From NCBI RefSeq assembly GCF_018304765.1, contig NZ_CP072642.1, positions 479,501-543,500 on the forward strand: a DNA stretch of 64,000 nucleotides, in the 5' to 3' direction. The stretch comes from Chloracidobacterium sp. N. GTDB taxonomy: Bacteria > Acidobacteriota > Blastocatellia > Chloracidobacteriales > Chloracidobacteriaceae. A model generated the notes under the pieces. The model worked only from the letters and a program-made list of their open reading frames with translations. It was not told the origin of the DNA and made no database searches. Shown here piece after piece: positions 1 to 64,000 of the stretch (the first letter of the stretch is position 1; each line of letters starts with the position of its first letter). A program made the position numbers and the translations under genes.

Positions 1-1
1 G

Positions 2-592
2 GGCGCTTATTCCAGCCCGGATATGCTGGAGCCGGGACTGCAACGGAAAATCCTGCGCCACATCGTGCAGCCCACCCTGACCGGGCTACAGTCGGAGGGC
101 ACGACCTTCAAGGGGGTGCTCTACGTCGGGCTGATGCTGACCGAACAGGGGCCCAAAGTGCTGGAATACAACGTGCGGTTGGGCGACCCGGAAGCCCAGG
201 TCATCCTGCCGCGTCTGAAGACCCCGTTCATTGACGTGCTGACCGCCATTGCCGATGGCACCCTCGAAGGCCTCGAACTCAACTGGTCCGATGAATCGGC
301 AGTCTGTGTCGTGTTGGCTGCGGACGGCTACCCGGAAGCGCCGGTTTGCGGGCATCCGATCACAGGTCTCGAAAAAGCTGAACTCCACCCCGGCGTGCTG
401 CTCTTTCATGCCGGAACCAAACGCGATGAAGCGGGGCAGCTCATCACCAGCGGTGGACGGGTGATTGGCGTCACGGCCCTTGGCGACACGCTGGCGCAGG
501 CCCGGCAGCGCGCCTACGCTGCCGCCGCCGAGATTGAGTTTGCCGGCAAGCAGTACCGGAAGGACATTGCCAGCCCCCTGCCAACACCCTGA
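2..592 (+). CDS. purD: Phosphoribosylamine-glycine ligase, C-terminal part (5' end outside window)
   Basis: PurD joins glycine to 5-phosphoribosylamine using ATP in de novo purine synthesis (cytoplasm). The open frame runs in from the left edge, and about 196 residues of a protein usually near 420-430 residues are present. The window opens in a GAYSS segment followed by the ATP-grasp core, with the signature GDPEAQVILPRL at about residues 60-71 of the fragment. It then continues into the C-terminal domain (AGTKRDE, SGGRVIGV) and ends at a TGA at 590-592. The reading frame is intact. The next gene is convergent, with its stop about 20 bp away, so this is probably the last gene of its transcript. 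Confidence 0.93.
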   Translation, partial: GAYSSPDMLEPGLQRKILRHIVQPTLTGLQSEGTTFKGVLYVGLMLTEQGPKVLEYNVRLGDPEAQVILPRLKTPFIDVLTAIADGTLEGLELNWSDESAVCVVLAADGYPEAPVCGHPITGLEKAELHPGVLLFHAGTKRDEAGQLITSGGRVIGVTALGDTLAQARQRAYAAAAEIEFAGKQYRKDIASPLPTP

Positions 593-613
593 AACGCCTG
601 CCTGGGGGTGAAA

Positions 614-1618
614 CTAGCGCCCCAGGTGGCGGCGGAAGAAGTCCGGCAGCCGCACCTGGTGTTCCTCCATGGCGGCGCGGTAGCACCGGGCATGCGTGGC
701 TCCCTCCACAAGCCACAGGTCTTTTTCCCGGGCGTTGACCAGCGCCTCGAAAATGGCCTGCGAGTGATGGGGGCGCACGAAGTCGTCGGCCAGACCGTGC
801 ACAAGCTGCACCGGGCAGGTAATCCTGCCGGCCACGGCCAGCGGATTGACATCCGAGATCGAAAAGTTGCCCCGGTAGTTGGCGATGAGTTCAGCCACCC
901 AGGTGGTGGGGGCTATTGCCGTGGAGGGCATGTGCAGCACGTCGGCGACATACTCGCGTGAAATTTTTTGCAGCGATGAAAACGGGCTTTCGGCCCAGAC
1001 AGCGGCAATGCGCGGGTCCCGCGCCGCCGTCTGAAGGGCAATGGCAGCGCCCATGGAAATTCCAACCAGACCGAAGTGCTGGTCCCGCAGGCGGAACTTT
1101 TTGGAAATGTGGTCAAGCGCCGCGCTGACATCGCGTACCTCGTGGTAGCCGTAGGTGACAAAGCGCCCGCCGCTGTACCCGTGGGCGCGGCCGTCGAACA
1201 AAAACACGTTGAACCCGGCGTCGTAGAGGATGACGCCAAACCGGATGAGGCTCGTCCGGTTGCCGGTCACGCCGTGCAGACCGACCACCGTGGGCCGCCA
1301 CCAGCCACGGTCCAGAAACCAGCCGGTGAGTTTCGTGCCGTCGTAGGAGGTAAACTGCGTTTCGCGGTAGGGAATGCGCCGTGCCCAGAGGTAATCGCGC
1401 AGCCGCATGCTCTCCAGGTGGCGGCGGCGCTTGGGGCGCGGGGAAACCAGCAGTACGGAAAGCGGAATGGCAATGGCCACCGAGGCAGCGACATAGCCGG
1501 CCGTGACTCCGGCCGCGACGAGTCCAAGCCGCTTCAGCCAGCGTCCCCAGGAAGAGGTGTCCTCACGCGGGGTGGCTGTGGGCTGGGTGGTGGTGGTGAC
1601 GGGATGCGGTGACGCCAT
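614..1618 (-). CDS. Membrane-anchored alpha/beta hydrolase
   Basis: A serine hydrolase of the alpha/beta fold, 334 residues. A short polar N-terminus is followed by one hydrophobic helix at about residues 31-58, probably a membrane anchor with the catalytic domain outside the cytoplasm. The oxyanion-side motif GLHGVTGNR, the nucleophile elbow GISMGA and a late acid/histidine region (DDFVRPHH, GATHARCY) are all present, so the catalytic triad looks complete. The fold resembles the alpha/beta hydrolases annotated as dienelactone-hydrolase-like or YqkD/FrsA-like, and the substrate cannot be read from the sequence. The ATG at 1616-1618 is the first in frame and precedes the hydrophobic anchor. 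It is convergent with purD. Confidence 0.8.
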   Translation of the reverse strand: MASPHPVTTTTQPTATPREDTSSWGRWLKRLGLVAAGVTAGYVAASVAIAIPLSVLLVSPRPKRRRHLESMRLRDYLWARRIPYRETQFTSYDGTKLTGWFLDRGWWRPTVVGLHGVTGNRTSLIRFGVILYDAGFNVFLFDGRAHGYSGGRFVTYGYHEVRDVSAALDHISKKFRLRDQHFGLVGISMGAAIALQTAARDPRIAAVWAESPFSSLQKISREYVADVLHMPSTAIAPTTWVAELIANYRGNFSISDVNPLAVAGRITCPVQLVHGLADDFVRPHHSQAIFEALVNAREKDLWLVEGATHARCYRAAMEEHQVRLPDFFRRHLGR

Positions 1619-1826
1619 CGGTGACAGTCGTCAGGGCCCGTGAAGGTTGCCATCGGGGCCCGGAAAGAAATGGGAGCCGGGCCGCGTACGGCCTGACCTG
1701 TATTGTGGCGGCCGGGTGGGGCAGAAAACAAGCCGTCGGCTGCGGGCGTCCGGCCGGGGCGTCCGGGCCGGACAGGCACTGGTGTCCGCCCGCACGAAAA
1801 CTTCGGAACTTTCTTTCCGGGGGGCG

Positions 1827-1835
1827 TGCTATACT
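1827..1835 (+). promoter_or_regulatory. Extended -10 promoter for the secretion operon
   Basis: The sequence TGCTATACT is an extended -10 element (TGn followed by TATACT, five of six matches to TATAAT). It lies 46 bp before the GspF ATG. No good -35 is present at 16-18 bp, which is usual for extended -10 promoters. It is the only strong promoter-like sequence in the 260 bp before the operon, which otherwise holds no gene I can support. Confidence 0.5.
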
Positions 1836-1880
1836 GGCAAGCCTGACCTGATTGGATGTTGTTGCTGACGGTTGGAAAGC

Positions 1881-3098
1881 ATGCCTGAGTTTACCTGCCG
1901 CCTGGGGACTCCCAGCGGTGACATTGTGACCCGGATCGTTGAAGCCAACGGGATTGAAGAGCTGCGAGCCCGCCTGCAAAACGAGGGGTTTCGCATTTTC
2001 GCCATCGAGCGTCCGGTACGGCAGGCGCTGTCCCGGTCCCTGTTCGGTGGCGTCAAGGTCAAATCCCAGGAATTTCTTCTTTACAACCAGCAGTTGGCCA
2101 CGCTGCTCCGCGCCGGGCTGCCGCTGCTTCAGGTGCTGAACATTCTGATTCGCCGTCAGCCGCCGGGCGCCTTTCGCACGGTGCTGGAAGATGTCGAGCG
2201 GCGCATTACCCGTGGTGCCCTGCTTTCGGAGGCGTACGGTGAGCATCCCGACGTGTTTCCCCGTCTGCTGACGGCTTCGGTGCTTGCCGGGGAGCGCTCC
2301 GGGGAACTGGATGCGGTGCTGGAGCGGTACGTGACGTATGCCAAGGCGACCGCCGAAGTACGGCGCAAGCTCATCAAGACGCTGACCTACCCGGCCGTCC
2401 TCACCGTGGCTTCCGTGGCTCTGGTGGCCCTGCTGACCACCTATGTCATTCCCAAGTTTGCCACGTTGTATGAGTCGTCCCAGAGCCAGTTGCCGCTGGT
2501 GACGGTCTATGTTGTGGCGGTGTCGAAGGCCGTTGAGAGCAACATGTCGTGGGCCGGGCCGTTGCTTCTGGCCGCATTGCTGGGCTTCTTTATCTGGCGG
2601 CGCACGACCCACGGGCGCGACGTGCTGGATGGTCTGCTGCTCAGGTTGCCCATTGTCGGCGACATCATCCGGCAGTCCACGACCGTCCGGTTCTGCCGCA
2701 GCGCCGCCACCCTGCTCAACGGCGGGCTGCCGCTTCTGGAATCGCTCGACATTGCTTCCGAAGTGATTGGCAACCGGCGCATTGCCAGGACGATGCCCGA
2801 TGTCGTGCGCGGGATTCAGGAAGGGAAGACCCTCGTCGAGGTGCTGGAACGGGCGGCCTGGCTCCCCCCTCTGGCCACGGACATGATTGGTGTGGGCGAA
2901 CAATCCGGCGCGCTCGTGACGATGCTCGATGAGGTGGCCCAGTTTTATGAAGCCGAACTCGATGTGAAAATTGCTTCGCTCACGGCGCTCGTCGAGCCGG
3001 TGGTGCTGACCTTTATGGGCACCATTGTGCTCATCGTCGTCATGGCGCTTTACTTACCCATCCTGAGTTTTGCAACGGGAGGTGCGGCGGCGCGCTGA
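1881..3098 (+). CDS. gspF: Type II secretion / type IV pilus inner-membrane platform protein (GspF/PilC)
   Basis: A polytopic inner-membrane platform protein of about 405 residues, the usual GspF/PilC length. It couples the GspE ATPase to pseudopilus assembly. Two repeated GspF domains are seen: residues about 65-190 (NQQLATLLRAGLPLLQ, then a hydrophobic helix) and about 265-395 (FCRSAATLLNGGLPLLESL, then a C-terminal hydrophobic helix). The duplicated ATLLxxGLPLL motif is diagnostic. The N-terminal 50 residues match the small cytoplasmic domain of the family (TPSGDIV, GFRIFAIERP). The ATG at 1881 gives the natural MPEF start; a TTG at 1872 is possible but less likely. The GspE gene starts 28 bp after the stop, so the two are co-transcribed. 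Confidence 0.93.
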   Translation: MPEFTCRLGTPSGDIVTRIVEANGIEELRARLQNEGFRIFAIERPVRQALSRSLFGGVKVKSQEFLLYNQQLATLLRAGLPLLQVLNILIRRQPPGAFRTVLEDVERRITRGALLSEAYGEHPDVFPRLLTASVLAGERSGELDAVLERYVTYAKATAEVRRKLIKTLTYPAVLTVASVALVALLTTYVIPKFATLYESSQSQLPLVTVYVVAVSKAVESNMSWAGPLLLAALLGFFIWRRTTHGRDVLDGLLLRLPIVGDIIRQSTTVRFCRSAATLLNGGLPLLESLDIASEVIGNRRIARTMPDVVRGIQEGKTLVEVLERAAWLPPLATDMIGVGEQSGALVTMLDEVAQFYEAELDVKIASLTALVEPVVLTFMGTIVLIVVMALYLPILSFATGGAAAR

Positions 3099-3126
3099 CG
3101 GCACATCGCCGACGCCTGAACGGTTT

Positions 3127-4761
<1,635 letters not shown>

Positions 4762-4777
4762 GATTGGTATTCACTCG

Positions 4778-7504
4778 ATGTTTTTGTTTCGCGCCGACTG
4801 GGGTGTGCTTATGTTTCAACCACGGCTGACGTTTCGTTTCGCATCCGACTGGCGTCGGATGATGGCACTGGGACTGGCAACGGCGTTGGTCATCGTCACG
4901 CTGTCACCGGCCGTCTGGGCCGGCAATGGCCGGAAGTATTTCAAGGAAGGTCTCAAGTACGAGGCCGTCAAGCAGTGGGACAAAGCCGCTGAGCTCTTTG
5001 CCCAGGCGCTCCAGGAAGACCCACGCAATGTCGAGTATCAGCTTCACCTGCAACGGGCCCTGTTCAACGCCTCGATGTTGTGCGCCACCCGTGCCCGGCA
5101 GATGGAAGAGCAGGGGGATTACGAAGGTGCTTATCACGCCTACCGGGAAGCCTACCGCTACGACCAGACCAACGAAGTCGCCCTCGCCAAGATGAAGGAA
5201 ATGCTGAAGAAGCAGGGCATCGAGGCGACCTCGCAGGGCGAACCTTCACCCTACCAGCGCACGGCGGCCGAAGCCAATGAAGCCGAAGTGCGCAAAGCCG
5301 CCGAAACGGCGGCCCGCCAGCGCTATGTGGGACGCTGGCAGGGCTTCATCAACCAGCCGATTGAAACCATCATCCGCACCCTGTGCGACAAAATGCGCCT
5401 CAACGTCGTATTTGAAAGCACGACCCTCCAGCAACTGGCCAACACGCGCTTTACGCTCGACATCAAGCAGGACATGACGGCCGGCAAGGCGCTGGAACTC
5501 GTCCTCGATGCCAATGGCTTTCAATACTTTCGGGTGGACACCCGGACGATTCTCATCGTCAAGCGGGGGCTGGGACAGTTCCCCAACGGCGGCTCGCTGG
5601 CGCAGAAGTACGAAGATTCACTCGTCAAGCCGTTCTACATCAAAAATGCCAAGCTCGATGACATCAAGCAGATGCTGACGCTGCTCGGCCCGGCTATGGC
5701 GCAGCAGGTGGTGAGCGTTCCGCAATCGAACATGCTGCTGGTTCGCTCATCGGGCGAGAACCTGAAAATCATCGAGCGGATGATCAACACCGTGGACCGC
5801 CCCCAGGCGGAAGTCGTCATGGATGTCAACATCTATGAAGTGACTCACCAGGAAGCCCTTCAGTTGGGGAACCAGTTCGCCACGACACCGCCGGCGATCA
5901 CGACGCCCGACGGCGGCACCACCCTGACCCTGACGCCGCCCAGCGCCACCAACCTGGGCGGCATTGGACAGGGGCCGCTGCTGCGTCCCGCCTCACCGGC
6001 CGGAATCTTCTCCAATACGCTGGGCTTCGGGCTGGGACTGCCGCCTTCGACCATCACCGCGCTGCAAAGTCGCGGGCTGGGGCGGCTGATCTCACAGATT
6101 CAGGTGCGCGCTTTCGAGGACAAGGAAGGCAAGGTCAACATCGGCCAGTCCATCCCGATTCAAATCGGCAATCCCTTCCCAACCGGCCCGGGCAACGGAC
6201 AGCCACCGGGACAAATCTTCTTCCCCGGCTTCAACCAGGTGCAGTACCGTGATGTCGGTTTGAACATTGCGGTCAAACCGCACATTACCGACGACATCGT
6301 GCAGATGGACATCTCCATCGAAACCTCTACGGCTCCGCCCAACACCGGGCCGCAGAATCTCACCCCGACGATTTCCCAGCGGAAGGTCAGTGGTGTGGCG
6401 CGGGTCCGGGACGGCTACACGGCTTTGGCCGCGAGTGTCATGCGCGAGGACGACACCGACAGCCGGACGGGGCTGCCCGTCATCAGCTTTATTCCGGTCA
6501 TCGGGCGGCTGTTTTCCACACCGTCACGGAACAAGCAGGCCACCCACATTGTCATCACGATCACGCCACACATCGTACGCGGCGGCGCGGTTACGGAAGA
6601 AGAACTCAAAACCGCCTTCGGGCCGCTCGATGTCTCCGTTGGCGTTGGCGGTCTGAGCTACGGCCGGTTTCTCACCATTGATGAGATCGTGGCCGATGCT
6701 GACCGCGAGGAAATGCGCGAAGCCAACCAGCTCCGGGAAACACCGGTCACGGTGCAACCAACGGACAAGCCCGTGGGCACCCCGGCGGCCGCGCCGCCGG
6801 TAAGCGGCAGTGGTGAAAACGGACGCTTCACCATCACCACGGCGAGTACGACGGCACCACCTCCGACTGTGCCGGCCGCGCCGGTGGTGACGGCCCCCAG
6901 TCCGATGACGGCCACGAGTGGCGGAAGCCTTGGGGCCACCATCCAGCCCTTGCCCGTAACCGAGCCATCGGCGGCCGGGGGCGTGGCGCCCAACGGCACG
7001 GCAACCAATCCGGCCTTCAATCCAAACGATCCAAACACCCAGACGCCAACCCGGCCGAATCCGGGACCCACCACGCCGGTGCGCGCCATGCTGATGGTGT
7101 CCCCAAGCCTGCGCCCGATGGTGGGGCAGGTGGTTTCCGTGGCGGTCATTCTCAACAGCGACGGCACGAACATTTCCGCGGCATCGGTCTTTTTGCACTA
7201 CAACCAGACCGTCTTCAAACTGGTCGGGATCCGGGATGGCGGGTTGCTGGCGCCCGGCAGCTTCCAGACCGGAGACAACGGCGGGCAGGCTTTTGCCACG
7301 GCGCTGGTTTCATCGGGCGTCAACACGGGCCGCCCGGCCATGGGGCCGGTGGCCATTTTTGACTTCCAGGTGATTGCGCCGGGCAATGCCGATGTCCGCC
7401 TCGATGTGCTTGACTTGCGCGGCCTGACCAACGAACTCATCCCGGCCATTCCCAGCCCGGCGCCACCGGTCATTGCTGGCGGTACGCCGAACGGCAAGCA
7501 GTGA
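4778..7504 (+). CDS. Secretin (GspD/PilQ-like) with C-terminal cohesin-like domain
   Basis: The outer-membrane channel of the secretion operon, 908 residues. In order: an N-terminal signal segment ending near AVWA; tetratricopeptide-like helices (about 45-150, KYFKEGLKYEAVKQWDKAAELF); an STN/N0-like domain (about 190-270); a secretin N domain (about 285-360, VKPFYIKNAKLDDIKQML); the secretin pore domain (about 430-605, closing in ITPHIVRGG); a Pro/Thr/Ala-rich linker (about 640-765); and a cohesin-like beta domain (about 768-900, VSVAVILNSDG, VFLHYNQTVF, IFDFQVIAPG). A start at 4811 (MFQPRLTF) would give a cleaner signal peptide; 4778 is the first ATG. The attached TPR and cohesin-like modules are not part of classical GspD. 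Confidence 0.9.
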   Translation: MFLFRADWGVLMFQPRLTFRFASDWRRMMALGLATALVIVTLSPAVWAGNGRKYFKEGLKYEAVKQWDKAAELFAQALQEDPRNVEYQLHLQRALFNASMLCATRARQMEEQGDYEGAYHAYREAYRYDQTNEVALAKMKEMLKKQGIEATSQGEPSPYQRTAAEANEAEVRKAAETAARQRYVGRWQGFINQPIETIIRTLCDKMRLNVVFESTTLQQLANTRFTLDIKQDMTAGKALELVLDANGFQYFRVDTRTILIVKRGLGQFPNGGSLAQKYEDSLVKPFYIKNAKLDDIKQMLTLLGPAMAQQVVSVPQSNMLLVRSSGENLKIIERMINTVDRPQAEVVMDVNIYEVTHQEALQLGNQFATTPPAITTPDGGTTLTLTPPSATNLGGIGQGPLLRPASPAGIFSNTLGFGLGLPPSTITALQSRGLGRLISQIQVRAFEDKEGKVNIGQSIPIQIGNPFPTGPGNGQPPGQIFFPGFNQVQYRDVGLNIAVKPHITDDIVQMDISIETSTAPPNTGPQNLTPTISQRKVSGVARVRDGYTALAASVMREDDTDSRTGLPVISFIPVIGRLFSTPSRNKQATHIVITITPHIVRGGAVTEEELKTAFGPLDVSVGVGGLSYGRFLTIDEIVADADREEMREANQLRETPVTVQPTDKPVGTPAAAPPVSGSGENGRFTITTASTTAPPPTVPAAPVVTAPSPMTATSGGSLGATIQPLPVTEPSAAGGVAPNGTATNPAFNPNDPNTQTPTRPNPGPTTPVRAMLMVSPSLRPMVGQVVSVAVILNSDGTNISAASVFLHYNQTVFKLVGIRDGGLLAPGSFQTGDNGGQAFATALVSSGVNTGRPAMGPVAIFDFQVIAPGNADVRLDVLDLRGLTNELIPAIPSPAPPVIAGGTPNGKQ

Positions 7505-7527
7505 GATGTCGTCAGGAAGGTGAAACC

Positions 7528-8118
7528 GTGAAGAACGGATGGTCTCTCCACATCAAAGACGGGCAGCGGCCGGGACGCCCCGGCACCAACCCGATGGCTG
7601 CTGGCCGGCCGGCTCCGTCCGGGGTATGGCGCTGGATGGGAAGCGTCCGCGCGGCACAGCGTGGCTCATCCCTGCTGGAGATGATCATCACCCTGGCGAT
7701 TCTGGCCATCCTGACCAGCGCCGCCCTGCCCCTGGCGCGCACGGCCGCCCGAAGCCGGCAGGAAACCGAACTACGGCGGGCCCTGCGTGAAATCCGCTTC
7801 GCCATTGACCGCTACAAGGAGTTCAATGACCAGACCGGGGGGCAACGCATTCCGGCCGAGTTGCGTACGCCAAGTGGCTACCCCAAAAACCTGGAAGTGC
7901 TCTCCGAGGGGTTCGTCCCGGTCGGCAACGTGGATGGCAGGAAAATCTTTTTTCTGCGGCGGCTTCCGATTGATCCGATGACGGGCAAGGCCGACTGGCA
8001 AATCCGTAGCTCACAGGATGACCCGGATTCATCACTTTCCATGGGGGACGATGTGTTTGATGTCCGGTCACGTTCGACGGCTACGGCCCTGGATGGAACA
8101 CGCTATGACGAATGGTGA
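7528..8118 (+). CDS. Type II secretion pseudopilin (GspG-like), first copy
   Basis: A prepilin-like protein of about 196 residues. The processing site and hydrophobic N-helix are in QRGSSLLEMIITLAILAIL, with the conserved Glu at +5 after the Gly-Ser cut. The globular part (RQETELRRALREIRFAIDRYKE, then RLPIDPMTGKADW) matches the major pseudopilin GspG. The leader before the cut is unusually long, about 50 residues. The start is the GTG at 7528, seven bases after AGGAAGG; the frame also opens with a GTG at 7501 that overlaps the secretin stop. It ends in YDEW, as the next gene ends in YNEW, so the two are tandem paralogues. Confidence 0.85.
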   Translation: MKNGWSLHIKDGQRPGRPGTNPMAAGRPAPSGVWRWMGSVRAAQRGSSLLEMIITLAILAILTSAALPLARTAARSRQETELRRALREIRFAIDRYKEFNDQTGGQRIPAELRTPSGYPKNLEVLSEGFVPVGNVDGRKIFFLRRLPIDPMTGKADWQIRSSQDDPDSSLSMGDDVFDVRSRSTATALDGTRYDEW

Positions 8119-8584
8119 TGTGGAAATGGCAAGTGGAAGGAAGGAAACTGGTTTGAAAGGGAACCACAGAGGGTGGGCTCCGGGACACCGGAGGAAAGCA
8201 GGGCGCGACCGGGGGTTCACCCTGCTGGAACTGGTCATCGTCATGACCATCATGTCCATCCTGCTGACGGTGAGCATTCCCATCTACCGCAGTCTTCTGT
8301 TGCGGGCGCGGGAGACGGTTCTGCGTGAAAATCTTTTCAAGCTGCGCGATGCCATCAACCGCTACACCTACGACAAAAACCGCGCGCCGCAAACCCTGAG
8401 CGATCTCGAAAGTGCCAAGTATCTGCGCGAAATCCCGATGGACCCCATCACTCAGAGCCGTGATACCTGGGTGGTGCGGATGGAAGATGAGCCGGTCGTG
8501 CCCTCGGCGCCACGGGGCATTGTGGATGTCTTCAGCGGCGCAGAAGGCATCGGCACGGATGGTGTTCCCTACAACGAGTGGTGA
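8105..8584 (+). CDS. Type II secretion pseudopilin (GspG-like), second copy
   Basis: A second GspG-like pseudopilin, about 159 residues. The prepilin motif is RGFTLLELVIVMTIMSILL with Glu at +5, and the globular region DAINRYTYDKNRAPQTLSDL plus EIPMDPITQSRDTW is typical of the major pseudopilin. The start is uncertain: an ATG at 8105 overlaps the previous stop by 14 bp, and an ATG at 8126 is also possible. Leader peptidase (PilD/GspO) would cut before FTLLE; that gene is not in the window. The tandem arrangement suggests a major pseudopilin plus a variant, or two subunits of one pseudopilus. Confidence 0.88.
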   Translation: MTNGDVEMASGRKETGLKGNHRGWAPGHRRKAGRDRGFTLLELVIVMTIMSILLTVSIPIYRSLLLRARETVLRENLFKLRDAINRYTYDKNRAPQTLSDLESAKYLREIPMDPITQSRDTWVVRMEDEPVVPSAPRGIVDVFSGAEGIGTDGVPYNEW

Positions 8585-8658
8585 GCGGGGACGTCTGTCG
8601 GGCGTGCGCGTGCCGGGTGGCGCTTCCATTGGCGATCCCAACATCCCTGGAATGAACC

Positions 8659-9597
8659 ATGAGTTTCTTTGAACGCTTCTGGCGGCGGCTTGTGCTTCCG
8701 GCCCCTTCGCGCGCCATGTGTGCGCTGACCGCCGAGGGGGTGGTCATGTTTGACCGGCGAACCCGGCAGTCACACTTCCAGCCCTGGGTGGACCAGGCTT
8801 TCCAACCGGCGTTTGACACGGAAAACGTCCGCCATGCCAAGGCGTTTGCCTCCACGCTGGTTCAGGGAGCGCATGCGCTGGGGGTGGCTGGAGAGCGCCG
8901 GTGGTCAGTGCTGCTGCCGGGAGCCACCGCCCGCGCCTATGTCGTGACCATCGAGGCGACCGTCCCCCCGCAGGATGTGCCGGATGTCCTGGTGTGGAAA
9001 GCCGAGCGGTTGACCGGGCTGCCGCAGGAAGACATCTGGATGACCACCGCCGAGCTGGGCCCGGGCATGACCGCAAACGGCGCCGCCGGGAGGCGGTTTT
9101 TGCTGGCTGCCATGAGCCGGCGCGTGGCACTGGCCCTGCACGCTGACCTGGAACCGTTGAACTGGCAACCCGGTCTGTTGCTGCCCCGGCTCGTCGGGGA
9201 GTCCCTGTGGTTGCAGCACGCGGCGGCGCAGCTTGACCAGATGCTCATCAGTGTCGAGGGCGACACTCTGGCCGTCATGCTGCTTCAGCGGGGTGTCCCG
9301 CTGGCCATCCGCACGTTGCCGCTGGCCGGCGAGCTGCCGGCCGAGCAGTTGCTCCGGGTGCTGCTCTTCTTTCGTGAACACGCTGTCGAGTCCGGGCTTG
9401 GCTCGGCCGAACAGGAAATCCGGTTTGAGGTTTTGCCGGTCAACGTCCCGCTCGAAATCGCTGAAATCAGTCAGTGCATCCGGGAGACCTTTGGTGAGCT
9501 GCCGCGAGTCATCGCGCCACAGCAACTTGGGTTTGATTCTTCAGCAGAGTTTTCCCGGCTGGCCGGCGTCACCGGGCTGGCTCTGGCCACGGCTTGA
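8659..9597 (+). CDS. Probable PilM/GspL-like assembly protein
   Basis: A 312-residue cytoplasmic-looking protein with no signal peptide or clear membrane helix. Its pattern of short beta strands (MCALTAEGVVMF near 20, RRWSVLLPG near 83, DQMLISVEGDTLAVMLLQRG near 195) and the VPDVLVWKAERLTGLPQED segment recall the actin-like fold of PilM and the cytoplasmic half of GspL, which recruit the GspE ATPase. Position as the last gene of the gspF-E-D-pseudopilin operon, 75 bp after the second pseudopilin, supports that reading. No PilN/PilO or GspM follows. The similarity is weak, so treat the assignment as inferred from fold pattern and context. Confidence 0.5.
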   Translation: MSFFERFWRRLVLPAPSRAMCALTAEGVVMFDRRTRQSHFQPWVDQAFQPAFDTENVRHAKAFASTLVQGAHALGVAGERRWSVLLPGATARAYVVTIEATVPPQDVPDVLVWKAERLTGLPQEDIWMTTAELGPGMTANGAAGRRFLLAAMSRRVALALHADLEPLNWQPGLLLPRLVGESLWLQHAAAQLDQMLISVEGDTLAVMLLQRGVPLAIRTLPLAGELPAEQLLRVLLFFREHAVESGLGSAEQEIRFEVLPVNVPLEIAEISQCIRETFGELPRVIAPQQLGFDSSAEFSRLAGVTGLALATA

Positions 9598-9624
9598 GGT
9601 TGTTGTGGTCTGTGGAGGTGTGCT

Positions 9625-10911
9625 GTGTCTGTGACGCTTGCCGGGGACACACCGGAAACCGTCGTCGAGGCGCTGTCCGGGACGCCGCTGATGCGGCGCC
9701 TGACGGCGTATCTGACAACGACTGCCGATGCCATCACCCGCGAGCATCTGGCCGTCACGGAAATTCCCGCGCCCCCTTTTCACGAAGCGGCCCGGGCGGC
9801 CTTTGTTGCCGACCGCCTGCGCGACAGCGGACTGTCTTCCGTCTGGCAGGATGCCGAAGGCAACGTCTATGGCTGGCTGCCGGGGACGGAAAAGACGCTG
9901 GCCCGCGCGCCCATCGTGCTTGCCGCCCATCTTGACACGGTGTTTCCGCCCGGAACGGATGTGAACGTCCGGGTGCAGGGAACGCGCCTCTGCGCGCCGG
10001 GCATTGCCGACAATGCCTGTGGTGTAGCCGGACTGCTTGCTCTGGCGCGCGCCTTTGTCACCCAGTCCGTCCAGTTCTCCGGCCCGGTGTGTTTCGTGGG
10101 AACCGTCGGGGAGGAAGGCAGTGGCAATCTGCGCGGCGCGCGCGCCGTCGTGGAGCAGTTTCCCCACATGCGGAGTTTCATCGCCCTGGACGGGCCCGGA
10201 CTGGAGCACATCACCTGCCGCGCCATTGGCTCACGGCGTTTCTGTGTGACCTTTCACGGCCCGGGTGGTCACTCCTGGGCTGACTTTGGCACGGTGAATC
10301 CGGTTCACGCGCTGGGTGAGTTCATCAGCCGGGTGCGGCGTTTGCCCCTTCGCCGGGGCGCAACCTGTACGGTGGCTATTGCCAGCGGCGGCAGTGCCAT
10401 CAATGCCATTCCGGCAATGGCCCAGGGGGAAGTGGACTGCCGGGCGCACCGGATGGCCGACCTGGATGCACTCGAACACGCGCTCCAGTTGGCGGCCGTC
10501 GAAGCCCAGCAGGCCGAAATACAGCATGCAACCCGGCAGCGTCGCCTGTCGGTGGCCGTGCAGCGTCTGGGCGAGCGTCCGGCGGGAGAGACACCTTCCA
10601 CCTCGCCGCTGGTGCAGTGCGCCATCGCTGCCACCCGTGCCTGTGGCCGGCGTCCGGTGCTGGAGAGCGGCTCGACGGATGCCAATGTGCCTATGGCTCT
10701 GGGAATTCCGGCGATTGCCATTGGTGTTGGCGGTGAGTATGGCGGTTGCCATACCTTGGAGGAATGGTATGACCCGGTTGGGCGTCCGCAGGCGTTGGTG
10801 CGGGCCGCTCTGCTGGTGTTGGCCCTGGATCAGTTGGTGGCAGCATCGCCGGAGGTCGCCCGGCCGCTGGCGGCATCACACGCTGTTTCGTCCCTGCCCG
10901 AGCCCGAATGA
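9625..10911 (+). CDS. M20 family zinc metallopeptidase
   Basis: A 428-residue M20-family aminopeptidase/deacylase. Metal-ligand motifs are in order: AAHLDTVF (about residue 100), GIADNACG (about 132), the catalytic Glu pair in VGEEGSGN (about 163), ALDGPG (about 190) and the C-terminal GGCHTLEEW His. The inserted dimerisation lobe (FHGPGGHSWADFG onward) carries the family's conserved His. The best family fit is the tripeptidase T/ArgE-like group, probably cytoplasmic di- or tripeptide or acyl-amino-acid hydrolysis. The start is a GTG at 9625 placed six bases after GGAGG; the alternatives lack a ribosome site. The EVE-domain gene begins one base past the stop, so they are translationally linked. 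Confidence 0.87.
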   Translation: MSVTLAGDTPETVVEALSGTPLMRRLTAYLTTTADAITREHLAVTEIPAPPFHEAARAAFVADRLRDSGLSSVWQDAEGNVYGWLPGTEKTLARAPIVLAAHLDTVFPPGTDVNVRVQGTRLCAPGIADNACGVAGLLALARAFVTQSVQFSGPVCFVGTVGEEGSGNLRGARAVVEQFPHMRSFIALDGPGLEHITCRAIGSRRFCVTFHGPGGHSWADFGTVNPVHALGEFISRVRRLPLRRGATCTVAIASGGSAINAIPAMAQGEVDCRAHRMADLDALEHALQLAAVEAQQAEIQHATRQRRLSVAVQRLGERPAGETPSTSPLVQCAIAATRACGRRPVLESGSTDANVPMALGIPAIAIGVGGEYGGCHTLEEWYDPVGRPQALVRAALLVLALDQLVAASPEVARPLAASHAVSSLPEPE

Positions 10912-10912
10912 T

Positions 10913-11395
10913 ATGTCACGTTACTGGCTGCTCAAATCGGAACCGGGTGTCTTTTCGATTGACGACCTGCAGGCTGCGCCCAACCAGACGACAAGCTGGG
11001 AAGGGGTACGCAACTACCAGGCCCGGAACTTCCTGCGCGATGTGATGCAGGTTGGCGACCGGGCTTTTTTCTACCACAGCAACGCCACCCCGCCGGGGAT
11101 TGCCGGCATTGTCGAAATCGTACGGGCCGGGTATCCCGACCACACGGCTTTCGACCCGGCGAGCCGTTACTACGATCCGAAAAGCGACCCGGCGCAGCCC
11201 ACGTGGTTTATGGTGGATGTCCGCCTGGTGCAAAAATTTCCGCGCATCATCGCCCTCGATGAACTCAAACGCACCCCCGGTCTGGAGAACATGCTCGTCA
11301 TTCAGCGCGGGATGCGGCTCTCCGTGCAGCCGGTGACAGAAGCCGAATGGCGCATCGTGCTTACCTTGGCCGGTGAGGCCGACCGGCCGGCGTGA
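10913..11395 (+). CDS. EVE domain protein
   Basis: A 160-residue EVE domain (PUA-like fold). Members of this fold bind modified bases in DNA or RNA, and stand-alone copies like this one are common in proteobacteria and relatives. The diagnostic N-terminus YWLLKSEPGVFSIDDL, then WEGVRNYQARNFLRDVMQVGDRAFFYHSN, followed by GIVEIVR and WFMVDVRLVQKF, is nearly textbook for the family. The ATG at 10913 follows the TGA of the M20 gene immediately, indicating coupled translation. No restriction or defence gene is adjacent, so a housekeeping role is more likely than defence. Confidence 0.92.
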   Translation: MSRYWLLKSEPGVFSIDDLQAAPNQTTSWEGVRNYQARNFLRDVMQVGDRAFFYHSNATPPGIAGIVEIVRAGYPDHTAFDPASRYYDPKSDPAQPTWFMVDVRLVQKFPRIIALDELKRTPGLENMLVIQRGMRLSVQPVTEAEWRIVLTLAGEADRPA

Positions 11396-11431
11396 GGTGG
11401 GCCGGGCTGTTCAGCCCCTGCCAATCCGGCC

Positions 11432-11460
11432 TTGTCGCCCGGATGTCGGCTTTCCATAAT
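11432..11460 (+). promoter_or_regulatory. Candidate sigma-70-type promoter
   Basis: TTGTCG and CATAAT are separated by exactly 17 bp, 43 bp before the GTG of the small conserved gene. Both hexamers match four or five of six consensus bases. It would drive the 11504 gene, lspA and the flavoprotein as one transcript. Confidence 0.5.
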
Positions 11461-11503
11461 CCGCCCTGACCGGAAACCTGTCACTGAAGGAGCCTGATCT
11501 GCT

Positions 11504-11881
11504 GTGCCTGTCGTTGAATCTGCTGCCGGCTGCCGTTTTGGCGGCGAACATGCCCAAGCCCTCGAACAGCTTTACAAACTCGTGGAACGTCTGTGGAAGG
11601 AACACCGGACTTCACCCACCCGCGCCGGAGATGAACTGGTCTATGCGTTCGGGAATCTCGACTGCGTGGTGATTGTCAACCAGGATGTGCTCGGCGCCCT
11701 GGTCGAAGTCAAGACCAAGCTGGGCAATGTGGACTGTCAAGCCAACGACAAGGGGGAAATCGTCGCCACACTCAACACCGACCCCAAAGAAGGCGGCCGG
11801 GAGGATGGTGATGTCGCCAAAATTCTGAGCTTCGCGGTGCGGGCGCTGGATGACTACTACTACAAGCGCCGCGTGGCGTGA
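11504..11881 (+). CDS. Small conserved protein of unknown function
   Basis: A 125-residue soluble protein without signal peptide or membrane helix. It has an N-terminal amphipathic helix (EQLYKLVERLWKEH), a central beta-rich part (ELVYAFGNLDCVVIVN, ALVEVKTKLGNVDCQ) and a C-terminal helix (AKILSFAVRALDDYYYKRR). I do not recognise the family. The GTG start at 11504 has AAGGAG about 11 bases upstream. Its stop overlaps the GTG of lspA by four bases (GTGA), so it is co-translated with the signal peptidase. Confidence 0.7.
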   Translation: MPVVESAAGCRFGGEHAQALEQLYKLVERLWKEHRTSPTRAGDELVYAFGNLDCVVIVNQDVLGALVEVKTKLGNVDCQANDKGEIVATLNTDPKEGGREDGDVAKILSFAVRALDDYYYKRRVA

Positions 11882-12411
11882 CGCCCGTCGCCGTGGGCAC
11901 TTCTGACGCGGGCCGTCGGGAGCCGTCCTGCCGCCACTTTCTTGTTGCCGGCGGACTGGTGGTTCTCGACCAGGCCAGCAAGCTGTGGGTGTACTGGGCG
12001 CTGCGTCCGACGGATACCATCATCCGCGTCATACCCGGATGTTTCCAACTGCGCTACGCCGAAAACCCCGGTATTGCGTTCAGCCTGCTGGACAGCGGCA
12101 CGCCGGCCATGCGGCTGACACTGCTCGTGGTGGCCATCTGTGCGGCCGTGGGCGTCGGGCTGTACCTCTGGTGGACGCCGGCCGACCGCCGGCTGCTGCG
12201 CTGGACGCTGACCTGCCTGCTGGGCGGCATTCTGGGCAATGCCATTGACCGCGTCGTGCACGGCGCGGTCATTGATTTTCTCGATTTCCACTGGGGAGCG
12301 TGGCACTTTCCCACCTTCAACCTGGCGGATAGCTGCATCACCGTCGGGGCCGTCATGCTGGCGCTGGACACCTTTGGCGAACTGTGGCGGCCGTCCCGGA
12401 CGGAGACCTGA
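11878..12411 (+). CDS. lspA: Lipoprotein signal peptidase II
   Basis: An inner-membrane aspartyl protease that cuts the signal peptides of diacylglyceryl prolipoproteins. It has 177 residues, close to the family's usual 160-170. Four hydrophobic helices are visible (about 22-42, 78-100, 104-125, 150-168). The catalytic aspartates are in GNAIDRV (Asp near 124) and FNLADS (Asp near 151), and the AENPGIAFSLL segment is the usual periplasmic motif. The start GTG overlaps the upstream stop. Many exported proteins in the window could be substrates if they carry lipoboxes, though none shows a clear one. Confidence 0.95.
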   Translation: MTPVAVGTSDAGRREPSCRHFLVAGGLVVLDQASKLWVYWALRPTDTIIRVIPGCFQLRYAENPGIAFSLLDSGTPAMRLTLLVVAICAAVGVGLYLWWTPADRRLLRWTLTCLLGGILGNAIDRVVHGAVIDFLDFHWGAWHFPTFNLADSCITVGAVMLALDTFGELWRPSRTET

Positions 12412-12419
12412 CCGGACCC

Positions 12420-13703
12420 ATGCCAACCGGCCCCATGCCAACCTGCGATGCCGACATCGTTATCGTCGGTGCGGGCGCGGCCGGATTGATGGCCGGCATC
12501 TGGGCGGGCCGGACGGCCGGGCCGCAGGCGCGCATCGTGGCGCTGGATGGTGCGCCGCGCCTGGGGGCAAAAATTCTCGTCTCCGGCGGCGGGCGCTGCA
12601 ACGTGACGCACGAACAGGTGACCGCCGATGATTTCGCCGGTTCCGGGCCGACCTTCATTCACCCTGTGCTGCGGCAGTTTGACGTACCTGCCACGGTTGC
12701 GTTCTTCAATGAACTCGGCGTGCCGCTCAAGCGGGAAGCCACCGGCAAGCTCTTTCCCGTCACCGACCGCGCGCGGACGGTCCTCGATGCCCTGCTCACG
12801 GCAGCCACAGCGGCCGGGGTTGTGTGTCGTCATCCCTGCCGGGTTGAAGTCGTACAGCCGACCGCACATGGCTTTCTGGTTGGCGGCCCCTGGGGGACAG
12901 TGACGGCCCGGCAGGTCATTCTCGCCACGGGCGGCAGGAGCCTGCCCAAGTCGGGTTCGGATGGCTCCGGCTATCACCTGGCAACGGCACTGGGACACAC
13001 CATCACGCCGACGTTTCCGGCGCTCGTCCCGCTGCTGCTTCCGCCAAACCATCCGCTGTGTGACCGGCGTGGCATCAGTACGCCGGCCGCCATGTCCGTC
13101 AGGGTTGGAAGCCGGACGCTGGCGGCCGTTACCGGGGCGCTGCTGTGTACGCATTTCGGATTGTCTGGCCCGGCGACGCTCGACATCAGTCGGCACTGGC
13201 TGGCGGCACGGCAGAAAGGGCTGGCGGCACAGCTTGTCATCAACTGGTTGCCGGAACTGCCGCCGGGCCGGTTTGAGCAGCAGTTGCTGTCGCTGGGGCG
13301 GACAACCGTCCTGCGGTTTTTGGGCGAGCATCTGCCAGAGCGTCTGGCGCAGCTTCTGCTCGAACTGGCTGCGGTTCCCCTCGCCCGTACCGGAGCGCAA
13401 CTGACCCGTACCGAACGGCAGGCGCTGGTCACCACCGTGCTGCGGTGGGTGGCGCCGGTCACTGGTGATCGTGGATTTACCTGTGCGGAAACAACCGCCG
13501 GCGGCGTGCCGCTCCGGGAACTCGATGTCAGCCGCATGGCCTCGCGGCGCTGTCCGGGGCTGTACTGTTGCGGGGAAATCTGCGACGTGGACGGCCGCAT
13601 CGGGGGCTTCAACTTTCAGTGGGCCTGGTCAAGCGGCTACGTGGCCGGCGTTGCGGCAGCCCGCGCCCTTCGCATGGCGTCGGACAGCTTGCGCCAGGCT
13701 TAG
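12420..13703 (+). CDS. BaiN/HI0933-type FAD-dependent oxidoreductase
   Basis: A 427-residue flavoprotein of the HI0933/BaiN family. It has an N-terminal FAD-binding Rossmann motif VGAGAAGLMAG (about residue 13), the family marker GAKILVSGGGRCNVTH, and the C-terminal GLYCCGEICDVDGRIGGFNFQWAWSSGYVAG, the FAD-contacting signature. Characterised BaiN homologues reduce conjugated double bonds, but most members have no assigned substrate. Two ATGs, at 12420 and 12435, are plausible, both just after the lspA stop. Co-transcription with lspA is likely. It is convergent with obgE, whose stop lies five bases beyond this gene's stop. Confidence 0.9.
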   Translation: MPTGPMPTCDADIVIVGAGAAGLMAGIWAGRTAGPQARIVALDGAPRLGAKILVSGGGRCNVTHEQVTADDFAGSGPTFIHPVLRQFDVPATVAFFNELGVPLKREATGKLFPVTDRARTVLDALLTAATAAGVVCRHPCRVEVVQPTAHGFLVGGPWGTVTARQVILATGGRSLPKSGSDGSGYHLATALGHTITPTFPALVPLLLPPNHPLCDRRGISTPAAMSVRVGSRTLAAVTGALLCTHFGLSGPATLDISRHWLAARQKGLAAQLVINWLPELPPGRFEQQLLSLGRTTVLRFLGEHLPERLAQLLLELAAVPLARTGAQLTRTERQALVTTVLRWVAPVTGDRGFTCAETTAGGVPLRELDVSRMASRRCPGLYCCGEICDVDGRIGGFNFQWAWSSGYVAGVAAARALRMASDSLRQA

Positions 13704-13708
13704 GAAAG

Positions 13709-14701
13709 TCAGGAAAAAAGCCGGCGCGCCACCTGCTGAATGAGTGGCGGGATGCCTTCGCCGGTCACGGCCGAGACCGGAAAGCAGGGCACGCCAAGCT
13801 GCTGGCAGTGCCGTTCGAGCGCGGCCGTCCGGGCTGGATCAGCAATGTCCTGTTTGGTGGCGACGACCAGGCGCGGCCGGGCGGCGAGTTCCGGGTCATA
13901 GTGCGCCAGCTCGTTTTCGATGGCGTCGTAGGCCGTTACCGGGTCATGGGCTGCCATCGCCGACACATCCACAAGGTGCAGCAGCAGCCGCGTCCGCTCG
14001 ATGTGCCGGAGAAATTGCAGGCCGAGGCCGCGCCCCTCGTGGGCTCCTTCGATGATGCCGGGAATATCGGCAATGACGAAGCTCCGGTAGTTTTCCAGGC
14101 CAACGACGCCCAGGTTGGGAACGAGTGTCGTGAACGGATAGTCGGCAATTTTCGGCCGCGCCGCTGAAACGGCCGCAATGAAGGTGGACTTGCCGGCGTT
14201 GGGATAGCCCACCAGTCCCACGTCGGCCAGCAGTTTGAGTTCGAGCCGCAGGGTACGGCGTTCACCCGGTTGTCCCGGTTCGTGTCGCCGTGGGGCGCGG
14301 TTGACCGAGCTGGCAAAGCGGGCATTGCCGCGTCCGCCGCGTCCGCCCCGGGCCACGGCCACCATCTGACCGTCCGTGGTCAAATCGGCCAGGCATTCTC
14401 CGGTATCGGCGTCATACACCAGCGTGCCCACCGGGACATCCACGATGCAGTCAGCGCCGTTCCGCCCATGACGGTTGCTGCCTTCGCCGTGGCCGCCGCG
14501 TTCGGCGGCGTAACGCGGGTTGTAGCGGAAGGCGAGCAGCGTGTTGGTGTGGTGGCTGGCCCGCAGATAGACCGTGCCGCCATCGCCGCCATCGCCACCG
14601 GAAGGGCCGCCGCGTGGCACGAACTTTTCACGGCGAAAAGCCATACAGCCGTTGCCGCCGTTGCCGCCAGCGACATCAATGATGGCTTCATCAATGAACA
14701 T
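13709..14701 (-). CDS. obgE: Ribosome-assembly GTPase Obg
   Basis: An essential GTPase of late 50S assembly and stress signalling, 330 residues. The glycine-rich Obg fold fills residues 1-158 ([32 protein letters not shown]). The G domain follows with G1 [10 protein letters not shown]3 DIPGIIEGA and G4 TKQDI, then a short C-terminal end. The length matches the Obg core without a long extra C-terminal domain. The ATG at 14701 gives the canonical MFIDEA start; an ATG 21 bases upstream adds an unlikely extension. It follows rplU-rpmA on the same strand, the classic L21-L27-Obg order, but a strong hairpin separates it from rpmA. Confidence 0.96.
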
Positions 14702-14714
14702 GGGACAAAACACA

Positions 14715-14745
14715 AAGCCCAAGGCCGGTCCGGGACCTTGGGCTT
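14715..14745 (-). terminator. Terminator or attenuator hairpin between rpmA and obgE
   Basis: A perfect 10-bp stem, AAGCCCAAGG (14715-14724) pairing with CCTTGGGCTT (14736-14745), with an 11-base loop. On the minus strand it is followed by a T-rich stretch (TTGTGTTTTG) that ends at the obgE start codon 14 bases away. It can act as a partial terminator for rpmA, or it can sit in the obgE leader and hold the ribosome site. Confidence 0.6.
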
Positions 14746-14748
14746 CCG

Positions 14749-14781
14749 GTTGGGGCTTTTTGCCAGTTGGGGCTTTTTGCC
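14749..14781 (-). repeat. Tandem 16-bp repeat in the rpmA-obgE spacer
   Basis: The 16-mer GTTGGGGCTTTTTGCC occurs twice (14749-14764 and 14766-14781), separated by one base. On the rpmA-obgE strand the copies read GGCAAAAAGCCCCAAC. They lie between the rpmA stop and the hairpin. Confidence 0.75.
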
Positions 14782-14842
14782 GGGGGCTGCCGCTGGCACG
14801 CCAAAGCGCCAGCGCCAGACATCACCCCATTCAGGACCCCAC

Positions 14843-15133
14843 TCAGGCTGTCGCCGTGTCAGCCGTGGCGGACGGCGTTTCCAGCGGGATGACCTCGATG
14901 TAGCGCCCAAGCTGTCCACGGTCGCGGAAACGCAGGTGTCCGGCCGTCAGCGCAAAGAGCGTGTGGTCACGCCCCAGACCAACATTGCGCCCCGGCTTGA
15001 AGCGGGTGCCGCGCTGCCGAACCAGAATTTCACCGGCCTTGACGAACTGATTGCCAAAACGCTTGACGCCAAGGCGCTTCGCATGTGAGTCGCGCCCGTT
15101 GCGGGAACTTCCAACGCCTTTTTTATGAGCCAT
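14843..15133 (-). CDS. rpmA: Ribosomal protein L27 (bL27)
   Basis: A 96-residue ribosomal protein at the base of the central protuberance of the 50S subunit. The N-terminus [29 protein letters not shown] is the standard L27 form without a Firmicutes-type cleaved extension (first residues shown only in part). The C-terminal part ([20 protein letters not shown], then [15 protein letters not shown]) is canonical, with a slightly longer Ala/Thr-rich tail than usual. It starts 40 bases downstream of the rplU stop on the same strand. Confidence 0.96.
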
Positions 15134-15173
15134 GGCTGGTATGACCTCGTAGATGAAATGGGATCGGAACCAA

Positions 15174-15491
15174 CTACGCGGCGGCTTCGATCTTCTGCAC
15201 CAGCAGCGCCGTAAAGTTCTGGCGATGCCCGCGTTTGCGCCGGTACTGCTTCCGACGTTTGAACTTGAAAACAATGACTTTCCGGGCGCGTCCATGCCCG
15301 ATGACCGAAGCCGTGACACTGGCGCCGGTCAGGTGTGGCGCCCCGACCCTGAATTCCGAACCGGTGTGCAGCGCAAGCACATCGAGTTGCACCGTCTGTC
15401 CTGGCTCGGCTTTCAGGCTTGGCACCTGAATGACATCACCTTCGGCAACCCGAAACTGTTTTCCACCCGTGGCAATAATGGCATAAGACAT
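15174..15491 (-). CDS. rplU: Ribosomal protein L21 (bL21)
   Basis: A 105-residue 50S subunit protein that binds 23S rRNA. The start [19 protein letters not shown] and the C-terminal block [20 protein letters not shown] are diagnostic. The ATG at 15491 matches the family start; codons upstream in frame encode nothing family-like. It is the first gene of the L21-L27-Obg unit, driven by the promoter at 15580-15609. Confidence 0.97.
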
Positions 15492-15579
15492 GGCGTATCT
15501 CCTGCTTCCCCGTGACAATCTTTCTGCATGACAATTGCCGGCCGACGCACGATAGGCGGCATTTAAGGGCAAAGCCGGA

Positions 15580-15609
15580 AGTCTAGTGATCGGTGGGTGA
15601 ACCTGTCAA
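15580..15609 (-). promoter_or_regulatory. Promoter of rplU-rpmA(-obgE)
   Basis: On the minus strand a perfect TTGACA (-35, at 15604-15609) is followed after 18 bp by TAGACT (-10, at 15580-15585). The leader to the rplU ATG would be about 80 bases. It overlaps the region upstream of the divergent protease gene, which argues that the protease starts further right. Confidence 0.65.
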
Positions 15610-15677
15610 GTTTCCGGCTTGCCATGTCAACGCTGCGACCGTCTGCGGTGCAAAGACCTCCGGCCATTGCGAAGGTC

Positions 15678-15707
15678 TTGTTGGGTTGGGCCGGGATTGC
15701 TTATGCT
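15678..15707 (+). promoter_or_regulatory. Candidate promoter of the secreted protease
   Basis: TTGTTG and TATGCT are separated by 18 bp, about 64 bp before the GTG at 15771. Each hexamer matches four of six consensus bases. The position agrees with the proposed late start of the protease. Confidence 0.3.
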
Positions 15708-15770
15708 GCGGCCCACCCCATTGCCCATACATGGTCATTGCCATTCAAAGTCCAACCTTCAGAGAGACTT

Positions 15771-18700
15771 GTGTACTGGAAGCCGCATCGTTCGTCCTTT
15801 GCTTCGCGGGTCGGCGTCTTTGTCCTCATGGGACTGGTTGCCGTCTCCGGTCTGCCGTCAGCGTTCCTGTCTGACACGAAATGGGGAAGTCCGGTTGCCG
15901 CCAAAGCGAACCAGGACCCGCTCCGGGAGACCCTTGATTTCGTTGCCCAGGCTACGCGCCGGGAGACACAGGGACTTCCCTGCCGCCAGCTCAAAAACGG
16001 TGCCCTGATGATGGAACTTGGCGACGGCTTCCAGCACGTCGCCCTGGCGCGTACCGAAGCCGACGGTCGGATTTCCGTGCGCTGTGTGGGCAGCGTCACC
16101 GAAGCGGAAGCCTTCCTGCGTGGCGGCGATGAAGCTGCTGGCGGGCAGGATGATCAGCACACTGGCCAGAACGACCACCCTGCCGGGCGTGACCTCGTGC
16201 TGCCGCCGCTCCGTAAGCCGGCTGGCGTGGTGACGAGTCTGGCAACCCGGTCTGAAGTCCGCATCGAGAACCCACAGGGTTCGACCATCATCATTCGGAA
16301 CGTGAATGAACCTGGCGTCGGCTTCAACGATCCGACGCCCGCCACTCCGGTCGGCGGCAACCCGGGGACGACCCTTGGCCAGCAGCGCCTGAACGTCTTT
16401 CAGCGCGCGGCTGAAATCTGGGGCGCGACGCTGCGCAGCAACGTGCCGATTGTTATCGAAGGAAGATTTACCTCGCTGGGCAGCGGGGTGCTTGGCTCGG
16501 CTGGAACGACATTCATCTTCCGTGGCTTCCCGAATGCGCCGTTTGGGGATACGTGGTACCACTACGCCCTGGCCAACGCGCTGGCCGGGGAGGACCTGTC
16601 GGCGCAGAACCCGCCGCGTGCGCAAATCAACACCAACTTCAGCACGAACTTCAACTTTTACCTCGGACTGGACAACAACGCGCCGCCTGACCAGTCCGAT
16701 CTGCTCAGCGTCGCGCTGCACGAATTCGCCCACGGTCTGGGCTTCAGCACCTTTGTCAACGGCGCCAACGGCCGCAATGCCGGCGCGGACGATACCAACC
16801 CGGACGGCGGCTTCACCGATTGCTATGCCCGCTTCCTCCGGGATGAAAACCTCAACCTCAACTGGAACCAGATGACGGCCGCACAGCGGCAGGCATCAGC
16901 CATCAACACCGGAAACCTGACCTGGACCGGCCCCACGACCCAGAGTGCCCTGTCCGTTGCTCTGGAGCCATCGGCGGTGCTGCGCGTTGAACGCACACCG
17001 CCGGTGTTCATTGCCGTCAACCAGGCCACGTTCGGCGGCCCCATCACCTTGGGCGGATTGACGCGCCCACTCGTGGCGGCCCAGCCGCCGCTGGCCTGTG
17101 GGCCGCTGTCGAATCCGGGCACGGTCAACACCAACTTTGCCCTGGTGGACCGGGGCGAGTGTCCCTTCATAGATAAAGCCGCCAATGTCCAGCAGGCCGG
17201 GGCGCAGGGGCTGATCATTGCCAACAACACGACGGGCGGCTTCATCCCGGGTGGAACCGCCCCGAACATCACCATTCCGGTCGTCGGGATTTCGCAGGCG
17301 GATGGCACGACCCTGCGCAACTTCCTGTCCAGTGGAAGTGTCACCGCCACGCTGCTCCTGGACTCCACCCTCCTTGCCGGAACGACCAACGGACGGATTC
17401 GCATGTTTGCTCCCAATCCGCGGCAGGCGGGTTCGTCGGTATCGCACTGGGACAACACGGTACGCCCACGGCTGCTGATGGAGCCGGCCATTACGCCGCG
17501 CCTGCCGCGTACCCAGGACCTGACGCTCAACCTCTTCCGCGACCTGGGTTGGACGGTCAACCCCATCTTTTCCACATCGGGACTCCAGGTGCCGTCTGAC
17601 GGTGCAACGCCACAAGTTGCCATCAATGCCGTCGGGCCGTGGAGCGTGGCCGGGCTGCCCGCCTGGGTCACGGGCTTCCCGGCGGCCGGCAACCTGTTGA
17701 CCAATATCAATTTCCAGGTCGCGCCGAATCCCGGTTCACAACGCACGGCGACGCTGACCCTCAATCCCGGCGGGAATACGCTGACGATTGTGCAGAACGG
17801 CGCTGCCGATATTGCGCCAGGTTTTACCAGTCCCAACAACGTGACGTTCACTCTGGGGCAGGCGTCGAGTTTCCTCATCACCGCGAACGGCAGCCCGGCT
17901 CCCACCATCACCCTCGTGAGTGGAAACCTGCCGGCCGGAGTGCGGTTTATCAGCGGTGTCGGCGTCGCCACACTGGTCGGGACACCGGGAGCAGGCACGT
18001 CGGGCAACTACACCCTCGTGGTTCAGGCTGCCAACAGTCTGGGGGCTGTCACCCAAAACCTGACCCTGACTGTGGGCCAGGGGGTGTGTGCGTTTACGGT
18101 TGCGCCAACGGTCCTCAACGTGGGCGGGGAAGCGATTGACAATGTAACGCTGACGGTGTTGACAGGCACAAGCTGTGCATGGGAGGCGCGGGTGCGCAGC
18201 ACCGATGCCCCGTGGATCAAGCTCATTTCAGCGCAGCTCGTCAGCGGACAGGTCGTGACGCCGCGCATGGTGGATGAGCTCGGGCAGGAAGCCCGGCGGC
18301 TGGTGATTTCCGGCATCGGCAACGCTACGTTGACCATTGGTGTCGGGCGCAATCCACGCTCCACGCCACGCACCGGAACGTTTGTGGTGGCCGGGCAGGT
18401 GGTGACGGTGACGCAGGCTGGCAGCAGTGGCGGGGGCGCGCCGCTGGGCGCGACGATGGCAATGTTCCGGCCGTCAAACGGGTACATGTACCTCAAGAAC
18501 CGGCTGATTTCGGACTTTGCCGACCAGGATTTCTTCTACGGGACGGCCGGGGATGTGCCGATTGCCGGAGATTGGGACGGCGACGGCATTGACACGCCGG
18601 GGATTTACCGGAACGTGGGTGGGGCGATGACCTTTTTCCTCATCAACAACAACACGGGCGGATTTGCGGACGTGTCGTTTGCGTTTGGGCAGCCGGGGGA

Positions 18701-19205
18701 CATTCCGATTGCCGGCGACTGGGACGGCAACGGGACGGTGACGTGCGGGGTGTACCGTCCGGGGAATCAGACGTTCTTCCTGCGGAATACAAATGCGGCC
18801 GGGAATCCCGACCTGACGGTGGTGATCACGGGGGCGCAGGCGACGGACCGGCCGGTGGCCGGGCGCTGGACGCTCGGAAGCCCGGCGACAGGGGTGGGAT
18901 TGTACCGGCCGGGTAACGGGCAGTTTCTGCTGAAGAACGTGAACGTAAGCGGCCCGGCGGATGCCAGCTTCGTGGTGACGACGACGGGGACGCTGGTGGC
19001 ACCGGTGGCCGGGGACTGGACGCGGCAGGGATTTGCGGCGGTGGGCGTGGTGGTGAACGTCGGGGGAACGATTCAGTTCCAGTTGCGGACGGCAAATACG
19101 GCCGGGGCGCCGGAGCTACGTGTGAACTACGGTGCGCCGGGGGACGTGCCGCTCATCGGCAACTGGGATGGGCAACCCAAACTGCCGCCGGTCTCCGTGC
19201 CGTAG
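15771..19205 (+). CDS. Large secreted zinc metalloprotease with PA, BACON-like, Ig-like and FG-GAP-like domains
   Basis: An exported multidomain protein of about 1144 residues. The N-terminus has basic residues then a hydrophobic stretch (VGVFVLMGLVAVSGLPSAFL), read as a signal peptide. The catalytic motif HEFAHGLGFS (about residues 317-326) is an HExxHxxGF zinc site. A PA domain follows (about 427-527), then a BACON-like domain (about 600-673), a putative Ig fold (about 682-770), a second BACON-like domain (about 774-883), and four or five FG-GAP-like repeats with GDVPIAGDWDGDG-type calcium-like loops (about 890-1140). The frame is open back to 15597; the GTG at 15771 is chosen because AGAGAG precedes it and the rplU promoter occupies the earlier part. 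A strong terminator follows. Confidence 0.82.
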   Translation: MYWKPHRSSFASRVGVFVLMGLVAVSGLPSAFLSDTKWGSPVAAKANQDPLRETLDFVAQATRRETQGLPCRQLKNGALMMELGDGFQHVALARTEADGRISVRCVGSVTEAEAFLRGGDEAAGGQDDQHTGQNDHPAGRDLVLPPLRKPAGVVTSLATRSEVRIENPQGSTIIIRNVNEPGVGFNDPTPATPVGGNPGTTLGQQRLNVFQRAAEIWGATLRSNVPIVIEGRFTSLGSGVLGSAGTTFIFRGFPNAPFGDTWYHYALANALAGEDLSAQNPPRAQINTNFSTNFNFYLGLDNNAPPDQSDLLSVALHEFAHGLGFSTFVNGANGRNAGADDTNPDGGFTDCYARFLRDENLNLNWNQMTAAQRQASAINTGNLTWTGPTTQSALSVALEPSAVLRVERTPPVFIAVNQATFGGPITLGGLTRPLVAAQPPLACGPLSNPGTVNTNFALVDRGECPFIDKAANVQQAGAQGLIIANNTTGGFIPGGTAPNITIPVVGISQADGTTLRNFLSSGSVTATLLLDSTLLAGTTNGRIRMFAPNPRQAGSSVSHWDNTVRPRLLMEPAITPRLPRTQDLTLNLFRDLGWTVNPIFSTSGLQVPSDGATPQVAINAVGPWSVAGLPAWVTGFPAAGNLLTNINFQVAPNPGSQRTATLTLNPGGNTLTIVQNGAADIAPGFTSPNNVTFTLGQASSFLITANGSPAPTITLVSGNLPAGVRFISGVGVATLVGTPGAGTSGNYTLVVQAANSLGAVTQNLTLTVGQGVCAFTVAPTVLNVGGEAIDNVTLTVLTGTSCAWEARVRSTDAPWIKLISAQLVSGQVVTPRMVDELGQEARRLVISGIGNATLTIGVGRNPRSTPRTGTFVVAGQVVTVTQAGSSGGGAPLGATMAMFRPSNGYMYLKNRLISDFADQDFFYGTAGDVPIAGDWDGDGIDTPGIYRNVGGAMTFFLINNNTGGFADVSFAFGQPGDIPIAGDWDGNGTVTCGVYRPGNQTFFLRNTNAAGNPDLTVVITGAQATDRPVAGRWTLGSPATGVGLYRPGNGQFLLKNVNVSGPADASFVVTTTGTLVAPVAGDWTRQGFAAVGVVVNVGGTIQFQLRTANTAGAPELRVNYGAPGDVPLIGNWDGQPKLPPVSVP

Positions 19206-19230
19206 TCGGGAAACCGAAGCCAAAAATGGA

Positions 19231-19262
19231 GGCGGGGTACACACGGTGTACCCCGCCTTTTT
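19231..19262. terminator. Bidirectional intrinsic terminator
   Basis: A 12-bp perfect stem, GGCGGGGTACAC and GTGTACCCCGCC, with loop ACG, followed by TTTTT on the plus strand. On the minus strand the same stem is followed by TCCATTTTTGG. It ends the protease transcript and also the convergent gene that stops at 19288. Confidence 0.9.
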
Positions 19263-19287
19263 GCCTGCTGGGAGATGTCAGTTCAGG

Positions 19288-20049
19288 TTAGGGTTTGCGG
19301 CCAAAAGGAAGGCTCGCCGGTCCCGGTCCGGGCATCGAAATGGGCTGGCTGGAAGGGGCGCTGTTCGCTGGCGAAGGCGAAGATGGCGATGGCATGTCAA
19401 AGTCGAAGTCACTGCCTGAGCCTGATACGCCGCGGAGGTCGTATTGGGCTTCTATGTATTCACGAAGCCTTCTCAGGTCTTCCGCTGATGGTGGGGGTGT
19501 TCCCGGCTGCGGTTTCTGGCCGAATACCAGGTCCGGTCTGACCGTGAGCGGCTGTCCCAAATGGAAAGGCTCCGTTGACAGTGACTGTGTTGACGGCGAC
19601 GGCGTTGCCTGCGGCGTGTTGGCTGGCACAGGCACCATCACCGGTATCATCACGGGCTGATATTGGGTCGCGGTGTTCGTACCACTTGAAACCTCCGGCT
19701 GGCCCGGCGCGGTGGATGCACTTGGTGGCGGGGCATAGGCCGCTCCGGCCGGAGCCACGGCAGCCGGTCTGGGCTTTGGCGTTGCGTAGGGCAGCGGCGG
19801 GGCGGGTTGTCCTTCGCGTGCGGCCCGCCGGACGAGTTCCTGATAACGCCTGGCGTCTTCCATACCCTGCAAGACACCAATCGGCAGGTCGGCGGGGTTG
19901 TTGTCGGTGGTCTGGGGGGCAGGGGAAGCGCCGCGGGTGGAAGCTTTCTGACGTACCTGTGGCTTTGGGTTCTGGGCCAGCGCGGTGTCAAGTGCAAGGG
20001 CAACGAGGAGACCAAACGCCAGGCCGGCGGTCGTGTACTTCGGGTTCAT
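19288..20049 (-). CDS. Secreted proline-rich protein of unknown function (paralogue A)
   Basis: A 253-residue exported protein with a clear signal peptide (MNPKYTTAGLAFGLLVALAL, cleavage near ALAQ). The mature part is Pro/Ser/Ala-rich and probably unstructured. One conserved patch, NPADLPIGVLQGMEDARRYQ (about residues 51-70), also appears in the next minus-strand gene, followed by a short charged helix. A second helical patch (SAEDLRRLREYIEAQYD) lies near residue 200. The ATG at 20049 has GGAAGGA just upstream; an ATG at 20067 would consume that site. No catalytic motif is visible. Confidence 0.7.
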   Translation of the reverse strand: MNPKYTTAGLAFGLLVALALDTALAQNPKPQVRQKASTRGASPAPQTTDNNPADLPIGVLQGMEDARRYQELVRRAAREGQPAPPLPYATPKPRPAAVAPAGAAYAPPPSASTAPGQPEVSSGTNTATQYQPVMIPVMVPVPANTPQATPSPSTQSLSTEPFHLGQPLTVRPDLVFGQKPQPGTPPPSAEDLRRLREYIEAQYDLRGVSGSGSDFDFDMPSPSSPSPANSAPSSQPISMPGPGPASLPFGRKP

Positions 20050-20096
20050 GGCGGTCCTTCCTTTCATCTCAGCCTTTGTCTCGGGGATTTATCCAA

Positions 20097-20146
20097 TCAG
20101 GTGTGGGAGCGACTACTCAACTCAGGTGTGGGAGCGACTACTCAAC
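20097..20146. repeat. 25-bp perfect tandem duplication
   Basis: Two identical 25-base units, 20097-20121 and 20122-20146, each beginning TCAGGTGTGGGAGCGACTAC. They lie between the two paralogous secreted-protein genes, about 50 bp upstream of the start of paralogue A. Confidence 0.9.
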
Positions 20147-20256
20147 GGTACGCGCCGGGCGTTTCGGCGATGTTTCAAGGTTTGTTTCAGGTCCTGAAAA
20201 TGGAGTCCGCCCCGCCCGCCGGGTGGCTTTGGTTGTGTTGGTTTGGATGGTGCCGG

Positions 20257-20853
20257 CTATTGCGGTGGGCTGGGCTTGGTTGTCTTTCTGACTTGCGGCC
20301 AGGTGCGGATGATGGTTTTTCCTCCGGCCGGTGGCGCCGGTGGTGCTGGCGTAGCATTTTGCGCGCCGTTCCCACTTTGACTTTCAGGCGGTTGCGTCAT
20401 CATCTGCTGTTCCACCGGTGGGGTGGTGGGTGGCGGTGGGGTTTCCTCTTCAGGCGGTGGCGCCGGCTGGGAAACCGTTTGGGGCGGTGTGGGTGGTGGT
20501 GTGGCGGGCGTTTCCGGGTTGGTTTCTTCCGGTGGCGGCCACGGAAGTCCCTTCCGGCGGGCCTCGGCTTCTGCCCGGCGACGCGCAGCTTCCTCACGCC
20601 GGTATTGCTCCTGAAGCCGCCTGGCTTCAGCCAGATTGTCCTGCACGCCCAGCGGAAGGTCAGCCGGGTTGGTTACAGGAGATGTGTTTTCCTCAGTCGT
20701 TGGTTTGGCTTTGACGCGCTTTTTGGCGGCTTTGGGCGTCGCCGGTTTGGGAGAAGTGGCCCCTTCCTGTGCCGGCACAAGCAGGGGTGAACAAACGAGG
20801 CAGGCAATGAACAGACTGCCGGTCCAGAAATGTTGGCGGTACGGTACAGACAT
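20257..20853 (-). CDS. Secreted proline-rich protein of unknown function (paralogue B)
   Basis: A 198-residue exported protein with an N-terminal hydrophobic segment (FWTGSLFIACLVCSPLLV, signal peptide ending near VPAQ). It shares the patch NPADLPLGVQDNLAEARRLQ with the neighbouring paralogue A, followed by a very basic/acidic helix (EEAARRRAEAEARRKG) and a long run of Pro/Thr/Glu-rich sequence. The ATG at 20853 is preferred; an in-frame ATG at 20874 is also available. The two genes lie in the same direction about 200 bp apart. Function unknown. Confidence 0.65.
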   Translation of the reverse strand: MSVPYRQHFWTGSLFIACLVCSPLLVPAQEGATSPKPATPKAAKKRVKAKPTTEENTSPVTNPADLPLGVQDNLAEARRLQEQYRREEAARRRAEAEARRKGLPWPPPEETNPETPATPPPTPPQTVSQPAPPPEEETPPPPTTPPVEQQMMTQPPESQSGNGAQNATPAPPAPPAGGKTIIRTWPQVRKTTKPSPPQ

Positions 20854-21030
20854 AAAAGCCGGGACTCCTTCCATCAGGCCGGGCGGATACCCTTCCGGGC
20901 CGGCAGGGCATCCGCCCGGCCGGACTGGTATCGTGCGGAAGGTCGTTCGGCTTCGTCAAGTGGTGCAGGGATGCTGCCTTTTTCAGGGGCTTCAGGAAGC
21001 GCCACGTCCCACCGTTTTCTCGGCGTCGGG

Positions 21031-21987
21031 TCAGGTATGGAGTTCGTCCAGCAATTCGGCCGCGCCTTGCGCCAGTACCCGTTCGGCCAGTTCCCGGCCA
21101 ATGTCTTCGGCAAAGCGGGCGTCGCCGGTCAGTTCATCCTGCACGAGCCGCGTCCCGTCCACGCGGGCGACGAGCCCGCGCAGGCGCAGCCGGCCTTCGT
21201 TGTCCACGACGGCATGGGCGGCAATGGGTACCTGACAACCGCCTCCCAGTCCGTGCAGAAAGGCCCGTTCGGCTTCACAGGCGTGCCACGTGCGGTGATG
21301 GGCCATGACCTGAACCGCCGCCTGGGTCGTGGCATCATCCTCCCGAATCTCGATGCCCAGTGCCCCCTGGCCGACGGCCGGCAGCATGACCTCGGTTGGA
21401 ATCCGCTGGGCAATGCGTGCCCCGAAACCAAGGCGACTCAAGCCGGCTGTGGCCAGGATAATGGCGTCGTAGCGCCCTTCTTCAACCCGCTGCAAGCGGG
21501 TGCCGACGTTGCCACGCAGGTCAGCCAGTTGCAGGTCGGGACGCCGGGCCAGAAGCTGCGCCTGGCGGCGGAGACTGCTCGTGCCGATGATCGCCCGGGG
21601 CGGCAGGTCATCGAGTGACTGGATGCCTTCCCGCGCCACAAGCGCATCCCGTACATCCTCCCGCTGGGTCACACAGCCCAGCTTGAGCCCTTCCGGCAGG
21701 CGCGTCGGCAGGTCCTTCAGGCTGTGAACGGCCAGGTCCACCACCCCGGCCAGCAGGGCTTCCTCGATTTCTTTCGTGAAGACACCTTTGCCGCCAATCT
21801 TCGAGAGCGGGGCATCAAGGATGGCATCCCCCGTCGTTTTGATGATTTGAATGGCAACGCGACGGGTCGGAACCGCCTGTTCGAGCTGTTTTTTGACCCA
21901 CTCGGCTTGCCAGAGCGCCAGGGCGCTGCCGCGTGAACCGATGACAAGATCGGCGTCGGGTCGGGCGGTGGGAACGGAGAGCGTCAT
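21031..21987 (-). CDS. hemC: Porphobilinogen deaminase (hydroxymethylbilane synthase)
   Basis: Joins four porphobilinogens into hydroxymethylbilane in tetrapyrrole synthesis (cytoplasm), 318 residues. Motifs: N-terminal IGSRGSALALWQA, the substrate-binding KIGGKGVFTKEIEEALL and AVHSLKDLPT, then GTSSLRRQAQLL, RGNVGTRL and the cofactor-attachment loop LGGGCQVPIAA, whose Cys carries the dipyrromethane. All the expected catalytic arginines lie in conserved patches. It stands alone without other hem genes in the window. The product feeds haem, which the cytochromes at 46-52 kb require. Confidence 0.96.
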   Translation of the reverse strand: MTLSVPTARPDADLVIGSRGSALALWQAEWVKKQLEQAVPTRRVAIQIIKTTGDAILDAPLSKIGGKGVFTKEIEEALLAGVVDLAVHSLKDLPTRLPEGLKLGCVTQREDVRDALVAREGIQSLDDLPPRAIIGTSSLRRQAQLLARRPDLQLADLRGNVGTRLQRVEEGRYDAIILATAGLSRLGFGARIAQRIPTEVMLPAVGQGALGIEIREDDATTQAAVQVMAHHRTWHACEAERAFLHGLGGGCQVPIAAHAVVDNEGRLRLRGLVARVDGTRLVQDELTGDARFAEDIGRELAERVLAQGAAELLDELHT

Positions 21988-22089
21988 GGTCAGGGTCTGG
22001 ATGTATGTAAAGTGACAAAATTGCTACTGCCAGCCTATATCGTCCGACGGCGTTTCACGACAAAAAATGGCGTTGTGGCCGGCGGTCCT

Positions 22090-22635
22090 TCAGCTTTTGC
22101 GAAAGGCAAAAAAGTTGTTGAGACCCAACTGGAAGCGCTGGTGTGCGATGAGTTCAAAGCCGGCCTGCCGAAAAATGTCCGGCGTTTGCGATACATCGAA
22201 GCCGTGGTGCGCCTCGGTTTCCATGCCATCCAGAAGGCGCAGGGCGATCATGGCGTCCAGGATGCGGTCAACGAATGGATGAGGCACGGTCATGAGCAGC
22301 TTGCCGTTCGGACGCAGGGCGTTGGCGCAGGCGGTGGCAAAGTCTGCGAGCTGATGGCTGGGGATGTGCTCGAGCACGGCCAGCAGGGTGATGGCGTCGA
22401 AGGGGTCGCCCGGCGGCAGATCGTCCGGGAAGTGTCCGCGCACCAGTTGGATGCGGTCGGTGGCCAGACGTGGATCGGCGTCGGGGTCAATGCCGACATA
22501 CTGCCGGAAGCCCGTGACCTGCCGGGCGAGTGCGCCATCAAAGGCCCCGATGTCCAGAATGCGATCCGTGGGCGCAAGATGCGGACGTACCACGGCAATG
22601 CGCCACCGCTGGAGGTAACGGTCAAGCGGCTTCAT
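22090..22635 (-). CDS. Class I SAM-dependent methyltransferase
   Basis: A 181-residue methyltransferase. Motif I is LDIGAFDGALARQVTGF (about residues 27-43), motif II is the acidic GIDPDAD, and the post-motif is FDAITLLAVLEHI, the pattern of the Methyltransf_11/UbiE-like group. Substrate unknown. Its first 14 bases overlap the end of the upstream glycosyltransferase gene, so the two are translated from one message. The pairing suggests modification of a lipid-linked sugar or of a glycan, which is inference. Confidence 0.82.
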   Translation of the reverse strand: MKPLDRYLQRWRIAVVRPHLAPTDRILDIGAFDGALARQVTGFRQYVGIDPDADPRLATDRIQLVRGHFPDDLPPGDPFDAITLLAVLEHIPSHQLADFATACANALRPNGKLLMTVPHPFVDRILDAMIALRLLDGMETEAHHGFDVSQTPDIFRQAGFELIAHQRFQLGLNNFFAFRKS

Positions 22636-23842
22636 GCTCTGGAAGTCCCGTCGTGGTTATCGCTGGCGCCATCCGCCGGATGCGCAGCCCCAGAATGCTC
22701 AGGAAGAGGCTGGCCAGAATGGTTTCGCAGCCGAGCATCAGGCAGAGCACCGAAGGAATGACCATCCGCAGCGTCCGGCTGGCATCGAGTGGGCCGTAGG
22801 CCGCTTCGTTCCAGGAAACAACCGCGGCGATGGAGCCGGCCAGTCCGCCAACGACGAGCAGGCTGCCGATGATGAGGCCGGTTTCGAGGGTGATGTACTG
22901 GAACAGTCTGGTCAGCCGTGGGTCTTCGGGGAGAAGTCCCTCGTTGATGGCAAAGACCTTGGCCAGCAGGGCAAAGGTGATGCACTGAAAACCAATCAGC
23001 ACCGCCAGCGCAGCGTAGAGCAGCGTGTGCACGTCCAGAACGACACCGGCCAGGCGCTGCGGCCCCGGCAGAAGCCAGGTTCCCACACCCAGCCCGACCA
23101 GCATCAGGAACAGTCCCGGATAGAGAAAAAGCCAGCGTGGGCTGTACAGCAGCATGAAGCGCAGATGCCGCCAGCCGTCCCGCCACGGACGCAGATGCGG
23201 CGGACGCGACCGCCCATCGGGCGAAAGCGTGGTGGGCACTTCGGCAATCCGCAGTCCCAGGAGCGTGGCCTTGATGACCATTTCCGAGGCAAACTCCATG
23301 CCCGTGGTGCGCAAGTCCATACGCTTGAAGGCCGCCATGGAATAGCCCCGCAGGCCGCAGTGAAAATCACCCGCCGGGCACCGGAACAGCAGCCGTCCGA
23401 TGCCAGTCAGGACAGGGTTGCCGATGTAGCGGTTTTTCCACGGCATGGCTCCGGGCTGAATGCCGCCGCGAAAGCGGTTGCCCATCACCAGGTCATAGCC
23501 GGCGCGGAGTTTTTCGAGAAACGGCATCAGGTTCGCGAAGTCGTAACTGTCGTCGGAGTCGCCCATGATGACGTAGCGCCCACGGGCGGCCAGCGTGGCC
23601 CCGTACAGCGCCGCGCCGTAGCCCCGCGTGGGGATGTGGACCACCCGTGCGCCAAGGCGGTGGGCAATGGACTGTGAACCGTCGGTCGAGCCGTTGTCGC
23701 CAACGACAATCTCTCCGGTGACACCGTGGCGGTTGAGAAAATCGAAGGCCTTGCGAATGCAGGTTTCCAGGGTTTCAGCCTCATTGAGGCAGGGCATGAC
23801 GATGGTCAGCTCAACGGGAGCTTCAGGCGAAGCAGCGGACAT
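22622..23842 (-). CDS. Family 2 glycosyltransferase with C-terminal membrane helices
   Basis: A polyprenyl-phosphate-type GT2 enzyme, 406 residues. The N-terminal catalytic domain has VMPCLNEAETLETCI, GDNGSTDGS and the metal-binding GDSDDSYDF (about residue 96), then the acceptor-side RFRGGIQPGAMPWKNRYIGN and CGLRGYSM, as in dolichol/undecaprenyl-phosphate mannosyl- or glucosyltransferases. Four hydrophobic helices follow (about 245-265, 275-300, 325-350 and 360-385). It probably loads a sugar onto a lipid carrier at the inner membrane. The methyltransferase gene overlaps its 3' end. Confidence 0.87.
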   Translation of the reverse strand: MSAASPEAPVELTIVMPCLNEAETLETCIRKAFDFLNRHGVTGEIVVGDNGSTDGSQSIAHRLGARVVHIPTRGYGAALYGATLAARGRYVIMGDSDDSYDFANLMPFLEKLRAGYDLVMGNRFRGGIQPGAMPWKNRYIGNPVLTGIGRLLFRCPAGDFHCGLRGYSMAAFKRMDLRTTGMEFASEMVIKATLLGLRIAEVPTTLSPDGRSRPPHLRPWRDGWRHLRFMLLYSPRWLFLYPGLFLMLVGLGVGTWLLPGPQRLAGVVLDVHTLLYAALAVLIGFQCITFALLAKVFAINEGLLPEDPRLTRLFQYITLETGLIIGSLLVVGGLAGSIAAVVSWNEAAYGPLDASRTLRMVIPSVLCLMLGCETILASLFLSILGLRIRRMAPAITTTGLPEHEAA

Positions 23843-23869
23843 GCGACATCTGGCAGATGAGGTGTGGAA

Positions 23870-25294
23870 TCACTGGGAAGGGGGCGCTGTGACGTGGGTC
23901 TGTTCGCGCGGCGGGTCCGTGCCGTCCGGTCGCACACCAACCTTGCCGCGATTGATGAATGTCCAGATGAGCGCCACCAGCGAGAGCACCACGAGCACCC
24001 CCGTAGCCACAAAGCGATACATCTGAAGTCCATCTTCGGAAGCCGGGTTGTGCGCCCTGGTCTCCAGGTGTGAGGTGTCCGGCAGGTGCGCCACACCGTT
24101 GGAGCTGGAATCGGAGCTGGAAGCTGCCGCCGGGGCTTCTGCCGGGGCCGGAGTGACGGCGGCAAGCTGGCGTGTCAGCCCCAGTCCACCCGTAATAGCC
24201 AGTTCGGCCGGCGTCGGTTCCTGCACGGAACCACCTTCCGAGGTCAGCTCCATGGTTGGCGAGGTGTCCGGCTCGTCCTGGGTCGGTTCGTCACCCAGCC
24301 CCAGGCTTTCTTCGGTTGGGTAAGGCAGGTCGTGATCGCGGTCAATCGGGATGATGCGGTCATCGCCGGCAACCTCGCCGCGCCGTGGAAAACCCTCACC
24401 CGTGAAACGCAGGAGCATGACGGTGATGTTGTCCTCGCCGCCGCGTTCGTTGGCCAGATTCACCATGTGCTGGCAGGCCAGGCGCAGGTCGCCGTTGGTG
24501 GCGCTCAGGATGTGCTGCATGTCTTTGTCGTTAATCTTGCCGGAGAGACCGTCGCTGCACAGCAGCAGCACATCGTCGCGGCAGACCCGGATGCTATCTA
24601 CCGTCACTGCGACGCTGGGCGTGGCCCCCAGCGCCTGAAGAATGACGTTTTTGTAGGGGTGGGTTTCCGCTTCTTCGCGGGTGATATGCCCGGACTGAAT
24701 GAGCTGTTCGACGAGGGATTGATCCGTCGTCACCTGCTCGACGTTTCCATGCCGAAACAGGTAGGCGCGTGAGTCGCCGACTTGCGCCAGATAGAGCACG
24801 GTACCATCCAGTCCCGCCCCGGTGAAGGTCGCTCCCATCCCGGCATATTCCGGGCTGCGCTGGCTCTGGTGGTTGATGAACAGATTGGCCCGCTCAATGG
24901 CAAACCGGAGGCGCTCGTGAAACTTGAAGTGACTGAATTCGGGGGCTTTCTGAAGCCGCATCAGGCTGTCGCAGACCTGCGTCACGGCCAGATGACTGGC
25001 CACTTCGCCCGCCAGCGCCCCGCCCATACCATCGGAAACGGCCAGCAGCACACCCTGATCAGCAGGGTGCAGCTCAATGAGCAAGGGATGGTCCGGGAGT
25101 TGATTTTCAGCCGTCCAGCTCTGCCCGTTACTGAGGTTGACAATCAGGAAGTTGTCTTCATTGTGCGGGCGGACCACGCCAACGTCAGTCAGCGCATACA
25201 CTTCAATTTTTCTCACACCGTTGACGGTTGTCGCAGTGGTCATAGCATCGTGATGTGGTGAGGGTTGGTCGTTCCCATGGTGGGTCATTGCCAT
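23870..25294 (-). CDS. PP2C-family Ser/Thr protein phosphatase with C-terminal membrane anchor
   Basis: A PPM/PP2C metal-dependent phosphatase, 474 residues. Core motifs: VGVVRPHNEDNF (about 38-49), the metal-binding SDGMGGALAGEVAS (about 93), GDSRAYLFR, the LLCSDGLSG loop and GGEDNITVMLLRF. After the domain (about residue 285) comes an acidic Ser/Thr/Glu-rich linker and one membrane helix near the C-terminus (MYRFVATGVLVVLSLVALIW, about 425-444), with a short external tail. The start is uncertain among 25294, 25288 and 25243. Such enzymes reverse Ser/Thr kinase signalling; no kinase gene lies beside it. An FHA-domain protein is present at 49.8 kb. Confidence 0.88.
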   Translation of the reverse strand: MAMTHHGNDQPSPHHDAMTTATTVNGVRKIEVYALTDVGVVRPHNEDNFLIVNLSNGQSWTAENQLPDHPLLIELHPADQGVLLAVSDGMGGALAGEVASHLAVTQVCDSLMRLQKAPEFSHFKFHERLRFAIERANLFINHQSQRSPEYAGMGATFTGAGLDGTVLYLAQVGDSRAYLFRHGNVEQVTTDQSLVEQLIQSGHITREEAETHPYKNVILQALGATPSVAVTVDSIRVCRDDVLLLCSDGLSGKINDKDMQHILSATNGDLRLACQHMVNLANERGGEDNITVMLLRFTGEGFPRRGEVAGDDRIIPIDRDHDLPYPTEESLGLGDEPTQDEPDTSPTMELTSEGGSVQEPTPAELAITGGLGLTRQLAAVTPAPAEAPAAASSSDSSSNGVAHLPDTSHLETRAHNPASEDGLQMYRFVATGVLVVLSLVALIWTFINRGKVGVRPDGTDPPREQTHVTAPPSQ

Positions 25295-25370
25295 CAGAAT
25301 TTCGTGTCAGGCCATAACGCCGTGGTGATGATTGTTGTTGAGGATAATCCTTTGTGCGTATGGTGCTGCG

Positions 25371-25399
25371 AGAATACGGTGCCGCCGATACAAGGGCAA
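25371..25399 (-). promoter_or_regulatory. Candidate promoter in the 294-bp spacer before the phosphatase gene
   Basis: On the minus strand TTGCCC (25394-25399) and TATTCT (25371-25376) are 17 bp apart, four of six matches each, about 77 bp before the phosphatase ATG. The remaining spacer (25295-25588) has no gene, RNA gene or repeat that I can support. Confidence 0.35.
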
Positions 25400-25588
25400 C
25401 GTTGCGTACAACGTATGACCGCGTAGGTGCGGGCCATTCAAGGAGTCCATCACCTGTGCGCGTTGCCGACAACCGCAATCTGTGAGTCCTTGGCTGTGTT
25501 CATCACAAGAATGGATGCGTCAGTATAAGTCAACCCGGGCAGGGCGACTAGGGGGTAAATCTACCTTGTTCCAGAGGCCAACACCACC

Positions 25589-26731
25589 TCACAGCGGGGC
25601 CAGCGCGTGATCCAGATCGGCCAGCAAATCCGCGATGTCTTCGATGCCAACCGAAAGCCGGACAAGTCCTTCCGTGATGCCCAACCGCTGCCGCTCCGCT
25701 GGCGGTACGCTGGCATGGGTCATCGTCGCCGGATGGCAGGCCAGGCTTTCGACGCCGCCAAGCGATTCCGCCAGCGCAAACACCCGCAGGCTTTCCAGCA
25801 CCCGCTGGGCGGCTTCCAGGTCTCCGACATCAAAGGCCAGCATTCCACCAAAACCCGTCATCTGCCGAGCCGCCAGCGCGTGCTGGGGATGCTCCGGCAG
25901 TCCGGGGTAATACACCCGCGCCACACGCGGATGTTCGCGCAGAAACCGGGCAACGGCGCGTCCGTTGGCGTCGTGGGCTTGCATGCGTACGACCAGCGTT
26001 TTGATGCCGCGCATCGTCAGCCACGCATCCATCGGGGAAAGAATCGCTCCGGCGGCATTCTGGACAAACGCCAGGCGCGCGGCCACTTCCGGTTCCGTGA
26101 CGATGACCACTCCGCCCACGCTGTCGCTGTGGCCGTTGAGGTATTTCGTCGTCGAGTGCACGACGATGTTCGCCCCCAGCGTCAGCGGCCGCTGGAAGTA
26201 AGGCGACATAAACGTGTTGTCCACGACGACGTGAATCCCCTGCGGCCGCACTGCCTGCGCAATGGCGGCAATGTCACACAGGCGCATGACGGGATTGGTC
26301 GGCGTTTCCAGAAACACCATCCGCGTCGTCGGGCGCAGCGCCGCCACCACCTGCTCTGTATCGCTGGCATCCACGTAATCAAACGCCAGCCCGAAGTCCG
26401 TCAGCACCCGCTCAAACAGGCGGTACGTCCCGCCGTAGGTGTTGTCGGACACCACGACGTGATCGCCGGCCTTGAGGCAGGCCGTCATGACGGCGTGAAT
26501 GGCCGCCATCCCCGAAGCAAAGGCAAAGCCCGCCACACCGCCTTCCAGCACGGCCACGTTGGCTTCCAGCGCCGCGCGGGTCGGATTGTGCGTGCGGGCG
26601 TACTCATATCCTTTGTGCCGCCCCAGCCCTTCCTGGACGTAGGTCGAAGTCTGATAGATCGGCACGGCAACAGCGCCGGTTGCCGGTTCCGGCGGTTGAC
26701 CGGCATGGATGACGTCAGTCGCAAATCCCAT
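25589..26731 (-). CDS. Cystathionine gamma-synthase / gamma-lyase family enzyme
   Basis: A PLP-dependent trans-sulfuration enzyme, 380 residues. Diagnostic motifs: MGFATDVIHAGQPP at the start, YARTHNPTRAALE, FASGMAAIHAV, SDNTYGGTYRLF, ETPTNPVMRLCDI, DNTFMSPYFQ and the PLP lysine in HSTTKYLNGHSD (Lys near 196). Motifs alone do not separate gamma-synthase (methionine synthesis) from gamma-lyase (cysteine synthesis). The ATG at 26731 gives the family-typical MGFAT start and has GGGAGA at good spacing; the ATG at 26740 is too close to that site. The cysteine desulfurase at 41.5 kb is not linked. Confidence 0.9.
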   Translation of the reverse strand: MGFATDVIHAGQPPEPATGAVAVPIYQTSTYVQEGLGRHKGYEYARTHNPTRAALEANVAVLEGGVAGFAFASGMAAIHAVMTACLKAGDHVVVSDNTYGGTYRLFERVLTDFGLAFDYVDASDTEQVVAALRPTTRMVFLETPTNPVMRLCDIAAIAQAVRPQGIHVVVDNTFMSPYFQRPLTLGANIVVHSTTKYLNGHSDSVGGVVIVTEPEVAARLAFVQNAAGAILSPMDAWLTMRGIKTLVVRMQAHDANGRAVARFLREHPRVARVYYPGLPEHPQHALAARQMTGFGGMLAFDVGDLEAAQRVLESLRVFALAESLGGVESLACHPATMTHASVPPAERQRLGITEGLVRLSVGIEDIADLLADLDHALAPL

Positions 26732-26886
26732 GGGGTGCATTCTCCCGCCGCCGCGCCCGGCCGGCCGACGGCTGCTGTGAGTGCAGAAAGTTCTACCGCA
26801 GTTTACGCCGGTTCGCTACCGGCTGGTCATACCGCCTCTCCCCGGCAGTGGCGTCACGTTCCGCGTTCTTCCGCCGGGCCGCCGGT

Positions 26887-27099
26887 TCATGACCCTTCCA
26901 GAGAGGATTCCGAAGGTTGTCGGGCCTTTTCAAGCAGCATCTGGGGAATACCGTCTTCAATCGGGTACACCCGGTGACAGCGTGGACACTGGACGCCCGT
27001 CCGGTCAGCCAGCAACACGACCGGAACCCGGCACACCACACAGCAAATCAACTCAATGGCGGGCAGGGCGGCGTCGGTGTGACCGGTAGCAGTTTCCAT
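26887..27099 (-). CDS. Trm112-like zinc-ribbon protein
   Basis: A 70-residue protein with two CxxC pairs, ICCVVCRVP and VQCPRCHRVYPIEDGIPQML, the pattern of the Trm112/YcaR (UPF0434) family. These small proteins are thought to stabilise methyltransferases or act as zinc-binding partners. The ATG at 27099 is the only good start. It sits 10 bases downstream of the SprT-like protease stop on the same strand, so they are probably co-transcribed. Confidence 0.75.
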   Translation of the reverse strand: METATGHTDAALPAIELICCVVCRVPVVLLADRTGVQCPRCHRVYPIEDGIPQMLLEKARQPSESSLEGS

Positions 27100-27109
27100 G
27101 ACAGGACTT

Positions 27110-27862
27110 TCAGCGGCGGCGCGTCCGGCTCAGGGTTTCGGCCAGCCGGCAAAGCCAGGCCGAAGCCTCATCATACCCGGCAAACCGGCGCTCATCTTCC
27201 TGAAATGCCGGCGTGTGAACGCACCGGCGGCCGTTGACGTGCGTGACGCCATGCCTGATGTGCAGCATTTCGTGGTAGAGCACATACTCGACGACCAACT
27301 GCGGCACGCGCGCGTCATCCAGCGTCCGGCTGATGACGATGGTGTGGTGGGCCGCGTCGTAGTGGCCAAAGGTCCGGCGCGTCCGCCGCTGGCTCCACGT
27401 CAGCGCCGGACGCCGAAGCTGGCCGTCGAAATACTGCTGATTGAGCCGGTGAAACAGCCTTTCGAGGTCATAGTGCTTCCCGCGCGCGCCGGAAATCAGC
27501 TTGAACCCGCGCTCGCGCCGCCGCTGCTCGGCCAGCCGCGTCACCGGCTTCGAGCGCACGTACTCCCGGAACACCTCCGTGCAGCGGCCGGGAACGGGCT
27601 TCCGGTACAGACGTGCCAGCAGAATGCCGGCCACGGCTTCGATGACAGCCTTTGGCGCGTGGATGAGGATGTCCGACAGCCGGACATACATCACACCCTC
27701 CCGCAGGCGAATGGTGTTGTTGATGCCCACGTAGGGGTAAAACGTCACCTGAATGGCGCGCGGCTGTCTGGCCCGGGGCGCAATGAATTGCTGCCAGCGG
27801 GCAAACATCTGGATGAGTTCAGCTTCTGAAGGTGTGCGGAGTGGTTGTGCCGGATGAGCCAT
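27110..27862 (-). CDS. SprT-like / YgjP-type zinc metalloprotease
   Basis: A 250-residue protein with a zinc-dependent peptidase motif YHEMLHIRHG (HExxH at about 197-201) near the C-terminus. The N-terminal half is basic and helical. The segment FGHYDAAHHTIVISRTLDD before the motif resembles SprT-family and M48-related minimal proteases. No signal peptide, so cytoplasmic; SprT family members are linked to DNA-protein crosslink processing, while YgjP-type members have no firm role. The ATG at 27862 begins MAHPAQ. It heads the SprT-Trm112 unit and is divergent from the gene at 28078. Confidence 0.72.
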   Translation of the reverse strand: MAHPAQPLRTPSEAELIQMFARWQQFIAPRARQPRAIQVTFYPYVGINNTIRLREGVMYVRLSDILIHAPKAVIEAVAGILLARLYRKPVPGRCTEVFREYVRSKPVTRLAEQRRRERGFKLISGARGKHYDLERLFHRLNQQYFDGQLRRPALTWSQRRTRRTFGHYDAAHHTIVISRTLDDARVPQLVVEYVLYHEMLHIRHGVTHVNGRRCVHTPAFQEDERRFAGYDEASAWLCRLAETLSRTRRR

Positions 27863-28004
27863 AAGACCAAGCGTAAACCCCGACGATAGTCTGCCCGGGT
27901 TGTCAGCGTCAACGTACCCGCTTTGCCCCCCAAGTCAGCCTGGGCCGGTGCGCGAAGGCCGGCATCAGACACGTGAAAGGCTGAAAAAAACAGAAAACAC
28001 CGTT

Positions 28005-28033
28005 TTGACTCCAGCCGCCCTTTCCGGCACAAT
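28005..28033 (+). promoter_or_regulatory. Sigma-70-type promoter with 17-bp spacer
   Basis: TTGACT (28005-28010) and CACAAT (28028-28033) are separated by exactly 17 bp, about 45 bp before the ATG at 28078. It would drive the membrane protein, the SUFU-like protein and perhaps the histidine kinase. Confidence 0.6.
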
Positions 28034-28041
28034 GCCCGAAG

Positions 28042-28061
28042 GCCACAACATCACTTGTGGC
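28042..28061 (+). promoter_or_regulatory. 5'-leader hairpin
   Basis: GCCACAA and TTGTGGC form a 7-bp stem with a 6-base loop, at the expected 5' end of the transcript from the promoter at 28005. It may stabilise the message 5' end. It has no long T-run and is not a strong terminator. Confidence 0.4.
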
Positions 28062-28077
28062 TTTGAGTTGAAAAGCC

Positions 28078-28623
28078 ATGATGCCCCACTCCGAGCCTGA
28101 CCTGCCGCTGCCTTCCGGCGAGAGCCTTCCCGCTCCCGTTCCTTCAGGGCCTTCCGCGCCGCCGGACACCGGCTTTCCGCTCAAGTCGCTGCTGCTGGCC
28201 GTGGGTGGTGTCCTGATGCTGGTGGTGGTCGTTTTCGGGGGCTTGCTCTACTATGCCTTCCAACCCCAGAGAACCACGATGACTGTCGTCGGGCTGGAAT
28301 GGGAGCGGACGATCCAACTCGAACAGCGGCAGCCGCCAGCCCCCGGAGAAACCGATGAGCGGTGGGTCGCCGTCCGTGAGCTGACCGAAGCCGACGCCAC
28401 ACCCAACCCCCGCTGGCCCGAGCTGCCACCGGGTGCCGATTACCGCGCCGGCAAGCGCACGGAACGGTATCTTGTGCGTGTCCGGTCATCCAAAAGCCCG
28501 AAGGTGTATGAACATCCCGTGCCGGCGGAACTCTTCATCCGGTTTCGTGTGGGCGCTCCATGTGAAGTCATCATCCGGCGCGGCATGGTCGAAGCCGTCA
28601 CACCGCCGCCGGCGTCCCCCTGA
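28078..28623 (+). CDS. Single-pass membrane protein of unknown function
   Basis: A 181-residue protein: a Pro/Ser-rich cytoplasmic N-terminus (about 1-33), one hydrophobic helix (about 38-60) and a basic/acidic domain with the motif LEWERTIQLEQ (about 71-81) and a repeat-like strand pattern to the end. The W-E-R-T-I pattern recalls a group of bacterial membrane proteins of unknown function that carry a conserved WxRxIxIE strand after a membrane helix. No catalytic site is visible. Tandem ATGs at 28078 and 28081 are equivalent starts. The SUFU-like gene follows after eight bases. Confidence 0.6.
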   Translation: MMPHSEPDLPLPSGESLPAPVPSGPSAPPDTGFPLKSLLLAVGGVLMLVVVVFGGLLYYAFQPQRTTMTVVGLEWERTIQLEQRQPPAPGETDERWVAVRELTEADATPNPRWPELPPGADYRAGKRTERYLVRVRSSKSPKVYEHPVPAELFIRFRVGAPCEVIIRRGMVEAVTPPPASP

Positions 28624-28631
28624 GTGACAGG

Positions 28632-29189
28632 ATGCCCTCTGTTGCTACGTCAACTCCGACGCCCAGAATGCGCCGGTTGTTTTTCAGACTTGTGGAAGTG
28701 TGGGGCCATCCAAACCGCATGGCGGCGCTGGGATCGCTTCACGTCGCTGTCTGGGAAGACCCCGGCGGACTGGCCACGGCTTTCAACACGCTGGGCCTGT
28801 CTGACCAGGCGCAGACTCCAGATGGCACACCCTTTGAGCTGCACTGGATGATCAAGCGTCCACTCCCGCCTGCCGGACAAACTGAGGCCGCGGCCTTTCT
28901 GGCGCAGTTGGCCGTCACCGCCAGCCAGTCACAGCCGGCCTTCGACTGGCAGACGCGCGTGGAAGTCCCGACCGGCGTTCCCGGCTTCACGCACTGCCGG
29001 GAAGTCTGGCTGCACCCGGCCCTGACCGACGACGATCCTGACACCCTCGATGACCCCCAAGGGCCCGTCAAGGTGCTCTACGTCATTCCACTTACCGAAT
29101 ACGAAAGTTTCATTTTGCGGCGGGAAGGCGCTTCAGCCCTGCGCGAATACGCCAGCGCCAACAGTATTGACCTGCTTGAGCCACGCTGA
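28632..29189 (+). CDS. Suppressor-of-fused-like domain protein (tentative)
   Basis: A 185-residue soluble protein. The pattern ELHWMIKRPLPP in the centre, and VKVLYVIPLTEYESFILRRE followed by a final helix (GASALREYASANSIDLLEP), resembles the bacterial suppressor-of-fused (SUFU) domain, which is often found near toxin-immunity loci. No signal peptide. The match is by pattern only, so it could be an unrelated alpha/beta protein. The ATG at 28632 lies eight bases beyond the previous stop, suggesting one transcript. No toxin gene is adjacent. Confidence 0.4.
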   Translation: MPSVATSTPTPRMRRLFFRLVEVWGHPNRMAALGSLHVAVWEDPGGLATAFNTLGLSDQAQTPDGTPFELHWMIKRPLPPAGQTEAAAFLAQLAVTASQSQPAFDWQTRVEVPTGVPGFTHCREVWLHPALTDDDPDTLDDPQGPVKVLYVIPLTEYESFILRREGASALREYASANSIDLLEPR

Positions 29190-29246
29190 AGACGCCGCTG
29201 CGTCCTGACTGTCCAGGCTCACCTGACTACCCACTGAGGTCTCCCT

Positions 29247-31445
29247 ATGTCGAATTCATCAGAGCCTTCCTATGAAACAGCTTATGCTGAAGCCTTGGAA
29301 GCCGCACTCGCCGGTCAGCCGGCGCTGCCGTCCTTTTTTGAGTCCTGGGAAGCCGATGCCTGGCCGCCGGCGGCTGACCTCATCCGCCTCCACACCCGGC
29401 TTCTTCAGGGGCGGAATGATGTGGCCCAGGAGCGTGCGGCATCGTTTCTGGCCGAGGTTCTGGCGCAGTACGACGCGCGGTATGCCGCCCTCCGGGAAGA
29501 CTTTGCCTCCCTGGAGCGGCTGACCAGCGTCGGAACCTGGAAGTACGATGTCCGACAGCAACGCCTGTCGTGGTCAGACCGGGCACTGGAAGAGCTAGGG
29601 ATGTCGCGGGAAGAGGCTTTGACGGATCCAAACATGGTCATTGCCCATTTCGTTCACCCGGATGATCGGGAACAGGTAGCTGCTGCCCTGTTCCGTACCA
29701 TAACGGAAGGAACTGACTTTTTTCAGCAGTATCGCCTTCTGCATCCCACACAGGGGGTGCGCCATCGGCAGTGCCGTGGCGAAGCGCGCCGCGATGCCGC
29801 CGGGCAGGTGACGCAGGTGTTCATGGTTTCACGGGATGTGACCGAGGATGTGGCCTACCGGGAACACATCCAGTTGCTTGAAGCTGTTCTGGACAACATC
29901 CACGATGTCGTGCTTGTGACCGAAGCCGAGCCGATTGATCCGCCCGGGCCGCGGATTCTCTACGTCAACCGGGCGTTTGAGCAGATGACGGGCTACACAG
30001 CGCTCGAAGCCATCGGGCAGACGCCGCGCATGCTCCAGGGACCGGAAACCTCGGCGGAAGCCCGCGCCCGGATTCGGCAGGCGCTGCAAAACTGGCAGTC
30101 CATCACGATTGAACTCATCAACTACCGCAAGGATGGCCACCCGTTCTGGTCCGAGATGGCGATTGTGCCGATTGCCGATACAACCGGCCACTACACCCAC
30201 TGGGTGGCCGTCCAGCGCGATGTGACCGAGCGCCGCCGCATCGAAGCCCAGCAGCGCCAACGCTCCCGGCTCGAATCCGTGGGGCAGTTGTCGGCCGGGA
30301 TTGCCCATAACTTCAACAATCTGCTCGCCATCATCCAGGGGTACGGCGAAATGATCCGCCGGGATGTCGCCCACTCCCCGCAACTTCTGCGCCGCCTGGA
30401 AAGCATCCTGCGCGCCGTCAGGCGCGGAAGCGAACTCGTTCAGGAACTCATGGTGTTTTCACGCCAGCGCGACGGGCAGCCGCAGATACTTGACGTGTGC
30501 CGCGCTGCCCGGGAAGTGCTCGATATGGCCCGCCGCCTGCTTCCCGCCGAAATCGAAGTGGATGATCTGTCTCTGGCGTCGCTGACCGGCGAAAGTCTCC
30601 TGGCCCATCTCGACGCCAGCCGTTTCTCGCAGGCGCTGCTCAATCTCATCCTCAATGCGCGCGACGCCATGCCGACCGGTGGGCACCTGACCGTCACCGT
30701 CGGGCAGCAGACCGTCACCAACGCACTCACGCAGTTGACGGCGCGTGTCGTCTATGCCCACCCGCCGGAGCCGGGCGACTATGTGTTCGTGAAGGTGAGC
30801 GATACAGGTGTGGGGATGGATGCCGGAACCCAGCAGCGCATCTTCGAGCCGTTTTTCACGACGAAAGAGGTGGGCCAGGGCACCGGCCTGGGACTGGCAA
30901 CCGTCTATGGCTTTGTGGGTGAAAGCCGCGGCTTCATCACGGTGGATTCAGCTCCCCGGAAGGGCACGACCATCGGGCTGTTCTTTCCACTCGCGCAAGG
31001 CACGCCGGCGGCTGAAAAAGTTTCAGGTGAGGTGAAGCTGCTCTCGGCTCTGCTCCCCGCAGATGCCACGGCGCTGATCGTCGAGGATGAAGCCGAACTG
31101 GGTGCGTTCCTGTCCGAAACGCTCTCGGACATGGGCTTCAAAACGGTTCACCACGTGCAGGACGGCGCGGAAGCCGTTCCACTGGCCGAACGCCTGGGTT
31201 CACCGCTGGCGCTGGTTGTCACTGACCGGTCGCTGCCGCACGTGACAGGGCTACAGATCATAGCGGAGTTGGCAAACCGTGGCCTGTGTGAACGGTTCCT
31301 GCTCATCAGCGGGCTGCCGGGGCAGGAAGACCTGCCGGAACTGCCGCCCGGCGTACGGCTTGGGCGGCTTCAGAAGCCCTTTTCTGTGAAGCAGCTCTAT
31401 CAGGCGGTGCAGGGGTTGTTCCGGCCGACAGGTGCGCCTTCCTGA
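29247..31445 (+). CDS. Hybrid PAS-domain histidine kinase with C-terminal receiver
   Basis: A cytoplasmic hybrid sensor kinase of 732 residues with no membrane helix. Domains in order: an N-terminal helical region (1-90), PAS (about 92-205), PAS with PAC motif (about 215-335, YRKDGHPFWSEMAIVPI), HisKA with the phospho-acceptor His in AGIAHNFNNLLA (about residue 354), HATPase with LILNARDAM, DTGVGMD and GTGLGLATVYGF, and a receiver domain (about 607-728) with Asp in VVTDRSLPH (about 660) and LQKPF lysine near the end. No response regulator gene with an output domain is adjacent. The start ATG at 29247 has GAGG upstream. Its 3' end overlaps the convergent metallo-hydrolase by 46 bp. Confidence 0.92.
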   Translation: MSNSSEPSYETAYAEALEAALAGQPALPSFFESWEADAWPPAADLIRLHTRLLQGRNDVAQERAASFLAEVLAQYDARYAALREDFASLERLTSVGTWKYDVRQQRLSWSDRALEELGMSREEALTDPNMVIAHFVHPDDREQVAAALFRTITEGTDFFQQYRLLHPTQGVRHRQCRGEARRDAAGQVTQVFMVSRDVTEDVAYREHIQLLEAVLDNIHDVVLVTEAEPIDPPGPRILYVNRAFEQMTGYTALEAIGQTPRMLQGPETSAEARARIRQALQNWQSITIELINYRKDGHPFWSEMAIVPIADTTGHYTHWVAVQRDVTERRRIEAQQRQRSRLESVGQLSAGIAHNFNNLLAIIQGYGEMIRRDVAHSPQLLRRLESILRAVRRGSELVQELMVFSRQRDGQPQILDVCRAAREVLDMARRLLPAEIEVDDLSLASLTGESLLAHLDASRFSQALLNLILNARDAMPTGGHLTVTVGQQTVTNALTQLTARVVYAHPPEPGDYVFVKVSDTGVGMDAGTQQRIFEPFFTTKEVGQGTGLGLATVYGFVGESRGFITVDSAPRKGTTIGLFFPLAQGTPAAEKVSGEVKLLSALLPADATALIVEDEAELGAFLSETLSDMGFKTVHHVQDGAEAVPLAERLGSPLALVVTDRSLPHVTGLQIIAELANRGLCERFLLISGLPGQEDLPELPPGVRLGRLQKPFSVKQLYQAVQGLFRPTGAPS

Positions 31446-32194
31446 ACCACAAGCCGCAGACCGTCATAGGCCAGCCGGACACCCGGCGGCAGACGGGCGT
31501 CCAGTTCGGCGTGGCGGATGTCGTGCGCCATGTGCGTGAGGTAGGCGCGTTTGGGTTGCAGCCGGGCAATGTAGGCCAGCGCCGCATCGAGGTGCAGATG
31601 GGTGGGGTGCGGCTTGTAGCGTACGCAGTCGAGCACCAGCACTTCCAGCCCCAGCAGTTGTTCACAGGCGGCATCGGGAAGGGCGTTGCAGTCGGTGATG
31701 TAAGCGAAGTTTTCGAGGCGGAAGCCGAGCGTCGTCATGTCGCCGTGGGGCAGCGCCACTGGTGTGACATGTAGGCCGCAGAGGGTGAAATCGCCGCCGA
31801 TGACGTGGGGCACCAGCCGCGGACGGCTTGATGGTCCGGGCGGGCCAAAGGCGTAGCTGAACATGCGGTACAGGTTGTGCCACGTTTCGGCGCTGGCAAA
31901 GCACGGCATCGCGCCCTGGCGGTAGTTGAGGGCGCGCAGGTCGTCCATCCCGAACACGTGGTCGGCATGGGCGTGGGTGATGAGGACGGCATCGAGCGAC
32001 TTCAACCCGGCGCGCAGCGCCTGCTGGCGGAAATCAATCGAAGGGTCAATGAGTATCTGCGCTCCCTGATGGCGGACAAGTAGTGAGACGCGCAACCGGC
32101 GGTCGCGTGGATCGTCCGAGGTGCAGGTGGGGCAGTCGCAGCCAATCATCGGGATGCCCACGGACGTGCCCGTGCCGAGGAATTCGATTTCCAT
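31400..32194 (-). CDS. MBL-fold metallo-hydrolase, PhnP-like
   Basis: A metallo-beta-lactamase-fold hydrolase, about 264 residues. Motifs: GTGTSVGIPMIGCDCPTC (the PhnP/Pce group signature, where Cys residues can bind structural zinc), THAHADHVFGMDDLR (metal site), VTPVALPHGDM, ITDCNALPD and THMAHDIRH. PhnP hydrolyses 5-phosphoribosyl 1,2-cyclic phosphate; paralogues act on other cyclic phosphodiesters, so the name is by family. No other phn gene is near. The ATG at 32194 gives the family-typical MEIEFLGTG start; an in-frame ATG at 32251 adds 19 residues with no conserved pattern. Confidence 0.85.
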   Translation of the reverse strand: MEIEFLGTGTSVGIPMIGCDCPTCTSDDPRDRRLRVSLLVRHQGAQILIDPSIDFRQQALRAGLKSLDAVLITHAHADHVFGMDDLRALNYRQGAMPCFASAETWHNLYRMFSYAFGPPGPSSRPRLVPHVIGGDFTLCGLHVTPVALPHGDMTTLGFRLENFAYITDCNALPDAACEQLLGLEVLVLDCVRYKPHPTHLHLDAALAYIARLQPKRAYLTHMAHDIRHAELDARLPPGVRLAYDGLRLVVQEGAPVGRNNPCTA

Positions 32195-32294
32195 GGTTTT
32201 GCGAGGGGAGGCTTCAGCGTGTGCGTCGGATAGGGGGGGCGCACCGGTCAACGATACTCTCAGGAAGGAACGGAAAAAACTGGTCGAAAAGAAA

Positions 32295-32320
32295 CTGGCG
32301 GCCGGAAAACCGGCCGCCAG
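32295..32320 (-). terminator. Intrinsic terminator after the FecR-domain gene
   Basis: An 11-bp perfect stem, CTGGCGGCCGG and CCGGCCGCCAG, with a 4-base loop. On the minus strand it is followed by TTTCTTTTC. It lies 25 bp past the stop of the FecR-domain gene. Confidence 0.85.
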
Positions 32321-32344
32321 CGGGTTTTCGTGTGTCAGGCGTCG

Positions 32345-33793
32345 TCACTCGACGACAGGGCTTTGGGTGCGGGTTTGGCCGTCGCCGCCGGAGCGTACCG
32401 GGGCAGCCGGGCGCATGCCGCCGCCGGGCGCGGGACTGATCCCCGGCCCGGCATCGCCGCCGTAGCCCCCACGCATGGTTGAGCCGCCGTAGTCAGGCGT
32501 CATGCTGCCGCGCGTCATCCCGCCGCGCATGGGCATGTCGTAGCCGGGCTTGCCGAAGCCGCCGTCATCGAAGGTGGGACGTGCCACCGGCGAGGGCAGT
32601 TCCCGGCGCGGCAGGGCCGGCAGATGATCATCGTCTCCCAGGCTGGCGGACGGGCGCGGCGACGGATCGAACCGTGGTGGTGTCGGCATCGGACGCGCTG
32701 TTGGCATGGGGCGCTGGCGGCCCATTTCGCCCAGCGAGCCATCGCCGGGCGCGACCGGCTCAATCGGCATCTCGCCCGGCGCGGTCGGCTTTCCGGCCGG
32801 CTGACCGGCGACTGTACCAGGGCCATTCATCGGCGCGGTCGGGGGCGCTGGATTGAAGTACAGCGTGGGGCGGTACATATCCCACGGCAGGCCCCAGCTC
32901 GTGCCATAGGCAAAGCCGTAGGGTGAGTTCCAGTACCCGTAAAACGGAAAGAAGGTATAGCTGCCCAGCCGGGCATCAAAGAGCCAGAGACCGAAGAAGG
33001 GCGCAAAGCCGAAACCATACGCGCCGCTCTGCCGCCAGCCGTTGAACGCCGCCAGCACATCCCGGTCGCGCAGGCGGGCGTTGGCATCCCGCAGGGTCTT
33101 GGCGCGGTTGCGGCTCCATTCATCGAAGGCGTCGCGGTCTTTTTTGTCGAGCTTGGCCGTCGTCACCGCCGTGGCATCGAGGGTGACAAGCTGTTTGTCC
33201 TTGACCGGCAGCGAGCGCCCACCCTGCTCGACGGTAATCCGGCCCTTGGTCACGGCCACCGTCGGTGCGCCTTCCCGTGGGACGGTCACGCGGTACAGAC
33301 CGTTCCGCACGACATTCACCGTGCCGTTCGGCGTGATGATGCGCAGCAGAAGTTCCGTGCCATCGGTTCCAGTGATTTCAAACAGGGCGCTCCCGGAGAT
33401 GACTTCCACCGCCAGTGCGTCGAGGTTGGGGTTGGTCATGACGATTTCCCCGTCGCCGTCGAGGCGCAGGTAGGAGCCGGGATTGAGCAGGATTTCAGCC
33501 CGCCCTTCAGCGCTCGTGCGCAGGCGATCACCGGTTTTGAGGCGGTCGCTGAGACTGACGCCGCGCCAGGTGTCCGGGGTTTTGGCCCGGCTGCTTGTGA
33601 CCGTACCTTCGATGAAGTTGATCGTGCCGGCCTTAGCCGAAACGATGAACTGTTCCGGCAGGCTCACCGTGTTGGCGCCGCGGATGGGGACTTCCGTCGT
33701 TGGCGCCTGGGGGGTCGTTTGGGCGCTGACGGCGGTTGCGCTGAACGTCCAGGCACCAGCCAATAACGTCAGTGTGAGAATAGATCGCTGCAT
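32345..33793 (-). CDS. Exported FecR-domain protein with Pro/Gly-rich tail
   Basis: A secreted or periplasmic protein of 482 residues. A signal peptide (SILTLTLLAGAWTFSATAVSAQ) is followed by a FecR-like beta domain (about 50-200): FIVSAKAGTINFIEGTV, LKTGDRLRTSAEGRAEILLNPGSYLRL, VISGSALFEI, TVNVVRNGLYRV, KGRITVEQGG. A Trp/Tyr/Phe-rich patch (GYWNSPYGFAYGTSWGLPW, about 300-325) and a long Pro/Gly/Met-rich repeat-poor tail follow. FecR domains here are probably structural rather than signalling, as no ECF sigma gene lies beside it. Start: ATG at 33793 with GGAGG about ten bases upstream. A terminator follows. Confidence 0.75.
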   Translation of the reverse strand: MQRSILTLTLLAGAWTFSATAVSAQTTPQAPTTEVPIRGANTVSLPEQFIVSAKAGTINFIEGTVTSSRAKTPDTWRGVSLSDRLKTGDRLRTSAEGRAEILLNPGSYLRLDGDGEIVMTNPNLDALAVEVISGSALFEITGTDGTELLLRIITPNGTVNVVRNGLYRVTVPREGAPTVAVTKGRITVEQGGRSLPVKDKQLVTLDATAVTTAKLDKKDRDAFDEWSRNRAKTLRDANARLRDRDVLAAFNGWRQSGAYGFGFAPFFGLWLFDARLGSYTFFPFYGYWNSPYGFAYGTSWGLPWDMYRPTLYFNPAPPTAPMNGPGTVAGQPAGKPTAPGEMPIEPVAPGDGSLGEMGRQRPMPTARPMPTPPRFDPSPRPSASLGDDDHLPALPRRELPSPVARPTFDDGGFGKPGYDMPMRGGMTRGSMTPDYGGSTMRGGYGGDAGPGISPAPGGGMRPAAPVRSGGDGQTRTQSPVVE

Positions 33794-33992
33794 ACCCAGA
33801 AACCTCCGTGGGGTGAATGGTTGCGTTTCCCGGAAACGATGGCGTTTTCCAGTGCAGGCGTTGTGAGCGGTATTCCGGCACGGTTGCGGAACGTTGAATG
33901 CGGTGTCGCACACTGTGGCACAAGAAGCCGGACGCATTCAAGCCGCGCCGGCCGGAATGGCTTCCGCCCGGCGCGCTGCTCTCTCTTCCCAG

Positions 33993-34760
33993 CTATCGGG
34001 CAAGCAGTCCGCCATCCACGACGAGATTGATGCCCGTCACCCAACCGGCTTCGCCAGAAGCGAGATACAGGGCGGCGTAGGCGACATCTTCCGGGCGGCC
34101 CAGACGGCCCAGGGGATAGCCGGCCTCAAACTCGCGCCGGCGGGCAGCCGGGTCGGGCGCATCGTCAATGAGCTGCCGGTTGCCTTCGGTCGGGACGAAG
34201 CCGGGTGAAATGCAGTTGACGCGGATGCCTTCGCGCCCGTAGCGCACGGCCAGGGATTTCGTCAGCGTCACCAGCGCGCCTTTCGAGGCGGCAAAGGCCG
34301 GCGATGCGCCGGCCCCGCCCTTGACGCCCAACAGTCCGGCAATGTTGATGATGCAGCCCTGCCGCTGCGCCTGGAAGTGCGGTATGGCGTGGCGGGCATA
34401 GAGAAAAGCCCCCCGGACGTTGACATCGAAAGTCATCTGCCAGTCGTCATCCGTGGTGGCTTCGAGGCTGACCCGGCGGTTGACACCCGCGTTGTTGACG
34501 ACAATATCCAGCCGCCCATAGCGGTCGAGCGTCGCTTCCAGACTGCGCCTGACATCGGCTTCCTGTGTGACATCCGCCTGAATGTGAATCGCCTGCCCGC
34601 CCATCAGCGTCAGGTGGGCCACGGTTTCCTGCCCGGCCGACAGTCGCCGCGACACAATGGCCACGCGCGCGCCGACTTCGGCAAACAGTTCGGCGATGGC
34701 GCGTCCGATGCCGCTGGAACCGCCGGTGATGAGGGCTACCTTGCCGTCGAGCCGGAACAT
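33993..34760 (-). CDS. SDR-family protein with catalytic Tyr and Ser replaced
   Basis: A 255-residue classical short-chain dehydrogenase/reductase fold. Cofactor motif TGGSSGIGRAIA (about 12-23), the NNAG motif (about 89-92), the structural Asn in FDVNVRG and the C-terminal SPGFVPT are all normal. At the catalytic site, however, the expected YxxxK reads FAASK (Phe near 156, Lys near 160), and the NISS-type strand reads NIAGLLG, so both the Tyr and the Ser are missing. The gene starts three bases after the thiG stop, as part of a thiS-thiG-SDR unit. Catalysis may be altered or lost. The sequence reads clean with no frameshift. Confidence 0.82.
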   Translation of the reverse strand: MFRLDGKVALITGGSSGIGRAIAELFAEVGARVAIVSRRLSAGQETVAHLTLMGGQAIHIQADVTQEADVRRSLEATLDRYGRLDIVVNNAGVNRRVSLEATTDDDWQMTFDVNVRGAFLYARHAIPHFQAQRQGCIINIAGLLGVKGGAGASPAFAASKGALVTLTKSLAVRYGREGIRVNCISPGFVPTEGNRQLIDDAPDPAARRREFEAGYPLGRLGRPEDVAYAALYLASGEAGWVTGINLVVDGGLLAR

Positions 34761-34763
34761 GGG

Positions 34764-35549
34764 CTACGGACGCGAGCCGATCAGCCCGTCGAGGGGGCTG
34801 CTCGCGCTGGCGTAGAGGCGGCGCGGCATCCGTCCGGCCAGATAGGCCATGCGCCCGGCTTCAATGGCGTGTTTCATGGCAGCGGCCATCAGCGGCGGAT
34901 TCTGGGCCGTGGCAACGGCGGTATTCAGCAGTACGCCGTCCATGCCCATTTCCATGGCAATGGCAACATCGGACGCTGTGCCAACGCCGGCATCCACGAT
35001 AATCGGTACATCGGTGATCATTTCCCGCAGGATGCGCAGCGTCGTGAAGTTCTGAATGCCAAGGCCCGAACCAATCGGGGCCGCCAACGGCATAATGGCG
35101 GCGGCGCCGGCGTCTATGAGTCGCCGCGCTGCCACGAGGTCATCGTTGAAGTAGGGCAGTACGATGAAGCCTTCCTTGGCCAGCGTGTGCGTGGCTTCGA
35201 TCAGTCCGGCATTGTCGGGAAAGAGCGTTTTTTCGTCCCCGATGACTTCCAGCTTGATCCAAGGCGTGTCGAGGATTTCACGGGCAAGCCGGGCCGTGCG
35301 GATGGCTTCCTCGGCGGTGTAGCACGCGGCCGTGTTCGGCAGGATGAGCATGCGGTCGAGGTCGAGGTAGTCCATCAGCGAGCCGGCCGAACGGTCGGCC
35401 AGGTTGACGCGCCGGACAGCGACCGTGACGACTTCCGCCCCCGACGCGCGGTGCGCGGCGCGCATGGTTTCCAAATCAGGATACTTGCCGGTGCCGATCA
35501 TGAGCCGTGAACGAAAGGTACGGCCGGCAATCACCAGGTTGTCTGTCAT
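34764..35549 (-). CDS. thiG: Thiazole synthase
   Basis: Forms the thiazole phosphate ring of thiamine from deoxyxylulose phosphate, dehydroglycine or iminoacetate, and ThiS thiocarboxylate. It has 261 residues. Motifs: [13 protein letters not shown], the Schiff-base lysine region [48 protein letters not shown] and [19 protein letters not shown] with the ring-binding Gly-rich loop. The ATG at 35549 gives MTDNLVIAG; the frame extends upstream without family similarity. It lies 73 bp after thiS on the same strand. The other thiamine genes (thiC, thiE, thiH or thiO, thiF) are not in the window. Confidence 0.95.
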
Positions 35550-35594
35550 AGGGTTTGTTCCCAAGTGTGGGCAGGGTGGTGTACCAAAAGCTCC

Positions 35595-35620
35595 CGCGGG
35601 CGGGACGCCCGCGCTCCCAG
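35595..35620. repeat. Copy of a dispersed GC-rich repeat
   Basis: A copy of the element whose core, GCGCGGGCGTCCCGCCCGC (read on the minus strand here), recurs twice at 46.5-46.6 kb. Its centre is an inverted repeat, GCGGGCG and CGCCCGC around TCC. It lies between thiG and thiS. Confidence 0.8.
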
Positions 35621-35622
35621 GA

Positions 35623-35826
35623 TTATCCGCCTCCGACGAAATGGACAATCTCAATCCGGTCGCCCTCTTCCACCGGAATGTCCGCCCACCTGGGCCGCGG
35701 TGCCAGTTCGCCGTTGCGTTCAACAGCAATCCGGCGGGCATCCGTAAAACCAAGCCGGGCGACCAGTTCAGCCAGGGTCGCCGGTTCTGAAAACGTCCGG
35801 GATTCTCCGTTGATCGTGACCGTCAT
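35623..35826 (-). CDS. thiS: Thiamine sulfur-carrier protein
   Basis: A 67-residue ubiquitin-like sulfur carrier whose C-terminal glycine is adenylated and thiocarboxylated before sulfur is passed to ThiG. The beta-grasp pattern [34 protein letters not shown] and the terminal VHFVGGG are diagnostic. The start ATG at 35826 gives MTVTINGES; an upstream ATG at 35871 falls in the terminator hairpin and is unlikely. It is the first gene of the thiS-thiG-SDR unit. Confidence 0.92.
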
Positions 35827-35847
35827 GGATTCCAAGGCAACCAAAAA

Positions 35848-35886
35848 AGCGGTTTCGGCGACACCAAACATTACGCCGAAACCGCT
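35848..35886 (-). terminator. Terminator upstream of thiS
   Basis: A perfect 13-bp stem, AGCGGTTTCGGCG and CGCCGAAACCGCT, with a 13-base loop, followed on the minus strand by TTTTTT. It ends the peptidoglycan-binding gene (stop 35934). It also lies immediately before the thiS start codon, so it could attenuate thiS if transcription reads through. Confidence 0.8.
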
Positions 35887-35933
35887 GTGGTTTTCAAACC
35901 GGTCGCATCCGGGGCGCCGGTTGCATGTCCAGA

Positions 35934-36317
35934 CTAGGACTGTGGCGCTGTTTCGCCGCCTTCTTCCTTCTTCCTGACCGGCGGCTTGCGCTTGGGCAGC
36001 CCCATTTTCTCGCGGGTTTCATTGCTAAGCGTGCCGGTTACTTTGAGGCCGTTCTGTTCCTGATACTTGCGCAGCGCCTCGGTGGTTTCGGGGTTCTTGT
36101 AGCCGGTGATCTCGCCCTGGTACAGGCCAGCGTCCTTGAGCATCTGCTGGGCCTTGCCGTAATCAGTGTTGGGATTGTTGGCGCGGGGTTTTTTCTTCTT
36201 TGGCTTGGCGCTTTCTTCAGCCGCCGGGGCTTCCTGGGCCGCGGTGAAGGTCGGGCTGCCAAAGCCGGTCAGGATGAAAGCGGTCAACAGAGCCAGAAGC
36301 AGGGATTTGCGTAACAT
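35934..36317 (-). CDS. Exported peptidoglycan-binding-domain protein
   Basis: A 127-residue secreted protein. The signal peptide is LLLALLTAFILTGFGSPTFTA, then an Ala/Glu/Lys-rich linker, then one PG_binding_1-like repeat (YGKAQQMLKDAGLYQGEITG, TTEALRKYQEQNGLKVTGTL). It has no catalytic motif, so it probably anchors to peptidoglycan or localises other factors. The ATG at 36317 has GGAGG at good spacing; the frame extends upstream without a signal peptide there. Confidence 0.8.
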   Translation of the reverse strand: MLRKSLLLALLTAFILTGFGSPTFTAAQEAPAAEESAKPKKKKPRANNPNTDYGKAQQMLKDAGLYQGEITGYKNPETTEALRKYQEQNGLKVTGTLSNETREKMGLPKRKPPVRKKEEGGETAPQS

Positions 36318-36375
36318 CGAAGAATCCTCCTTGGGGTGTAGAAATCCAGATGAAGTGTCCTGACAGTTGAAACCG

Positions 36376-36996
36376 TCAGGGGTTGAAAGGTTGATAGGCT
36401 GATTCAGGTGGCGGGTCCACACTCGGCGGCGCCAAGAGAATCATTCCGGTCTGCCGGCGCGTCACCGTCGAACGCAGGCGGTAGCGAAAGCGCCGACAGC
36501 GACGTGCATGGGCTGGAAGCGGGTCGGCGTCGAGCGTGAAGCCCGCCGCATTGGCTTCAAAACGCAGGCTGTAGCCGTACCAGCCATCGCCAATGACCTC
36601 ACTGGCGGCAACCCCGTCCAACCGACGCTCAAAACCATCCAGCAGACCCAGGTGGTCAATAAGCTGTTCCCATGTGCCGAACCGCCCGTGCAGGGCATGG
36701 TGCGCCGTTTGGGCCGTAACCATCGTCTGGATGTTTTTGACCGCTCGCTGTTCAGCCACGACGACGACCACCCACCGGTAGGCCAGAACGGACAGCGCCA
36801 GCAGGATGCCAAGGATGGCCACAGCCACGAGCAGTTCAACGGCACTGGCCCCACGCGCCCGAACCCGGCCGCGGGCACCACCAAGTCCCGTGCAAAAAAT
36901 ACGGCGCTGCCCACGCTGCACCGGCACCCACCTGAAACCCTGGATGGAAATGTTTGCTGGGGCGCAATGGTAACGAAGGGGAAATACCGGAAACAA
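36376..36996 (-). CDS. Type IV pilin / pseudopilin-like protein, orphan copy
   Basis: A prepilin-like protein, 206 residues as an open frame; a GTG near 36927 is a more natural start. The class III leader motif ARGASAVELLVAVAILGILLA (Gly, then Ala-Ser-Ala-Val-Glu) and the hydrophobic helix are intact. The globular part (NIQTMVTAQTAHHALHGRFG, VIGDGWYGYSLRFEANAAGF) is short and fits a minor pilin. It lies 30 kb from the secretion operon and would use the same PilD peptidase (not in the window). Neighbours are envelope proteins, not pilus genes. Confidence 0.7.
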   Translation of the reverse strand: MFPVFPLRYHCAPANISIQGFRWVPVQRGQRRIFCTGLGGARGRVRARGASAVELLVAVAILGILLALSVLAYRWVVVVVAEQRAVKNIQTMVTAQTAHHALHGRFGTWEQLIDHLGLLDGFERRLDGVAASEVIGDGWYGYSLRFEANAAGFTLDADPLPAHARRCRRFRYRLRSTVTRRQTGMILLAPPSVDPPPESAYQPFNP

Positions 36997-37052
36997 GCCT
37001 GAATCCTGCTGGTGAGAGGTACTTTCGGGCTGTGGCGCGGCCGCCGGTCTTT

Positions 37053-37982
37053 TCAGTCCCGCCCAACCAATGGGGGCGGCGGCGGAAGGAAGAAGATGAG
37101 GCGGCGCTGGCGCAGGTCGAAGGCAATACGGAAGGGGCGCAGGGCGTCACGCCCAAGGAGAAGGGGCGTTGCAGGGGCTGTGCCGTGCAGCAGGTCGGTT
37201 GGGATGCGTTCCAGGTACAATGGCTCCAGCCGGACACTCACCGGTGACACCCGCGTGACCTCAAGTGTACGACCTGTGATGTCCCGCAGGCGGCGCGCAG
37301 CGACCGGAACCTCCGGCTGGATGCCAAAGGCTGCTGCTTTGGCGGCCGGAATGGCCAACCCAAAGCCTGAACCCGTGTCAATCAGGGCCGGTTCCCGGCC
37401 GTTGAGCGCCACGAACGGACGCTTTCCGCCCGCTTCGGGCAACCAGCGCACGACCGTTCCTCCCAGGGTCCGCTGGGGTATTAGTGGGGCCAGTGTCCGG
37501 TTGGGAAAGTCGAGTTCGTAGCCAGTGTCTCCAAAAACTTCGGTTGGATCGAGAATGCCATCCACATCGGGCGGCAGCGTCTCCACAACGACCAGGCGCC
37601 CGACGCGGGGCAGCCGGTTGTTGCGCTGTCCAAGCGCCAGCGTTTGGGCCGTCACCAGACGGTGGATGTGCCCTGCACCCGCGCCGGTGCCTTGGAGCCG
37701 CAACGTGCGGCCGGTTTCGCGTACGCTGGCGCGCGCCGCCGTACGGGGCGACAGCAGGGTAAGTCCGGCGCCGGTGTCCAGCACAAACGTAAACGGCCCG
37801 GCGTCGTTGACCCAGGCCGTCACACACAGGCCGCGCCGGTCTTCCTGCCAGATGACCGGCGCGGGCCGATACGTGGGATTTCGTTTTGGTATGGCTGCCA
37901 GGGGCAGGCTTGCCTGGGTCAGGATGACCAACCATGCCCACCACAAAGGTTGCCAACGGATGAACAACGTCGGTCGTGACAT
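37053..37982 (-). CDS. Exported retropepsin-like aspartic protease with two DTG motifs
   Basis: A 309-residue secreted protein with a signal peptide (QPLWWAWLVILTQASLPLAA). Two aspartic-protease motifs are present in one chain: FVLDTGAGLTLLS (Asp near 69) and ALIDTGSGFGLAI (Asp near 202). The hydrophobic strand VDGILDPTEVFG lies between. The single-chain pair of DTG sites resembles bacterial clan AA families with a pepsin-like internal duplication rather than a homodimeric retropepsin. The C-terminal end is Arg/Leu-rich, then Pro-rich. Start: ATG at 37982 with GGGAGG upstream. Substrate unknown, probably periplasmic. Confidence 0.82.
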   Translation of the reverse strand: MSRPTLFIRWQPLWWAWLVILTQASLPLAAIPKRNPTYRPAPVIWQEDRRGLCVTAWVNDAGPFTFVLDTGAGLTLLSPRTAARASVRETGRTLRLQGTGAGAGHIHRLVTAQTLALGQRNNRLPRVGRLVVVETLPPDVDGILDPTEVFGDTGYELDFPNRTLAPLIPQRTLGGTVVRWLPEAGGKRPFVALNGREPALIDTGSGFGLAIPAAKAAAFGIQPEVPVAARRLRDITGRTLEVTRVSPVSVRLEPLYLERIPTDLLHGTAPATPLLLGRDALRPFRIAFDLRQRRLIFFLPPPPPLVGRD

Positions 37983-38043
37983 TCTTTACCTCCCGTTGGC
38001 TGGTTTTCATCCACGTCGTATCCTGCCCGTTCCCGACCAGGTA

Positions 38044-38619
38044 TCAGTTGCGGGGACGGAGACCGTAGATGTACAGCGCCGTACCGCCGCCCCCGGCCAG
38101 GGCGCCAGCACCAGCGCCGCGCTTGCCCCCGGCTATCGCGCCCACCCCGGCACCGAGACCGGTACCGGCGGCAATCGTCACGACATCCCGCCGGTTGCGC
38201 TGCCACCAGGACTGCTGCCGCCGGGCCGCCGGAGCGTTGTCATAGTTATAATAGGCGCGCTGGCTGTTGACCGGCGCACGCCCTGTCCGTCGGTTGCCAT
38301 TTTGGCGTACCTGTCTGACCGGTGGGTTGTCCTCCACGGCCGTCGGGGCCGGTTGCGCTGGTGTCGCGGCTGGCGCTTCCTCTGGAACGAGACGATAGGT
38401 CTGCCCCTGAATCTGCACCCTACCTTCGGCTGGCAGTAACGGCTGGGCAACCGGCGTCTGTACCGGTAAGACCAGCGGCGCAGACGCCGGTGCAGAAGAA
38501 ACGGGTGAGGAACTGGAACGGGTCAGCAGCGCACCCGCGCCGCCGCCCATCAGAAACATAGCCAAAGCCCCGGCCGTGAGCTTGAGTGTATGGGGATGTT
38601 TCAGCCAATTGAAGTCCAT
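38044..38619 (-). CDS. Membrane-anchored glycine-zipper protein
   Basis: A 191-residue protein. It has an N-terminal hydrophobic anchor (LKLTAGALAMFLMGGGAGALL, about 12-32), a Pro/Val/Ala-rich linker with one small beta strand (GRVQIQGQTYRLVPEE), an Arg/Asn/Tyr-rich segment, and a glycine zipper at the C-terminus (IAAGTGLGAGVGAIAGGKRG, about 155-174). Glycine zippers in outer-envelope proteins can form or insert into membranes. The ATG at 38619 has GAGGACTC upstream. It is in the same direction as the aspartic protease and 61 bp upstream of it, so the two may be one transcript. Confidence 0.65.
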   Translation of the reverse strand: MDFNWLKHPHTLKLTAGALAMFLMGGGAGALLTRSSSSPVSSAPASAPLVLPVQTPVAQPLLPAEGRVQIQGQTYRLVPEEAPAATPAQPAPTAVEDNPPVRQVRQNGNRRTGRAPVNSQRAYYNYDNAPAARRQQSWWQRNRRDVVTIAAGTGLGAGVGAIAGGKRGAGAGALAGGGGTALYIYGLRPRN

Positions 38620-38946
38620 GGAGAGTCCTCCGTCGTCGGTCAAAAGATGCTTGGGGCGTCAACCTCGACAACTGGAAGGACAAACACCGTGCCACGCCAG
38701 CACGTCAGACCGGAAGCAAGGCACCGGGAAGCTGTGAAAACCGGGCTGGAAAATACTTTGTTCCGTAGTTTTTCCGGTTTTTTCAGTTCTGCCTGCCGGT
38801 CATCCGCATCCAGCCTCCCCGGCACGGGCGCTGCGGGCCGGCATCCGGCGACGGCGTTGTACACGATTTCGTGTCCCGTGGCGGGGCATCTACCCCAGTT
38901 GGTGCAGATGGACAGGGAGCCGGGAACGCCTCCAGGCGGGGGGGCT
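38620..38946. other. 327-bp intergenic region without a supportable gene
   Basis: No ORF with family similarity and no RNA gene was seen. It has one AT-rich island (38737-38785) with AAAACCGG (38737-38744) and CCGGTTTT (38774-38781) as an imperfect inverted repeat. It may hold the promoter of the glycine-zipper gene on its left and the end of the rapZ transcript on its right, but neither signal is clear. Confidence 0.4.
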
Positions 38947-39846
38947 TCACTTGGCCATGTCGCGGTGCCGGACGCGCACGGCAAAGCGCAGCTTGCGGAC
39001 TTCCCGGGCCAGCGCTTCGGCCATCATCACCGACCGGTGTTTGCCACCCGTGCAGCCGATGGCAATCGTGAGGTAACTGCGTCCGTCGCGCGCATAGCGC
39101 GGGACGACAAAGGCAAGCAGTTCCGCAAAGCGGTTGCGGGTTTCAACCACTTCTTCGTCAGCGAGCAGGAAATCGGCGACGGGCGCATCCCTGCCGGTCA
39201 GTGGGCGCAGTTCGGGAACGTAGTGGGGGTTTTTGAGAAAGCGCACGTCGAGCACCAGATCGGCTTCCGTCGGGATGCCGTGTTTGAAACCAAAACTCAG
39301 CAGCAGGACGCGCATGCGGGCCGTCTGCCCGGCACCGAGGGCTTCTCCGAGCTGGCGGCGGAGGTCGTAAATGGTCAGCCCGGAGGTGTCAATGATGCGG
39401 TCGGCGAGTTCGCGGACCGGTGCCAGCAGCGTCCGTTCGGCCTGGATGGCGGCGCGGAGTCCGCGCGTGTGGCGGTTCGCCGTATCCAGCGGATGCGGGC
39501 GGCGGGTTTCGCTGTAGCGGCGCATGAGCACGTCGTCAGTGGCTTCAAAAAACAGCAGCCGGACGTGGCTGACGAGTTCGCGCAGCCGCGTGTAGGCCGC
39601 CGGAAAGGCGGCGACAAAAGCCGGTTCCCGCGCATCCACTACGACGGCCGCGCGGGACAGTCCGCCTTCCGAACGGCGGCACAGTTCGGCAAAGGTCGGC
39701 AGCAGCGCCACCGGCAGGTTGTCCACACCAAAGTAGCCCAGGTCTTCCAGGGCATTGAGCGCCGACTGTTTGCCGGAACCGCTCAGTCCGGTGATGACCA
39801 CAAAGTTTGGCGGCGCAGGCGGGGGAGACTTGGGGCGACGCGGCAT
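38947..39846 (-). CDS. rapZ: RapZ/YvcJ-type nucleotide-binding RNase adapter
   Basis: A P-loop protein, 299 residues. Walker A is GLSGSGKQSALNALEDLGYF (about 19-38), then VDNLPVALLP and VVDAREPAF, and the C-terminal domain carries the family signature SFGFKHGIPTEADLVLDVRFL NPHY and IGCTGGKHRSVM. In E. coli it binds GlmZ and GlmY and brings RNase E to glmS control; in other bacteria it controls cell-wall precursor supply. The ATG at 39846 gives MPRRPKSP and is preferred over a TTG at 39924. It stands alone on the minus strand; no ptsN or rpoN gene is adjacent. Confidence 0.93.
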   Translation of the reverse strand: MPRRPKSPPPAPPNFVVITGLSGSGKQSALNALEDLGYFGVDNLPVALLPTFAELCRRSEGGLSRAAVVVDAREPAFVAAFPAAYTRLRELVSHVRLLFFEATDDVLMRRYSETRRPHPLDTANRHTRGLRAAIQAERTLLAPVRELADRIIDTSGLTIYDLRRQLGEALGAGQTARMRVLLLSFGFKHGIPTEADLVLDVRFLKNPHYVPELRPLTGRDAPVADFLLADEEVVETRNRFAELLAFVVPRYARDGRSYLTIAIGCTGGKHRSVMMAEALAREVRKLRFAVRVRHRDMAK

Positions 39847-39949
39847 CACGAATCCAAAATGGCCGGCCAGGCAGGGACTCGGCGTGTTGGCCACATCCTG
39901 TGTCGTGCCAACCGCATTGGGCAAGGTGCCGCCGGCAAAAAGGTACCGC

Positions 39950-39989
39950 CAACAAAAAAGTTCGGGATGCCCCGGCAGGCATCCCGAAC
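39950..39989 (-). terminator. Terminator after the nuoI-like gene
   Basis: A perfect 12-bp stem, GTTCGGGATGCC and GGCATCCCGAAC (39960-39971 and 39978-39989), with a 6-base loop. On the minus strand it is followed by TTTTTTGTT. It lies about 28 bp past the nuoI stop. Confidence 0.88.
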
Positions 39990-40017
39990 GGCGTGACTGG
40001 CAGTGTTACGTTGGGTT

Positions 40018-40569
40018 TCAGTTAAGTTGGCGTCCGTAGCGGACGATTTCCCGTCCCTTTTCGAGCTGTTCGCGGTCCCAGACCATGCCGGCCCGGTTGT
40101 AGCTGGCCAGCTCAAACTCCTGAGTCAGCTCGATGCAGTCGGTCGGGCAGGCTTCCACGCACAGGTCACAGAACATGCAGCGCGACGTGTCATAGACGTA
40201 AGTGGCAAGCACTTTCTTTTTCTTCGGCTTGCCGTCTTCCATGACCACGCGGTTGACAGCGCCGACATTGATGCAGTTTTCCGGGCAGGCCAGGGCGCAC
40301 AGGTTACACGCAATGCACAGCGTGTCGCCGGTGGCCGGGTCGAGGTTCAGACGTGGCGCGCCACGAAACCGCTCGCTGACCTTGGGACGCTCTTCCGGGT
40401 AAAACTCCGTGTAAGCGCCGCGCAGCGGGTCACCGCCGGTGCCACGGGGTTCGGTCAGTACCTTTTTGGTGTACTTGAAGGTAAGCGCAAAGCCCTTGAG
40501 CAAATCCAGCATGAAGAAGCGCTCCAGGGTCTGCTTCCAGTTGCGTCTGGTGGGCGCGGTTGTCGTCAT
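40018..40569 (-). CDS. nuoI: NADH-quinone oxidoreductase subunit I-like ferredoxin
   Basis: A 183-residue two-[4Fe-4S] ferredoxin, the size of NuoI. The cluster motifs are CIACNLCALACPENCI and CMFCDLCVEACPTDCI, and the N-terminal amphipathic helix region (LLKGFALTFKYTKKVL) and YPEERPKVSERFRG match subunit I. It normally sits in the complex I peripheral arm. Here it stands alone with its own terminator, and no other nuo gene is nearby, so it may supply a complex I encoded elsewhere or act as a separate ferredoxin. Start: ATG at 40569 with GAGG about ten bases upstream. Confidence 0.9.
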   Translation of the reverse strand: MTTTAPTRRNWKQTLERFFMLDLLKGFALTFKYTKKVLTEPRGTGGDPLRGAYTEFYPEERPKVSERFRGAPRLNLDPATGDTLCIACNLCALACPENCINVGAVNRVVMEDGKPKKKKVLATYVYDTSRCMFCDLCVEACPTDCIELTQEFELASYNRAGMVWDREQLEKGREIVRYGRQLN

Positions 40570-40775
40570 AAGTGTTTTTCCTCGTGGGAGTTGCAAGTGC
40601 CGGGCCGGCGTGGAGGTTGAACCGCGTGAAAGCGTGGTATAGCCTTCCGGGGCTACTGGCGAAGCCGTCAACCACGATTTGTGCCAAGTGGTGGTGACGT
40701 TTGCCGGCGTCATTGAAAGCGTTTGAGGACTTTCAAACTGTTTGCAGGCACACATTTCAAGGGAGGTATCCGGTA

Positions 40776-41495
40776 ATGCATGGATGGCTAAGAACGGTCG
40801 TGGCCGGGTTGCTTGTGGGGACGCCGCTGCTGGTCGGCAGCGTTTCAACCCCGGCAGCCGCGGCCAAAGCAGCCGCGGTCAAAATTGACCGCAAGGTACG
40901 CGAACGGCTCGACCGTTCAGCAGAGATACTGACCGAAATCATGCGCGCGCCTGACCAGGGCCTGTCGCCGGATTTTCTGCGCCAGTGTGAAGGGTTGGTG
41001 TTCATTCCGGGCGTCAAGAAAGGTGCCCTGATCGTGGGTGGACAGTTTGGCCGGGGCGTCATGGTCGTGCGCCAACCCAACCGGCAGTGGGGGCCGCCCG
41101 GCTTTGTCACGCTGGGAGGCGGCAGCTTTGGCCTCCAAATCGGCGGGCAGAGCACCGATGTCATTTTGCTGGTGATGAACCGCCGCGGGATTGAAAAACT
41201 GGCTTCCAACAAGTTCAAACTCGGCGCGGATGCCTCGGTGGCGGCTGGCCCTGTGGGGCGTGACCTCAAAGCGGGGACGGACATCCAGATGCAGTCCGAG
41301 ATTCTCAGCTATTCGCGTTCACAGGGCGTCTTTGCGGGCCTGTCCCTGGAAGGCGCGACCCTGCAGGTGGATGATGAGGCCAACAAAGCCATTTACGGGC
41401 GCACCGTGGCCAGCCGGGAAGTTGTTGAAGGCACGCTGCCGCGCCCGAAAGAGGCCGCCCGGCTGTATGCCGTCCTTCGGCGGTACGCCGGTTGA
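40776..41495 (+). CDS. Exported Ysc84/SYLF lipid-binding-domain protein
   Basis: A 239-residue exported protein. The signal peptide is WLRTVVAGLLVGTPLLVGSV, cleaved near the PAAAA run. The SYLF/Ysc84 domain fills the rest: QCEGLVFIPGVKKGALIVGG, GFVTLGGGSFGLQIGGQSTD, VILLVMNRRG and SRSQGVFAGLSLEGATLQVD. The domain binds lipids in eukaryotes; bacterial copies are exported and their role is not known. Start: ATG at 40776 with GGGAGG at spacing nine. It is 35 bp upstream of the cysteine desulfurase on the same strand. Confidence 0.88.
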   Translation: MHGWLRTVVAGLLVGTPLLVGSVSTPAAAAKAAAVKIDRKVRERLDRSAEILTEIMRAPDQGLSPDFLRQCEGLVFIPGVKKGALIVGGQFGRGVMVVRQPNRQWGPPGFVTLGGGSFGLQIGGQSTDVILLVMNRRGIEKLASNKFKLGADASVAAGPVGRDLKAGTDIQMQSEILSYSRSQGVFAGLSLEGATLQVDDEANKAIYGRTVASREVVEGTLPRPKEAARLYAVLRRYAG

Positions 41496-41530
41496 TCGGG
41501 AGACTTCATTTCCGGGAAACAGGCTGAACC

Positions 41531-42715
41531 ATGCCTTTGTCCTCGTCACCCGTTTACCTTGACAATGCCGCCACGACCCGCGTGCTGCCGGAAGTTGTGG
41601 CGGCCTTGTTGCCGTATCTGACCGAACAGTACGGCAATGCCTCGTCGGTGCACGCCTTTGGGCAGCGGGCCCGGTCGGCCGTTGAACGCGCCCGCCGGCA
41701 GGTGGCCGCACTCATTGGCAGCGAACCCGCTGAAATCACCTTTCTCAGCGGCGGAACGGAAGCCAACAACCTGGCCATCCGGGGCGTGGTTGAGTCCTAT
41801 GGTGATGCCGTTCGCCGCAACCACATCGTCACCACGTCCTTTGAGCATCCGTCCGTGCTGGCTCCCTGTCAGGCGCTCGAAGCGGCCGGTTTTCGGGTGA
41901 CGTACCTGCCGGTTGGCACCGCCGGGCGCGTGAGGGTGGAAGACGTGGCCCAGGCCCTGACCGATGACACCTGCCTGGTAACGGTCATGCTGGCCAACAA
42001 CGAGGTCGGCACACTGCAACCGGTGGCCGACATCGGGGCGCTCGTCGCAGAACGTCGCCAGCGTGGACAAGCCATTTTTCTGCATACGGATGCCGTTCAG
42101 GCCGTCGGCAAAATCCCCGTCAACGTCCGCGACCTGAAGGTGGACCTGCTTTCACTTTCCGGCCACAAGCTGCATGCGCCCAAAGGCATCGGCGCACTGT
42201 ATGTTGCCAGGCATGTACGGTTGGCGGCACAGCAGCTTGGGGGCCAGCAGGAACGCGGCCGCCGGGCCGGAACGGAAGCCGTTGCCCACATCGTGGCGCT
42301 GGGCTGTGCGGCGGAGCTTGCTGCCGAACGGCTTGACCAAATGGAAGCCGTCCGTGCGCTGCGCGATGAACTCGAACATGGGCTGCGCGCGCGTCTGCCC
42401 CGGCTGGTTATCAATGGCGCTGCGTCACCACGTTTGCCCAACCTGACCAACCTTGCATTTGACGGCCTTGATGCCAATCGGCTCGTCATCGCCCTTGACC
42501 TTGCCGGCATTGCCGTTTCAACGGGTTCGGCCTGCTCCTCCGGCACGACCGAGCCGAGCCATGTCCTGCGCGCCATAGGGTTGCCGCCGGAGCGGGTACG
42601 CGGCTCCATCCGCGTCAGCCTGAGCCAGGAAACGACGGCGGCCGACATCGCCCGTGTGCTTGAAGTCCTGCCCCAGACGGTGGAGCGTCTGTCCCGTCAG
42701 TCCGTCGCTGCCTGA
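41531..42715 (+). CDS. Cysteine desulfurase (NifS/IscS family)
   Basis: A PLP enzyme that removes sulfur from cysteine for Fe-S clusters, thiamine and tRNA thiolation; 394 residues. Motifs: YLDNAATTRVLPEV, GNASSVHAFGQRA, LSGGTEANNLAI, the PLP lysine in LSGHKLHAPKG (Lys near 213) and the active cysteine loop STGSACSSGTTEPSHVLRA (Cys near 335). The short cysteine loop places it in the NifS/IscS group. No iscU or iscR lies beside it. The sulfur could supply ThiS (35.8 kb) and the Fe-S proteins at 46-52 kb. Confidence 0.93.
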   Translation: MPLSSSPVYLDNAATTRVLPEVVAALLPYLTEQYGNASSVHAFGQRARSAVERARRQVAALIGSEPAEITFLSGGTEANNLAIRGVVESYGDAVRRNHIVTTSFEHPSVLAPCQALEAAGFRVTYLPVGTAGRVRVEDVAQALTDDTCLVTVMLANNEVGTLQPVADIGALVAERRQRGQAIFLHTDAVQAVGKIPVNVRDLKVDLLSLSGHKLHAPKGIGALYVARHVRLAAQQLGGQQERGRRAGTEAVAHIVALGCAAELAAERLDQMEAVRALRDELEHGLRARLPRLVINGAASPRLPNLTNLAFDGLDANRLVIALDLAGIAVSTGSACSSGTTEPSHVLRAIGLPPERVRGSIRVSLSQETTAADIARVLEVLPQTVERLSRQSVAA

Positions 42716-42719
42716 AAAC

Positions 42720-44099
42720 ATGTCAAGTGAAGGCTTCCCACGCGCCACAGCCTATCTTCAGTGCATGGAGACAAACTGCCAGGCCACCTACGACGCTGGC
42801 GAGCGAATCTACACCTGCGAGCAGTGCGGTGGGTTGCTCGATGTGCAGTACGAATGGCAACGCGCCCGGTTGTTCGATGTGCTGGAGACCTTCGATGCCC
42901 GGCGTGCGTCTTTTCATCCGCACGACATCAGCGGCGTCTGGCGTTTCCGTGAACTGCTGCCCTTTGTGACTTCGCCCACGCAGATTGTCACCTTGGGCGA
43001 AGGCAACACGCCGGTGTGGGATGTGCCACGCAGCGCCGGCTATGCCGGTCTCAAACGGCTGGCGGTGAAGCACCAGGGTCTCAATCCGACCGGTTCCTTC
43101 AAGGACAACGGCATGACGACCGGCATGGCGCAGGCCCGCCGGCTGGGAGCGCGGGCCGTGGCCTGTGCCAGTACCGGCAACACGTCGGCCTCACTGGCCG
43201 CCTATGCTGCGCGCGCCGGTGTCCACGGAATTGTCTTCATCCCCGGCGGGCGCATTGCCTACGGCAAGCTGGCGCAGAGTCTCGACTACGGCGCGGTGAC
43301 ACTTCAGATCGAAGGCAACTTCGACGATGCCATGCGTCTGGTTCGGGAACTGGCCCGTACTACGCCGCTGTATCTGCTCAACTCGGTCAATCCGTTTCGG
43401 CTCGAAGGGCAGAAGACGATTGCCTTCGAGCTGTTGCAGCAGCGCCGGTGGCGCGTACCCGACTGGGTTGTGGTACCGGGCGGCAATCTCGGCAATGTCT
43501 CGGCGTTGGGCAAGGGCTTCAAAGAACTGCATGACTTGGGGCTGATCGCACGGCTTCCCCGGCTGGCCGTCATTCAGGCGGAAGGTGCAGCGCCGCTGGC
43601 GCAGTGGTACGCCGCCGGCCAGACCGGCAATCTTGCGCCTGTGGCGCGGCCCAAGACCCTGGCGACAGCGATTCAGATTGGCAATCCCGTGTCGTGGTGG
43701 AAGGCCGTTCGCGCCCTGGAGTGGACGAACGGCGTATGTGCCGCAGTTTCCGAACAGGAAATTGCCGACGCCAAAGCCATGCTGGGGCGCGACGGCATCG
43801 GCTGCGAACCGGCCAGCGCCGCAACCGTGGCCGGACTGCGGCGGCTCGTTGGGGGGAGTGTCATTCACCCGGACGCCGACGTGGTGGCGATTCTGACGGG
43901 CAATACCCTCAAGGACCCGGACTTCACGGTGCAATACCACACCGGGCAGCTCTATACCGACGCCGAACGTGAAACCCATCTCACCCGCGCCGAAGGGAAG
44001 CTGACTGCGACCTTTGCCAATACCCCCCGGCGGGTTCCGGCCGATGCCAACGCCCTGCGGCAGGTCATCCTCGACCTTCTGGAAACACCGCCGGCCTGA
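42720..44099 (+). CDS. thrC: Threonine synthase
   Basis: Converts O-phosphohomoserine to threonine with PLP, 459 residues. An N-terminal zinc-ribbon-like segment (LQCMETNCQATYD, YTCEQCGGLLDV) precedes the fold, as in long-form threonine synthases. The PLP lysine is in LNPTGSFKDNGMTTGMAQA (Lys near 128), followed by ACASTGNTSASLAAYAARAG and PGGNLGNVSALGKGF. The ATG at 42720 is four bases after the desulfurase stop, so the two genes are coupled. No thrA or thrB is adjacent. Confidence 0.94.
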   Translation: MSSEGFPRATAYLQCMETNCQATYDAGERIYTCEQCGGLLDVQYEWQRARLFDVLETFDARRASFHPHDISGVWRFRELLPFVTSPTQIVTLGEGNTPVWDVPRSAGYAGLKRLAVKHQGLNPTGSFKDNGMTTGMAQARRLGARAVACASTGNTSASLAAYAARAGVHGIVFIPGGRIAYGKLAQSLDYGAVTLQIEGNFDDAMRLVRELARTTPLYLLNSVNPFRLEGQKTIAFELLQQRRWRVPDWVVVPGGNLGNVSALGKGFKELHDLGLIARLPRLAVIQAEGAAPLAQWYAAGQTGNLAPVARPKTLATAIQIGNPVSWWKAVRALEWTNGVCAAVSEQEIADAKAMLGRDGIGCEPASAATVAGLRRLVGGSVIHPDADVVAILTGNTLKDPDFTVQYHTGQLYTDAERETHLTRAEGKLTATFANTPRRVPADANALRQVILDLLETPPA

Positions 44100-44108
44100 T
44101 TGGGGCGT

Positions 44109-44885
44109 ATGCGGCAGGGGGTGCTTTTCCAAAGGCATGGCAGACGACACTGGCTGATCTGGCTGCTTATGGCCGGTTGGCTGCTTGCCGGTGTCGTTCC
44201 TGTCCTTTCCCAAGAAGACGATCCTGAGACCCTGCCGGAAAAAAGCCCCAACTGGACAGAACGCACCGGCGCACGCGCGGCTTTTGTCGCCGATGCCGGT
44301 CTGGCGGCGTTACGAACGACACCTGGCCCCGGCGGCGATCTCAAACAGCGCCTGCGCGTCGGGCGGCGCGTCTATGTGCTTGGCGGACGCCGGGTGGTTG
44401 AAGACCGTGTATATGTGTTCGTCGCCGTGACCCGGCGCACACGGGGCTGGATGGACCGGCGGGCGCTGGTACGTCCGGCCCAGCCGGGAGATGATGCCAG
44501 GCTGCTGGCGCTCATCCGGGCTGAAACCGGCGGCTACGAACGCCTGCGGCTGTGCCGGCTGTTTGAAAACCTGTTCCGCCGGTCGCCCCAGTTGCCAACG
44601 GTGCTGTTGCTGCTCGGAGAAACGGCCGAGGCCGAGGCCCCGCTGATATACCGGCGCGCCGAACGCCGGGTGTCCCAGCGGGCCGCCGCCGGGAATGCCG
44701 ATGTCAGGGCGTACTTTGATGACGAGCCGGCGCTGGATCGGTACAACCGGCTGGGGGTGAAGTTCCGCTATGATGCGGTGCGGAAGGCGTATCGCTACGA
44801 CGGCGCGGCCTACCGGCGGCTGGTACAGCAGTACCCACGCGCGCCGGAAGCCGAAATAGCGCGCCAGCGGTTGGCCGGCTTCTGA
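44109..44885 (+). CDS. Exported protein with SH3-like domain
   Basis: A 258-residue exported protein. The N-terminus has a signal anchor (WLIWLLMAGWLLAGVVPVLS) and a mature part with an SH3b-like strand pattern (AALRTTPGPGGDLKQRLRVG, VEDRVYVFVAVTRRTRGWMD, DRRALV). The rest is Arg/Ala-rich and helical (QLPTVLLLLGETAEAE). Bacterial SH3 domains often bind peptidoglycan. The ATG at 44109 is preferred; a TTG at 44100 is possible. The start is nine bases past the thrC stop, but a functional link with threonine synthesis is not expected. Confidence 0.65.
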   Translation: MRQGVLFQRHGRRHWLIWLLMAGWLLAGVVPVLSQEDDPETLPEKSPNWTERTGARAAFVADAGLAALRTTPGPGGDLKQRLRVGRRVYVLGGRRVVEDRVYVFVAVTRRTRGWMDRRALVRPAQPGDDARLLALIRAETGGYERLRLCRLFENLFRRSPQLPTVLLLLGETAEAEAPLIYRRAERRVSQRAAAGNADVRAYFDDEPALDRYNRLGVKFRYDAVRKAYRYDGAAYRRLVQQYPRAPEAEIARQRLAGF

Positions 44886-44901
44886 GGTGGTTGTGGTCAG
44901 C

Positions 44902-45162
44902 CTACGGGCAGGTACACGGTGCGCCGCTTCCTCCCCGGCGGTCGGCCGCGGCTTCCGCCTGGGCGCGGGTGTCAAATTCGCCAAGCAGGCAGACCTGTCC
45001 GCGGGCGCGCTGCATCTGCTCCGGCGTGCGCGTGTCCACTTCGAGTTTCCCATTGGCGCAGTAGAGACGGTACTTTACGTCTGCGTGAACGATACCAATG
45101 GCCAGGCAGCATGCCAGTCCCAATGCCAAACCTGTGAGCAGCCCTGAGCGCGCGGTCAGCAT
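44902..45162 (-). CDS. Small exported protein, two to four cysteines
   Basis: An 86-residue exported protein with signal peptide LLTGLALGLACCLAIGIVHA. The mature part, about 60 residues, has the charged middle LEVDTRTPEQMQRARGQ and four cysteines (CANG, VCLLG, and PCTCP at the end), possibly forming disulfides. I do not recognise the family. The ATG at 45162 has GGGAGAG at good spacing. It is convergent with the SH3-protein gene and divergent from the helicase gene. Confidence 0.5.
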   Translation of the reverse strand: MLTARSGLLTGLALGLACCLAIGIVHADVKYRLYCANGKLEVDTRTPEQMQRARGQVCLLGEFDTRAQAEAAADRRGGSGAPCTCP

Positions 45163-45233
45163 GGCAAGTTTCTCTCCCTATCCAAAGCAACGTATCCTGT
45201 CCAAGGCAGCATATTGGAGCGTTTCCGGCATAG

Positions 45234-45264
45234 AACCTTTGGTGTGCATTGCACACCAAAGGTT
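45234..45264. repeat. Perfect 14-bp stem hairpin in the helicase leader
   Basis: AACCTTTGGTGTGC and GCACACCAAAGGTT form a perfect 14-bp inverted repeat with loop ATT. It is not followed by a T-run on either strand, so it is not a normal terminator. Confidence 0.85.
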
Positions 45265-45281
45265 GCTTGCGCCATAGTGCC

Positions 45282-45309
45282 GGATGGTTGCCGGTGGTCG
45301 CAACCATCC
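45282..45309. repeat. Second 10-bp stem hairpin in the helicase leader
   Basis: GGATGGTTGC and GCAACCATCC form a perfect 10-bp inverted repeat with an 8-base loop, ending 21 bases before the helicase ATG. With the first hairpin it gives a two-hairpin leader. Confidence 0.8.
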
Positions 45310-45330
45310 AATCTGGCTGGTTTTGATCCC

Positions 45331-46536
45331 ATGCTCAAATTGACGGAAGTCCAACTGCGCCGTCTGGCCGAAACCCTCGATACCCTGCACTTGCGCGGTG
45401 TTCTGGGGGGACATATCCCGGCGGCCCGCAACCGGACGGCGCTCATCGGGCAGGTCGTCGAACAGGCCCGGCAGCACACGGCAGCGGCGCACCGCCTCTA
45501 CGAAGCCGCCCGGCTGACACCGGAGCAGGTGCGCGAGTGGCTGGCCGAAGCCGCCCCCGAACTGCCGCCGGAAGCCCACACGCGCCTGCTCCAGCTTCTG
45601 ACGGCTTCGCTGGAGCCGGGTGAGCTGATTCCGGCCCAGCAGGTGGTGAGCCTGCTGACGATTGGATTGCCAACGGTTCTGGAGGAACTGCGCGAGATTG
45701 AACACCGCCGTCCGCGCCCGGGCCTGACCTATCACGAATTTCAGGTTGCCCGTCACCGCCGGGCGGCCCTCCAGAAGCTGCTCGAAGGCATCGGAACGCC
45801 GGAGCCGCAGCCGTTCGTGCCCGACCCCTTTCAGTTGGCGGCAGTCGCTTTCGTGACCGAAGAAGACAAGGATGTACTCGTGGCTGCGCCGACCGGTTCG
45901 GGCAAAACTTGGATTGCCGAGCAGGCTATCCGGTGCTTCCTCGAACGGGGTGGCACAGCGTGGTACACCTCTCCGCTCAAGGCGCTTTCCAACGACAAGT
46001 TCCGTGAGTTTGGGCGGAAGTTCGGCCCCGATGCCGTGGGTCTCATCACCGGCGACCGCCGGGTGAACCCCGATGCGCCGCTCAAAATTGCCACGACGGA
46101 GATTTACCGCAACGGTCTCTATGACGCCATGACGCGGGACGGCGTTTTTGGCGCGCCGGATTTGGTCGTTTTCGATGAAGTTCACTACCTTGGCGACCGC
46201 CACCGGGGTGTCGTGTGGGAAGAGTCCATCATCTACACGCCGGCTTCGACGCGCCTGCTGATGCTGTCGGCCACGGTCGGCAATGCCAGGGAACTGGCGG
46301 AGTGGGTGACGTGGACGCGCGGCGTCGAGTGCCGGCTGGTGGCGCATCCGCAGCGGCCCGTCGCGCTGCGAACGGCCTTCATTCACCCGGACGGACGCCT
46401 TCAGCCGCTCTTCGAGGAAGGGAGCGCCGGTCGGCTTCAGGCCGATGTCGAAGCCCTGTACATCAAGGCCAAGCAGCAGGAAGCCGCCGCACAGGCGCGC
46501 CGGCGCCGGCCACCTTTTCACCGCCGCCGGCGCTAA
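45331..46536 (+). pseudogene. Ski2/Mtr4-like DEVH helicase, truncated after the first RecA domain
   Basis: An intact 401-residue frame coding only the N-terminal half of a superfamily 2 helicase. An N-terminal helical region (1-165) is followed by motif I AAPTGSGKTWIAEQ (about 185), motif Ia YTSPLKALSNDKF, motif II FDEVHYLGDRHRG (about 280) and motif III LMLSATVGN (about 312). Motifs IV to VI and the second RecA domain are missing. The frame ends in an Arg-rich stretch (RRRRPPFHRRRR) where a full-length Ski2-type protein would continue, and a dispersed repeat begins three bases after the stop. The ATG at 45331 is preferred. Either it is a remnant or a split protein; alone it is unlikely to unwind nucleic acid. 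Confidence 0.7.
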
Positions 46537-46538
46537 CC

Positions 46539-46609
46539 TGGGAGCGCGGGCGTCCCGCCCGCTTCTTTCACTGGCGCACACCCTGGGGGCGCGGGCGTCC
46601 CGCCCGCCT
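46539..46609. repeat. Two copies of the dispersed GC-rich repeat
   Basis: The core GCGCGGGCGTCCCGCCCGC occurs at about 46544-46562 and 46589-46607. They flank a short spacer and sit between the truncated helicase stop and the stop of the convergent redox gene. The third copy in the window is at 35595-35620. Confidence 0.85.
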
Positions 46610-46624
46610 GGGAGTAAGCTGCGG

Positions 46625-49600
46625 TTACCGCTTTTTGTCGTCTCCGGCATACTTGACGCCGATTTTGGTGAGAAACTCCTTGGGTGCAATGCTGCCGATG
46701 AGGGCAAACACATAGTCGTTGGGAATCCGCGCGATTTCGGATTTGTCCCGAATCTTTTCGATGACGACTTCCCGCTCGGTAATCTCGCGGATACCGGCGC
46801 CAAAGTAGGCTTTGATACGGCCGGCATCCATGCCGTAGTACACCCACATTTTGTTTTCGAGCGTCAGGTCTTTCGGAAAATCTGACCGAACGACGAGCGT
46901 GACGTGATTGGCTTCGGCCTCCGGCGGAAACTTGATCGTGCCATCGGGTTGCCGTTGGCCGGTCAGGTCCACGGCCGCTTCGACGGCCGAGTTGCCCGCG
47001 CCGACGACGACAATGTGTTTCCCCTTGAAGGCGCCGGGGTCCTGCAGGCGGTACAGCACCCGGCCTTCAACCTCGCCGGGACAACCCAGTTTGCGCGGCT
47101 CGCCGGCATTGCCAATCGCCAGCACGACCTTGCGCACGCGATACCCCGGCGCGTTTTTGGTGGTCCTGACGACAAAGACTTCGCCCTCACGCGCGATTTC
47201 CTTGCAGCCTTCATATTCCCGGATGACCAGACCGAGCTTTTCGACGGTTTCATCCCACCACGCGAGCATGTTTTCCTTGAGGTCGCCCGGCCCTTCGAGG
47301 CGAATGGTGCCAAGTGGCGGGTCAGAGGGGTTGAAGGGGTTGAAGGCGACGTACTTGCCGGCCGGATACTTGTCGGCGATGGTCGAGTACCGGCGGCCCT
47401 GTTCGATGGCGACGTAGCGCAGTCCCAGTTCGGCCGCCCGCGCCACGGCGGAAATCCCGCCCGGCCCAATCCCGATGATGGCCACGTCGTACTCGGCCCC
47501 GGCGACCGGCCCTTCCGCCTTGAGTTTCTCGGCGATGCGTTCGATGGTGAGCCGCCCTTCCTTGATGGCATTCCGAATAAGCGGCACGCCGGATACGTCC
47601 CCGACGAGGTAGATGCCCGGCGCGGTTTCGGTTTCAAAACCTTCGTTGGCGCCTTTGCGCAGCGGCTTGGGCGCTTCCCGGATGTTTTGCCGCGTGTTGA
47701 TGAGAACACATGACTGCGGCACGGTCGGACAGGCCTGCTGGCAGCCGGTGTCTTCCATGCACTGTTCGAGGTTGACGACGATGGCGTGGTGTTCCTGTTC
47801 GTCGAAGCCCAGCACGTCCTGGGGGCAGGCCAGAATGCAGGCGTGGCAGCCAATGCAGGTTTCGTAGTTGATGACCGGGTGCGGAACAGGATTTTCGCGG
47901 GCCGAGGCGCGCGCGCGTTCGACCTGGGCCGGCGATTCCCACCGCTCGGCGTAGCGCGTGTCGGTAAACTTGCGGTGCCGGTTCGCCAGATCGAGGGGGT
48001 TGCCCTTGAGCGTTGCCTGTTCCCGCCGTTTGCGCAGCGTGTCGAAGGTCAGAAACCCGATGCCGGTGAGTGGAATGAGGCTGAAAAACAGCAGCCAGTT
48101 GCCAACGGTGAACCCGCCGAACCTGGCCGCCAGACTTGTCCACTGCCAGTCCTTTCCGCCCCGGTACACCCGGTCTTTGGTGAACACGACCGGTTCGGGG
48201 CCGCTGCCGGCCGGGCGGCGGGCCGCCGTCAGCGTTTGCGACTGGGGGTGCTGGGCGTGGCAGGAGTTGCAGTCAATGCCGAGGCGCAGGGCGTCGGTGT
48301 CCAGTTCCCTGAGCGATGCGGTTTGGACGTATGCCTGCCCGTGGCATACGGCGCATTTGTCGCGGTTGATGACCTTGACCTCGGCCGCGCCTTTGGCAAA
48401 CGAACCGTCATGGCACTCGCTGCACTTCCAGGCGCTCGTGGCCGGCGCAACGGCGGCGTGAATGAGGTGAAACTTGGTCGAAGGATCGAGCGGCGTCCGG
48501 CTTTCGGCAAAGAGTTTGTCCCACTTCGGATTCATCGGATGCTGCCACGACCACACGCCGTTTTCGACCGGATAGCCGAATGAGCCACGGTGCGGTTCGC
48601 GCAGGGGCGTGCCGTCCTTCAGACTGACGGCCTTGGGATGGGTTGGCCCGTCGCGGTGGCAATCAATGCACATGCTGCGCGAAACGATGCCGGGGCGGAA
48701 ATCCGCGCCTTTGTGCTCGGTGTGGCAGTCCACGCACTGAATCCCGGCTTCTTCGTGTCTGGCAATGACGGTCGTGTTGAAATGGTTGGTTTCGTGGCAG
48801 TCCACGCACTTGTTCTGCATGGAGGAAGTGGCGGCATGGCAGGCATTGCACTTGTTTTCCACCGGCGCGTTGGCCACGAGCTTCAATTCCAGCCGCTGCT
48901 GGATGGGGGCCGGCAACCGGTCAGCCGGAAGGGCATGCGGATTTGACGTGTCGCCCGGCAGGTAGGCCGCTTCCCAAACGAAGAAGGCTGCCACGCAGAA
49001 CAGGGTTGCCACTGCGCCAAAAACATACAGGTAGCCCCGTGGCCACGGACGGATCAGATCGTTGGTGGGAATCCAGTTGAACCGTTTTTTCCCCAGGTGC
49101 AGGTTGTGCTTTTTGAGTTCTTCGGGGAGTTCGCGGGGTTCGAGCGGAGACCGCTCATCCAGCTTCTGCTCGCCCGTGATGGCCGCCTTGCGCCGCTCCC
49201 AGAAGACGTTCATCGCCTGCTGAAAACGCTTCTGTTCCTGCTCCGGCAGCGCGAGGATGGAGGTCAGCAGACCGGTCATGCCGCGCTGGAGGCGGGCCGC
49301 CTGGAGCAGTCCGGTCGCCGTTTGTGGTGGCGGCGTCTGTTCCGGTGGCTCCGGCGTGGCACCGGTGAGCGGTGTTTCCAGGCGTTGTGTTTTACCGCTC
49401 AGGTTTTGCGTCATGCCGCGCTGTTGCAGGTAGCCGGTCAGCTTTGGCAGCAGCGCCGTCCTGCCCTGGGCGGTGGCCTGAAGGGGGTCGCCCAGCAGGC
49501 GTGTGCTGCGTTCAGAAGCCGCGTAAGTATCCACCTGCCGGTCCACGTCAAGCGTCAGAGCGCCTTCTGCAAGCGTCGGCCGGAGAACAAAAATGCCAAT

Positions 49601-49864
49601 GCGGATGACATCATCGGGCTGGAGTTCGACCGTTTCAACCAGAGCGCCGTTGACCTGGGTGCCGTTCGTGCTGGAAAGGTTCGTCAGCCACCAGCGCCCT
49701 TCGACTTCCCGGATGCCGGCATGAATCCGCGACACCGTGGGATGATTGAGCATCAGGTCACAGTCGGTCTGCGAGCCGATGACCAGCCCTTCCAGTTCGA
49801 GGACAAGGTCGCCCTTGTCAAGAAGGTCTTTCCGCTGAATGAGGAAGCGACTGAGTTTCGCCAT
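46625..49864 (-). CDS. FHA - multihaem cytochrome c - ferredoxin - permuted flavoprotein fusion
   Basis: A 1079-residue redox fusion. Order: an FHA domain (about 1-100; SRIHAG and STNGTQVNG present, but the usual pThr Arg after Gly is Ser); a basic linker; TM1 (about 278-298); seven CxxCH haem c sites (339, 353, 377, 399, 481, 504, 532); TM2 (about 584-607); a ferredoxin-like segment (CIGCHACILACP at 670, then CMEDTGCQQACP); then a flavoprotein with the GDVSGVPLIRNAI motif (about 755) placed before GIGPGG (798) and GAGNSA (955). There is no TrxR-type CxxC. With FHA inside, haems outside and the rest inside, the topology is consistent. It is downstream of the cNMP gene by 83 bp. Confidence 0.85.
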   Translation of the reverse strand: MAKLSRFLIQRKDLLDKGDLVLELEGLVIGSQTDCDLMLNHPTVSRIHAGIREVEGRWWLTNLSSTNGTQVNGALVETVELQPDDVIRIGIFVLRPTLAEGALTLDVDRQVDTYAASERSTRLLGDPLQATAQGRTALLPKLTGYLQQRGMTQNLSGKTQRLETPLTGATPEPPEQTPPPQTATGLLQAARLQRGMTGLLTSILALPEQEQKRFQQAMNVFWERRKAAITGEQKLDERSPLEPRELPEELKKHNLHLGKKRFNWIPTNDLIRPWPRGYLYVFGAVATLFCVAAFFVWEAAYLPGDTSNPHALPADRLPAPIQQRLELKLVANAPVENKCNACHAATSSMQNKCVDCHETNHFNTTVIARHEEAGIQCVDCHTEHKGADFRPGIVSRSMCIDCHRDGPTHPKAVSLKDGTPLREPHRGSFGYPVENGVWSWQHPMNPKWDKLFAESRTPLDPSTKFHLIHAAVAPATSAWKCSECHDGSFAKGAAEVKVINRDKCAVCHGQAYVQTASLRELDTDALRLGIDCNSCHAQHPQSQTLTAARRPAGSGPEPVVFTKDRVYRGGKDWQWTSLAARFGGFTVGNWLLFFSLIPLTGIGFLTFDTLRKRREQATLKGNPLDLANRHRKFTDTRYAERWESPAQVERARASARENPVPHPVINYETCIGCHACILACPQDVLGFDEQEHHAIVVNLEQCMEDTGCQQACPTVPQSCVLINTRQNIREAPKPLRKGANEGFETETAPGIYLVGDVSGVPLIRNAIKEGRLTIERIAEKLKAEGPVAGAEYDVAIIGIGPGGISAVARAAELGLRYVAIEQGRRYSTIADKYPAGKYVAFNPFNPSDPPLGTIRLEGPGDLKENMLAWWDETVEKLGLVIREYEGCKEIAREGEVFVVRTTKNAPGYRVRKVVLAIGNAGEPRKLGCPGEVEGRVLYRLQDPGAFKGKHIVVVGAGNSAVEAAVDLTGQRQPDGTIKFPPEAEANHVTLVVRSDFPKDLTLENKMWVYYGMDAGRIKAYFGAGIREITEREVVIEKIRDKSEIARIPNDYVFALIGSIAPKEFLTKIGVKYAGDDKKR

Positions 49865-49947
49865 GGTGGTTTCCAGGTTCGGTGAAGAAAGGTTGCTGGT
49901 CGCGCCAGCGGGGGAGAGCGGTCATACGACGTTTCAGGTCGCGCGTC

Positions 49948-52572
49948 TTAGCGCCACAGGTAGTACACCACCTGAAGAATATGGACGACCATGAGGGCCA
50001 GCATCACGGAAGTCGAAATGACGTGTGGGGGCAGCCACAGCTTCAGCGCCCGGTGAATGTAGAGCAGCGCATCAATCCGCCGGATGGTGGCCAGGGCGTC
50101 GAGGATTTGCCCCAGAACGGCCTGCTCGGTCGGCGTCGTCTGGCTGGCGATGGCTTTGGCAAAGCGTTGCCGCACGTGTTTTAGCAGATCGTCCAGGGCT
50201 TCCCGGCGCAGGTATTGCCGGAAGAGAAAACCCAGTGAAAGCAGCGTCGCCACGGCCTGGTCGCGTGCGACCAGAAACGTCTGGGCAAATTGCACTCCGC
50301 GCCCTTCTTTTTCGGCCTGTTCCTGGGCCGTTACGGTCAGGTCGGCAATTTCCTGGTACAGCTCTTCCCGCCGCCGCAGCAGGTCTTCGGCCAGAAGCGG
50401 CTCGCCCTCGATTTTGGTCAGCAGTCGGGGGCCAAGCTGATACAGCAGGATGCCGATGAGTCCAGTCAGGATGACCAGATCGAAGGAAATCATCAGCGCC
50501 GCTGTGACGGCCCCACCCAGGTTCGTTCCGCCGTGAAGCAGCAGGACAATACCGGCGATGACACCGGCGTAGGTGTGCGACAGCATCCACACCTTGAGCG
50601 CTCCTCCCCGTCGCCGCCACATCTGCCGGCGGACGGGATAGAGCATGACGATGACGATGCCAGCCAGTCCGACCAGTCCGGTGATCCAGCGGAAGTTGAA
50701 CCAGTCCGACCTGAAGAGCGGTGTTCCCAGCCCATACTGGACGATGCCGGCCATAGTGGCCCCGCACAGCAGCACCGTCACCACAATACCCACCAGGTGC
50801 GCCAGCCACTTGGCCCGGTCGGCATGTCCAAACGCATTGCCAACGATCATCGCACCCGAATGACGCAGGGCCGGGCCGTGAATCCGGGCAATTTCGTTGA
50901 AGTAGGCGGTGGGCTTTACCCGTTTGAGCGCCCCGGTCGGGCAGTTTTCCTCGCAGTTGTACTTGTGGGTGGTATAAACCGGCTTGCCGCTGGCGTCCTT
51001 CGGATTCAGGGGCGTGTTGTTGCACAGGTTACATTTGATGGCGACCAGTTCTTCCCCTTGCGTCACCGGCTGGGGTTTGGGGTCAAAGCGCAGTCCGAAG
51101 GCTGCCAACGGGTCAACCGGCGTTTCCGGCGCGGATTCACCTTTGGCCGCCCCCCCTTTGCCGTTGCGGGACGCCCCGTTTTTGGAAGGTGCGGCCTTGG
51201 AAGGTGCCGCCTTGACCGGCAACCTGGCCGCGGGGGCTTTGAGTTCGCTCCGGGGGATGAGAGAAATGGCATTGTAGGGGCACTGGGTCGCGCAATCGCT
51301 GCAACCAATGCACAGACTGGGAAGGATATCCACCTGTCCCCCCTCGAAGCGTGCAATGGCCCCAGTTGGGCAACCGGTCAGGCACTCCGGGTCCTTGCAG
51401 TGCAGGCACACGGACGGCATCAGCAGGGATTGATTGAGCGTGGTGTGCGTCGGCGTCCTGGGGCGCAGGACGTGAATCCCGGTTCGCTTGAGCCGGGCCT
51501 GCCCGTGAATCTGATGGCAGGCCAGCGAGCAGTTGCCGCAGCGGATGCACAGGTCCATGTCCATCAGCAGCAGGTTGTTGGCATCTGCCAGCCCACGGTC
51601 GAGGATACGTTCCTGAGCCGCCTTGACGGCCGGGTTGAAGACCAAGGCTTGCGTCGGCTGGAGGGGTGTGCCGATGTCTCCGGCAGCCCCCAGCGCTGCC
51701 CGCAGCGCCTCCAGCAGGGCCGGGTCGCGGTGGAGAGCTTCAACCGGGATTTCCAGCAGTTCGGTCCGGCTCATCGCCACGGCCCGGTAGGGAAACCGCG
51801 CCTCACGGACGGTCAGAGCATTGAAACCAAGGATGTAGCCCGGCCCCAGGTAATCCGTGACTTCGCCGTTCTGTGCCTGTCCAATGCGTTTGACCCAGCC
51901 ATCCCGGATGAGCAGCAGCTTGCGGATGACTTCGCCTGCACTGGCCAGGACATGGCCCCGGGCAACCAACTGAAAATCCGCAATTTCGGCGACTTTTTTC
52001 CGCAGTTCGTCGGGAATCTGAAGCTGATTGGCAACGGCTGCGCGTCCGTTGTTGCGATAGGTGATGTCCAGCGCCGCTCCAAACTTCCTGAGCTTGCGCA
52101 GGACGCGCAGCGCCGGCCGTTGGACTTCCAGCACCCGCGCGCCGCGCTGCCGGTGGGCGATGACCGTGGCGCTGCGTGGCATCCCGGCCAGTACACCCAT
52201 TTCACCGAAGGGTTTGCCCGGCTCAAAAACAGCCACCGGCTCGGCCACGCCGGCCACGAAGACTTCGACCGCCCCGGCAACGACGATGAAGAACGTGTTG
52301 GTGTCCCAGTCGCCCTGGCGTACGATCTCCAGTCCCGGTGGATAGTCATACATCCGTATGTAGGGCCCCACCTTCTTGCCGGGGCCGTAGTTGCGCCCGT
52401 AGATGGCAACTTCCAAATCCACGCCAAACTTGTAGCCATGGCCGGGTTCGTATTCGACCAGCTCTTCAATGGCTGAAATCCCCCGGATGGCTTCGAGGAT
52501 GGCATGCCGGTTGGCGATCTCCTGACGTTTCATCGCGGTGGCTGTCACGGTGGCCGTCGCCGCAGCGTTCAT
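49948..52572 (-). CDS. Cyclic-nucleotide-binding - polyferredoxin - cytochrome b-like membrane fusion
   Basis: An 874-residue protein. Two cNMP-binding-type beta domains: the first (about 72-165) with a canonical cassette FGEMGVLAGMPRSATVIA; the second (about 195-290) degenerate. Four Fe-S cysteine groups: CIRCGNCSLAC (342-352), CLHCKDPECLTGCP (390-402), CIGCSDCATQCP (421-432) and CNLCNN with CEENCP (514-545). A Lys/Ala/Ser-rich linker (440-490) separates the third and fourth groups. Hydrophobic helices lie at about 589-613, 630-646, 664-685, 690-712 and 851-871, with membrane His at 666, 680, 850 and 864 as possible haem b ligands, and a charged coiled-coil insert at 730-840. Start: ATG at 52572 with GGAG upstream. 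It is the first gene of the two-gene unit. Confidence 0.83.
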   Translation of the reverse strand: MNAAATATVTATAMKRQEIANRHAILEAIRGISAIEELVEYEPGHGYKFGVDLEVAIYGRNYGPGKKVGPYIRMYDYPPGLEIVRQGDWDTNTFFIVVAGAVEVFVAGVAEPVAVFEPGKPFGEMGVLAGMPRSATVIAHRQRGARVLEVQRPALRVLRKLRKFGAALDITYRNNGRAAVANQLQIPDELRKKVAEIADFQLVARGHVLASAGEVIRKLLLIRDGWVKRIGQAQNGEVTDYLGPGYILGFNALTVREARFPYRAVAMSRTELLEIPVEALHRDPALLEALRAALGAAGDIGTPLQPTQALVFNPAVKAAQERILDRGLADANNLLLMDMDLCIRCGNCSLACHQIHGQARLKRTGIHVLRPRTPTHTTLNQSLLMPSVCLHCKDPECLTGCPTGAIARFEGGQVDILPSLCIGCSDCATQCPYNAISLIPRSELKAPAARLPVKAAPSKAAPSKNGASRNGKGGAAKGESAPETPVDPLAAFGLRFDPKPQPVTQGEELVAIKCNLCNNTPLNPKDASGKPVYTTHKYNCEENCPTGALKRVKPTAYFNEIARIHGPALRHSGAMIVGNAFGHADRAKWLAHLVGIVVTVLLCGATMAGIVQYGLGTPLFRSDWFNFRWITGLVGLAGIVIVMLYPVRRQMWRRRGGALKVWMLSHTYAGVIAGIVLLLHGGTNLGGAVTAALMISFDLVILTGLIGILLYQLGPRLLTKIEGEPLLAEDLLRRREELYQEIADLTVTAQEQAEKEGRGVQFAQTFLVARDQAVATLLSLGFLFRQYLRREALDDLLKHVRQRFAKAIASQTTPTEQAVLGQILDALATIRRIDALLYIHRALKLWLPPHVISTSVMLALMVVHILQVVYYLWR

Positions 52573-52879
52573 AGGATATTGTTCTCCAGGTAGGGGTGCC
52601 CACCAACGACCGACTGGGTGGTGATGATGGGCGCGGCAAGGTGTTTGGTGCCAGGTTGAGAGGTGGCCTGTGCTGGGGGATGAAGATAGCCGATTTGTGA
52701 ACAAAACAACACTCCGGGGACGGCCTCCCGAAAGGTTGAGCTGCCCGGCCGCCTGACGCTTGGCAGATGACCGCGTGGGCGTGACATATTGGTGTCGGCA
52801 ACCTGGCGGCGTACCATGCACTGGAAGTGACGCAAATGCCAGGGAACAGACGATCTTTTCTGCGAGGCATCTTCAATCC
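52573..52879. other. 307-bp divergent control region
   Basis: Lies between the cNMP-fusion gene (minus) and the phosphatase gene (plus). Candidate -10 sequences are TATCTT on the minus strand (52683-52688) and CATATT on the plus strand (52785-52790, with TTGGCA 19 bp upstream). Neither is a strong match. A CRP-like palindrome (TGTGA-N6-TCACA) was looked for and not seen. No gene is supported here. Confidence 0.35.
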
Positions 52880-54559
52880 ATGAGTTTTTCCCGAATGTTG
52901 GTGGCGGCCCTGGTGCTGGCGGGCACGGTGCTGCCATGTGTTGGGGGGCTGGGCACGGCTTCCTGTACGGCTGCCCAGAACCGCGCAAATGCCGCCGGCT
53001 ACCGGCTCGTCGTGGGGATTGTCGTCGATCAGTTGCGGGCGGATTATCTGGAGCGTTTCGACGATCTGTTTGGTGAAAAGGGTTTCAGACGGCTTAAAAC
53101 CAAAGGCGCGTACTTTGCCAATGCGCACTACGGGCATGCCTGTACCTACACCGGGCCGGGTCATGCCGTGATCCTGACCGGTTCCACGGCCGCCATAACC
53201 GGCATCATTGGCAACAAGTGGTATGACCGCCAAAGCGGCAAGGTCATCGAAAGCATCACGGATGAGACAACAACCGGTGTCCCCGAAGGCAAAGGGGCCT
53301 CACCCCGGCAGTTGCTGGTTTCCACTCTGGCGGACGAACTCAAAGCGGCAACGGGCGGGCAGGCCAGGTCCATCGGTATATCGCTCAAAAACCGTGGCGC
53401 GATCCTGCCGGTCGGACGTACCGCCGACGCTGCCTACTGGTTTGACGACAAGCGCGGACAGATGCAGACCAGCACCTACTACATGAAAGAACTTCCGGCG
53501 TGGGTGGCGGCCTTCAATGCCCGGCGGATTCCCGATCAGTGGTTTGGCAAAACCTGGGAGAAGCTGCTGCCGGAAGCGGTCTATGCCCGCTGTACGGCGG
53601 ATGATGTGCCTTATGAAGGGCGCTTTGCTGGCGGCGGGGCGGCTTTCCCGCACCAGGTCGGCCGCGGCGACAAACCCAATGCCCGGTTCTATGACGACTT
53701 CACCATGACGCCCTGGGCCAACGACTTTCTGGTGGAGTTTGCCACCGCGGCCATTGAAAACGAACGGCTTGGCGCCGACGACATCCCCGATGTCCTGACC
53801 ATCAGCTTTTCGGCCAACGATATTCTCGGTCACGCCTTTGGGCCGAACAGCCACGAGGTGCTCGACATCACGGTACGGACTGACCAGACCCTTGCCCGGC
53901 TGCTCGATGTGATTGACGCCAAGGTGGGCCTCGACCGGACGCTGGTGTTCCTGACGGCTGACCACGGTGTGTCGCCGGTGCCGGAATATGCCCGGCAGCA
54001 ACGTCTGCACAGCCGCCGGATTCCCTTCGAGCAGGTGGCAGTGGCGATGAAACGCGCTTTGGACGCAAAATTCGGCGCCGGGCAGTGGTTTGCCGGCTTT
54101 TCGGCTGAGTCCGTGTACTTCGATCTGGCGACCATCGCGGAGAAAAAGCTCGAACGTGCCGAGGTGGAGCGGGTGGCCGCCGAAGCTGCACTGACGGTCG
54201 AGGGCATTGCCGCCGCCTTTACCCGCACCCAAATTCTGTCCGGCGGCCTGCCGCGAACACCCTTGGCCGAGCGCGTCCAGATGGCCTTTCACCCACAGCG
54301 CAGCGGGGATGTCTTTCTCGTGCCCGAACCGTTTTGTTTTTTCGGCAGCGAGGAATACACCACGGCGACAACCCACGGCACACCTTATGCTTACGACACG
54401 CACGTGCCGGTCATGCTCATGGGGCGCGGTCTTCGCCCCGGCACGTATTGGGCGGAGGCCAGTCCTTCGGACATTGCCCCCACCCTGGCGGCCCTGCTGG
54501 GGATTACGCCGCCAAATGGCACGGTAGGGCGGCCGCTCCAGGAGGTGCTATCCCGTTAG
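52880..54559 (+). CDS. PafA-like alkaline phosphatase / phosphodiesterase superfamily enzyme
   Basis: A periplasmic phosphate-releasing enzyme of the alkaline phosphatase superfamily, 559 residues. Signal peptide MLVAALVLAGTVLPCVGG. Motifs: VVGIVVDQLRADYLERFDDL (first metal Asp), the nucleophile Thr in TYTGPGHAVILTGS (Thr near residue 86), GIIGNKWYDR, FSANDILGHAFGPNS and LTADHGVSPVPEYA. These match PafA-type phosphate-irrepressible phosphatases. Start: ATG at 52880 (MSFSRMLV), which begins the signal peptide; earlier in-frame codons do not. It is divergent from the redox genes. Confidence 0.86.
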   Translation: MSFSRMLVAALVLAGTVLPCVGGLGTASCTAAQNRANAAGYRLVVGIVVDQLRADYLERFDDLFGEKGFRRLKTKGAYFANAHYGHACTYTGPGHAVILTGSTAAITGIIGNKWYDRQSGKVIESITDETTTGVPEGKGASPRQLLVSTLADELKAATGGQARSIGISLKNRGAILPVGRTADAAYWFDDKRGQMQTSTYYMKELPAWVAAFNARRIPDQWFGKTWEKLLPEAVYARCTADDVPYEGRFAGGGAAFPHQVGRGDKPNARFYDDFTMTPWANDFLVEFATAAIENERLGADDIPDVLTISFSANDILGHAFGPNSHEVLDITVRTDQTLARLLDVIDAKVGLDRTLVFLTADHGVSPVPEYARQQRLHSRRIPFEQVAVAMKRALDAKFGAGQWFAGFSAESVYFDLATIAEKKLERAEVERVAAEAALTVEGIAAAFTRTQILSGGLPRTPLAERVQMAFHPQRSGDVFLVPEPFCFFGSEEYTTATTHGTPYAYDTHVPVMLMGRGLRPGTYWAEASPSDIAPTLAALLGITPPNGTVGRPLQEVLSR

Positions 54560-54621
54560 GTTGCTCAGGCAGCCGTGACGTTTCTCCAGCCCAAAGGCTG
54601 TGGCGTGCTGTACAGGCGTCA

Positions 54622-54649
54622 TTGGCCGGGTTGCGACCTGTGCTATGCT
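54622..54649 (+). promoter_or_regulatory. Candidate extended -10 promoter of the amidase gene
   Basis: TTGGCC and TATGCT with a 16-bp spacer, and TGC directly before TATGCT as an extended -10. It lies 103 bp before the GTG at 54752. The intervening leader holds GAGGGA just before the start. Confidence 0.5.
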
Positions 54650-54751
54650 TGCCTTTGGCCACGGTTGCACCACTCACTTCTCTCCTGTTTCCAGGGAAAC
54701 ATCCGATGACGTGTGGTTTTCCGGTCATCATTGTCACCGAGGGAATGAACC

Positions 54752-56464
54752 GTGAAACGTTCGCTCAGGCTATGTTACTCGCTCATTCTCAGTGCCCTGC
54801 TCATCCTGCTGGCCCCACTGCGTGAACATCAGGCCCATCCCCAGGGGATGCCGACCATTTCGGCTGCGGATGAACTGATGCACCGGGCGTCGCTGCTGGC
54901 CCAGACGTTGTATGGGCGCCCTCCGGCGGCGCGTGAGGAAAGTGAATATCTGGCCCTGGTGGATGTGTACACCCGCGCCATTGCGCTGGATGCCAATGCG
55001 GCGACCGGGGATGCGGCGCTCGTGGCCCGGGCGGAACTGTTCCGCGAAATGGCGCAGTTGTTCAACAAGCCGCGTTATCTTTATGCCGCCCTGGACAGCT
55101 ATGACACCGTGCTGCGCCGCTATCCCGATGGGCCGTTCCTCGTCCGCGCCCTGGTTGGCGTGGCGCGGATTCACGAGCGCGATCTGAAAACGCCCGAATC
55201 GGCAATGCAGGCCTACCGCGAAATCATCCACCGCTTTCCACAGTCGGTCAGCGCCCGCGAAGCTCTGGCCTGTGTGGCGCGACTTCAGTCCACGGCCGGA
55301 CAGCGGACGCCCCGCGATGTCGCCGAAGCCTATTCTGAAGACGATGCCGCCGGAGTGACGACCATCAGCCAGGTGCGTCATTTTTCGGGGCCCGACTACG
55401 CGCGGGTCATCCTCGACCTGAGCATTGGCACGGCTTACGAGCGGCGGGTTGAAGGGACATCGCTGGTGATTCGGCTGCCGTCGGCCCGGCTGTCGCCGCT
55501 GGTGACGCCGGTACAAAGCCTGGCTCCGGCCAGCGGGATGCTGCGGCAGGTTCGGCTCTCCAGCCGGGAGGGTGGCATCGAAGTGCGCATCGAGTGCACG
55601 CGCCTGCGTGACTTTGCCATTTTTGCCCTCGACAACCCGGCCCGGCTCGTGGCCGACGTGCGCGGCGCGCAACCGATTGCCGAGGAACCAACGCTGCTGG
55701 CGGAGTCGCCCATCCCTTCGTCGGGGGCCGTGCCGGGGTCACTCGTCCGTGCCCTGGGCCTCAAGGTCAAGCGCATCATCATCGATCCGGGGCACGGCGG
55801 CTCGGACACCGGCGCCATTGGCCGGGACGGTATCTACGAAAAGGATGTCGCCCTTGACATTGCCCTGCGCCTGCGTGCGGCCATTCAGCGGGAACTCAAG
55901 GATGTCGAAGTCCTGTTGACGCGCGACACCGACCGGTTCGTGCCGCTGGAAGAACGGACGGCGATGGCCAATGCCCGGCAGGCCGACCTGTTCATTTCGA
56001 TTCATCTCAACTCCAGCCCGACGCCGTTGGCCAGCGGTGTGGAGACCTACTTCCTGAGTCTGGATGCCACGAAGGAAGAGCTCGATGTCGCCACCCGCGA
56101 AAATGCGACGACCTCACGCAGCGCCGGTGAGTTGCAGGGGCTGCTTCAACGCATCGTCACGGACACGCGGGTGGCGGAGTCGCGCACCTTTGCGCAGAGC
56201 ATTCAGACCAGTCTGGTGTCTGGACTGGGCCGCGTCAGCCCGACGGCTGGCTTCAATCGCGGCGTCAAAAAGGCGCCGTTCGTCGTGCTGCTGGGGGCCA
56301 ACATGCCGAGTGTATTGACGGAAGTTTCCTTCCTGAGCCATCCCCGGGACGGTGAGGCGCTGCGGACCATCGAGTTCCGGCAGAACATTGCCGAGTCGCT
56401 GTGTGACGGCATCAAGCGGTACATCGAAACCCTGAAACGTCCGGGCATGGTCGCGGCGGAGTAG
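54752..56464 (+). CDS. N-acetylmuramoyl-L-alanine amidase with TPR and AMIN domains
   Basis: A periplasmic peptidoglycan amidase of the Amidase_3 type, 570 residues. Signal peptide CYSLILSALLILLAPL. TPR-like helices (about 40-180, with YPDGPFLVRALVGVARIHE), an AMIN domain (about 205-305, RHFSGPDYARVILDLS) and the catalytic domain (about 335-560): the zinc His in IIDPGHGGSDTGA, the catalytic Glu in GIYEKDVALDIALRL, SIHLNSSP and VLTEVSFLSHPRD. As in AmiC, the AMIN domain should bring it to peptidoglycan at the septum. Start: GTG at 54752 after GAGGGA; TTG and ATG alternatives are weaker. Confidence 0.92.
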   Translation: MKRSLRLCYSLILSALLILLAPLREHQAHPQGMPTISAADELMHRASLLAQTLYGRPPAAREESEYLALVDVYTRAIALDANAATGDAALVARAELFREMAQLFNKPRYLYAALDSYDTVLRRYPDGPFLVRALVGVARIHERDLKTPESAMQAYREIIHRFPQSVSAREALACVARLQSTAGQRTPRDVAEAYSEDDAAGVTTISQVRHFSGPDYARVILDLSIGTAYERRVEGTSLVIRLPSARLSPLVTPVQSLAPASGMLRQVRLSSREGGIEVRIECTRLRDFAIFALDNPARLVADVRGAQPIAEEPTLLAESPIPSSGAVPGSLVRALGLKVKRIIIDPGHGGSDTGAIGRDGIYEKDVALDIALRLRAAIQRELKDVEVLLTRDTDRFVPLEERTAMANARQADLFISIHLNSSPTPLASGVETYFLSLDATKEELDVATRENATTSRSAGELQGLLQRIVTDTRVAESRTFAQSIQTSLVSGLGRVSPTAGFNRGVKKAPFVVLLGANMPSVLTEVSFLSHPRDGEALRTIEFRQNIAESLCDGIKRYIETLKRPGMVAAE

Positions 56465-56544
56465 CGCCGGGCAGGATTCCACCTGCCCGTGCGAAGCGTT
56501 TTTTCGCTCCACTGAAGCTGTGCCGGTTGGCCCGAGTGGGCGCC

Positions 56545-58515
56545 CTAAGTCCGCCTGAAACCACGTTCAATCAGCGACATATCGAACCGCAGAATGACCG
56601 GCCGGCCATGCGGGCAGTTGGTCGGCTGCTCGCACCGGAACAGTTCATCCACGAGCCAGGTCATCTTTTCCGGCGTCAGGTTCATGTTGACCTTGATGGC
56701 CGCCCGGCAGGCCAGGCTGGCTGCCAGTTCGCGCAGGAAATGCTCGCGGGAAACGGTCTGCTGCTCGGACGCCAGAGCGTCCAGCAACTCGGTCAGCAGG
56801 GTTTTGGCGTCCTCTGCACTCAGGTCGGCCGGTACGCCCTGCACCGCCACCGTGCGCCCGGCCAGGCGGGTGGTCCGAAATCCGGCGGCTTCCAGCTCAC
56901 TTTCCAGCGCGTCAAACACCGTCGCCTGGGCCGGTGACAAATCCACAACCAGTGGCGTCAGCAGCATCTGCACCAGTACGTCGCGTGCCAGCAGGGTGCG
57001 TACCCGCTGCTCGAACAAAATCCGCTCGTGGGCTACGTGCTGGTCAATGAGCAGCAGTCCATCGGCATCGGCCGCCACGATGTAGCTGTCGTGAATCTGC
57101 CCCAGGATGCGCACATCCGTCCGCCGTCCGTCCGGTGGATGCAGTTCAGAAGCGGGCCGGGTCGCGTGTGCCTGCCGGGCTGTGCCAGCGCAGCGCGTCC
57201 GGGGACGGCCGCCCAGAATGCTGTGCAGGCGGGTGGCGGCTTCATCCGGTGGCTCCGGCGTCGGCAGCGCGGCTGCGGAAGGCGTTGCGGAACCGGAACC
57301 TGCGTCGGGATGGGGTGTCGCCGTGAAAAAGGGCGGCGGTTGGCGCTCATTCCGGCCCGGACTTGCCGGAACGGTCACAGGTGGCGGTGGCGCCAAGGCC
57401 TGAAGCGCCGCCTGAACCGCCGGCGCCGACGGCCTGCGTGTCTCCGTGGAGGGTGAGGTGGCAGCAGGGGAGATGGGCGGGTGTGCCGGGGGCGTCGCTG
57501 CCGTCGTGGGGAAAGGCGCGAACTGGGGCGACCGTCCAAGCGCCTGCTGTACGGCCGTGACGATGCTCTCCAGCACATGTTGCGGTGTGCGGAAGCGCAC
57601 TTCGGTCTTTTGGGGATGGACGTTGACATCCACCATGTCGGGCGGCACTTCCACAAACAGCATCGCAGCCGGAAACACGCCCGGCGGCAGGATGTTCCGG
57701 TAGGCCTCTGACAGCGCCCGACCGATGAGCCTGTCCCGTACGAAACGGCGGTTGACGAAAAGGTACTGTCCGTCCCGGCTCGTCCGCTGGACGTGGGGAC
57801 GCGAAACAAAGCCTCCGACGACAATCCCGCCCTGGGAAAATTCGACGGGCGCCAGACTGTCAAGCAGGTTCGCGCCGAAAAGCTGGTAGGCACGGGCGCG
57901 CAGATCGGTGGTGGCCGTCACGGCCAGCACCTGCCGTCCGTTGTGTTGCAGGGTGAAGCCACACTGCGGATGCGCCAGCGCATAGTGAGTGACGAGATTC
58001 GTGATGTGGAAGGCTTCCGTTGCTTCGGTTTTGAGAAACTTGCGCCGGGCCGGCAGATTGAAAAACAGGTCGCGCACGAGGATTTCCGTGCCGCCGGGGG
58101 CGGCGACTTCGCGGACATGCCGCAGCTTTCCGCCTTCGAGACAGACTTCCGTGCCGGAAGTGGCGCCGTGCAGTCTGGTCGTGAGTGTGATGCGCGCCAC
58201 CGAGGCGATGGCCGCCAGGGCTTCACCCCGGAAACCGAAGGTTTGAATCGCCATGAGTTCTTCAGCCGTACGGATTTTGCTCGTGGCGTGACGTTCAAAA
58301 GCCAGGATGGCGTCATCCTGCGTCATCCCTTCGCCGTCATCCCGAATCCGAAGGCTTTCCTTGCCGCCGCGTTCAACGGCGAGGTCAATCTGGCGGGCCT
58401 GGGCATCAAGGGCATTTTCGAGGCACTCCTTGACAATTGAAGCCGGACGCTCGACGACTTCCCCGGCAGCAATCCGGTTGGCGACGACATCCGGCAGAAT
58501 GCGAATCTTGGACAT
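56545..58515 (-). CDS. mutL: DNA mismatch repair protein MutL
   Basis: A GHKL ATPase of mismatch repair, 656 residues. N-terminal motifs: NRIAAGEVVERPASIVKECLENALDA, DDGEGM, ATSKI and FGFRGEAL. A Pro/Ala/Thr-rich linker (about 340-450) leads to the C-terminal dimerisation domain. That domain carries the endonuclease-type motif DQHVAHERILFE (Ala at the fourth position replaced by Val) and the late CPHGRP motif, so this MutL probably nicks DNA itself. It is in one direction with priA and RNase J, 44 bp downstream of priA. Start: ATG at 58515. Confidence 0.96.
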   Translation of the reverse strand: MSKIRILPDVVANRIAAGEVVERPASIVKECLENALDAQARQIDLAVERGGKESLRIRDDGEGMTQDDAILAFERHATSKIRTAEELMAIQTFGFRGEALAAIASVARITLTTRLHGATSGTEVCLEGGKLRHVREVAAPGGTEILVRDLFFNLPARRKFLKTEATEAFHITNLVTHYALAHPQCGFTLQHNGRQVLAVTATTDLRARAYQLFGANLLDSLAPVEFSQGGIVVGGFVSRPHVQRTSRDGQYLFVNRRFVRDRLIGRALSEAYRNILPPGVFPAAMLFVEVPPDMVDVNVHPQKTEVRFRTPQHVLESIVTAVQQALGRSPQFAPFPTTAATPPAHPPISPAATSPSTETRRPSAPAVQAALQALAPPPPVTVPASPGRNERQPPPFFTATPHPDAGSGSATPSAAALPTPEPPDEAATRLHSILGGRPRTRCAGTARQAHATRPASELHPPDGRRTDVRILGQIHDSYIVAADADGLLLIDQHVAHERILFEQRVRTLLARDVLVQMLLTPLVVDLSPAQATVFDALESELEAAGFRTTRLAGRTVAVQGVPADLSAEDAKTLLTELLDALASEQQTVSREHFLRELAASLACRAAIKVNMNLTPEKMTWLVDELFRCEQPTNCPHGRPVILRFDMSLIERGFRRT

Positions 58516-58559
58516 AGGTTCTGGCTATCCGTGGGTGAGGTGAGCGCCGGCGTCCGGCT

Positions 58560-61067
58560 TCACATCAGGTCAATCGGGTCAACTTCGATGAAAACGTGGC
58601 GGCGCTCCGTATCGGTCAGCGCCGGCAGCATGTGCCCCAGCGCGTGACGTATCTGCATGCGCTGGCGGCCCTTGAGCAGGATTTGAAACCGGTACTCGCC
58701 ACGCAGCCGGGCGAGGGGCGCCGGAGCCGGCCCCAGAACGCGCAGCGGGGCATCGGCCGGGGCCGCCTGTGGGATGGCTGCGCGCAACAACTCTGCCACT
58801 TTTTCCCCCAGCGCCTGACCTTCGAGTTCCCGCTCGTGACGGATGATGACCGTAGCCAGAACACAGAAGGGCGGGTAGTACGCCGCCTGACGCTGGATGA
58901 GTTCCTGCTCAAAAAACGCCTGGTAGTCCTGCTGGCAGCCGGCCACCAGGGCGTAGTGTTCGGGGCGATAGGTCTGGACGATGACCCGGCCGGGGCGGTC
59001 GCCGCGCCCGGCGCGGCCGGCAACCTGGGCGATGAGTTGAAAGGTGCGTTCCGGGGCGCGGAAGTCCGGCATCATCAGTCCGGCATCCACTGAGACGACG
59101 CCGACCAGCGTGACGTTGGGGAAATCATGCCCTTTGGCAATCATCTGTGTCCCAACGAGAATGTTGAGGCTGCCGGAGGCGAAGTCGTGGAAGATACGCT
59201 CGAAAGCGCCGCGTCGCCGCGTCGTATCGCGGTCAAGGCGCGCAATGGCGAGCGTGGGAAACAGCTCGCGCAGGCGGGCTTCGAGCTGCTCCGTTCCTTC
59301 GCCGACGTAAGCAATGCCTTCGCCTTGGCACTCCGGGCAGCGGCCGGGCGGTGGCGTCGTATAGCCACAGTAGTGGCAGGCCAGGTAATGGTCGGTGCGG
59401 TGGTAGGTCAGTGTGACCGAGCAGTGGGGGCAGGTGATGACGAAGCCACACGCCCGGCACAGCCAGGAACTGGCGAAACCGCGCCGGTTCAGCAGCACCA
59501 TGACCTGTTCGCCCTGGCTACAGGTTTCGGCAATGGCCGTCTGGAGTTCGTCCGAGATGAAGCGCGGCTCGCGGTGGCGCTTGAAGACTTCCCGCATGTC
59601 CACCAAGGTCACTTCCGGCAGGCTACGGTTGCCGATGCGCTGCGGCAGTTCCAGCCGGGTGTACTTCCCGACCACGGTATGCTGGAACGTCTCGATGGCC
59701 GGCGTGGCGCTGCCCAGAATGACCGGGCAGTTGAGCCGGCTGGCGCGCAGGATGGCGATGTCGCGTCCGTGGTAGTGCGGCACGCTCTCGGATTGCTTGT
59801 AGGACGTGTCGTGTTCTTCGTCCACGACGATGAGGCGCAGGTTGACCAGCGGCGCAAAGACGGCCGAGCGGGTGCCGATGACCACCCGGGCGTCACCTGA
59901 CCGGATGCGTTCCCACTCGTCCACCCGTTCACCCGGCGACAGCGAGGAATGGAGCAGCGCCACCAGTGAGCCGAAACGCTGGATGAGCCGGCGCGCCAGC
60001 AGCGGGGTCAGGCCAATTTCCGGCACGAGCATCAGCGCCGAGCCGCCACGTTGCAGGACAGCACTGATGGCGGCCAGATAGACTTCCGTTTTGCCGGAAC
60101 CCGTGACGCCGTGGAGCAGAAAGGTGCGGAAGCGTCCGCTGTCGTGGGCGGCCAGAACCGCCTCGCAGGCCTGGCGCTGTTCCGGCGTGAGTTCGGGGGC
60201 CGGTTCCGCCGGCAGGTGCGCCAGATGGGCCAGCGGGTCGCGCCGGATGGTCTCCGGCGCAATTTCGACCAGCCCTTTTTTGGCCATCTGACGGAGTACC
60301 GCCGGGCTGACCTCGGCCTCGGCGACCAGCTCGGACACCAGCGCCGTCGGCGTCTCGTCCAGGTACGCCAGAACGCGCGCCTGTGCCGGCGACAGCGGGC
60401 GTTCCGGTTGGTCGGCAGGGCGTTCTATCCGTCGCACGACCAGCCGCCGTTTGAATCGGACCGTCGCTTCGCCGGTGCGGGTCGTGACGCTGACCAGTCC
60501 CATGTGTTCCAGTTCACGCGCAACCTGCCGTGGGTTTTTCCCGAAGCGGTCAGGAGGCAGATCATCGAGCCGAACCGCGCCACCGACTTCCGCCAGCCAC
60601 GCCAGCAGGCGTCCGTTCCGGGTGCGGGGCGAAACCGAACCGGTCTGCACGGCCTGGCGTCCGTCTTCAGTGAGGTCAATCCAGTCTTCGAGGCGGACAT
60701 CGAGACCGGGCGGCAGGGCCACCTTGAGGGTCTCGCCCCACGGCGCATAGTAGTAGTCGGCGACCCACTGGGTGAGCTTCAGAATCTCATCGTTGATGAC
60801 CGGTGTTTCGTCAATCCAGTCGGCAATGTCCTTGACGGCGGAGGGCTGCCCCGCCGGTTTGGCCGCCAGCGCCGCCGGGAGTTGCTCGTGGATGGCGACG
60901 ACATACCCGATCAGGGTCTGGCGTCCAAAGGGAACGACAACCCGGCAGCCCGGCCCGGCCATGGCGTGGTACGCCGCCGGGATGCGGTAGGTGTAGGTTT
61001 GGGTCACGGACGCCGGTACTGCCACTTCGGCGTAGAGTTCAGGGGGAGCAGGGAACGTTTCCGGCAT
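58560..61067 (-). CDS. priA: Primosomal replication-restart helicase PriA
   Basis: A 3'-to-5' SF2 helicase that reloads the replisome at stalled forks, 835 residues. Motifs: an N-terminal fork-binding domain, Walker A GVTGSGKTEVYLA (about 325), Walker B VVDEEHDTSYKQ (about 420), SATPAIETF, a double zinc-binding part (CRACG, CPHC, CHYCG, CPECQ) inserted in the second RecA domain, QMIAKGHDFPNVTLVG and QVAGRAGRGD. The full set of helicase motifs is present and the length is typical. The start ATG at 61067 is 65 bp from the RNase J stop on the same strand. Confidence 0.96.
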   Translation of the reverse strand: MPETFPAPPELYAEVAVPASVTQTYTYRIPAAYHAMAGPGCRVVVPFGRQTLIGYVVAIHEQLPAALAAKPAGQPSAVKDIADWIDETPVINDEILKLTQWVADYYYAPWGETLKVALPPGLDVRLEDWIDLTEDGRQAVQTGSVSPRTRNGRLLAWLAEVGGAVRLDDLPPDRFGKNPRQVARELEHMGLVSVTTRTGEATVRFKRRLVVRRIERPADQPERPLSPAQARVLAYLDETPTALVSELVAEAEVSPAVLRQMAKKGLVEIAPETIRRDPLAHLAHLPAEPAPELTPEQRQACEAVLAAHDSGRFRTFLLHGVTGSGKTEVYLAAISAVLQRGGSALMLVPEIGLTPLLARRLIQRFGSLVALLHSSLSPGERVDEWERIRSGDARVVIGTRSAVFAPLVNLRLIVVDEEHDTSYKQSESVPHYHGRDIAILRASRLNCPVILGSATPAIETFQHTVVGKYTRLELPQRIGNRSLPEVTLVDMREVFKRHREPRFISDELQTAIAETCSQGEQVMVLLNRRGFASSWLCRACGFVITCPHCSVTLTYHRTDHYLACHYCGYTTPPPGRCPECQGEGIAYVGEGTEQLEARLRELFPTLAIARLDRDTTRRRGAFERIFHDFASGSLNILVGTQMIAKGHDFPNVTLVGVVSVDAGLMMPDFRAPERTFQLIAQVAGRAGRGDRPGRVIVQTYRPEHYALVAGCQQDYQAFFEQELIQRQAAYYPPFCVLATVIIRHERELEGQALGEKVAELLRAAIPQAAPADAPLRVLGPAPAPLARLRGEYRFQILLKGRQRMQIRHALGHMLPALTDTERRHVFIEVDPIDLM

Positions 61068-61131
61068 GGCACGCAGGCACTCCCCGGCAGCTCAGGGGCG
61101 CGGCGGGGAACAGTTTGGGAGGCAAGGGCGC

Positions 61132-62808
61132 CTACACGACGACAACCAGTGGGACAATGGTCGGTTTTTGTCCTGTGACGCGCATGATATGGCGTTTGAG
61201 CGCCAGGCGCAGGTGTTCCTGGAAGTGTTCCTTGCCGCCGTTGATGCGCTCGGCTGGAGGCAGGGCTTCGACGGCAGCCAGCACCACATCGCGCAGTTCG
61301 GCAATTTCTTCCTCGTCGCCATCTACGCCCAGATAACCGCGCGTGGTGATTTCCGGCGGCCCGAGCAGCATTCCGGTGGATTCCTCCACGGCGACGCCGG
61401 CAATGACGACGCCTTCGTAGGCCATGCGTTTCCGGTCGCGGAGCAGGGTTTCATCAAGTTCGAGCGAGCAGGTGTCGTCAATATACACCCGGTTGATTGT
61501 AATCTTGTCGCCCAGCCGGGCCGTTTCGCCGTCGAGCACCACGACATCGCCGCTTTCGATGAGCAGGACGCGGTCGGGGCTGTAGCCCAGCGTCTGACAG
61601 GCAAAGAGCTTGTGCCGGTACAGTTGCCGGTATTCGCCGTGAATGGGGATGAAATACTTCGGGCGCACGGCTTCGAGCATCAGGCGCAGGTCTTCCTGGG
61701 CCCCGTGTCCCGACACGTGGATGCGCGCCTGGGTGGCGTCAATGACCTGCACCTCATTGCGGTAGCAGCGGTTGATGAGCCGTGAGATGGACTTTTCATT
61801 GCCCGGAATCTGGCGGGCCGAAAGCACGACTGTGTCGCCGGCCTCCATCCAGGCCTGCCGGTGGCTGCGGTCGGCGATCCGCCACATCGCCCCCATCGGT
61901 TCACCCTGGCAGCCCGAAGCCAGCACCACGGTCTCGCCCGGCTCATAGTGCTTGAAGTCCTTGGCGCTGACCAGAATATCGGCCGTATCGAGAAAGCCGG
62001 TCCGTTCGGCAATCTCGATGTTGCGCTCCATGGCCCGGCCGACCGCGACCACCTGCCGTCCGAACTCCTGGGCGAGGTCGAACATGATCTGGATGCGGTG
62101 AATGCTCGACGCAAAGCAACTGACGAAAATACGTCCGGTGGCGCGGTCGAAAATTTCCTCCAGCGCCGGGATGACGACCCTTTCGGAGGGCATCTGCCCC
62201 GGACGCTCGATGTTGGTCGAGTCGGACAGCAGCGCCAGCACACCACGGCGTCCGACGGCGCGCAGGCGTTCGACATCAATGGCGTCGCCGCAGACGGGTG
62301 TGGCGTCGAACTTGAAGTCCCCGGAGTGCACCACCGTGCCAATCGGCGTGGTGATCGCCAGCGCGCAGCAATCCACCGTGGAATGGGAAACCCGGATGTA
62401 TTCAACGGAAAACGCGCCGACCTCAACGGTCTCGCCGGCGCGCACCGGATGCAGTTGGGCCGTGGCCAGCAGGTGGTGTTCTTCAAGGCGCGGCTCGACG
62501 ATGTTGAGTGTATAGGGCGTGCCATACACCGGCACGTTGACTTTTTTGAGCAGGAACGGCAGCGAGCCAATATGGTCTTCGTGGCTGTGGGTGAGCAGGA
62601 CGGCCCGCACCTGTTCCCGGTGACGTTCGAGAAAGGTAAAGTCCGGGGTCATCGAGTCCACGCCAAAGTGTCCGACTTCAGAGAACATCAAACCGGCGTC
62701 AATCACGATGATGTCTGCGCCGTAGCGCAGCACCATGCAGTTCATGCCGAACTCGCCGAGTCCGCCCAGGGGGATGATTTCCAGTGTGGTATCGTTTGCA
62801 TTGCTCAT
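61132..62808 (-). CDS. rnj: Ribonuclease J
   Basis: A metallo-beta-lactamase/beta-CASP ribonuclease that degrades and matures RNA, 558 residues. Motifs: PLGGLGEFGMNCMVL, the metal site LTHSHEDHIGSLPF (about 72-85), SHSTVDCCALAI, the beta-CASP block LLSDSTNIERPG, GRIFVSCFASSIHRIQ and HVSGHGAQEDLRLM. The ring of metal ligands is complete. The length fits RNase J1/J2. It is the first gene of an RNase J-priA-mutL group. Start: ATG at 62808. Confidence 0.95.
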   Translation of the reverse strand: MSNANDTTLEIIPLGGLGEFGMNCMVLRYGADIIVIDAGLMFSEVGHFGVDSMTPDFTFLERHREQVRAVLLTHSHEDHIGSLPFLLKKVNVPVYGTPYTLNIVEPRLEEHHLLATAQLHPVRAGETVEVGAFSVEYIRVSHSTVDCCALAITTPIGTVVHSGDFKFDATPVCGDAIDVERLRAVGRRGVLALLSDSTNIERPGQMPSERVVIPALEEIFDRATGRIFVSCFASSIHRIQIMFDLAQEFGRQVVAVGRAMERNIEIAERTGFLDTADILVSAKDFKHYEPGETVVLASGCQGEPMGAMWRIADRSHRQAWMEAGDTVVLSARQIPGNEKSISRLINRCYRNEVQVIDATQARIHVSGHGAQEDLRLMLEAVRPKYFIPIHGEYRQLYRHKLFACQTLGYSPDRVLLIESGDVVVLDGETARLGDKITINRVYIDDTCSLELDETLLRDRKRMAYEGVVIAGVAVEESTGMLLGPPEITTRGYLGVDGDEEEIAELRDVVLAAVEALPPAERINGGKEHFQEHLRLALKRHIMRVTGQKPTIVPLVVVV

Positions 62809-62961
62809 GCCGCCTGCCTTGCGCCGACCGGAGGGCGGCCGGCGATGAATGGTTGGTGAACCAGGGGAAGTTCCCGGTCATAGTAGCGAAGTTTGCCGTC
62901 GGCGGCGATGTGTGACGGCCTTGTTTCTGCCATCCCGCATGCTTTCGTTTTGACTCTGTCC

Positions 62962-63774
62962 ATGAACCTGACGGGAAAAATCGGCTTGGTCATTGTTGTC
63001 GGGCTGTTGCTGGTGGCGTTGGCGGGGCCGTTCTTCATTCCTCTGGAACGGGTGACGTTTCAGGACCTGGAACGCAGCTTTGACCCGCCCTCGTGGCAAC
63101 ATCCGATGGGGCTGGACGAGAACGGCCGCGACATCCTGGCGCGAATTGTCTATGGCGCGCGGATTTCACTCGCCGTCGGGGTGATCGTGGTGGCCATTTC
63201 AGCGGTAATCGGTCTGCTTCTGGGGTTGCTGTCCGGCTATGCCGGGGGCTGGGTGGACCGTTTCATGTCCGGTTTCTGGTTCAACGTGTTTCTGGCCTTT
63301 CCGGGCATTCTGCTGGCCATTGCCACCGTGGCCTTTCTTGGCGCCAGCCTGGCCAACCTCATTTTGGCGCTGTGTGTGATTGGTTGGGTGGGCTATGCCC
63401 GGCTCATCCGGGCGCAGGTGCTCAAAGTCCGGGAGTACGACTTCGTGACGGCGGCCCGGGCGCTTGGTGCCAGCGATCTGCGGATTCTGTTCCGGCACAT
63501 TCTGCCGAATGCCGTTCAGCCGCTGATTGTCCAGGCGAGTCTGGGGATGGCCGGAGCCATTTTGGCGGAGGCCAGCCTGAGTTTTCTGGGGTTGGGGATT
63601 CCGCCGCCGACGCCAAGCTGGGGTGCCATGCTGAGTGATGCCCGGACGCACTTCGCTTCGGGGTGGCACCTGACTGTCTTTCCGGCTGCCATGATCACCC
63701 TGACGGTGCTCGGCTTCAACCTGCTGGGGGACGGGTTGCGGGAGTGGCTCGATCCCAGGCAGCGCCCCCGGTAA
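62962..63774 (+). CDS. Dipeptide/oligopeptide-type ABC transporter permease (DppC/OppC-like)
   Basis: An inner-membrane permease subunit, 270 residues. An N-terminal membrane helix (GKIGLVIVVGLLLVALAGP), then five more hydrophobic helices, with the DppC/OppC signature HPMGLDENGRDILARIVYGA and the EAA loop EYDFVTAARALGASDLRILF (contacts the ATPase). The C-terminal part LSFLGLGIPPPTPSWGAML is typical. Start: ATG at 62962 (MNLTGKIG). DppB and the ATPase genes should lie nearby; they are not in the window. It is divergent from RNase J. Confidence 0.92.
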   Translation: MNLTGKIGLVIVVGLLLVALAGPFFIPLERVTFQDLERSFDPPSWQHPMGLDENGRDILARIVYGARISLAVGVIVVAISAVIGLLLGLLSGYAGGWVDRFMSGFWFNVFLAFPGILLAIATVAFLGASLANLILALCVIGWVGYARLIRAQVLKVREYDFVTAARALGASDLRILFRHILPNAVQPLIVQASLGMAGAILAEASLSFLGLGIPPPTPSWGAMLSDARTHFASGWHLTVFPAAMITLTVLGFNLLGDGLREWLDPRQRPR

Positions 63775-63799
63775 GCGTGCGTGCGGTAAGCGTGCGTGC
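63770..63799. repeat. 15-bp perfect tandem duplication at the permease 3' end
   Basis: The 15-mer GGTAAGCGTGCGTGC occurs at 63770-63784 and 63785-63799. The first copy contains the TAA stop of the permease. Confidence 0.85.
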
Positions 63800-63947
63800 G
63801 CGGCTGGTTGCCTCTATTTCCGGTATCGCCTAGCATCTGTGTCACAAACCGCTTGCCTTCTGAGTTTGTTGCCAACCCGTATCCGTTTCCCGTCAGTCCG
63901 CGCGTTGCGGAGGCCGTACCGTTGGGTTCAGGGAGGAACTTGTCCGT

Positions 63948-64000
63948 ATGTCTGCGCCAAACCAACTGAGCCATGTTCAGCAAAGTTTCAATCAGGTATT
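63948..64000 (+). CDS. Start of an unidentified gene, cut by the window edge
   Basis: An ATG at 63948 follows GGGAGGAAC by about twelve bases and opens a frame MSAPNQLSHVQQSFNQ that runs to the edge. Seventeen codons are visible and no family can be assigned. Confidence 0.5.
   Translation, partial: MSAPNQLSHVQQSFNQV

Follow-up and report, generated by a model that had tools for sequence, protein, structure and literature searches.

Sequence evidence for a conserved circular permutation of the FAD domain in a ferredoxin-fused multiheme flavoprotein of Chloracidobacterium

A fusion protein of Chloracidobacterium sp. N carries its two FAD motifs in the reverse of the usual order, with the GxYxxGD segment before the GxGxxG core. 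This raises the question of whether the FAD domain is truly rewired and, if so, what such a protein would do beside a ferredoxin and many hemes. We analyzed the stretch of 64,000 nt from the forward strand of GCF_018304765.1 (NZ_CP072642.1, 479,501-543,500), here called the window, and all nucleotide positions follow its numbering. The original prediction had placed the GxYxxGD segment at about residues 751-770 and GIGPGG at about residue 798, behind a ferredoxin and without a CxxC redox pair. The layout of the protein agrees with it in each of these respects:

46625..49864, minus strand: fusion protein of 1,079 aa, with FHA first, then a seven-heme domain flanked by two membrane helices, a ferredoxin and the permuted flavoprotein
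49595..49783, minus strand: FHA domain, residues 28-90 (PF00498, 6.5e-18)
48974..49030, minus strand: first membrane helix, residues 279-297 (hydropathy)
48257..48850, minus strand: residues 339-536, with seven CxxCH heme motifs and a predicted periplasmic location (motif positions; Cytochrom_c3_2)
48038..48106, minus strand: second membrane helix, residues 587-609 (hydropathy)
47708..47884, minus strand: ferredoxin domain, residues 661-719 (Fer4_10 at 662-713)
47513..47647, minus strand: residues 740-784, the C-terminal piece of the FAD domain in its displaced position (FETET..GIYLVGD strand followed by a helix)
47617-47597, minus strand: GIYLVGD, from residue 750
46637..47491, minus strand: FAD/NAD(P) core, residues 792-1076, whose final strand is the one that normally precedes GD (profile and Pyr_redox_3)
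47456..47473, minus strand: GxGxxG motif GIGPGG, residues 798-803
46985..47002, minus strand: second dinucleotide motif GAGNSA, residues 955-960

Pfam assigned the FHA domain (28-90), cytochrome c3-like stretches, a 4Fe-4S domain (662-713) and Pyr_redox (792-1073; Pyr_redox_3, 1.3e-25) to this protein. Seven CxxCH motifs lie between the two membrane helices, and an eighth match at residue 670 is the CIGCH of the ferredoxin. The FHA domain, the ferredoxin and the flavoprotein part are therefore probably cytoplasmic, and the hemes periplasmic. The ferredoxin has cysteines at residues 670, 673, 676, 680, 702, 708, 712, and 719, beyond which only Cys887 and Cys928 follow, leaving the flavoprotein part without a CxxC. 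In the second cluster motif of the ferredoxin, Asp705 takes the place of the usual cysteine (CxxDxxC), and all seven distant rows of the same domain arrangement (type A, below) have a histidine there (CxxHxxC; alignment A2). By sequence, such a replacement may indicate a 3Fe or site-differentiated cluster.

The order of the FAD domain was examined with a 325-position profile built from 20 ordinary-order YpdA-like proteins (L040-L059) from genomes of the same class. In the window protein, profile positions 279-322 matched residues 740-784 (i-E 5.9e-5), and positions 2-273 matched residues 792-1076 (i-E 9.6e-50). Together these two swapped pieces cover the unpermuted profile, which is the pattern of a circular permutation. 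The chain also ends as predicted, in the strand normally preceding GD, with VFALIGS at residue 1052, 21 residues before the chain end. The same swapped order was found in 36 of the 36 proteins scanned with this profile, a set that includes several near-copies and one broken gene (L007); the tail piece alone was weak in some of them (i-E up to 6e-3).

As a control, a tail model was run against 2,733 unique six-frame ORFs of at least 100 aa from the retrieved loci and the window. The tail preceded the head in 53 ORFs, which include one gene fetched repeatedly, and followed it in 31, with no ambiguous case. The window protein scored 19.3 bits and the permuted ORFs 10.4-36.6 bits, while the ordinary-order ORFs scored 76.9-108.7 bits in 20 cases and 5.3-15.0 bits in the 11 others. 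The maximum was 5.0 bits for ORFs without a flavoprotein head and 9.6 bits for reversed ORFs, the latter being near the weakest permuted rows. A chance motif was excluded by this background scan, and an assembly or frame artefact was rejected because the swapped order recurs across many genomes and on a plasmid.

The likeness extends upstream of GD, for example FETNVPGLYVAGH in an ordinary-order protein and FETNVKGIFIAGE in a permuted one. In a 10-row family alignment, the GxGxxG glycines and the second G of GxYxxGD are invariant, and the next residue is D or E, with E in most of the distant permuted relatives. This position also varies elsewhere, being V or P in the five true YpdA proteins. 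Separately, GH replaces GD in all 15 ordinary-order YpdA-like proteins L045-L059 from Blastocatellia-type genomes, including that of the window genome itself (L051). We also noted a CxxC..CxxC pair between the two core profile pieces in six of six proteins L015-L020 (e.g., residues 782-799 of L017); it is perhaps a zinc-ribbon or rubredoxin-like insert and is absent from the window protein. Judged by sequence, the GxYxxGD segment ahead of the GxGxxG core is a conserved circular permutation, and we regard the swapped order and its conservation as firm.

The spatial arrangement was approached with an AlphaFold2 model of residues 727-1079, made from a 25-row alignment in which the ordinary-order rows had been trimmed to contain no GD segment. 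The model has a pLDDT of 79.8 and a pTM of 0.75; an earlier one, with 6 rows and the ferredoxin included, was poor (pLDDT 49). Its elements follow in sequence as strand 751-753, helix 763-784, beta-1 strand 792-797, and onward. Mean pLDDT over ten-residue blocks is 87-88 in the region of the displaced strand and 90-94 over the main part of the helix, and falls below 50 for residues 758-761, directly after GDV. The best Foldseek match was YpdA (7a76, E 1.1e-18). VIA-align placed model residues 64-351 on residues 2-274 of 7a76_D (Z 22.2, rmsd 3.3 Å, 265 residues), so that the FAD and NAD(P) Rossmann domains both superpose in a TrxR/YpdA-like fold. As the core superposes on YpdA 2-274 only, the YpdA tail is left for the early segment to supply. 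Both alignments are sequential; that most rows leave out model residues 1-62 is consequently uninformative on the fold of these residues. When the family profile was compared with solved structures, a second match fell on the YpdA tail in the swapped relation (i-E 240 and 510, non-significant alone). The original prediction proposed superposition on thioredoxin reductase and YpdA to see whether the two FAD motifs meet in space. The core does superpose on YpdA, and the strand, helix and beta-1 order fits; a contact of the two motifs with FAD would follow if the early segment takes the place of the YpdA tail. We consider the early segment likely to complete the FAD site.

The early GD-like segment could instead be a remnant of an ancient fusion or of a tandem copy, with a core that binds FAD unclosed or not at all. 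The poorly predicted loop after GDV and the weak tail scores of some members (10-14 bits) would fit this. However, every permuted protein scanned keeps the segment next to its core, no second GD segment follows at the C-terminus of the window protein, and the strand and helix are modeled well apart from that loop (block pLDDT 87-94), which makes a leftover improbable. About equally improbable is a domain swap, in which the segment would complete the FAD site of a neighboring subunit and the permutation would work only in an oligomer. According to PMC8564101 and PMC10294844, low-molecular-weight TrxR-like enzymes are dimeric, and in TrxR-like ferredoxin-NAD(P)H reductases (FNRs) the C-terminal subdomain reaches the FAD of the partner. 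Against this, the linker from the displaced helix to beta-1 in the window protein has only about 7 residues and a single chain was modeled as a compact unit (pTM 0.75), although a swap could accommodate both.

The closest curated model and the closest solved fold are those of YpdA, or Bdr, the bacillithiol disulfide reductase (PDB 7a76, 7a7b, 7apr), in contrast to which the FAD halves are swapped here and fused to a ferredoxin and hemes. The curated model TIGR04018 gave 122.7 bits over positions 1-265 of 316. A true YpdA was excluded by this score, which lies under the cut-off of 339.9, and by the swapped order, as YpdA has its FAD motif first and its closing segment last. YpdA itself is not known to have a CxxC, which the flavoprotein part here also lacks. 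The closeness to YpdA in model score and fold could still point to a disulfide reductase for low-molecular-weight thiols. We find this very unlikely, as the score is far under the cut-off, the protein is fused to a ferredoxin and hemes, and cytochromes are neighbors in most loci examined. Thioredoxin reductase of the TrxB/AhpF type has the same two-domain fold, but here the order is swapped and the CxxC of the NADPH domain is missing, which excluded a true TrxR.

TrxR-like FNRs offer a functional comparison. They consist of FAD and NAD(P) domains without a CxxC and commonly transfer electrons between NAD(P)H and the Fe-S cluster of ferredoxin or the FMN of flavodoxin, as described in PMC8564101 and PMC10294844. 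Their order is ordinary and their ferredoxin separate, whereas the window protein is permuted and has its ferredoxin fused. By analogy, the fused ferredoxin and the missing CxxC are consistent with their way of working. The absent CxxC and the genes nearby both fit the prediction that electrons go to the Fe-S clusters instead of a disulfide, as far as sequence can indicate.

The gene context begins 83 bp upstream, with a partner gene on the same strand:

49948..52821, minus strand: partner gene, with two cNMP-binding stretches, 4Fe-4S motifs and a cytochrome b-like membrane part
49951..50901, minus strand: residues 641-957 of the partner, its cytochrome b-like part, including His749/His763 and His933/His947

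The true start of the partner gene is possibly inside this ORF. Two histidine pairs, each 14 apart, in two membrane helices are the pattern of a bis-heme cytochrome b. The partner has this pattern, and its four histidine columns are kept in 14 of the 14 aligned rows.

We compared 20 distinct type A loci, counting L004 and L061, which share one contig, once and leaving the window uncounted. A cytochrome b relative on the same strand was detected by profile in 17, and was missing from the stretch fetched around L067, L071, and L076; the alignment behind this profile contains 13 of the 17 loci. Searching with the cytochrome b part of the window alone gave a match in 14 of the 20. An ORF with at least four CxxCH on the same strand was likewise present in 17; L067 and L071 have none, and the one in L076 is on the opposite strand. 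For L001-L004 and L073, this ORF is the fusion protein itself, and in ten loci (L064, L065, L066, L068, L069, L070, L077, L078, L079, and L039) neighboring ORFs hold 13 to 51 CxxCH. On an Emticicia plasmid, a cytochrome b-like protein and the ferredoxin-flavoprotein occur with two proteins annotated as cytochrome c3 family. The known MtrC/MtrF-type systems receive their electrons from quinol through a CymA-type protein. In the present family the relatives adjoin large multiheme cytochromes, two of two tested having an MtrC/MtrF domain, but a flavoprotein-ferredoxin and a bis-heme b-like protein stand in the place of that feed, in what would be a candidate export system.

Some further features of these neighborhoods were recorded. 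Heme-free proteins of 538-614 aa adjoin the giant cytochromes in L064, L066, L070, and L039; none of the four has a Pfam match, and they are possibly outer-membrane partners. In the window, a DEAD helicase ORF of 440 aa (45214-46536, plus strand) shows no helicase C-terminal domain at E <= 0.001 and may be truncated. Two G+C-rich direct repeats of 26 nt (46537-46562 and 46582-46607) lie between the helicase stop and the end of the flavoprotein gene. Rfam gave no match over 44000-54000.

The family is not confined to this genus. A match to the ferredoxin-flavoprotein query at E <= 1e-30 was found in 47 of 297 acidobacterial genomes, many matches covering nearly the whole query and others the core only. 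The Emticicia plasmid encodes a 440-aa version, and on a Pseudoalteromonas plasmid the permuted domain, also in swapped order, forms the N-terminus of a longer protein. The permuted order thus spans Acidobacteriota and Bacteroidota and appears, as part of a different fusion, in a gammaproteobacterium. No viral relative was found with the window protein. Viral scans with the family and YpdA profiles gave 5 and 27 loci, and among 29 distinct stretches from these, GD lies beyond residue 200 (ordinary order) in 19 and was not located in 10.

Three arrangements were distinguished. Type A, that of the window, runs ferredoxin, GD, core. Type B (L072, L075, L080) runs GD, core, and a membrane part with Fer4 motifs, which we take to be NapH/NosR-like. 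Type C (L074) keeps the ordinary order and carries two cNMP domains and a ferredoxin behind it. The three group together (93/88) on a 66-row tree, for which 11 of 77 rows, near-copies and a fragment, had been dropped beforehand. On this free tree, the ordinary-order L074 has a long branch and shares an open fork with types A and B (93/88). The test did not reject a clade uniting types A and B (p-AU 0.39), and from the sequences a single origin of the permutation is likely. A cytochrome b relative is missing from all three type B loci; the permuted domain is therefore found apart from this conduit as well. In type C, the locus has a cytochrome b relative (2e-36) and an FHA protein with ten CxxCH, showing that the same modules recur in other fusions. 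At L074 1958-7636 (minus strand), the ordinary-order flavoprotein, two cNMP domains and the ferredoxin form one such shuffled set with these two neighbors. A type B relative also occurs in the window genome itself, where it is broken up among different reading frames (L060, G000:C2, about 214.0-216.5 kb); its membrane part had matches in one of seven genus genomes searched, that of the window.

Taken as a whole, the protein probably contains a permuted, thiol-free YpdA/thioredoxin-reductase-like FAD/NAD(P) domain working along a path from NAD(P)H through FAD, Fe-S, and the b hemes of the partner to c hemes, or in reverse. In it, the strand and helix that ordinarily close an FAD domain precede beta-1, with the ferredoxin fused at the new N-terminus. 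A possible reason is that the permutation brings the ferredoxin close to the flavin by setting it next to the GD strand. From the analogy with TrxR-like FNRs, which transfer electrons without a CxxC, we infer that the domain binds FAD and NAD(P)H, and that NAD(P)H would reduce FAD, which would pass single electrons to the Fe-S clusters. From there, electrons would pass by way of the partner's two b hemes to the seven c hemes in the periplasm, or the flow would be reversed. The conduit role is plausible. Control by cyclic nucleotide and phosphothreonine through the cNMP-binding and FHA domains is speculative.

In the reversed case, the periplasmic hemes would be the source of electrons, which would move inward by way of heme b and Fe-S and reach FAD, and NAD(P)H would be formed with the aid of the membrane potential or photosynthesis. 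The same parts would serve either direction, and the closest named relative of the fusion protein (91% identity) is from Chloracidobacterium, a phototroph. Potentials would favor the outward direction, however, and many relatives belong to other acidobacterial groups and to Emticicia; inward flow therefore appears rather unlikely.

Database names cover the core alone, which has kept the family hidden: Pfam and NCBIfam name only that part, and two public records read "NAD(P)-binding domain-containing protein". Among the matches listed from the open-licence literature, no description of a permutation in this fold was found. A natural circular permutation is known in a flavin-binding domain (PMC13327496, citing Murzin 1998); that domain is a beta-barrel, whereas the domain here is an FAD Rossmann domain. 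A permutation that cuts the Rossmann FAD domain while both halves are conserved is a rare test of the tolerance of the fold to rewiring. More tentatively, and with somewhat less than even confidence, we propose that a natural permutation within the Rossmann FAD domain of two-dinucleotide-binding flavoproteins gave a widespread family that would serve as a cytoplasmic port to periplasmic or extracellular multiheme cytochromes, with the ferredoxin beside the flavin and with the Chloracidobacterium conduit gated by cyclic-nucleotide and phosphothreonine signals. If the proposed role is true, these proteins would be the enzyme through which electrons enter the multiheme cytochromes of Acidobacteriota and Bacteroidota, and would give a phototrophic lineage an outlet for reducing power that may be under signal control.
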